From NCBI RefSeq assembly GCF_032854445.1, contig NC_088300.1, positions 15,903,191 through 15,967,190 on the forward strand: DNA of 64,000 nt, in the 5' to 3' direction. The stretch comes from Liolophura sinensis (taxonomy: Eukaryota > Mollusca > Polyplacophora > Chitonida > Chitonidae). Shown one piece after another: positions 1 through 64,000 of the stretch. Below the pieces are notes generated by a model that saw only the letters and a list, made by a program, of their open reading frames with translations, had not been told where the DNA came from and made no database searches. Numbering within the stretch: the stretch's first letter is position 1; every line of letters begins with the position of its first letter. A program made the translations under genes and the position numbers.

Positions 1-238
1 CTTAACATTCCTTTGTGCCAGTGGCCCCTGTATAAGAGGCGAATGTTTTGTGTGCAATCCATACAGAAGGCAGTCAGTGTTTACTGAGAGAATGCATATG
101 TTGTTACATTTGTAACTTGTTAACTGTTGAGCTACCACACTGGACACCATGTCTGTATCATGAGACAGACGAGAGTGCGTGCAATCATGTATGAGGTGAG
201 TATAGGCAACAATAACACTTTATCTGTTTGTATGACAG

Positions 239-761
239 GTGCAGGGGATGGGAACCGCCCTAAAGATCCTCTTCTCTGGGAACAGTGTCGGTCCAAACTC
301 AATTGTCTCACCGCTTCACAAGGAATCCTTCCAATTGAGGAGGACAGAGATTGTCTCGTTGTTTAATGCCTTTGGCAGGTGAGAATTTCATACTGCTGCA
401 GAACTACTTGTGTATCTACGCTCTCTATTAGATATGTATTCATTAGGCTTTCTGCCAATGTAAGAGGTGTCGGCCGTTTTTTTTTTGTTTACAAAATTTA
501 GTGATAACATGATTTGCATTTTATTTATGTTAATTTAAATTTCAGCAGTTTATTACATATAAAGGTAATATTTTTAGTAGCATTATACTTATACGTGATC
601 TGCTTGAAATGAGAATATAATTTTTGTGGTAACTGAGCTTAATGAAAAATTTGCTTATTTTTTCTTTTGTAAGCTCTGTTAAATCAGTAATATTGCTCTT
701 GTTTTACAGGTTATCCAGTAGCATCAAGAACTTAAAACATTTCAGGACATTGCTGCAGTAA
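239..761 (+). CDS. ERO1: ERO1-like ER oxidoreductin, last two coding exons (partial)
   Basis: ERO1 is the FAD-dependent thiol oxidase of the ER lumen that re-oxidises protein disulfide isomerase. Only the C-terminal end is here, in two exons: 239-378 (acceptor AG at 237-238, donor GT at 379-380) and 710-761 (acceptor AG at 708-709). They join in frame at a split Arg codon. The first exon reads VQGMGTALKILFSGNS, then a variable stretch, then RRTEIVSLFNAFG. The second reads RLSSSIKNLKHFRTLLQ and stops at TAA 759-761. The pattern GTALKILFS, EIV-LFNAFGR and a short helical tail matches the end of animal ERO1 proteins as I know them. No upstream exon was recognised in 1-236, so the rest lies left of the window. 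The TGA visible at 379 in the first exon's frame is inside the intron and is not the stop. Confidence 0.93.
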
Positions 762-3700
762 CACATACTCATATACATTTTCTTTATGATTTGTTATGCA
801 AGAGAGTGTTGTCATAGGTATCAGAGAAAGCAGAAGTTTTCATGGGCTGAGATCTACATGTCTGTTAAAGTCAACTGTGTTAACACTCCACACCTAATAC
901 TGCTGGGAAACTCTTTTCAACAAGCATAAATGTTTCTTCATCTGATTTACAAGTGAAAGCAGATGTCTCCCTGTTAATCTAATGTTTACCAAATGCTGAG
1001 AACGTAACCAGAGTGTAGTAATACTGTTGTTCTTTTGATAATTCTTTGACTGATATTCTCATAACTTATGTAGTCTCCACAGCTGAAGTCTGCAATCATT
1101 AACAAATTTTTATAATTCAAAGCCGATAGAAGAAAGTGTGAATGTATGCTCAGTAGACTAGCAGTTTAACTGTTTGTGTGACAGGTGCTATGTTGGAGGT
1201 CTATTGTCAACAATTTGTCTAACATTGTCTATTGTCAAACATTTCTGTGGATTTCAAACAACATTTTGACTCGGGAATGGATTGAAACTTGCAGAAGTGG
1301 TAATAAAGGTCCTACCTGTATTCTCTTTAATGTACGCCAGAAATGGGCATGTGTCGCCCTTTTTTAACGGCCAATTTCATTCTGAAGGGTCCTTGCGGAA
1401 TGGACCTACCAGGTTTTTTAATTCAGCAATCAAACATTGAGGCAGGTAAATGTCAGAAATTGTTGAAAATAGACCTTTACAGTTAATTTAATGGAACTAA
1501 GTGGAGTAGGTGATACTGAGGTGAAACTAAGTATACATTTATGTGAATACACATTCAGTAGTTAATACTGAAGCTCAGATGACAATATTTGAATATAAGT
1601 TCAGTGTTTGATACTGAGATGCAACTGACAATACATATATATGTGTGTGAACATGTGTTCAGTAATTGCTGAGATGCAGCTGAGAAAATGCCAATTACTC
1701 AAATAAGTTATTTGCTAAAATAGTTCAGTTGTTAGCACTAATATGTGATAGTGAATATGTGAACAGTTCACTAGTCAACAGTTATGAATGTGCGAAGAAC
1801 TTGTTAAGAATTATGAATCCTGATTTGTGTTTGTAGATAAGGTAAGAATTCAGTACTAGTAACTGAGCGGTGTGTGGCAGTATGTGAAGATTTCAGTAGC
1901 TGTTACTGAATTGTTATTGTTATGTGGTTGCTGTAGAGATATGACTTTTTTGGGGGCTGTACATAGTACATTTATGTGCATAAGTGGATACGCTAGTCAT
2001 CTAGCAGATATTCTTTTTGATACTTTCTAAGTAAGAGACTACTTATTTAGAAAATGTGTAATGTTAACAAACTTTGTCTTCTTGGGCAAGTAACTGTGAT
2101 CCCTACCTGAGACGACAAAGGTTTTAATGATATGAAATGAATATAAACCATGGCTGTTTTTGTGTATGTATTTGAAAATCTAAGTTGTAGATGTCATCTT
2201 GGCTAGGTCATTAAATTAGCTGTGATTGAAATAAAATCATTCTCTCTGGGGTGATTGGCTGTGCATAAGGGTAATGATGCCCTTTGGTGTGGGTGGGAGA
2301 GAAGCTACGAATATGCTGGCCAAGGTCTTAGCAATGTGTAGAAAATACTTAACTTCATATTCTCTACATATACACAGCTTAATATTGATAAATTGTTACT
2401 TAATTGTGATTTGCTGAGAGAACACCAGTCCAGTGACCTTGTCTTTGCAATGTCTTCAGGGTCAGACCTTTTGTCATATTGAGCACTTTTCTCAGACCTT
2501 TAAACTTTTGTGACCAGAGCTTATTCTCTTGTATATGTTTTATGGGACCCAAAGGTAACAGGGTTGAAGGAATCTCAATTAGACACGTTAACTCATACTG
2601 TACATAGACATCTTTAACTTACATTACTTGTACATTGTCAGTTGCAGTTGTCATTTAGGATTCAAAGAGCACCAGTCCCATTTCAAAAAAAAGGTTACCA
2701 AAAAGGACAAAAATATATTCGGCATGAATTTGTGAAAGATTTTTTGTATTCATTATGTATTCATGTTAAAATTTTAGTGTTTAGCATGGAACTTAAATTC
2801 TGGGGTAAGAAAGCAATGTTTGTAATCACTTTTAAGTAATCAAGATTCACCTTGTCACGGAAGGCACTACTAGGCCTATAGTGCACACCCCAAACTTTGT
2901 TGATAAATGTAATTATGTTGAACCATATTAAAAATATATGCAGGTATTAAGTAAGTGTTTAAACTGTGAAAATGAGCTTTCCATTCTAGCTATCATACAA
3001 GGTTAAAAATCCATGACAGAAAATAGGACACAGAAATGAAATGGCTTGAGATGTTTTATTTCCTTGTGCATTTACTAAAGCTATAGTAAACTGGCTGTAG
3101 CAGAATGATCACTTAATACATTGTGAACAGGTTAGGCCAGTGGATTGTATTATCCAACCCAGAGATCTGTTTTAGCCATCAGAAGACACTGTGTGCAGGC
3201 TATTTTCACCACAGTCCTCCGGACAACAGCACTCATAGCTCAGCAGTTCCCTCTTTAAATTAAAACTGTTCCACTTTAAATGCATTGATTATGTTGTTTA
3301 AATAGCTGCCACTGATTACTTGTGCATTTTGTCAACTGCGCAAGATCTTGATTACCATGCTTATTCTTTATAATTTTAGAATGTTGAATGCTGTTCTCAT
3401 AATGCTCTCAATGGGTTCACATGCTCAACAGTGTGAATATAGTGAGTTTTCTTAAGAATCAGAGTGTGCTAAAATTGTATACTCTTATATCTAGAGGGTG
3501 TTTGGTTTCTAGTTATTTATTCGCAAATCAGTTGTTTTCATATCGTTTATACTATGCTCACACTTTCAATTAAATTTTGTTTGAAATTTTGATGTTTGCT
3601 GGTAATTGTTATTTTTATGCGCATATGTAAGTACACATGTTCCAATAGCAGTGATAGATTACACTTGTACACCCAGAATGTATTCAGGTTTAGAAAAAAA

Positions 3701-5690
3701 GTGTTCCTTGTTGTGGAAGATTTTAAAAATTTCAGATTAATATGTAATAGTAGAAGTTCCTGTGTTTGAAATCAATTGTCTCTAAAGTATTGTTACCCTG
3801 TTTAATTTAAGTTTAATTCCAGCAAATGAAAACTGTTCAGTCAATGTTTCATCCTTCGTAGAGTAAAATGGCATTTAAACAAGAATTTGCACTGCTTAAT
3901 AATTGTAGTGCAGCATTTTCTTGGGCAGTTATTTAAGATGGTCTGTGCCTTTGTTATTTTACTTGAGGCTCAACGATGAAGATTAAAATGCTGGTTATCT
4001 ACAATGTGACAATCCTGATGAAGTCTGTAATGAAGGTTATCTACAGTGTGACAATCCTGATGAAGTCTGTAATGAATATTGTATGTTGTTATCTTGTAAA
4101 ATGTCTCAAGCTCACAAATGTTTACAGCCTCACACACTTTGTTAGAGAATAGAAAAGATTCAATGCAAAGAAACTTGTGAAAATGTGTGAAGTTATGGTG
4201 ACCTGGACAAGATTTCACACCAGAACATACTGTCTTTAACATAAGTTGTATTTAGCATCACAAATCAAATTTTATTGACATATTTTATATTTACAAAAAT
4301 TTATGTGTTTTTAAGTGTTGTGACATAGATGTCTTTCTAACAACAAAACAGAAAAAAATATCATGAAATATTTCCGTGGTTTTGAAATGTCTGGTGGTGT
4401 TATCAAAGTGAAATGACTTAAAAATATGACTGCAAAGTACTAATTTTTTTTTTTTGTCAGTTTTACCTGTGTGTTGCTTTGTGGGTACCAGTGTACAAAT
4501 ATTATTTCAAAATACTGGATTGACATGTACCAATAGGAAGCATTCCATTGTGTTTTACATGACATGAGACTAACATGTAATTTATGAATTCCATACTTGG
4601 TATGAATTTTCTTCTTACATTTGACCACTTGTGTGTATAAAAGGTCAGTGATGTAATATCTGCGGGATTGACCAAAGTTACCTGACCATGCTGTTTTATT
4701 TATGAAATGTGACTCCGATGTTCTGTTGAAATTTGCTTTGACAAAAATCCTTACATGATCAGCTAAGGCATTTAGTCAGTACAAGTCAATGAAGCACTAA
4801 AATATGCATGTTTATGCCTTGTGAGGTGTTACAAAGGTCAGAGCTTTGGTGTAACAGATCTGCGTGATGACCAGGTGTCTCATCTCTTCTTCCCACCTCG
4901 TCAGTTAATCACTGATCGTCACCACACCTGAGCTTTCTTGTTTATCTCAGACTTATCTGTTAACAGCCGCTGTTAAGATGTATATTTTTGCACCTGAATT
5001 TGTACAGAAGCTGACTGTTGTACATGGTAGTGTTGCTAAAGTTTGCCACAGCATCTGTTCTTATGCCATTTCTGTGTTTTCGTGACATCTAAGAATTGCC
5101 TTTTAATAAATGTTATTTAATATCAGAACATGACTGTGTGATGAGTGTCTTCCTTGGAAGAGAGTATGTGTCATTGTTGGTTTCTGTAGGTTTTCCGAAG
5201 GATGGAATGTGTCAGGATGGCATGTTGCTAAAATATCTGGCAACAAAGGCGAAAATCTCTCCCTACAAAAAAAAAATCAATGCCATTGGGCCTGATTGAT
5301 CAGCATGTCCCGCCTGCTAAAGCTGTTAATACCTCTGTACACAACCTCTTTTGCTTTATGAGCTCAACTACACAGAAACCATGATTTATCGTTGAAGAGA
5401 ACAAGAGTGCACAGCTAAAAGGGTCGATTGGTTTTGTATGGGAAATTTTCACCATTGTGTTGTCTACAATTTCATGTCAATATTTTAAGAGAAGTCTTGT
5501 TTTACAAAGCTGTTGCAACACTGCAGTGTGTTCTTATATTTCCTATATTTTTATGAAAAACCTCCTATATTCTTGCTGAGAGACGCTCTGAGAGCTCAAC
5601 ACTGGGTCAAACAAGGTTTACCATCGTGACATATGTCTTCATCTATTTGTTGATATGGTCGTTACGCCAGGTGCGTCACAAGAACTGGTT
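762..5690. other. ERO1 3' UTR and intergenic DNA, no gene recognised
   Basis: The stretch is AT-rich with no exon-like open frame that has matching splice sites or a recognisable protein. It starts with the ERO1 3' UTR. An AATAAA sits at about 2229-2234 and could be a polyadenylation signal, but others occur and I cannot choose. A degenerate repeat of about 60 bp containing variants of AATACTGA plus CAGATG lies at about 1505-1690. Two direct copies of a 42-bp unit lie at about 3992-4076. Confidence 0.6.
3992..4076. repeat. two-copy 42-bp direct repeat
   Basis: The motif GGTTATCTACA-TGTGACAATCC followed by TGATGAAGTCTGTAATGAA occurs twice back to back, with a single mismatch in the core. No function is evident. 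Confidence 0.8.
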
Positions 5691-5699
5691 TTGGTATGC

Positions 5700-6345
5700 T
5701 CTCCAGACACATCAATCAGTAACCAGTCAAGCATGTTGGGCTTCATGTATAGGTAAATCAGTCACTGAGAGTTCAGTGTTCCAAAGTCTTGGAATATCAA
5801 CCAGTAACCAATCAACAGTGCTGAGCAATAGGTCAGCCAGTCAGTGGGTCTTCAGTATGCCAAAACGCAGACTTATCAACCAGTAAACCAGTCAGTAATG
5901 TTGAGCTTTGGGTCAGCCGCTCAATGTAATATCAGTAGGTGAAGCCCCAGACATATTAGTGAGTACCCAGTCAATAATGTTGAGCTACAGGGATTTCAGT
6001 ATGCCATAACCCAGACATCTACCAGTAACCAGTCAAAGATGTTGAGCTATAGGTCAGTCACTCACTGTGATTTCAGTATGCCATAACCCAGACATCAACC
6101 AGTAACCAAAGATGTTGAGCTCTAGGTCAGCCGCTCACTGCAATTTCAGTATGCCATAACCCAGACATCAACCAGTAACCAGTCAAAGATGTTGAGCTAT
6201 AGGTCAGTCGTTCACTGTGATTTCAGTATGCCATAACCCAGTAAACAGTGAAAGATGTTGAGCTATGGGTCAGCCGCTCAGTGTGATTTTAGTATGCCAT
6301 TACCCAGTAAACAGTGAAAGATGTTTAGCTATAAATCAGTCACTC
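5700..6345. repeat. degenerate 70-85 bp tandem array, about eight copies
   Basis: Units share TTTCAGTATGCCATAACCC, ACATCAACCAGTAACCAGT, and AAAGATGTTGAGCTATAGGT followed by CAGTCACTCACTG. Length and sequence vary between copies, so this looks like an older array. It lies between ERO1 and GPR137, and the short open frame across its left end is made of repeat sequence. Confidence 0.85.
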
Positions 6346-7277
6346 ACTAAGAAAATTTCCTTAGTTACATGACTGTAAGATTTTCTTTGCAGAAGTCTGT
6401 TAATGATTAACATCGATGTATTCTGTGAAGTTTTACGCCCAAAAAATTGTGAAAAACTGTCTAGAGGTTGTCTGTAACATGCTACTGGCCACTAACAAAC
6501 TTGTATTAGACTTATAACATTCCATTGCCATTTACCTGCTGAAGATGAAGTGAAAGGTAGATGATGTTTGGAGAGTTTTACCAAATATATACCTGTAGTA
6601 GAAACTGGCAAACTTACTACATCATGTAATTGGAGCCAAACATTATTTGGCTAATCTAGAGCATACATTGATCTTGAGGCATCCGGGTCATACTTTCCAG
6701 ACATCATGAAATACACATCTCTCATGGAATAAATGATTATGGTTTAACACCACGTAGGCAATGTTTTGCTCATATTGTGGCGATTGTCCGACGGAAGGTA
6801 CACACTATACAGTATTGAACATCTGCACGGCATGGCCTTGATGGGCCATTCTGGCTTTTCGAATGGCTGTTTAACGCTGAGTTACATGTTCATTGATGTC
6901 ATATTCCTTAGAAGCCCACTGGGACATACTATCCATGAATGTTCTACCACTTGGTCCTGCTGGTCCTGCGTTCCCCAGAAGTTCATCGACGACGCCATGT
7001 CCAAAAATGTTAGACCATCGATGGAAAATATGCACAAAATAGGGGAGTTATAAAATATTCCTCCAACATATATATACATATTTATTGATTTATTTTGCAT
7101 TATTTTGGCATACAGCATAATTTTCTTTATTTACCTTAAAATCATCATCATTTTTTGAGTTCCGATTTGTTCAGATTTTTTTGACCATTAACCTTCAAAA
7201 TTAGTGCTCAACTCAAGATGTCTGCAGAAATAATGTCGCAAGTTAAGACTAAGTCTGACACAACTATATATATATAT
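6346..7277. other. intergenic DNA, nothing recognised
   Basis: Open frames on both strands at about 6766-7118 overlap each other and have no recognisable protein, no codon-level signal I can defend and no splice context. I see no gene here. Confidence 0.5.
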
Positions 7278-7343
7278 TTTGCTAATCTGACCCGGTTATC
7301 ATATATATATATATATATATGATAACCGGGTCAGATTAGCAAA
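7278..7343. repeat. 66-bp perfect palindrome with (AT)10 centre
   Basis: Left arm 7278-7300 (TTTGCTAATCTGACCCGG then TTATC) is the exact reverse complement of right arm 7321-7343. The 20-bp spacer is alternating AT and is itself self-complementary, so the whole 66 bp can extrude as a cruciform or fold as one hairpin. TA-rich sequence flanks both sides. It may be the remnant of a short terminal-inverted-repeat element or an AT-rich fragile palindrome. Confidence 0.9.
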
Positions 7344-8396
7344 TACACTGGCTGATAATAATGTAGAACATAACCACTGAAACTTGTTGAAAGGTTTTAT
7401 TTGTAGATATTTGTAGACAGATTCATACAGAGCACATATCTGATTCCAATAATCACTGGGAATGTTCTAAAACACATGACCAAAACAAGCCAGATAAAAC
7501 AGGGGTCCTGAAAACAATAATTATAAATCTTGGAATTTGATAAGCAACAAACCATTCAGACCCTGTCAGGTCTCGTTTTGGGAGCATTTTACAGTTACAG
7601 TGACTAGCAATAGTGAAAAGCCATACAATATTACATGAGTTAAAAACAAAAGCTTTGCTTTGTACAAGCATTACAACATGCGCTTAATATACTCAAGTAT
7701 AATGTATATGTACACAGTCTGATCCAAGATATACATGTGATTGAGAAGATAATGTACCTGTACTAGAATAGTGTTTATATGGCATTTTCTACTATGAACT
7801 TTTCTTTATTGTCTTTTTCTCTCTGTACTTCCCTAGCTTTTTACATGCAAAGCAAGCCATACATAAGAAGTAAGAGGATAAATGATTTATTCAAAATGGA
7901 ATTTTAGGAACTTCAGTGAGTTAAGCGATAGAAACTTCTCACTTTGGACCTTTTTTTCCAGTTCCATAAAACTTTACTAACACATTTAAAGCCTGTTGTG
8001 TAATGGGGAACTTGTAAAACTCCTTCCTGCTTGTATCAAGAAGATCCAAAGCTATAATCTCACTGGTTCTTTCCTTTATTATGTCACAATTATCGGTGTA
8101 TGCATTCTCACAAGACATATATGAAGTACACACACACTGCAACGTCACAGAAGGAAACAGAGTCTTTTGAACCTTTTGTGTGACTCATCTTCAAGTCTCC
8201 CATTGAAAGACATCAGCTATATATGTAATGAAATTATGCAACATAAATCAAGGAAAGAATGAAAAAATTCTGATCACTATTCCAAAAAAAAAAAAAAAAA
8301 CAGTTGGGTGAGGACTATTTTATTTATTTATGTTCTGTTTTTGGGTTTTTTTTTAATGTTTTCAAGGCATGCAACTGTTGACGTTAAAACAAAAGA
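7344..8396. other. intergenic or GPR137 distal 3' UTR, no gene seen
   Basis: AT-rich sequence without recognisable exons. An A-run lies at about 8283-8300 and a T-run at about 8346-8354. Several TTTATT words, which read as AATAAA on the minus strand, could be polyadenylation signals of the minus-strand GPR137 transcript, but none stands out. Confidence 0.45.
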
Positions 8397-9081
8397 AGTT
8401 CATGAAAACGTTACTACTTGTGTGCAAGAGAAGTCCAGAACATGATAGGGCAGGTCTGTGCTAGAGGCTGGAGGTTCATGAAAACGTTACTACTTGTGTG
8501 CAAGAGAAGTCCAGAACATGATAGGGCAGGTCTGTGCTAGAGGCTGGAGGTTCATGAAAACGTTACTACTTGTGTGCAAGAGAAGTCCAGAACATGATAG
8601 GGCATGTCTGTGCTAGAGGCTGGAGGTTCATGAAAACGTTACTACTTGTGTGCAAGAGAAGTCCAGAACATGATAGGGCATGTCTGTGCTAGAGGCTGGA
8701 GGTTCATGAAAACGTTACTACTTGTGTGCAAGAGAAGTCCAGAACATGATAGGGCATGTCTGTGCTAGAGGCTGGAGGTTCATGAAAACGTTACTACTTG
8801 TGTGCAAGAGAAGTCCAGAACATGATAGGGCATGTCTGTGCTAGAGGCTGGAGGTTCATGAAAACGTTACTACTTGTGTGCAAGAGAAGTCCAGAACATG
8901 ATAGGGCATGTCTGTGCTAGAGGCTGGAGGTTCATGAAAACGTTACTACTTGTGTGCAAGAGAAGTCCAGAACATGATAGGGCATGTCTGTGCTAGAGGC
9001 TGGAGGTTCATGAAAACGTTACTACTTGTGTGCAAGAGAAGTCCAGAACATGATAGGGCATGTCTGTGCTAGAGGCTGGAG
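8397..9081. repeat. 76-bp tandem array, nine near-identical copies
   Basis: Copies begin near 8399, 8475, 8551, 8627, 8703, 8779, 8855, 8931 and 9007, exactly 76 bp apart. Each contains TTCATGAAAACGTTACTACT and GAAGTCCAGAACATGATAGG. The first two copies carry GGGCAGGTCTG and the last seven GGGCATGTCTG; otherwise I see essentially no divergence, which points to recent expansion. No open frame of interest crosses it. Confidence 0.96.
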
Positions 9082-12000
9082 AAAAATCCTTTGAAATGTA
9101 ACTGACACACACATTAACACAGACAAAAACCTATTCCGCACTATGCCATAACATGGCTTGAGTTGCTTTTATGTCTATCTACATGGCATAATAACCCCTA
9201 CACAATTATCCAGGTTGGTTATTTCAAGGCGCTTCATGATTCAGACACTAAACCTGGCTAAAACTTTGCTTAAATAAATGGCCTCCATTACACAGAGTTA
9301 AGCAAACACCATTTTAACAGTGCTATATAATTTTAAGTATCTGGGATAAAAGTCAAAGTTCATTTGTTCTGTTTATGGTGATTTTAGATACACAAGTATA
9401 ATTCATCATTCATGTTTGCAGTCTTAATTGCAATGATTTTAAGACAGCCATTAAAATCCCATGATCTAAACTGTTGATGCACAACAAGAGAAAGAGAAAC
9501 TGCAGGGTTTCCAGTGATAAAAGGATGGATTTCCTCACAAGATAATCCATGGGCTAAACATATATATCTATTTACACATAAATATACAATATTATGTACA
9601 TAGTATTATTTTTATGTCAGTAAAGAAGTGTGCCACTTATACATGGAGAAGATCTTTTGAAAACAAACAAAGCCCTTTTCAATACCAAACACTGCATCTT
9701 TTGTGGCCCTAGAAATGGCTCACTGTACTTTTAGAGGCCAGGGGTGTTGTTTAATATACCTTTGTTTTCATTGTGTCATACACTCTAACATTGGCAGCCC
9801 TGGATGTAACCTACTGTACATTTTGTTACCATGGGTGTCACATAGTGTATCTCTTGTTGCCATAGGTGTTGCACATTGTGTCTTTTGTTGCCTTGGATGT
9901 GGTACACTGTAGTATCTGTTGTCATGGGTGTGGCACATTGTATTCCGGTTGTTGCCCTGGATGTTCCTGTTCAGCAACCTGTACAGCAAAGACACCATAT
10001 ATATTTTTTGGAACAATGTCTCCAAAATTCATTAATTTGGTCAATAAATCTTTCAAGTCAGAAGATGTTCTTAATGAAAGCCTGACATAAACATTTACAC
10101 TATATCTATCTGCATATGGTTACAGAAAAAGACAATGTTTTGGTAAAGAATTCTGCTTACCTGTGGATAAAAATACACACAGTAATTTGTTTGAACTACA
10201 GTGAACAAGGTCATGTAATATATACAGAAATATGATAATCTAATAAAATTAATTCAACCCGATATACTTTCACTGTACAATACTGCTTCAATTTGGTAAT
10301 AAATAAAATCTATATTGGTTCAGAAAAAGAAGTTCTCAAAACATCCTACTATTAATAACAATACGTAATATTTATCACTATCAAAAAGCCATTGTTCAGT
10401 AGCAAAACAAGTAATATACTGGAATATTGGGTCCTGGATAATCATGTAGCTATTTTTAGCTATTGTAGATTTCCCCCATTGGTGGCACTAAAAGAGGGTT
10501 GGCAGAGTGTGTGACTGGCTTACTGTACTTCTTATCCCCCGGTTTTTTTTTTTTGGTCAGCATCCATTTTTCTTAGGCAGCCCCTAAAAATAATAATTGA
10601 GAGCCCAATGCCTCACCCCCACCTCACGACACCCTCACACTGGAAATGGTTCTACTGTTCTTGAACATGGCTGATACATTAAGATTACATAAACACTGTA
10701 CGAAATCAAACACAAAAAATCTTAGTAACAATATACACACATTGTATGTAGATAGTTTAGTGACTTCTAACAGAGATCACCACAGAGCTAATATCGCTTT
10801 TAAGAGCCTCTTCTAAGAGATGATAATTCTTGCACTTCCCTTATTGTAAATGTACTTATTGTATTATATACCTCTAACCATAGAGTAATTTTTTTAAGTT
10901 ACATATATCTATGCATGGAAAACAATTAACCAGGACTGATGCAGTCAGGTTCAAAAGAGACAGGACACTGTCGATAGCATGATAATTTGTCTAAACATGC
11001 CTCTTATACAATACATACAGGTCACATTCCCTGGATATGGCGTACCAAACACATCTATAACACCAGTAATATAACAGAGCTGTTCTCAATATTAGAGAGC
11101 AGGTACGTACATAAATATAATCCAAGATGTTTGCAATACACTAGTAAATAAGATGCTGAACAAAGGTATTATGCCAGCTTTACAGTTATACAGCACCAGC
11201 ACAGGCAACTGTTTATTATTTGTATTTCAGCACATGTCCAACTGCCCCCTTGGGAAGGCACAATTACACACAAAATTAAACTGGAGAAGATTCCACAAAC
11301 CCACTTCTGACTTAAGTCAAAATGTAAGACCTCTTCACAATGCTGAATATTTGGTACTGGAAGTTTAAATTTTGGCCAGTTTGTCTTCAGATAAAATTCA
11401 GGAGGTGCTCAAAATTTTTCTCTCTATAACCCAAAAATGAGCTACAAAATCATATTTTAAATTTTGACAAGTCAGAAATGGCTTTGTGGAATTGGCCCCT
11501 GATGCCTTTAAATAGACCTGCCGGCTCCCTCAAGGACATACAGGCCAATGAGGTGACATATCACTACAGTAGTACAGCCAGGCAAGACATACTATTCTAA
11601 ACAAAATAAAATAGCAAAGCATGGATTGCATGTCACCAGCAAAACAAACCTGCTTAAGTGGTTTATTGTGTCAGTATGTTTGTAATGTGTCAACATGTTG
11701 GTAATGTCTGAAAGCAATTACAGAACAGGCATAACTTGTAGGTTTTGACAACATCCTTGACTGGTCTATGTTTGGTCCATAGTGCTTCACACACCACATG
11801 CAAAACCCACTTTAAAGTGATGAGGTTTTCACGATCTCACCACTCCTGACAATTGGAATGTTACAACGTGGCAGTTTCCAGTTGGAACTCTTTTGTCATT
11901 AAAGATAAAGCTGTCCAACTGTGTAATGTGACTTAGGCAAACATTGTTGACATTAATTTACCCATCACCGGTGTATCTGCATTCCACTGTTGAAGAACTT

Positions 12001-12889
12001 CAAGTTCATAAATATGCAGCGTTTTTTCCATCATTCATCTTCTCAAAAATAATTTTTGTGAAACTTTTTTCAGATGATGTTATAGTATATGGTGATTATT
12101 TCACTAACACGACACAGTAGGACATTTTTTACCTTCAACAACAAAAGAGCTTAACCTCAAACTCCCCTATTTATCAACATAAACAATGTAAGATGGCGAC
12201 ACAAAAAACAAGCAGAAAAGAAAATGTTGACCCGTATGCAAGTTCAAAATAGCTGAGAGATTTGAGATTTGGACTTGTTGAAAGCTCTGGGTCAAAGGCT
12301 ACTCCAATAATAATGCCGATGCTATAGAGAAGAACAAATCTAAAAACCAGATTTGTTCAGGTAAGGTTATGACTATCCCATCAGGAGGTTTGTCTGGTAT
12401 CTGGATAAGTTGGTGGTTTTATTGTGTCCCTCACCCAAAACCTAATGGCATTAATGTAATCAGCAAAAAATTCTCCAGTACAACATAAAGCACCAATCAA
12501 ATAAATCCATACATATAAATAAATCACGCTGTGACAAGATTACCATTACAGGATAACAACAAACACTATGTGATCTTCCTATGAGCGAATGGTGTCACCT
12601 GCCAAAGTACAAGTATTACAATGGTGGCGATTGCTTTTGAGAGCAAAACATTAATGGTAGACAATGAAACCAAATGTTGATCACATGGGTTCAAAAGACG
12701 TCAGACACAGCTTGCAGATATTTTAGTTGATAAAACAAAGGCTCAAATTTAGGAGAATAAGTTCCTAATTGTAAACATAAACCTCTGACTGTCACAATTC
12801 AAGCAGTCAAGCATAACAATATATCTTTCCTTAGACCCAAATTGCTGCAATGCTTCTTTTCATATGCCACTGAAAATCTGAGGTATTCC
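9082..12889. other. GPR137 3' UTR or intergenic DNA with a short ~32-bp repeat
   Basis: No coding exon was recognised. A degenerate repeat of 31-33 bp (TGTTGCCATAGGTGTTGCAC and relatives) lies at about 9740-9975 and creates overlapping open frames on both strands that I reject as coding. A SINE tail (AAAGCACCAATCAAATAAAT) lies at about 12485-12506. A T-run lies at about 10545-10555. Part of this stretch is probably transcribed as the 3' UTR of the minus-strand GPR137 gene. Confidence 0.5.
9740..9975. repeat. degenerate 31-33 bp minisatellite, about seven copies
   Basis: Units follow the pattern TTGTTGCC-TGG-TGT-GCACA-TGTATCT. Divergence between copies is substantial. Open frames seen on both strands across it are by-products of the repeat. 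Confidence 0.75.
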
Positions 12890-13345
12890 ATCCTATAAAA
12901 ACCAAAGACCTGTAGTATATTTCATCTCATAAAAACCAAAGACTTGTAATACATTTCAGTCTATAAGACTAGACCTGGAGTATATTTATCTACAAAATCA
13001 AAGACCTGTAGTATATTTCATCTCTTAAAAACCAAAGACTTGTAATATATTTCAGTCTATAAGACTACACGATTAGTATATTTTCATACAAAACCAAAGA
13101 CCTGTAGTATATTTCAGCCTATAAAACCAAAGACCTGTAGTATATTTCAGCCTATAAAACCAAAGACCTGTAGTATATTTCAGCCTATAAAACCAAAGAC
13201 CTGTAGTATATTTCAGCCTATAAAACCAAAGACCTGTAGTATATTTCAGCCTATACAACCAAAGACCTGTAGTATATTTCAGCCTATACAACCAAAGACC
13301 TGTAGTATATTTTGGCCTATACAACCAAAGACCTGTAGTATCCTA
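12890..13345. repeat. 33-bp minisatellite in the GPR137 3' UTR
   Basis: The unit AAAGACCTGTAGTATATTTC followed by AGCCTATAAAACC is repeated about seven times almost perfectly at 13095-13345. Older, variable copies (with TCATCTCATAAAAA, and TTGTAATA for CTGTAGTA) lie at 12890-13090. It begins about 130 bp downstream of the GPR137 stop on the minus strand, so it is probably inside the 3' UTR. Because 33 is a multiple of three, one minus-strand frame stays open and spells an 11-residue repeat; there is no evidence it is translated. Confidence 0.93.
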
Positions 13346-13472
13346 TTATGTCAAACCTAAACCATTTTTAGAATGTCCATGTTTATGCTATTGACTTCAA
13401 CATATGTCCAGCTGTATCTGTTAGACCTACAGGCAGAAGGTCAAACTTGTCAGTGCCCTGTCAGTCAGGTGG

Positions 13473-16400
13473 TTATGTGCCATCGTAGAACTGCTGGTAG
13501 CTGCCCACCACACCCCTCATCTGACCACTGTGCACCAGAGCTGATGTGGTTCTTCCCGACGCTGAAGAGAAACTGCCAAATGCTGCCCCATTGTTAACAT
13601 GCCCTTGTCCCTCCTGGGGTGTCCCTTGAACGGCATGATTGTTTGAGTACTGAGAGTTGATTCCATAGTAGCTGTGAAGAAACAAGATAACACAAGATGC
13701 AACAAAAATATTCCAGGACCTCTGCTGATGATTGCAAGATCAGTCAGTAAAGAAGAATAATCTCATTGATACCTCAAGAATCTCATTGAGGTATCCGAGT
13801 ACATTTTATTTGGATTAAGTACCGTTTATATGAACACGAAGATGTGTAAATGTTCATTTACTAGCATATGATGGCAATCACAAACAATACAAATGAAAGA
13901 ATCTGCTCATTCCCTGTTCACGGCCATGTTTGAAACAGTTCTTCCTATGTCTTAGTGGTTGAAAGGCCATCACCTCTAACCACCAGACCACCCATGTGTA
14001 AATAATATAACATATATGTAGTGTTTCTGGTGTGTGAGGTTCAACACTCGCATGTCCATTTTGGTTGATTTGGTGAAACATAACTGTAACAGGAATTCTG
14101 GTCACAAACAAAGAACGTAGTCAATCGCTATCAAGTTTGTAGATTAGAGTATGTGTAGTGATGGACAGTGTATACATGTAGGTATGGCAACAAATACATT
14201 ACCTCCTTGGAATACATGAAACAACCCAGCCAAATATTCACCCATGACAAAGTTACCCATTTTGCCAACGAGTTCTGAGGTTTTGTTTAGGAGGTAGGAT
14301 TATATGCTACTGGAAAAATGTACTTTCAACTCTAAAAATATTTTTATGACATTTCTCTGCTTCTAAAAATGAACTTTTCATATTTCATAGGTGAAATTTT
14401 AGGTGATCTACAGAATTTTAAATGATTTCAAGATTTCAAGTTACTGGCTGCCCAATTACCTGTCATTTTTGGTGAAACCTGTATTCTAGGCCAATCACTG
14501 ACTTACCTCCCCCTGGAATTCTCGACGGCCTTAGAGAGATCATCATCGCTGTCATAGCGGCGTGGGTTGTCAAAGAAGTAGGACTTGGAGCTGTGGCTGT
14601 GGGTTGAAATCTCGGACAATGTCTGTAAACAGCAAGGTATAACATTAACAACTTTGGGCGGGTCAGTGGAGAAATCTTTCCCGGACATAAATGGTATTAC
14701 ACAAGCAAGGAACTATTTCATGGATTATCCATGTTATTATTATTGTCACATCCAGGTGGGTAATAATTGCTGATTTTTCAATTGCTTGAGAAATTCTAGA
14801 CTCCCACACCTTCACCTTGGTGGCAATGAATGCTCTTCTGAATGACCATTCAGGTAAACTTCGTGCACTACTTTTTCTGTCACTTTTTCTTACTCTGTCA
14901 ATAAAACTGGCTGCCTTCACGCCTACATTCTTGAGAATGGCATTAATCAATGATGAAAAAAAAACTTTAAAAAATGCATGATATATCAGGATCTGAAACA
15001 TTCTTTCCAAACACAGAAATGCATATATCAGGTTTACTTTGAAAACATTGGTAGAAACTGTGCACACAAAATATATTAACACAAAGTGTCAGTTAACAGT
15101 CACAAATGTTAGGACCCACCATGACTGCCGCAGTGGGTCTGCGAACCCTGAAGAACACGACCACGATAAATGTGGGTAACACTTCCCACACAAACAGGAC
15201 AATCCCGAAAGACACGAATGCGTATCCTCTATCCAGTGTGAAGATATCAGCCTGAAGGGAAAAAAAATGCAGGGTTTGTTACAAATTACAAGGATGCATG
15301 AAGATATTAAGAGGGAAAACAATCTAATCTTCATCAAGTTTATTTTCTTAATTATTGCTGACTGAATTCACTCATGCCATCAATAAGAATATGCTGCATG
15401 TAACGCAAGTCATCCATCAAATTGTGCCCTGCTCACAAGTTTTATTGAGCTTTTGACTGAAATTTCCTATTTCACTTTTCTGTCAATATTTATTTCTTTA
15501 AAATACATGTACCTATCCCTATATACCTACCAACTGCCATCTATTTTTTTCTGATAGGGTCATATTATGCCAAACAAAGAATTTTTTAAAATGGTGAGAG
15601 ACAGCAGTTAGAAAGATTTCTGCCACGTTATACTTCTAAATACTTACTTCCTTATTTACTCCTACACAAAACCAGAGCTGAAGAGATAAAGTTTTATAGG
15701 ATATCGTTCAACTAACTTAATGCAACATCCTGTTTCTCAACAGGAATATTTGAAAAAAATGAAGGACTGATAACATGTAAATCTCACTGTGAAGCATGCA
15801 TTTTCTTTCCATGAATTTCACATCAATGTCATTACCTGATCTGATACATTAACCCAGTCATATCCAAAGCCTGGTACCCGCTTCCTGGTGGCTGGGTAGA
15901 TGGCTATGAAATTGTAGACAGCACGGGAGAGGTACAGTAAGACAATGGCTACACTGGCTATCATGGCCTGACATAGGGTGGTTCCCTGGTACAGACAAAA
16001 CAAACAGTGATCACACAGAGCAACACATTTAAACAGGTACCACTGACTTTTGACTTCAGACAGTAAAAAATGAGAACCAATATCAGAGTTTCCAGAGCAT
16101 AGGATTTATCTACTTCAATCACCTCTGCAACTAATAGTTTGAAATATTCCAAGAGAACTATGGGGTGCAGAGAAATAATTTGCACAGTTTTATGAAGTTT
16201 GCATGTTTAATGACACAAACAAAGTTTTTAGCATCATTTTCATAACAACTGTAAGCACAAATTCCACTGAAAAAAGTGCTTTAGTGGTTGAAAAGGTTGA
16301 AGATTAACAGTATAATAGTTTTATATCCCAATCTACAGCAGAACAAAAATGACCTTCAATTTGTTGGAAATGGACAAAACAGTAACACTCCAGCTTGATC

Positions 16401-19400
16401 TGTTAGAGCTGTAACTTATGGTGAAGCTACAGTATGTATCAAGTTTCAGTTCTACACAGTGAATGATTTTGAAAGGAAATAACCTGGAAAAACTTTCTTT
16501 AACCAAAAACGGCCCGGCCATCTTCATTGGATCAAGCTGGCAATGTCCAACATCATCTACTTTACTGAGCCGTATTAATGTTTCAAGCCTGAACTTTCCT
16601 TCATAAATATGCAGGATTCATAGCCCAATCAGGTTCCACTTTACAAAGCCCTTAAGAGTTCAAAACAACAAGGCATAGTAACGACTATGAGGTGTAGATG
16701 GAATAATTTTATTTCACAGTAATCTCAGAAGAAGTGCTAGTGCAAAAAATAAATCCCTGCACATTGGCTTGTTAAAGGTTATCAGGGGAATGACAGGGAG
16801 CACGGGGGAAACCCATGACCATCCGCAGGTTGCTGAAAGATCTTCCTGGGAAACAACGACAAACTTATGGACAGGCAGCCCAAACAGGGATGCTAAGCTA
16901 GGCTCACCTTCCTAGTAATTTCATCAATAACAACTTTCCAGCTATCAACAGAAAATTATAAATTTTATAGCGCTTTATAAGAGATATAAAATATGACTCC
17001 AAAATGAAAGTTTTTCTGTTTCATTTTTTTCACTATCTTTAGACCAAACTCTTCAGTCAGAACTTTACAAACAAACAGCACATATGGACCTTGTGCGAGT
17101 ACAGTGTACACTGGTGGGTGTACATGTAACAAGCACTCTCTACTGTGTCTCAGCTACTGCTTACCTTTGCCTCAAGAACCAGGCTTGATGAGGGCATCTT
17201 AGACATCTTGTACAGGCAAATGGAGAGAGAGATGCCTGCGATAACGAAAAGTGTATCATTGATGGCCACACGCACCGTCAGGATTTCCACTGGGACAGAC
17301 TTGTACCGCTTCTCCTGGTCCTTCACCACAATCGCACAGACTAGGTTCGTCACGATGAAGATGATGACAGCAAACACCACACCCAGACGTAACGGGGTTC
17401 TAGAAAACAAGCGCTGATGTCATGACCCAGACTTAATAGAGTTTGGAAAAGTGCTGATGTCATGACTGAAATGTAATGGAGTTCTGGAAAACAAGCGCTG
17501 ATGTCAAGATCCAAACGTAATGGAAATGTAGAAAAGCGCTGATGTCATGACCCAAATGTAATGGAGTTCCCCAAAACAACAACTCCAGCATTTGTGTCTT
17601 ATTTATTAATAGTGGAGTATCTATCAATAGTGAAGCCCTAGTACTATGTGTTTCAAGTAAACTGGAGAGTGCAGACTAAAAATTAAGACATCTGACAAAC
17701 CTTCTGAATTTAATTAGCTGGGATTCAAGGCTGTGATATCATACTATCTCAAAAACATTTGGTAAATTATTCCACTCTAATTCATGGGCGCCTGCTGCAT
17801 ACTCTGACAAAGTGATAGTTGAGCAAGCAACCGAAGATTAATGGTGTCTGCTCACAGATGTACAGGTGTATACTTCCGCTGATCTCAGCGATTTATCACC
17901 AATGTTATGTCTTCATAGATTCAGCATGATGAGAAAACATAGCCAGGTATTGGGAGGCCTGATACATCTGGTCAGGTAGATACCAATGATGGGAGTCTTT
18001 ATAGAGAAGAGAAATATACAAACTTGAGCTCAAACTCAATGTTAGACAACTCTGAGTGGTCAAGAATTATAACAATCCCACTCATATATACATGCATTTA
18101 TGAACATTTAGACATAAACCAAAGAAAATAACAGTAACTTACTTGTACCTGTTGGGCTCAAATTTCGCTCTCGCCTTAAAAACCACCTGGGAAATAAAAT
18201 GGAAAATGTTAAGTTTGAGTTTATTCCAGTTTATCAAGAAATACAGCATGTAGGTACAATTTATGGTTAACAGAAACTGGGCAAAAGCCCTGGGAAAACA
18301 AACCAAAGCATGCTCTTCACCACATATACCTGAACATCTTTAGCTTTTCTAACCTGTAACTACTGCTTTCCATTCCCTTATATCACCCTAGATAAATAAC
18401 AGGTAAACACCAATGACAGGATAGATGTGTGCAATGAGAACCTTTCTCATGTACTGTATCTTCCTAAGTCTGTTTGAGCTCAACATTTGCACATATGTAA
18501 ATGGCTTCTTTCCTCACTGAGCCAGCAGAACACAATACTTAATACTGCCTTACACATTGCATACTACATCTTTACAAAGTGAAAGTATGTACTTTAAAAA
18601 TCTATATGCATGCTGGTGATTTTTAATAATATAACATTCAAATATAATGTTTTCTTTTGGTTTGTCAAAAGTAACATATATAGTCAAACATTAAATATGT
18701 ATATATACATTGTGGTGGAGATCACATCTGATCTACTAAATGTACCTAATAGAAGGTTACTGGTGGATAAAATGTATGTCCATCTGTATACAATGAAGTT
18801 GCCAATGGTTGAAACATATCGAAAAATTGACTCGCAAAGCTTTATGACAATGGGTCCATAATTCCAGCACTCTATACATGTACCTCCATGAAATTCCTCA
18901 GGTTACCACATGTAATATAATGCCAATTTCCATGTATCAATATCAGAAACACTCTCCCAACACACACTGCCCCTTCCCCTCTCACTTGTCCTCTTCTTTC
19001 CCAAGATACATCCAAATTCATACACCCAGAGCACCAGATTCCAATGAAACTGGTTGGTTACACAACCATCATAATTTGTGAAGGATTCACGTTGTCGTGT
19101 GTGGGTTCAGGGCATTTTTGAACCCGTCAAAAGGGTTTGGGGGTGAGACGTTTGGGATCTCAAATGATGACATTAGCATATCTTTGTGTTACACGCAAGT
19201 GGTCAAACTGAATGGAAAGGCTACCCAAATTATTCCGTTAGATCAAGACCTTGGTTACAGCAGGATTTGTGATAACAGTCACTTCGTAGTTTAATTATTA
19301 CTTTAATATCTTCAACAAAGGAGAGTTATGAGACCAACACAAAATCTCATAAGTTGTGGGAAGTTGGCAGGAAGTAAACAGTTGTATTTTGCTATGGCAA

Positions 19401-22400
19401 ATGAAGTGTTAAATCTCTGAACAGAGAAAGTCAGTTTGTGTTGTGAACTCAGTGATAAATTATAAACAGTGACTATTTGAACCCAGATCTCAGCACATTC
19501 AAGCTTAGAGGGTATACCTGTATGCAAATACTAACAAACTACTGCTAGCGCAATTAAAACCCTAGGCCTGAGAAGCTTTTCTTGTAATACACCAATATCA
19601 CCAGTAAGACACTTTATAGACAAATCCATGATATGTGGTTGAACTGCCTGAACATGTAACTTTAATGATTTTGAGAGACGCAGGTGTCTTGAAAGCTACA
19701 CTTGTCATAGGGTAGGCCTAATGACAGAGATATAAATAGAGATAGACAGTTATTCTGACATTTGTTTTACTTTACTGTGTAGATATGCATAATGCTTCTA
19801 TGAAACAATCAGAGATGGGCTTAGATTTGCAGTTCAAACAAATCCTCATGCTGAATTCTATGAGTGTAATGCAGACAGAGAGTTGAGTACTTGTACCTCC
19901 ACAAAGATATGATTCAAAATTTTTATCTTCATGCTTTAACAAGAGTTTACACTTCCCTGAGGCTGTCTGTATTATAATACAGACATAAGCAGATAACAGT
20001 AAATCATATAATGTACACAAATATCATTAACACAGCTGAGTGTGATAAAGTTCTAATATTAGCTCTGTAAATATACAATATATATGCACAAGCAGAGCAA
20101 TATCTACAAATTCATCTTTTATAGAAATTAAAGGATTAATGTAATTCAGGCAAATATGTTAATGACATGGCGAATGAGTCAGCTCCCAATATACATGCAC
20201 GTATCTGTTGAAGTGGGTCAGTTTAAATGTTTGTTTATTTATTAATCTGACTGTTGTTCAAAGCTGTACTCAAGAGTTTTTCGCTTATAAAAAGAAGGAA
20301 CTTGTATTAAGATGCCAGTGCACAGGAGTTTTGGTGAGTCAGGTAATCCTACATGTACATGTATATGTGTGTGTATTGTCAGTCATGGACCTGCACATGT
20401 ATACCAGTACAGTACTGTGTAAGTCTTCTCTACCTGCCCTCCCTCTGGCACTTGCTCATTAGCCCAAGATCAGCAGACACACCTTTAACTGGGTCAGCGC
20501 CAATGGTGGGTCAGGTAAAGCTACTACACATGTGCATGAACTTATTCCGAGTCACATGATAAGCGACTGACCTCAACAAGGCAATTTTCTAAACCATATA
20601 TCCTGTTTACAGACATGGTTTTATCAACAAACACATCAACGTGGATTCAGTGTGCAACTATGGGATCCTCTGTATCGGTACATAGACTCTGATGCTGTTT
20701 GTTAAAAACAGTTTTCAGTGTAATATAAACAAATGTCAAAACAAATAAAACACACAGGGAATATTTTATCTCCAGATTTAGATGTTCAGGATAACCAGCA
20801 TTCAAAATCAATCGCATTAAAAAGTCAAAACTAATTACTCGAGTAAGAACAAAACAAAAAAAGGGTATGGTACATGTCACAAAGGCCACTGTTAATTAAA
20901 TCTTGTTTTTCATGACCCTCAAATATAAAATCTGACAAGAAATAATTATAGTACATGCCAAACTGACCTATTAAAGTACATTGTTTTCAAATCCACAGGT
21001 ATTTTTTAGGTACAGTTAATGAGTCATTATTACTTAAAACTAACTGCACTATCATACGTCATGAGAATTTAACAATAAGAAAACAATGGCCTAGCCTGTT
21101 TGGATCCATGGGACAGTCATACTGACAGCTGATGCCAGGTTTAATCTGCAGGATTAGGCTGACGTTCTCTATTGATTGAGACAGAAATGTTAACATTTTC
21201 TATGAGCAACTTGTTCTCAAAAATATGAGTTAAGTCACACTATATACTGATGAGTGATGATAAAAAAAGAATGAATCCTCATACACAATTCTGTATTTCA
21301 TTGGTATATTAAATAATATTTGTGGAAATGATCTTTCCCATTTTTTCAGTGTTTATTGTGCAACGAAAGTAAAAAATGCGCTGTCCAATAGCTATATACA
21401 ATGTATGTCCTGATCTATGACAGGAAGCTACTTGCACATGAAGTGGTCATGAAAACTACAGAATCTGTATGGATCTACTGCATTATGACAAGGTGAGCCA
21501 ATGCCAGGGAAATAATTAATTCAGACTGGAGGTTCCAGAAGGGTACCCTCTGCTGTAAAATTTCCAGGCATATACGTCAGCTATTTTGCCTAGTTATATG
21601 CAGACATACATGTATATCCCAGTCTAACAGGCACATAAATGAATCTGACAATACAGAATTTGAGAGCCCCAGCTGCTTCCTGGCTGACTAGATCCCTGTA
21701 GGGCCACACATGTCAATGTAAAGTGTTACATGAGTCCACAACTGGACTGCCTTTCATCCATCACATTTACCTGTACTATATATAGCAAACCCAGGCATAC
21801 ACAAGCTGCCAAGTCACATGGACGGTGGCACAAAGCCTTCCAACGGCTTCATGGTAGATTTACCTGTGCTTATCAACCTAACACCATCAGTCTAAATGAG
21901 TCTGTCAAAGGTTTACCTGTAATTTTCAAACATCTTGATGTCAACAATTGATTTATCATCATGTTTAAAAAAAATTAAATTTGAATTTGAGCATTATGTA
22001 TATTTACGCAACAAACAGTATCTCCTTGCATGAAGTACACACACATAGACAAAGGCACAATTTCATAAGCATAATTACATAGCAAATTTAATCACACGGC
22101 CAGCTTGCCAACATAAAAGCATTATGTGTGATTATGTACATTATAGTGTCTTTCTCCACTCAGAACAAACTACATTACATAGCAAATTTAATCACACGGC
22201 CAGCTTGCCAACATAAAAGCATTATGTGTGATTATGTACATTATAGTGTCTTTCTCCACTCAGAACAAACTACATTTCATAGCAAATTTAATCACAAGGC
22301 CAGCTTGCCAACATAAATGCATTATATGTGATTATGTACATTATAGTGTCTTTCTCCACTCAGAACAAACTACATGTAAGCCATGTGAAGGTCACACCTT

Positions 22401-25400
22401 TCTTCTTTTAACAGAAAGAAGAACACCAATAAAGGCAAGGATGGGAACCTCAGGATATAGTTCATGTAATGTGAAATTCTGCTTCTCATCATGAATTTAA
22501 TTTAAAATGATAGGACTGAAACATGAACACGAGTCTATCCTATATTAACCTGTAAATCTTGCTCTAAAGCATATTTCGCCTTACATGACTGATGCACTGG
22601 GCCATCTCTCAAAAGACAAAATCACCTAGACAAACAAGGCCCATTTCTCCTTCCTCATGGCCTCCAAAAATAAGACACGATGTTTCTCTTCCAAAAGAGT
22701 TAATCAGGAAAAATACATGTATAACCAAATTTTCTCCTCATAAAGTACAACAAGAAAAGCATAACCATGTACACATGCACATCAAAGAAAGTAAGGAAAG
22801 CTTGAATGAATGAACTAAATGCATGGAATTTAACATATACTAAACAATTTTTCAGTCATATGACGATTCATTAGGTGTGAGTAGATATACTGTGTCGTCT
22901 TATGGCAGGACAAATCCAAGTCGCCAAAGTGCCGCCGCCAGTAAAGTATCATGTCAAAGACACCAGACACGACACCTCACCCAGTCATACTGTACTGACA
23001 TCGGGCCAACCAGTCATGTTTCCTTCCTCTGTCCTCTCAGTGCTGAGTGCCACACGAGCCAGCAACATGTACCATTTTTAAAGTCTTTGGTATGACCCAA
23101 CCTGGGTTTTACACCAAGCCTCCCAACTTCGAGGAGGATGCTCTAACCATTAGGCCATCAAAGCGGTCAGGAAAGCTTGACCATATCTTCTTCCTCTCCT
23201 GACATGAATGAGTACACAAAGTAAAGCATGTCCATATGCTTCCTTCATACAGATGATCTATCACATTGATCATCTATCTACAATGAGCAGGGGAGCAGGA
23301 CATGGCTGAGTGGTCAGAGGTGCTTACCTTCCAACTGCTAGGACACATGACTCTACAGGTACAGGTTCAATACCCATCTTGAACAATGAATTTGTGCATT
23401 CCCCTGCTCTCAATGTCTGTGGGGTCTTGGTGGTCAACAGCACTCCTATGGCCATGAGTTCAGTCTAACATTCTTTAAAATTCATTTGTCTTCCACACAC
23501 CATGGTGTGCATATCTGTGCGCCACACATGGGAAACTTAGTTGTCAGTCTGGGAAGGTATGTCAGCAACCTGCAGATGGTCATATAAGTGAAACATTCTT
23601 GAATATGATGTAAAACACCAATCAAAAAAAAATAAATAAATAACTAGTCAAAGATGGGTAGTTTCTGGTTTCCACCACTCACAAAACTGACCATCACTGA
23701 ATATAACTGTCACGGTGTTGAATATTCAACAAATAAATAAATACAGCTGTACATAATAATTAAGTACAGCAATAAAGGGATGCTCATTATATTCTCCTTA
23801 CATAATGAGTGCATATACCATGAATTACACGAACAATGGCCAGGACCACGGTATAGGCTATTTCACCATGAGAATTGATGCACACTCCTGTTATAACACA
23901 GGCAATATGCCCAGTCTTCTCCCTCAGGTGAGATGTGTGAGACACATTTATCAGAGCACAGCCTGGGATTCCTTTACATTCAGGACCAAGTAACACCAAG
24001 CTATCATAGGCTAAGTGGATTGTAATTACCATGGTATTTAACATACACGTATGCCAAAGCAGTTGATACAAGCAAGGTCAAGCTTTACAGGGAGAACTAT
24101 TGATCTTAAAAAGATGTTCTAAAGTCCGCTGGGAAGGTAATATGACAAATCTTCCTTTAAAAAAAAGTCAAATTTCAGCACCAAATATAATATTTCAAGA
24201 CATTTATTTGCCTCTAATGCTGCACTTTGCTGGTAAAATTTGAGGTCATTTAGGGTATACTACTTCAAATTGTTCTAAATATGTCTGACCATGATGCCTT
24301 TTACAAGGAATTACACCAGATATTTCTTTTCATAAGTTAAGCGTTCGTGTATATGACATTACTAAAGTATGCAACCTTAACAAAATATACATGTACATGT
24401 AATGTATGTAATACACAAATGGGTCAGTCCTTACAGGTGAGTTTATATCATAATGTTATCATAAGAAGTAGGTTAATTTCATCCAACATATTCCTCTGAT
24501 AGTTGGAAATTTATACATGTCAAATATTTCAATGAATTACTATTTCACACTCTTCTCAAAATACATGTAATTAGTACCCAGATTCAGTTCAATTCAAAAG
24601 GAACCAGTACACAAAGATACGGATACTTTGCATTTTCATATTATTTGTTCAATTTTGGAACTGACCCCTTGATATTTACTCTTGGTCAGTGCAATATTTC
24701 CCAAAGTCATGCCTTAAGGTTGCTGTCACCTAGATGTCAATCCCGGCTATCTCTGACTCATCTGAGCTATCATCTCACCCAGGCCAGTCACCTCAGCTCT
24801 GGATGTCTTCACCATACCTGCTATCAACCAACCCTCTTATTGACACACTGTAGCAGACACCTCAGGCTAACCACTGTACAGCTGATGACTTCTATAGGGC
24901 AGTAATCCATGGCATGCTATGTTCACATGCAGTGATGATTGCAATCCTAGATATTTATAGTAACTGTGAATTACCGTGTTAATTTGGTAGTACATGTAGA
25001 AAATGAAAATGAAAATGAAAATTTAAACATGTATCAGTATCTTGTAAATAAAACACATTATTTGTTTCTTTCATTGTTTTGTTTTTTTAAATCATAACCA
25101 CAAAATGCTCTACATGTTTCACGTTCGGAGATTAAAGATTATGCAATACACAATTTTACTACAACAGCTGTCTATCAATGGTACAATATTGCCCTAATAT
25201 CTATATGTATATCCACACAACATCGTGATGCATGCCAAATTCTCTATCTCTGCCAAAAGTAGAGTAATACTGTAAAATAAGGCATTGTACACTGAGAGTT
25301 AACATAAAAAAAAAACATATTATACAACATTAATTTCACTACAGCAGCATTTCTTAATATTTTAAGCATTTTAAGTATGACAGTTGCTACATTTCCCTGT

Positions 25401-27583
25401 ATCCTGGCTCTGTGTAATACTGTAAAATAAGACACTGAACTAATAGTTCAAAAACAACATGTCATATACCATTCATTATAGAAAAGCAGCATTTTTTCAT
25501 ATTTTAATCATTTAGTATGACAGTAGCTACATCTTCCTGTGTCCTTGAGCCGTGTGTGTCAGCTGCTATTCTTTATCTGACCAAGCCTATGGTTAAACAG
25601 GTAAAATGGGTACTTCCTTGTATGACTCAGCCTTAATCAAGGTGCTCAAAACACAGTACAATTCTCTCTCATATTTAAGCAAAATCTGCACCTAGTGCCA
25701 GCAATCCAAAAGAATATTTTTTCAAAACTGTGCAAGTGCCAGAAATTAATACCTGTACTAAGCCAATGACACTTCACACTCAGATTTCCACATTTCAAAC
25801 AATTAAGGTTTCCTGGATAGAATCCTACATCAAAATTTAATGGGATACCAAGCCAAATCCACTTGCGTTTCCATGGCAAAGCGAAAGGCTTAAGTAATGC
25901 TGATCGACTTTTTTCCATATGGAGGCATGTATATCACTTTGCCTGAAGCACTAAAGAGGTGGGGAACACAAATTAATTGGCCAAATATACAGGTAATTGA
26001 CATATGTAAAACAAATGCAACTGGCCTCACACGGTCGCCATACATTTGTTACATGAATGTACAGTATAAAATCTATGCATATTACTAGGCATTCATCAAT
26101 GGCTGATGCACCTGCCCCATTATAATGCCAAGGACGTCATAAAATTTATGCATGACAATCCACTGTCTTCCTAAATTATATGTCGTCCTTGGCATCCAAA
26201 CTGGGACTACTACATCACCAGCTGCGAAATGAATTTATTTCAAATCAAGACTCAATGTGAGACTCAAGGACAAGCTCTATGAAAGGTCCAAATCACAACA
26301 GAAATAACACATCATTTTCTTCTGTGACTCTTCAGTACTGGTATACTACCTAGCTGTTTATGAGCGCATGTACACATGTATATGTACACTGATAACTGTG
26401 AGCTAATAAATGCAAGAACACGAGAATTCATAGTTTTGGACCATTTTGTTATAGGCAGAAGGGAGGTTTACAAGTTCCCCATTGGATAAACCATATACAA
26501 ATTTTAAATCCAAAGAATCCTTTCGACATTAACATTCGCCACATATTATTGTTCAGACACCATTTTGTACGCTTCTGCTTAAACTACACTGTATGTCCGA
26601 CATAATCATGCAAACATTAATTACTTTATGTACAGCTCTGAAAGAGCATATCAGATCTACTGCCTTTAGAGCCTACATCTGTGTAGGCATACTTTCTGAT
26701 ACTATTTAGTCAGAGACCTAAACTAGTGTAGTACAACTACATTAACTGTTCAAATTCCGCAGAGAAATAAAGACTAGAAACATTATTATAATATTTAACC
26801 ATCTGTTATGTTATATAAGTTTGCACTGCCTGAATAAAAGAAAAAAAAAAGACTGATGGGCCATGATATTATACAAAATAACAAGGCCTATACATATCAC
26901 TTTATGTTAATACCCCAATAATGTGTGTTATCTGCATGATTAGTAGATACAATCTGAGCACAAGCCATTGAGTACGAATTAGTAAATGTTAATGATAACA
27001 TTAAGACACCCTGTTTCCCACTCACCTGTGCAAAGAACAACAGCAGAAGGGACAGCGTCATGAACTGAATACAGACTGGGAAACAGTAGAGCAGCCAATA
27101 CAGGAAAACTTGCAACCTGTTTGCCAGCAAACAATCATTGAAATAGAAGGAGAAGAGGGTTGCACGCAGTCCAGCCCATATCAGGCAGAGGAAGAGGAAA
27201 ACAGTTTGGTAACTCAGACGCTTGTGACGGTACCACCATATCATCCATAGCTGAATGTAAATAAGTGTAAACAACAGGGAGTAGATGGTGATGTAAGTGA
27301 TGGTCAGGCTGAGCTGGACACTGGGAGATAAGGCTGGCCGTAAGGTGGGAAGGTTGCTGAGGTCGTACTGCTGCAATGCCTCGGCTCTAGGGGCATTTAT
27401 TCCAGTGGCGCTTTCGACATAGCTGATGCTTGTGATGGCAGTGACCGATTCTGTAGTTGGGGTCACAACCACCGGCCAGTCGCTGCCTCCACGACGTGAC
27501 AAGATCTCGCCTTCTATGCCTCTATGAACTACGTCCGGAAAAATCGGTGGAATGCCGTCTGGATTAATCATTGTCCATTTCAT
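13473..27583 (-). CDS. GPR137: GPR137-family seven-transmembrane protein, complete, seven coding exons
   Basis: Coding exons from 5' to 3': 27583-27026, 18186-18143, 17399-17165, 15985-15836, 15251-15120, 14622-14507 and 13671-13473. All junctions are GT-AG, phases match, and the sum is 1434 nt, giving 477 residues plus TAA. The start is the ATG at 27583; a second ATG lies 12 nt on, and the frame stays open upstream without another ATG. Residues 1-88 are a soluble N-terminus. Hydrophobic segments fall near 91-115, 126-147, 155-185 and 205-225, with three more in exons 3-5. The C-tail has [15 protein letters not shown] at 388-402, which I recognise from vertebrate GPR137B. Vertebrate members are lysosomal membrane proteins linked to Rag GTPase and mTORC1 control. 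Introns are large; intron 1 is 8.8 kb. The acceptor of exon 3 is tandemly duplicated. The gene faces IARS2 head to head. Confidence 0.95.
13945..14000 (-). repeat. tRNA-like SINE head remnant
   Basis: On the minus strand the sequence TCTGGTGGTTAGAGGTGATG resembles a tRNA A-box region with anticodon arm. It is too degraded to fold as a tRNA and lies in GPR137 intron 6. I read it as a SINE fragment. Confidence 0.4.
16150..16312. repeat. dispersed repeat, related copy at 37940-38070
   Basis: Shared blocks include GAGAAATAAT, CAGAGTTTTATGA or its variant, AGTGACACAAACA, and AAATTCCACTGAAAAA. The match to 37940-38070 is interrupted by small differences but collinear over about 130 bp. Both copies sit in introns (GPR137 intron 4 and IARS2 intron 12). 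Probably a non-autonomous transposon. Confidence 0.7.
17384..17582. repeat. 40-44 bp tandem repeat spanning the GPR137 exon 3 acceptor
   Basis: The first copy (about 17386-17429) includes the first 14 bases of GPR137 exon 3, its acceptor (AG at 17401-17400, minus strand) and upstream intron bases. Three further copies and a partial fourth follow into the intron, sharing AATGGAGTTCTGGAAAACAA and GCGCTGATGTCATGA. On the minus strand the third copy keeps an acceptor-like TTTTCCAG before the exon-like bases; the second, fourth and last have lost the AG. Divergence suggests an old duplication. Confidence 0.88.
22070..22376. repeat. 100-bp tandem repeat, about three copies
   Basis: Copies start near 22078, 22178 and 22278 and share ATAGCAAATTTAATCACACG, CCAGCTTGCCAACATAAA and GTCTTTCTCCACTCAGAACA. 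Only a few single-base differences are visible. The overlapping open frames at 22128-22494 are made of this repeat. Confidence 0.93.
23095..23185 (-). mobile_element. tRNA-derived SINE head fragment
   Basis: Read on the minus strand, TTTGATGGCCTAATGGTTAG followed by AGCATCCTCCTCGAAGTTGG looks like the 5' half of a tRNA (A-box plus anticodon arm). The B-box half is degraded, so this is a SINE fragment or tRNA pseudogene rather than a working tRNA. Confidence 0.5.
23290..23642 (+). mobile_element. tRNA-derived SINE, near full length
   Basis: The element opens with a tRNA-like head (GACATGGCTGAGTGGTCAGA as A-box region, ACAGGTTCAATACCCATC as B-box region). A body contains ATTCCCCTGCTCTCAATGTC. 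It closes with the family tail CAGCAACCTGCAGATGGTCA, then GAAACATTCTTGAATATGAT, and an A-rich (AAATA)n end. The tail is shared with the elements near 30.9, 41.9, 46.7, 51.9 and 55.6 kb. Confidence 0.75.
25260..25555. repeat. 152-bp tandem duplication
   Basis: Two direct copies start near 25262 and 25414. Shared blocks are GTAATACTGTAAAATAAG, GCAGCATTT and GTATGACAGT-GCTACAT-TTCCTGT. The copies differ by substitutions and small gaps. Confidence 0.8.
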
Positions 27584-28003
27584 TTGAACGGTTGGTGACG
27601 CAAAAATGTCACCCAGCAATTTCCCCTGCCCTTACATCTTCACAGCATCGACATTTCTCCAACTGTCAATCCGTCGGTAACCTTTGACCTGTTGATGCAT
27701 GGACGTAATAATAAATTAACATAAACGAATGACAACCCTTTTTTTCTTGGCCTATCGAAAGAGGGTCTTTTTATGAACATAAATTGCCGTACAAATAAAA
27801 AATATCAATTTAATCTAACCTTTTTTCCATTTAACATGAAATTATCGTCTGCCCACAGCAACATGGCGGCGCCCACGAAGATCGTTCACCGCGATCGTGG
27901 TGTTTCCTAAAAGTTTATTTTTTATAAATCGTCTTTTATATCCAACCAAAATATGCCTTTTTGCTGACTTAATTGCCCATTGTTTTACGCTGTTGCGCTG
28001 ACA
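27584..28003. promoter_or_regulatory. head-to-head promoter region of GPR137 and IARS2
   Basis: Only 420 bp separate the two start codons, so the genes almost certainly share a bidirectional promoter. A perfect YY1-type motif, AACATGGCGGC, lies at 27860-27870 on the IARS2 sense strand. Its ATG (27863-27865) opens a 15-codon upstream frame ending at TAA 27908-27910, which would be a uORF if transcription starts upstream of it. GC-rich bases and CpGs cluster at 27860-27900. No TATA box is obvious for either gene. Transcription starts cannot be placed from sequence alone. Confidence 0.75.
27860..27870 (+). promoter_or_regulatory. YY1-type ATGGCGGC motif
   Basis: AACATGGCGGC matches the YY1 consensus that often sits at or just after the start of TATA-less promoters, including many genes for mitochondrial proteins. 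It is 134 bp upstream of the IARS2 ATG. Confidence 0.7.
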
Positions 28004-44736
<16,733 letters not shown>

Positions 44737-45835
44737 TATGGGAGAGGTATAATCATGCAGCACAGATGTGTATACATTTTCTACAGCACAGAGCTACAGG
44801 TGTAAATCAACATTGTACAGCCCGGCTTCAGCAATAATTGTGTGTAACTGATGTGTGCAAGATGTCGACAAAGCAGGGTTGTGATAGATGAAACAGGTTT
44901 AAACACTTTGCAGTAGAGATAATGTGTGTAAATGTTCTACAGCACAGAAAAGGTGTAGACATTATGCAGTAGAGATGTGTGTAAATGTTCTACAGCACAG
45001 AAAAGGTGTAGACATTATGCAGTAGAGATGTGTGTAAATGTTCTACAGCACAGAAAGTGTGTAGACATTATGCAGTAGAGATGTGTGTAAATGTTCCACA
45101 GCACAGAAAAGGTGTAAACATTATGCAGTAGAGATGTGTGTAAATGTTCTACAGCACAGAAAAGGTGTAGACATTATGCAGTAGAGATGTGTGTAAATGT
45201 TCTACAGCACAGAAAAGGTGTAGACATTATGCAGTAGAGATGTGTATAAATGTTCCACAGCACAGAAAAGGTGTAAACATTATGCAGTAGAGATGTGTGT
45301 AAATGTTCTACAGCACAGAAAAGGTGTAAACATTATGCAGTAGAGATGTGTGTAAATGTTCTACAGCACAGAAATGGTGTAGACATTATGCAGTAGAGAT
45401 ATGTAAATGTTCCACAGCACAGAAAAGGTGTAGACGTTCTACTGTAAATGTTCTACAGCACAGAAAAGGTGTAGACACTATGCAGCCCTTCATAAGGAAT
45501 AAGTGTGTGATCAGAGTGTGGCAGTTATCACCAAGGTAGGGTTTTAGGAGAGAGGTGTAAACAGATGTGCAGATGTGATCAAGTCATCAAAAGAGTGTAT
45601 AATAAGTGTCATCAAGTATCTGCAAGCCATTAACGCAGTAGAAACATTGTGATAGGGAATGTGAAGAAGTGTAAGCATTACACAATCTGGCATAAGGCCA
45701 TCAACAAAGTAAGATTGTTGTCCAGAGATGTGTAGGGAACAAGTGTGCGACTGATGTCTGCAAGCCATTAATGCAGTAGAAAGATTATGGTAGGGAAAGT
45801 GGAGAACTGTAATGTACAAGACCATATTCCACTCA
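44737..45835. repeat. repeat field built from the IARS2 terminal exon
   Basis: 44810-44945 is a diverged copy of the exon end and the bases after it (CGACAAAGCAGGGTTGTGAT is shared almost exactly). About ten 53-bp units follow at 44951-45468 (AGGTGTAGACATTATGCAGT then AGAGATGTGTGTAAATGTTC). Then come at least two more exon-like fragments: 45470-45545, where one frame reads CRHYAALHKE then stop, and 45668-45715, which reads CKHYTIWHKAINK. These resemble CRRYTAQHKE of the real zinc finger. The field is probably in the IARS2 3' UTR or just past it. Confidence 0.88.
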
Positions 45836-48800
45836 TTGATATTAGTGCTATAATCCTAACAACACTATGCCCGTACACAAACTGAAGTCCTACATATTGG
45901 CTTTAACAGATATGTTGTGTTTGGGTTGGCATTGGTCTATCCTATGCGAAGCAGACCTGTCAGCAAAATATGAAACATCCAGTTTGATCTTTGTCAAAAA
46001 AAAAGTTTGTGATAAGTTATTTTATCCACATCGTATCAGTCTTTATTTATTCAGGCTAAAAACTGAAAAGAATGAATTTTATGCTTTTTGTTGCAGTAAA
46101 CTTATAAAAGTTAGAGCTGCAGTGTGTTGGAATTCGGTACTGTATGAAGGTAGTTTCATATTACAATATATATTATACCACCTTTTTATATAACTGTTGC
46201 TTTGTTGTCTTGTGTTTTTTTTTCAAGGTGGTTGTGTGCAAGATTATTTCTGGAGATTAAAAGGAGGATTTCATTGGCATAGGGGACTTCATTGGCGTAA
46301 TTAATAGCTCTTAACTGATGAGGTCACATATTTGAATATAGACACATGTCACTAGTGCATTAACTTATTGCATTTCAATTTGTCTCTAATCCTTGGAACA
46401 GATTAATAGATCTTTGAATAGACTAAACATATATATCGGTAGGACCCTATAAACACTGGATTGGCTTGTGTCAGGGCTTCACAAAACTTGCAGGTTTATC
46501 AGTCAGAACAGAACCATGCCTTGCAAACATGTGAAAATTGTGGTACCTGTAAACCCTCAGGTCAGTGCAGCACAATGACTCCGGAGTCTCTCGCCAGTGC
46601 AGTCGATGTGACTTCAAGTCAACGCCGGCTTCCTCTCTAGTGGTGTGTAGAAAGGTCTGACAGCAACCTGCAGATGGTCGTGGGTTTCCCCCAGGATCTG
46701 CTCGTTTTCCTCCCACCATAATGCTGGCCACTGTCGTATGTGTGAAATATTCTTGAGTATGGAGAGAAATACCAATCAAATAAATAGATGAAAATGCTCA
46801 GGCTGGCAGGTACCATTTAGTAGATAATGACACTGTTCTGACCAGGACAGGAGGAGACTGAATGACTAAGCTGGCTTATGTATTTTTAAGGAGAGTTGGT
46901 TTTTAATATCTTTGAACCTATGCCAACACAATATCACCAGTCTTGAAAATTGTACAAATAGGCCACATTTATAATCACAATAGGTATCAAGTTGTGTAAT
47001 ATATGATATTTTTGACATCAGTTTCTCTCTTAAATGTAAACATATACAATAAACATTTTTTTCCCTATGCAAATGTGACAGTAACATTTTACCAGATGTT
47101 GGGTATATAAAGTGTAATCTGCCTTAAAATTGTTAAAGCAATGAGAAAGGGGTTAACAATAACAACAGAGGTGAATATACCATGAACACACAATGTGACA
47201 GATGGAAGCCTCTTAAGTCTGAAGGAAAGGTGCTCCGCTCAGAATAGATGTTACTAAAAAAAAATCAGCAGAATTTGTTCTCCAGCAATTAATAATCTAA
47301 CTCCTCAACCATTTTACATATTAAAGGGTAATTCTAAAGGCAATTTATGAACCGTAGATCATAGGGGATGTTACAAGATCATTGGTTGTGACGGTCAAAT
47401 TGTCTAGGCAATTTCCTGTGAATATATTTGAAAAATAAGGCAAGCATCTGTGCATAGAAAACAGAAATCAACAACAAAAAATAACAATCTCAATTTATAC
47501 TGGAGTTTCTTACGAATTTCACAGGGATTGTATGGTAAAAAGGTTTTCAAGTAATAAATAAACTACCAATAATAAATTGATACGTACTGTTAATCCTTAA
47601 ATCTTATATCTTTAAAAATAAATTTGTGCAATACCTATTACCTCCAATGACTATACAGAGTGAAGTCCCTTGTGGTGGTATGTCGCCAATTCACAGCAGT
47701 CTGCAAACTGGTTTAAATTTGTGGCAGAGTATATCATCAGATCAATTCAGGAAAAACTAAGGCTAAATTTCTTTATTATTCCCTGTTCTAATAGTACAAA
47801 GCCACAACAATAACTAATCCCCAAATTTATTTTCATTGCTGTGATATGTTTACCCTTTTAGAATTCACACATGTGAAGGCCTCAACAATGTAAACTGCAA
47901 ACATTTTCGCATCTGCCATGAACTGGTGATGCAAACCACAAAGGGACAGCACTCCAGTGTTATGAATTTCACTATAAGTTGCATATTACCATGGCAGTAT
48001 GGTGTAAGCTTTCACAAGCACATAATTATACAGGTAGATGGATAAAAAACCTTGGTTAAGGAAGACGAGTGGTCATCAGAAACAAGCATACACAAAAGTC
48101 GTAAATAAATTTAAAAAGCCCAATTCAGAGGAGCATAAAAAGAAACGTTAGTATATCATGGAGATCAGCTTAAGAGAAAAGTTTTAGTTTCCTGAAAATT
48201 CATCTTATCAGTACCCAGCAATTTCAGTTTCACTTTCACTGAACAAATGATGTATAAAGTTATGGCTTACTCACTAGGTAACGGTACTTTAATGTGTAAC
48301 TTTCTTCACCTTCAAATGGGTCTTAGTTATTATAGCAGTTTGAAAGAAGCGAACCTCTTTCATCAAAGCAATCCAGCCCAAGCTATGTTCAGTTTTTTGC
48401 CTTGAAGTTTTATTTTTTCGAGTAAAACAATTTACAGGCATAAACAGGAAAAAAAGGGCAGATTTTCTTATTGCATGTCTATCCTCAAAATCAAAGTATT
48501 TCTATGTCTATTTACTTATTAAACTTGAATTTTAAATTATCCCTCAGAATAGTCAATGCTTTCCTGCACTCCGGCCCCTATTAAATACATGCAGGATATC
48601 AAAAACTTTACCAATTAACTGACCAACAGACAGACAGGTGTCAGTTGTCACTACTAATACTTTTGTAATCAAACCAGATATCTCAAACTGATGAGTGCAT
48701 CCTCTTGAATTGGACACATTACTTATTACACAGAAAATATTGCTGAAAATAACGTGCTTGTTCTCCATCAAGTGTACATGATACTGACATCACAAGTTAA

Positions 48801-50514
48801 ACGATGAACAAAATAAGGTACCGTACGTGATAAAAGGTCAGGCATATTCTGTATACATTTTGGTAATATCAGTTCATTACAAGGCAAAACCTGTTCAGTC
48901 TGCATTTAAGATTTAAACTTTCTTTCTTATCATAATACCCAATTATAAGAATAAATTTACTAAAAATTCTAAAAGGACATGCAGTTGTGTACAAAAAGTA
49001 ACATGTGGACTGTTTAAGATTTGCTTGTAAACAAAAGTGAAAGTTTTCCTGTTCTGTACTTAGTTTACTGTATGTACATTTGACACTTCAGTGAAGGTAT
49101 AATGGAAATTAAGATGTTTAGCATTTAACACCATATTTCCTACATAACTGCAAAACCAAACAAACAATTTTCTGGACTTTACACACAACCATGAACATTT
49201 AACTAATACTATTAACATAAATGTTAAAATAAATAATCAAATGTACACCTGATATTATTTGCTGACATGATAGGGGCTATAAATATTTATGCAATGTAAG
49301 ATTGGAAACAAGACTAGTCACTTTAACGAATGCAAATATGGACTTAAAAATCTGGATCCTATTGCAATATAATACCAGCATTGATGTAAACTTTGTCTGA
49401 CCTGTCAATCTGTGGTGGCTTCATTTCACAAGTGTCATGCCTGTCTTACATCCTGGGCTAATGTATCAGACTAATGGTACATGAGAAAAATTCTGACAAC
49501 CTGGTAAAAACATCCCTCAGTTTACACAAGCACATACCTGTCAAAAGTGTTGATACCTAAAAGTTTTCCAGATGAAGTCACCAAAAACAAATTCCAGTAT
49601 TGGGCTTATCAGAATGTACCTATAATTTTGTGATCAAGATCACCATTGTCTCAGTATTCAACACATTATAAAACACAACATGATTCCTCATCTCCAGGCT
49701 CTGTATAAATTCCAATTTCATATGAACAAAGTTTACGGCTACGAAAGCCATTAAGATTTAATTCATTACAGGACATTCACTGCAGCAACCATGTACATAC
49801 TGTCTGCGCCAAAAGCTACAGTTTAGATTTACTTTAATGAAACTGTGTCATCTCTGCTGTTAGAGTGGGTTAATGGCGTAACAGAATGTAACCCAAAGTT
49901 TGAAAAAGTTATGAAGTGACTCATTCTATAAACTTTAGGAACTTCACTGATCGATTTTGAACGGTAACATGAGCACAGACGTGACAGATAAGTTGTGAAA
50001 CGTCATTTTCGCTATTCTAAAATAACATCAAAAATTCAACTGGATCTGCTCTAACTGATGTTAAATACAGCCTCTTAAGTGGACCATGAGCTATATACTT
50101 GAGTTTTACCATAACATGTAACTCGAATGAAAAATGTGAGCGTGTGTCAAACTTCTTCCACATGATATATCAAGATAACAAAACAAAAATCATGTAACCC
50201 TGTCATTAGCTTGTGCTTTCCTCCTCAAAACATTATAACTGACATTAAATAATCATAGGATGAAACTCTAGTTCAGTCATAGCCTTTGGTTTGAGGCTAC
50301 ATACGTGATCTACGACTGGGCCATCTGAAGCGTCTCTTTTTTACATAGCTGAAAGAAAAATGCCTTTCAGTTTGTTCATTCACTCCTATGATATCTCCCA
50401 CAAAATTTCAGTCTGCTCTCCTACATGCTGCTTCACCACAAGACTGAACCAAAGGATCTCAGTCCTCCCTGTTACCTGTTCATTCATCACTCCACACACT
50501 GGACAGCGTCAGGA
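45836..50514. other. IARS2-RAB3GAP2 tail-to-tail intergenic region and 3' UTRs
   Basis: No coding exon recognised on either strand. It must hold the facing 3' UTRs of the two genes. A SINE lies at 46580-46795 and part of a dispersed repeat at about 46465-46530. The rest is AT-rich unique-looking sequence with many AATAAA and TTTATT words, so the cleavage sites cannot be chosen. Confidence 0.6.
46580..46795 (+). mobile_element. SINE body and tail
   Basis: CAGCAACCTGCAGATGGTCG, TTTTCCTCCCACCATAATGC, GAAATATTCTTGAGTATGGA and TACCAATCAAATAAATAG are in the family order. The tRNA-like head is not clear, so the left edge is approximate. Confidence 0.72.
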
Positions 50515-53500
50515 TTACAGGAGCGACTGTACCAGCTCCACCAACGAGACAGCTAGGTTGTACTCAGAGTATCCCTCAGGCAGCTGGTTGACCACATGCC
50601 CCATGAGCACGGCGGTGTTGTGGAGGGGGACATTGGGGCACCTCAGTTCTACACTCTCCTGTAATAACACAGATTCACGTTGGTTAAAAATGAATGTAAT
50701 CAAGTGAAACGTGAACTTTATGAGTTACTTGATAAATATCATTCTTCATACTTCAGTAAGGCTAGACCAACAGGTTGTTTACAAACCGAAGGTCTACACA
50801 GAGTACAATCATGCTACAGGAGCTGTGATTCACTTTCAATCTTATTGTACACTCATCTATTGTATTCTGGACATTTCCATTCATATTATGTTATCAAGAT
50901 GGGCCAAATTATTGTTCTATTTTTACTTCTTTATTTTGTGTGCTTGATAGGTGTTTGATGCCATGCTGAAGACTTTTCAATTGAATGTTCTGGCGAACAG
51001 CTTTATGGGTGGAGTAAAAACGAGCCTTTGAGAGTGTTATATGTTTATATAATTAATAATGTTAAGAAAATAACACATATTAACTATAAAAATGTCCTGG
51101 ATCAGTTTTGACAGGTTTTTGGTTGGCAGAGCAGATACGGAATGCTATTCATGTTTCTGGTTTGCACAACAATCTCTACAAACCCCATCCTTACGCTTTG
51201 TACATTCGAAATACATCATCATTATACATGTAAGAACGATGTCAAAGTAATGACTTAAGTGATTTTGAAAACATCAATCATATAAATGAATAAGTGAATT
51301 GCTGTAGGAAAAAAAAAGTTTTCAACAGCACACTTGAAATGTAGGTTCCCAAAAATAGACCATAACTGACCATGCTCTTGAGCCAGGTGGAGACGGTAGG
51401 AGAGAGACTAGCAACTTTCTCCAGTCCCCCTGGGGGGTCACAGGTGTAGATGTAATGAGCCACTCTCTGTCCTGCCACCAGCAATAACTGTGACCCCATC
51501 AGCTCATGATCGTTCACTGTCGATAACACCTGCAGAAATAAAATTACGATTCACAATATAGAGAGAAAAAGTTCATAAGAAAGCAATTTGATGCATTTTA
51601 GGTAACCAATTTAGTTTCACTTTCACATCTATAGCTGGTCAGAATCTTACTACTCAGGAGTCCAATACCTATAATTGTCAGAAATTAAAATTTGCTCTGT
51701 ATCCTGTCACAGGAACAGTGTGTTTAGAAAAAAAAAGCTGATTTAAAAATGAATAAAATCGATTTTTATTTGACTGGTGCTTTACGTTGTACTCAACAAA
51801 ATTTCACTTATAAGACGATGGCCAGTATTATGGTGGGAGGAAACTGGGCCAAGCCTGCGAAAAACCCATGATCATCCATTGGCAGATCTTCCCACGTAGA
51901 GCAGGAGAGGAAGTCAGCATGAGCTGGACTTGAACTCATGGCAAACACAATGGTGGGAGACTCCTGGGTTACTGCGCTGTACAGGTGTTCTAACCCCCTC
52001 GGACACGGAGACTACTGTTATAAGTATACTTTGTAAAAACATACCTCTTCAGCCATCTTGTCTTTGCCTTCTGAGTACAGTTCACAGACCAGGTGTTGTT
52101 TGAAGTAATCAATGTCCAGACCAAAGTCCTTAGCCAGCTCTAACACGAGAGATGACCACTTAGTGTCTAGTGTGTCATTGTCTCTCACCGACTGGGTCAA
52201 AACTCGACTCAGGAACTGAGCATTAGACAAAAGGAAAGTAAGAAATACACCTTTAATAGTAATATTATAACTGATAAAGCCCAGAACCAACATAACCTCC
52301 ATGTCACACTTTCTATAGCTCCTAGGGCAACTTGTCTTTTATTAATACATGTACATGTACTTACACTTTCTTGTAGCATGTCATAATACAAGTGCTGCCT
52401 TTACATATTAAAGCCCTAATGCAATGGTATATGCTGTTTGATTTGACCTTAAAGGGATACAGAATCAATTCTGATTGGCTGGTGTGAGAGATGGCTAAAC
52501 CTAGTCTAAGCTGAAAATAGGTATGGTACATTTATTCAAGCATGACCAAGGCTGCAGCGTTTAACACAGGAAAACCTATCTCCAGTGTCAGCCAATCAGT
52601 GTTGAATCTGTATCCTTTCAAGGATAAGTATATCAACTTGATGTTAATGCATGACTTGTTTTATAACAGACTATCATTCATAGCGTCCCACATTTCTGTT
52701 CACCAGAATGATACATCTGACTCACCTGTCGCCTTGCCAGTGATAAGGAAGAGTCCACATTTTGGTTGGGTAATAGAGGGTGAGCATGCAAATCATTGAA
52801 AAAGGCATTCTTTCCCTAAAGAAAAATTAGAAAAAAAAATTAATTCATTAACAATGGCTAATGATAGTTTTACTTCTGACATGTATGCCTAACAGGTAAA
52901 CTAACAACCTTGATACTGGATACTGTGTATATGCCAGGAAAATAAACGTTTTTACAACAAAATTGACACCTAATGTATTTTACTCAAAGTAAATCCTTAC
53001 AGTGTATGTAATGCAAAATCTTATCCCTGACTTGACAATCATTGTGTCGATTTGTAAGGAAATCAATCAGCGGATCTTTTATATAGAGGACATTCCAAAG
53101 CGTAATTTAAGCTTAATCTTCATTCCTCTGACAAATCACTCACCTTGGAATCAAACAGAGACAGAACCTTGACAGATTTGATGTTAAAGTGAAGTATGAA
53201 GTACATCAGTAATGACAAATGGTAGTGGTGTCGCACCAGGCCGTAGTTCGTGGCTCTCTGCTCTACAGAGAGTTCCACTAACGAGGCAGGGCCATGTACT
53301 TGCTGCCACAGAGGCTCGATGTTGAACACAGGTACCACGTTAGCATCACAGTTAGCCTGGAAAGGGGAGGCAACCACAACAAGGAATTCTGTTATAACTT
53401 CACATATGATACATGTTTACTGGGTTGTCATATATGATGGGAATCCCAGGCTTGCTACAAAGGGAAGTAAATCTTGCAACTCAAATTGAATGAATACAAT

Positions 53501-56500
53501 ACTAGTCATTTCAGTCATGCATGTGATCACGAATAAATGTTGCTGGCCTTGTTATTCAAGTAGATAGAAGGCATTGTTGTTTTATGAGTTGCATGAGTTG
53601 CTTCACTTTGCAGTGGGCAGGAGATCCCCATTATATGTACAAAAGTGACTGGATTGATTGATGTACTCAAGAATTTTTCACCTATAAGACAGCTGGGCCC
53701 TGAATCACAAAGCGACGCAAAACATTTTTTTATTGTACATTTGTCTGTACGTTATTTTGTATGTCACTACTACTGTGCCATTCTTCTATTTGTGTGATTA
53801 TTGTACATGTACATGTTTCTTTGTGAAACTGGGACCAGGGTTTATGGGCGGAGGGAACTAGAGAATCAAGAATAAACCATCGCCTTAGGTAAGGTACACG
53901 ACAAACCTCCTGTACTAAAGCTGCAGCGGAATGAAACAGCCAGAGAGCTGTATCTTAACATTCCACGTCACTGGTCAATGGCCCAATAGTGGCCCTACAA
54001 CAGCAAATCAGGGCTGTATTTAAACATGCCACCTCACTGGTCAATGGCCTAACAGTTACAGCAAATCAGGGCTGTATTTAAACATGCCACCTCACTGGTC
54101 AATGGCAAGACAGTTACAGCAAATCAGGGCTGTATTTCAACATGCCACCTCACTGGTCAATGGCCCTACAATAGCAAATCAGGGCTGTATTTCAACATGC
54201 CGCCTCATTGGTCAATGGCCCTACAACAGCAAATCAGGGCTGTATTTCAACATGCCACCTCACTGGTTAATGGCCCTACAATTACAGAAAATCAGGGCTG
54301 TATTTAAACATGCCACCTCACTGGTCGATGGCCCTACAACAGTACATCAGGGCTGTATTTCAACATGCCACCTCACTGGTCAATAGCCCTAAAGTTACAG
54401 TAAATCAGGGCTGTATTTAAACATGCCACCTCACTGGTCAATGGGCCGACAGTTACAGTGAACAGGGCTGTATTTAAACATGCCACCTCACTGGTCAATG
54501 GCCCTACAACAGCAAATCAGGGCTGTATTTCAACACGCCACCTCACTGGTCCATGGCCCTACAACAGCAAATCAGGGCTGTATTTCAACACGCCACCTCA
54601 CTGGTCAATGGCCTGACAGTTACAGCAAATCAGGGCTGTATTTCAACACGCCACCTCACTGGTCAATGGCCCTACAACAGCAAATCAGGGCTGTATTTCA
54701 ACACGCCACCTCACTGGTCAATGGCCTGACAGTTACAGCAAATCAGGGCTTTAACTATCAACAAATACTGTAATTAGCATGTTTGCAAAGTGTTTATGCA
54801 AACATATTCGAAAGGCATTGTTCTGTGTTGACTGATAAAATTATAGTTTTTGTGAAGCCCTGACAATGGCCACTCCAACCAATAGGTTTGTCTCCAAAAT
54901 GAAATTAAAAATGTGCATAAAGTGCACTGGAAGTTGTTCTTTCATACGTGACAAGGTTGAGGAATGATTGTATTCATTCATCAGTGTAGACTGATCAAAT
55001 TACACTTTTTGTGAAGCCCTGATATTGGCCAATCCAACCAATTTCCTTTTGTCTTCAAAATTAAAATGTACATAAACTGCACTGAAAGTGGTTCTTTCAT
55101 ATGCAAAATGGTTGAGGAATTAGAGTAATGAGTTACCTGATCAAACAAATGCACTCCATAATAATAACATATCAACAATAGTTGCAGATCTGATGTATGA
55201 GACTGCATGAACATTTTCACTGAAAATATTTTTGCCTTTGGCTGAAGTGCAGTGAAGGTCCAAACTCACGTCTTGTAATATTTCCAGAAAATCACAGGTA
55301 AGCCTCAGGAAATCCACCATCAGTGTATCACTGATTCCAACCTCCTGGTGAACACACATAAAGAACACGGCTTACACTTAGCAGGCGACAAAGATGTAAT
55401 AAAAAAATATGTGTTGAATTCATAAGAAACACAAGAAACCGTGACAATTACATGAAACATGTACAAGCAGAATATTTGGTCAGTTCATTACCTTGTACCT
55501 GATATAACATGCACTTAATGAGCCGTCACAAGCTAAAGGATTTATTTATTTATTAAATTGGTGTTTTATGTGGTTCTCAAGAATCTTTCACTCATCCAAA
55601 GATAACAAGCATTTTGTCGGGAGAAAATCGAGCAGAGCCTGAGGGAAACCCATGAGCATCCGCAGGTTGCTGACAGACCTTCTCATGTACGACTGGAGAT
55701 GAAGCCAGCATGAGCTGCACTTAAACTCACAGCCGCTGCACTAGTGAGAGCCATCACAAGGTACAGGTGTTCAACACGTGGCTTAAATATAATGAACATA
55801 CATACTGAACATTCAAATGCTAATTACCTTTCTGCAAAGCCGTTCCTTTGGAGGTTTCCCAACCTGAAGAAAACATTCAATCATCATTCTAGCAATATGC
55901 AGTTATTTTAAGCGATGTACATGTATTTAAATGTCGGACTTGTTTGAAATTCCTTTGTTTCATTAATCAAATTCGCTATAAATGAGAGATACAAATACTG
56001 CAACAAAATATCGTTTTGGATATTGCTTTCTTTAAAACATATAATACCTGAATATAATCTTCTTCATATAATATTTTTATGGAAAATACACTTTCATTTT
56101 TCACCATATTAACCTTTTCCATGAGATATGCTGCAGCCATCATCCTCTTGGCAATAAACATGTGCCAGAACATACTGCAGACGCCTACAAAACACAACCA
56201 TAAATGGCAACCACACATTAATTAGACAAAGCACTCATTAATTTATTCAACATTTAATGAGATAGAGGCAATGCTACTTGGATATACTGATGCCTATATT
56301 CCCTCTAAGTATGAAAGCCTTTCCTATTAAAAGACCTTAACTTTGAATGGATTCCTTTAAACTGTCATAATATGGTAGCAACACACTCATGTAAATATAT
56401 GCTGAGACACAGACACCTACCTTGTCTCAACACTGCATTCTGAACCAGCTTCATAAAGTGTAAAGAGTTTTCTAGGCACATCATTGACTGAAGAGAAAAA

Positions 56501-59500
56501 GAAATCTGGATGTATACACGAAAAGCTGATACATAAGTTAACCCTGAGATTCCCAACCTTTGAAAGCAAAACTCCAAACATGTTCTGAAATCAGTGGTAT
56601 TTTGGTATAGTTGGGTGTGTAAAAAGACACTTTCAGAAGCACACAATGGCCTTACAATTATACTTTTAACGCCCACAAGTTTTTCTGATAAGAAATTAAT
56701 CAAGCTTCACTAAAAACTCATAAGTGAGCATACAAGGCGGATGAATAAATGAGAATCAAGTAAAATGTGTGACCTTAAAGAGGCTAAACTTTAGGTGAAA
56801 TACAGTAGTATGTCTGTAGCCCATTCTTTCCATTTTTATTTTTCCATATTCAGATGTATGTGTCTTATGTGAAAAATATTACACCTGTAAATTTTGTCCC
56901 CGTACAAGTACAGAAGCTATAAATTTTCTCCAAATGATGACAAAACGTCCTCTGGTGTATGATGAGGATAACACAGATATATCTGTGTAAACTGAGGAAT
57001 CACTGACCTCGGGATCCCTATTCCACTGAGCAGCATACTCCCATGCACAGTTAGCCATGAGTACATCATTCTCCAGGCTGTATGGGAAGTGGGACTGTAA
57101 CTCTGTGAACTGTGACCTCAGTCTGTCTGACACACCAGAGTTCTCTCCCTTCTCTACCTCTTCTGTCTCCATTGAGCTCTCCTCCTCAGGGGTTTTATGA
57201 GGACTGTTAAAAACATGTGAGGAGAGGCCAGTGCGACAGACATACCGGGCTACAACCTCGGGAACATAGCCTGGAAACAGAATAAGTAAGGAGAGTAATG
57301 AATACAATCATTCCGCAACCTTTTCGCATATGAAAGAACAACTTTTAGTGCAGTTTATGCACATTTTTCATTTGATTTTGGGGACAAAACTATTGTTTGG
57401 ATTGACATTGTCAGGGCTTCACAAAAAGTATAATTTGATTAGTCAACACAGAATGCCTTCAGAATCAGCTTAATTGAACACCTTTCAATCGTGCAAAAAG
57501 GTTGAAAAATTACAGAAAATGCTTTGTAGCATTGTACAGTTCAGTAAATTCAGAGAATGAGTAATATGAAATCCAATTACAAATTTTAAATGTAAAGTTT
57601 TATAAGACTTGCATTTTTACTAAATACTTACAATGTGTTACGCACAGCCAAGACTATTGCACCAATGCAATGGTTATCGTGTTTATTCCTTTAATGATTT
57701 GCTTGCACATTTGACTAACCTTTTCCTCCTTCCAGAAACTTGGCCACTGACACACCTAACCCATTCACACCCGCCTCAGAGTGGACTGGTCCTACATTGT
57801 CTGAGCTTGGTGTGATTTTCAGAATGGTGCTTATGGCCAGGACATCCTCCAGCTGTTTAATGAGGTTGGTCCATTGTTCTATGTCTACAGTAATGGATTC
57901 CCAGTCGGATGTGTCCATGTTCTCATCTGGAGGTGTACTGGCAGTGTCTGCATCAGGATCCTTTAATAACAGTCCCGCATTTCAATGTATTTTATGATAA
58001 AATCAGACAATATGTCCAACAACTTATAAATGGCAACTTGGACTATCTCAGATATAGCACTTTAGAAAATCTGTGGTCTATCAGTCACATGTAGTACACG
58101 TTCATGCATGTTGGCATAATACTCCTGTGGAGGGATGGACTCGCCCTGCCACAAGAAAACACAGTATTTACACACACAACGAATGAATCCTCGTTGTCAG
58201 ATGACAGAAAAATGATTAAAGACGATGTATAAACCTGAGTATACATACATGCTTACTAACAGCCAAATCTGCTGGTATGTATAAAAATGAGTTCACAGAA
58301 AAGTGGACATTTTGCATCAAACTTCATGAAGTACACTAACCTTAGCTGTGGTCTGGTTCCGTAACAACTCTAAAGAAACACTTCTTCCAACGACAGCGAG
58401 AAGAATGGCAGCACAGGCTCTCTCTGAACGGCTACATGAGTCTCTTAGCTTTTGCCACCAGGGGGACACAGTATTGGGATCCACAATCACATCTGACGTT
58501 TCTTAAAACAGATCCCATAAAATATTTCTCTAAGAATTCCAAGTACATGTACATACAAATACAGGTACAGAGAGTTTAACTGATAATCTGTGGACTGACA
58601 GGAGGAGTGTTCATTTGGTCATTTTCTTGACTAAGCAATGTATCCTGATAATTTGTAAGTTATTGGTAACATAGTGATATGGTCATCTGCCAATGAGTCA
58701 CCTGTGCAACGTAACCATCACACAGGTAATGTCCTTGACCAGGTAACACAATGGCTCACCTCATGCCTGACAGGCAGTTAATGCAGTGAATCCACTGACT
58801 GAGAACTACAGTCTTCCTTTGACTGCCAGTGATGGGTCACCTATAATAACTCACCTGTCACAGGTAAAACATTTAGTCCAGCAATTCTGATGCCTCAGCC
58901 ACATTTGCACTGTGACCAAAAACCAGCTTCACATTCAACCTTGATGAAACCTTTTAGTTCACAGGAGGAATTAATATATTTTCACCTTAAGTCTTAACAC
59001 ACATGGCCACCATGGCCTGCGTCTCGCACGCCAATCTACTGTACTCACCAGATGTCACCATAGACAATGCCGACAAAGCCATAAGTATGGTCAGGTATAA
59101 CTTACCTGTCATACAGGTAACAGATTTGATCAGGTAATACAAGCAGCTCTTTGACTGAGGGTTACGATCATCTTCTGACAGCCAATAACTCACCTGTCAT
59201 ACAGGTAATAGCTTTGATCAGGTAATACAGTGGCTCTATTGACTGAGGGTTACGATTGTCTTCTGACAGCCAGTAACTCATCTGTCATACAGGTAATAGA
59301 TTTGATCAGGTAATACAGTGGCTCTATTGACTGAGGGTTACGATTGTCTTCTGACAGCCAGTAACTCACCTGTCATACGGGTAATAGCTTTGATCAGGTA
59401 ATACATCCACTCTATTGACTGAGGGTTACGATCGTCTTCCTACAGCCAATAACTCACCTGTCATACAGGTAATAGCTTTGATCAGGTAATACAGTGGCTC

Positions 59501-62500
59501 TATTGACTGAGGGTTGCAATCGTCTTCTGACAGCCAGTAACTCACCTGTCACACAGGTAATAGCTTTGATCAGGTAATACAGCGGCTCTATTGACTGAGG
59601 GTTACCATCATCTTCTGACAGCCAGTAACTCACCTGTCATACAGGCAATAGCTTTGATCAGGTAATACAGCGGCTCTATTGACTGAGGGTTACCATCGTC
59701 TTTTGACAGCCAGTAACTCACCTGTCATACAGGTAATAGCTTTGATCAGGTAATACAGCGGCTCTATTGATTGAGGGTTACGATCGTCTTCTGACAGCCA
59801 GTAACTCACCTGTCATACAGGTAATAGCTTTGATCAGGTAATACAGCGGCTCTATTGATTGAGGGTTACGATTGTCTTCTGACAGCCAGTAACTCACCTG
59901 TCATACAGGTAACAGCTTTGATCAGGTAATACAGCAGCTCTATTGACTGAGGGTTACGATCGTCTTCTGACAGCCAGTAACTCACCTGTCATACAGGTAA
60001 CAGCTTTGATCAGGTAATACAGTGGCTCTATTGACTGAGGGTTACGATCGTCTTCTGACAGCCAGTAACTCATCTGTCATACAGGTAATAGCTTTGATCA
60101 GGTAATACAGCGGCTCTATTGATTGAGGGTTACGATTGTCTTCTGACAGCCAGTAACTCACCTGTCATACAGGTAATAGCTTTGATCAGGTAATACAGCG
60201 GCTTCTTTGATTGAGGGTTACGATCGTCTTCTGACAGCCAGTAACTCACCTGTCATACAGGTAATAGCTTTGATCAGGTAATACAGCGGCTCTATTGATT
60301 GAGGGTTACGATCGTCTTCTGACAGCCAGTAACTCACCTGTCATACAGGTAATAGCTTTGATCAGGTAATACAGTGGCTCTATTGACTGAGGGCTGCGAT
60401 CGTCTTCTGACAGCCAGTAACTCACCTGTCATACAGGTAATAGCTTTGATCAGGTAATACAGTGGCTCTATTGACTGAGGGTTACGATTGTCTTCTGACA
60501 GCCAGTAACTCACCTGTCATACAGGTAATAGCTTTGATCAGGTAATACAGCGGCTCTATTGACTGAGGGTTACGATCGTCTTCTGACAGCCAGTAACTCA
60601 CCTGTCATACAGGTAACAGCTTTGATCAGGTAATACAGCAGCTCTATTGACTGAGGGTTACGATTGTCTTCTGACAGCCAGTAACTCACCTGTCATACAG
60701 GTAACAGCTTTGATCAGGTAATACAGTGGCTCTATTGACTGAGGGTTACGATCGTCTTCTGACAGCCAGTAACTCACCTGTCATACAGGTAATAGCTTTG
60801 ATCAGGTAATACATCGGCTCTATTGACTGAGGGTTGCGATCGTCTTCTGACAGCCAGTAACTCACCTGTCATACAGGTAATAGCTTTGATCAGGTAATAC
60901 ATCCGCTCTATTGACTGAGGGTTACGATCGTCTTCTGACAGCCAGTAACTCACCTGTCATACAGGTAATAGCTTTGATCAGGTAATACAGCGGCTCTATT
61001 GACTGAGGATTACGATCGTCTTCTGACAGCCAGTAACTCACCTGTCATACAGGTAACAGCTTTGATCAGGTAATACAGTGGCTCTATTGACTGAGGGCTG
61101 CGATCGTCTTCTGACAGCCAGTAACTCACCTGTCATACAGGCAATAGCTTTGATCAGGTAATACAGTGGCTCTATTGACTGAGGGCTGCGATCGTCTTCT
61201 GACAGCCAGTAACTCACCTGTCATACAGGTAATAGCTTTGATCAGGTAATACATCGGCTCTATTGACTGAGGGTTACCATCATCTTCCCACAGCCAGTAA
61301 CTCACCTGTCATACGGGTAATAGCTTTGAACAGGTAATACATCCGCTCTATTGACTGAGGGTTGCGATCGTCTTCTGACAGCCAGTAACTCACCTGTCAT
61401 ACAGGTAATAGCTTTGATCAGGTAATACATCGGCTCTATTAACTGAGGGTTACCATCGTCTTTTGACAGCCAATAACTCACCTGTCTATAGGTAATAGAT
61501 TTGATCAGGTAATACAGTGGCTCTATTGACTGAGGATTACGATCGTCTTCTGACAGCCAGTAACTCACCTGTCATACGGGTAATAGCTTTGATCAGGTAA
61601 TACAGCGGCTCTATTGACTGAGGGTTACGATCGTCTTCTGACAGCCAGTAACTCACCTGTCATACAGGTAACAGCTTTGATCAGGTAATACAGCAGCTCT
61701 ATTGACTGAGGGTTACGATTGTCTTCTGACAGCCAGTAACTCACCTGTCATACAGGTAATAGCTTTGATCAGGTAATACAGCGGCTCTATTGACTGAGGG
61801 TTACCATCGTCTTCTGACAGCCAGTAACTCACCTGTCATACAGGTAATAGCTTTCATCAGGTAATACAGCGGCTCTATTGACTGAGGGTTACCATCGTCT
61901 TTTGACAGCCAGTAACTCACCTGTCATACAGGTAATAGCTTTGATCAGGTAATACAGCGGCTCTATTGATTGAGGGTTACGATTGTCTTCTGACAGCCAG
62001 TAACTCATCTGTCATACAGGTAATAGATTTGATCAGGTAATACATCCACTCTATTGACTGAGGGTTACGATCGTCTTCTGACAGCCAATAACTCACCTGT
62101 CATACAGGTAATAGCTTTGATCAGGTAATACAGTGGCTCTATTGACTGAGGGTTACGATTGTCTTCTGACAGCCAGTAACTCACCTGTCATACAGGTAAT
62201 AGCTTTGATCAGGTAATACAGCGGCTCTATTGACTGAGGGTTACGATCGTCTTCTGACAGCCAGTAACTCACCTGTCATACAGGTAACAGCTTTGATCAG
62301 GTAATACAGCGGCTCTATTGACTGAGGGTTACGATCATCTTCTGACAGCCAGTAACTCACCTGTCATACAGGTAATAGCTTTGATCAGGTAATACATCGG
62401 CTCTATTGACTGAGGGTTGCGATCGTCTTCTGACAGCCAGTAACTCACCTGTCATACAGGTAATAGCTTTGATCAGGTAATACATCCGCTCTATTGACTG

Positions 62501-63957
62501 AGGGTTACCATCGTCTTCTGACAGCCAGTAACTCACCTGTCATACAGGTAATAGCTTTGATCAGGTAATACAGCGGCTCTATTGACTGAGGGTTACGATC
62601 GTCTTCTGACAGCCAGTAACTCACCTGTCACATAGGTAATAGCTTTGATCAGGTAATACAGCGGCTTTATTGACTGAGGGCTGCGATCGTCTTCTGACAG
62701 CCAGTAACTCACCTGTCATACAGGTAATAGCTTTGATCAGGTCATACATCGGCTCTATTGACTGAGGGTTGCGATCGTCTTCTGACAGCCAGTAACTCAC
62801 CTGTCATACAGGTAATAGCTTTCATCAGGTAATACAGCGGTTCTATTGACTGAGGGTTGCGATCGTCTTCTGACAGCCAGTAATGTGTTAAGAGGTCCTA
62901 TTAAAGACAACAAAGGAACATGCAGCTTAAGATGATGAAACATTACATGTGCTTCTGAACAGTACAATAACTTGAATAGCCTGGGAGAACAATAACTGTC
63001 TTTGATTTTGCAAAAGGGTCTTCAAATGTTTTGAAATGCAGTTCAGTAACAATACATCCATATTATCAAGTTATAGCAGGAAAATGAGCTCAGTTAAATA
63101 TGGAGTCAAATCAATGCATTTGTATGAATAATGTGTTCCCATGTAATGACAAATGCTAAGTTTGCTTCTTTCTCAATTACTTAACATAATTAAATTCACA
63201 TGTATTATTACATACCATAAGTTGGTCAGGTCCTAGGCCAGAGCTCTGCAGAACAACGCTCAGGTCTGCTGGCAAAACTCGTCTGTCTAGGCATGCCCCA
63301 AACACTAAGCGTCCTGTGAAACAAAAGTGAAAACATACTTCCATAGTTTCTGTGATATTTCCACTCCAGACTGGGTGCAAGTGATATCCACATCTTGGCA
63401 GGAAAGTCTCTTGTCAGCCATCTTGGATAGTGATTTTAACACCAGAATGTGTAAGAACTATGTTACATTAAGGCTGTCGACAGTAGGTCACACAACCTTT
63501 AATTAATGTTACAAACAAGTCAGAAAAATCAGAGACAAAAGCTTAAACAAAATTACACAAAAGTACATGGAATAAATGCGTGCCATAAAAAAACAGTGAA
63601 GATTTCTGCTGAATAGGAGTTTCTTAGAAAGTCAATTATGGTCACCAATTTTTACATGAAACAAACTATGTTTTCAGGAAAAAGTTGCTATTGGTAGTTG
63701 CCCTTACCCAGGGATATTTTCCGCTCCTCACTCATGTGCTTGCCCAGGGTCAGTCCTCCATGTTTGCCAATGTGCGACTCTCGGGAGTGATGGTCCAGGT
63801 GAAAACAGTGCAGGTAAGGAACCACATTCAGACAGCTGTTCAGGTCAAAGGACACATGACCACCTGCACTTTCTTGGACACAGCTGTGAAACTGTTCCAC
63901 CTGAGATAACAGGTGTTCAATCTCTGACTGATTGACTAACAGCAGCGATGTGAGGTG
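50515..63957 (-). CDS. RAB3GAP2: Rab3 GTPase-activating protein non-catalytic subunit, C-terminal 17 coding exons (partial)
   Basis: Regulatory partner of RAB3GAP1; the complex is a GAP for Rab3 and a GEF for Rab18, acting in exocytosis, ER structure and autophagy. Exons 5' to 3': 63957-63708, 63313-63216, 62897-62801, 58501-58341, 58145-58098, 57960-57720, 57270-57008, 56487-56421, 56184-56114, 55863-55828, 55344-55270, 55202-55137, 53356-53144, 52815-52726, 52215-52045, 51529-51371, 50658-50515. Phases agree throughout: 2250 nt, 749 residues plus TAA at 50515-50517. Diagnostic stretches include VSPWWQKLRDSCSRSERACA, MMAAAYLMEKVGKPPKERLC, and VHGPASLVELSVEQRATNYG followed by VKVLSLFDSKGKNAFFNDLH. 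The N-terminal half lies right of the window. Identification rests on family memory plus its tail-to-tail position beside IARS2. The intron between 62801 and 58501 is almost wholly an array made from the 62801-62897 exon. Confidence 0.93.
51761..52012 (-). mobile_element. SINE in RAB3GAP2 intron, near full length
   Basis: Reads from the reversed tail (TTTTTATTTGACTGGTGCTT, TCAACAAAATTTCACTTATA) through GCCAGTATTATGGTGGGAGG, ACCCATGATCATCCATTGGC and ATGAGCTGGACTTGAACTCA (B-box region). It ends with a tRNA-like head near GTACAGGTGTTCTAACCCCC. Same family as 23290, 41862 and 55541. Confidence 0.85.
53650..53720 (-). mobile_element. SINE fragment
   Basis: TGATGTACTCAAGAATTTTT followed by CACCTATAAGACAGCTG matches the region just inside the tail of the common SINE. 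The remainder is missing. Confidence 0.55.
53955..54755. repeat. 55-61 bp minisatellite, 14 copies, two variants
   Basis: Every unit contains GCCACCTCACTGGTCAATGG and AAATCAGGGCTGTATTT. Two internal variants occur: CCCTACAACAGCA (shorter) and CCTGACAGTTACAGCA (longer). They account for the spacing differences and partly alternate toward the right end. It lies inside a RAB3GAP2 intron, about 380 bp from the nearest exon, and open frames across it are repeat by-products. Confidence 0.95.
54785..55130. repeat. two adjacent copies of a ~180-bp dispersed repeat
   Basis: Copies at about 54800-54965 and 54985-55130 share TTTTTGTGAAGCCCTGA, GGCCA-TCCAACCAAT, CATAAA-TGCACTG and GTTCTTTCATA. Related sequence in the opposite orientation lies at 57330-57500, with parts at 46465-46530 and 37840-37900. 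The second copy ends just before the donor of the 55137-55202 exon. Probably a non-autonomous DNA transposon; I did not find clear terminal inverted repeats. Confidence 0.7.
55541..55785 (-). mobile_element. SINE in RAB3GAP2 intron, minus orientation
   Basis: Starts TTTATTTATTAAATTGGTGT, then CTCAAGAATCTTTCACTCAT, AGCCTGAGGGAAACCCATGA, GCATCCGCAGGTTGCTGACA and GAAGCCAGCATGAGCTGCAC. Ends with a tRNA-like head region near GTACAGGTGTTCAACACG. Confidence 0.82.
57330..57500. repeat. dispersed repeat copy, plus orientation
   Basis: AAAGAACAACTTTTAGTGCA, TTTATGCACATTTTT and GTCAGGGCTTCACAAAAAGT are the reverse complement of blocks in 54785-55130, in the matching reversed order. Confidence 0.7.
58685..62896. 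repeat. 88-bp array made from a RAB3GAP2 exon and its splice donor, 43 donor junctions
   Basis: Reading the minus strand, each unit is 83 exonic bases (from TTACTGGCTGTCAGAAGACG to ACCTGTATGACAG) plus the first five intron bases GTGAG. Junctions lie every 88 bp from 62798 down to 59103, with one 1-bp deletion near 61490, giving 43 copies of ACAG|GTGAGT or close variants. The rightmost (first transcribed) copy merges with the unique 5' end of the exon at 62884-62897. Copies differ by few substitutions. At the far end, 58685-58900 holds two decayed copies separated from the core by unrelated sequence. The last core copy has ACAG|GTAAGT. The array fills the 4.3-kb intron between exons 62801-62897 and 58341-58501. 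Confidence 0.98.
62801..62897 (-). CDS. RAB3GAP2: RAB3GAP2 exon that seeded the 88-bp array
   Basis: Acceptor AG at 62899-62898, donor GT at 62800-62799. Its 97 nt read DLLTHYWLSEDDRNPQSIEP followed by LYYLMKAITCMT and a split codon completed by the exon at 58501 (Thr-Glu-Thr-Ser). Phase analysis shows this first copy plus the first donor restores the frame. Using the second donor instead shifts the frame and meets TAG inside the 58341-58501 exon. Reading straight through the first donor meets TGA at the second junction. Confidence 0.9.
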
Positions 63958-64000
63958 CTGAAAATATCATACACAGCTGTGAAACTGTTCCACTTGAGAT

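Follow-up and report, generated by a model that had tools for sequence, protein, structure and literature searches.

Mirages are minisatellites at exon boundaries that were described in amphioxus (PMC3087553, PMC3902484). The available portions of these reports place them in TnC, in the globin genes BflGb6 and BflGb9 and, by way of PMC3087553, in Adh3, with similar repeats in PGBD5. Their tandem units span an exon-intron boundary on either the donor or the acceptor side, an authentic coding exon forms the terminal copy, and many units keep AG/GT splice signals. Concerted evolution that bypasses the edge copies, and array lengths that are unstable from allele to allele, also characterise the class. 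The same portions report the amphioxus arrays without disturbance of splicing (PMC3087553, PMC3902484), and one of them regards cryptic use of the repeat splice signals as possible (PMC3087553). Intron gain by tandem genomic duplication is also comparable, in that a duplicated AG/GT gives matching donor and acceptor candidates; as described in the accessible part of PMC3443670, AGGT duplication makes a new intron, whereas the array reported here enlarges one.

A window of 64,000 nt from the chiton Liolophura sinensis was analysed (assembly GCA_032854445.1, published as Liolophura japonica, with the species later corrected; PMC12441733). By its sequence, a long tandem array at a coding exon of RAB3GAP2 in this window is a member of the mirage class, in a mollusc rather than a cephalochordate host. 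The features of the locus, given in window coordinates, are as follows:

63216..63313, minus strand: RAB3GAP2 exon preceding the array exon
62897-62801 (97 nt), minus strand: RAB3GAP2 coding exon, which is array copy 1, with donor 1 at 62800
59101..62883, minus strand: 43 copies of an 88-nt unit, the exon itself being the first copy (TRF and copy list)
58880-58660, minus strand: about two decayed older copies past the array (alignment score and shuffles)
58341..58501, minus strand: RAB3GAP2 exon after the array intron, with its acceptor at 58501 or, likewise in frame, at 58492

Exon 62897-62801 is followed directly by 42 more copies, down to 59101 on the minus strand, so that the array spans ~3.8 kb within a 4.3-kb intron. 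The unit crosses the exon-intron boundary, being made up of 83 nt from the 3' end of the exon and GTGAG, the first five intron nucleotides, and its terminal copy is an authentic coding exon that lies inside a RAB3GAP2_C match. TRF returned a period of 88, 43.0 copies, 94% matches and a score of 6707; copy 16 has 87 nt and all others 88 nt. An initial annotation of this DNA had described the unit as a coding-exon body with the first five intron bases, copied about 42 times downstream, and both TRF and the copy list agree with it. The 43 near-identical donors that it counted are indeed arranged in tandem, but only 40 of the 43 are intact GT donors, as the GT is replaced by AT in copies 10, 32 and 41 (CAG/ATGAGT, the slash marking the junction). 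The donor 9-mer CAG/GTGAGT is identical in 39 of the 43 copies, the exon copy counted, while copy 43 reads CAG/GTAAGT; AG/GT splice signals are thus kept by 40/43 units. The copy number of 43 compares with 6 and 3 units in two BflGb6 haplotypes, as given in the available amphioxus text. Beyond the array, 58880-58660 aligned to the unit with a score of 114.5, which 0/500 shuffles reached (highest 81); this makes the lower bound near 58685 proposed in that annotation reasonable. The intervening ~220 bases (59100-58880) had no detectable similarity to the unit, with 345/500 shuffles scoring as high. A repeat family dispersed in the genome was rejected, since a junction 28-mer searched with up to two mismatches across the 609-Mb genome gave 40 matches, all 40 within the RAB3GAP2 array. 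A structured RNA was likewise rejected, no Rfam family reaching its gathering score anywhere in the window.

The earlier assignment of the host gene to RAB3GAP2 is upheld by Pfam matches to RAB3GAP2_C (E=3.1e-56) for the spliced segment containing exon 62897-62801 and to RAB3GAP2_N (E=4e-120) for the joined upstream exons. Genome-wide, over 632 contigs, 7/7 matches to the RAB3GAP2 C-terminal family fall at the array locus. No homologous protein was found at E 0.001 among 1272 candidates and no PDB relative was significant (best E 0.73), so the identity rests on Pfam and on our reading. Exons were predicted with a toy gene finder that used generic splice matrices, and its start of the next RAB3GAP2 exon, 58423, was replaced by 58501. 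The acceptor at 58501 has a poor crude score (-1.92), which counts against the explanation preferred below. On our gene model, none of the 23 RAB3GAP2 introns measured is shorter than 283 nt, and the last array donor lies 604 nt from acceptor 58501.

Copies differ from each other at an average of 5.3 of 88 sites and from the exon at 5.5. The core copies are ~6% apart with no clear distance trend (4.85 differences at one step, 4.8-5.6 further out), and copies are decayed at one array edge. By codon position, 13/28 columns vary at position 1, 8/27 at position 2 and 10/28 at position 3, with no coding constraint seen, and CpG columns are the most variable (a mean of 7.0 minor copies versus 1.04). 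Variation of this kind is typical of intron sequence free of constraint. There are 33 distinct 83-nt bodies among the 43 copies, and 26 of these bodies are unique to a single copy. All 42 later copies depart from the exon body, each by at least three differences, so that many later donors are distinguishable from donor 1. Tandem arrays are error-prone and the HiFi depth is 14X according to the available part of PMC11068029, which might suggest an assembly artefact, but the mean HiFi read in the same source (8,347 bp) exceeds the array (3.8 kb) in length. The 33 distinct bodies and the decay at one edge also count against an artefact, which we regard as very improbable.

When splicing jumps directly to 58501, the frame is kept by donor 1 only. 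A stop is met from all 42 later donor positions, 39 of which are intact, and read-through of the array stops at codon 52 from the exon start, as do the later donors; a working gene consequently needs donor 1 or later repair. Use of acceptor 58492 also keeps the frame, with three residues lost. In addition, an open in-frame segment of 69 nt, extending from a weak CTGTCAG to the donor, is present in 36/42 copies, and by way of such segments in-frame routes through the array would exist on paper. The proposal that donor 1 alone gives a normal frame therefore stands for direct jumps to 58501, but acceptor 58492 is a second in-frame target, and cryptic splicing within the array is another route, one that the proposal overlooked. 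The 36 open segments, which the toy gene finder chained together, might be taken to mean that the copies act as cryptic 69-nt exons adding 23-residue protein repeats. This is scarcely credible given that codon-position constraint is absent, acceptor scores are poor (mean -0.22 over the first 13 copies), only 19 nt lie between neighbouring segments, and the frame would fit by chance one time in three.

We consider that the array is probably a randomly seeded mirage-type minisatellite, tolerated because exon definition picks the donor nearest the upstream acceptor. A segment running from the end of the exon into the first five bases of the intron would have been tandemly duplicated and then amplified into the intron, in a genomic setting of heavy minisatellite content. 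The array would be nearly neutral if exon definition leads to use of the donor nearest upstream acceptor 62898, the copies presumably being removed together with the 4.3-kb intron. Arrays may be seeded more or less anywhere, those at exon edges surviving with an intact exon copy at the correct end. Strong first-donor choice, one of two possibilities raised in the initial annotation, appears the likeliest explanation of this tolerance: the donor 9-mer cannot single out donor 1, being common to 39/43 copies, and distance to the upstream acceptor can distinguish it. In the accessible part of PMC9225289, exon definition takes over once flanking introns exceed 200-250 nt, and under it the upstream of two identical donors is favoured in minigenes; exon definition in the chiton is assumed from its intron lengths and from these results on other genes. 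That part also quotes an older in-vitro rule by which the intron-proximal donor wins (PMC9225289). The older rule would favour the last donor, so the locus is a real test of donor choice. As a natural experiment, it sets 40 intact donors of nearly the same sequence (39 GTGAGT, one GTAAGT) in competition, and because only one direct donor choice is protein-compatible, it tests exon-proximity against intron-proximity rules.

The initial annotation had also suggested that the array modulates RAB3GAP2 output, the use of later donors feeding nonsense-mediated decay. Such tuning would be compatible with the premature stop from 42/42 later donor positions and with a donor that pairs well with U1 (-12.7 kcal/mol). 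Against it, the donors have no detectable extra conservation, 2/9 donor columns being variable versus 31/79 others (Fisher P=0.47, a low-power test). Moreover, similar arrays occur at unrelated genes and at acceptors, as set out below, which argues for a general mutational process. We found no support for the suggestion and hold a regulatory array to be quite improbable.

Recursive splice sites, or ratchet points, consist of a juxtaposed acceptor and donor (AG/GT). The RAB3GAP2 unit ends likewise juxtapose AG/GT, and differ in their modest pyrimidine content and in being tandem near-identical copies. If these sites work, a unit end (AG/GTGAGT) would serve as an acceptor and then regenerate a donor. 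By one route, donor 1 would be joined to a unit end and then spliced again to 58501; by another, after use of a wrong donor k, donor 1 would later be spliced to the AG of unit k. Given the sequence identity, either stepwise removal or repair would yield the exact normal mRNA. AG/GT is kept at 40/43 unit ends, which fits such a scheme, but exons commonly end in AG and AG/GT is therefore expected in many donor arrays. Scored as acceptors with a crude, likewise generic matrix, the unit ends have a mean of 2.43, which exceeds 97% of 845 background intronic AGs and 12/26 annotated acceptors, although these scores are effectively one observation, the copies being of common ancestry and non-independent. 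A branch-like CTRAY motif is found 15-45 nt upstream in 42/43 unit ends versus 8.2% of the background; it is not diagnostic here, since only 1/26 annotated acceptors carry it. The pyrimidine content of 0.55 further weakens the case, and we judge a self-correcting array of this kind unlikely.

Turning from this locus to the wider genome, we found 58 arrays of period >=15 in a 220-kb sample, covering 17,248 bases or 7.8%. The sample combined 30 kb from the flanks of the window with 19 stretches of 10 kb, which came from eight scaffolds and were placed at round coordinates. Boundary-spanning arrays were identified at further exons, as follows:

63878..64000, running 60 bases on to 64060, minus strand: two-copy 93-nt acceptor-junction duplication at RAB3GAP2 exon 63957-63708
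L008 8760-9699: donor array at RAB3GAP2 exon 73778-73677, past the window, with a unit of 23 nt of exon and ~41 nt of intron in ~14 copies
34603..36075, plus strand: donor-junction array at the exon ending at 34630 of a tRNA synthetase gene, with a 58-nt unit in ~15 copies, then variants
17381..17579, minus strand: acceptor-junction array before a presumed GPR137-like exon, with a 44-nt unit in 4-5 copies
L041 257-832 and L040 465-782, strand of the gene: an array at the acceptor junction of a protein-kinase exon in each, both outside the scaffold of the window

The gene with the 34603..36075 array has a Pfam tRNA-synt_1 match, indicating a class I tRNA synthetase, which we take to be IARS2. 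The gene with the 17381..17579 array is tentatively called GPR137-like, a Pfam search of it giving no match. Another predicted gene with a Pfam Rad51 match is presumably XRCC3.

In the 94 kb made up of the window and its flanks, boundary-spanning arrays occupy 5/94 edges of 47 selected exons, which were taken from the toy gene finder by score or homology, with low-scoring predictions omitted. Three are of donor type (RAB3GAP2 62801, RAB3GAP2 73778-73677 and tRNA synthetase 34630) and two of acceptor type (RAB3GAP2 63957 and GPR137-like 17399). On other scaffolds, acceptor arrays were found at 2/24 edges of 12 kinase exons, a non-random set chosen by hand from 135 hits as partial-domain hits, for which two edges per exon is a nominal count, since a splice site may be lacking at some ends. 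The pooled count from this small, hand-picked sample is 7/118 nominal exon edges (95% interval 2.4 to 11.8%). Nine plus-strand predicted exons at -7804 to 378, which are presumably ERO1-like, were left out; by coordinates they have no array contact, and adding them gives 7/136. A 27-copy array of an 89-nt unit (L024 3468-5846), a candidate donor array beginning inside an open exon-like segment that ends CATCAG/GTAAGA, was also left uncounted, the segment being without a Pfam match.

Straddling arrays numbered 5, against 1.7 expected by random circular shift (P=0.019); with the focal array removed, the figures are 4 against 1.6 (P=0.06) and the placement test is then weak. Wholly engulfed exons numbered 0, against 4.0 expected. 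Targeting of array birth to junctions is unsupported, as random placement is exceeded by a small margin; we read these counts as roughly random seeding together with removal of exon-damaging arrays. The findings suggest that exon-boundary minisatellites may be common in a mollusc, in which case they would complicate gene annotation and provide raw material from which introns and exons could change. The broader combination, in which exon-edge minisatellites are found genome-wide in this chiton (~6% of edges in our small sample) and AG/GT donor arrays correct themselves, is decidedly unlikely. Were self-correction true, long arrays would be buffered rather than merely tolerated, with wrong choices spliced away tracelessly. 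No report of mirages in molluscs appeared among the open-licence papers listed, nor in the available portion of a paper on mollusc introns (PMC7931591), and, as far as these searches go, the class is here extended to a new phylum with a long array.

Two further observations concern repeats of other kinds. A 53-nt array at 44890-45435 lies just 3' of the tRNA synthetase stop codon, and its flank resembles that gene's final coding exon in decayed form. Contig C99 carries COX1 seven times, every ~15.5 kb, and probably represents a concatemer of mitochondrial DNA retained in the assembly.
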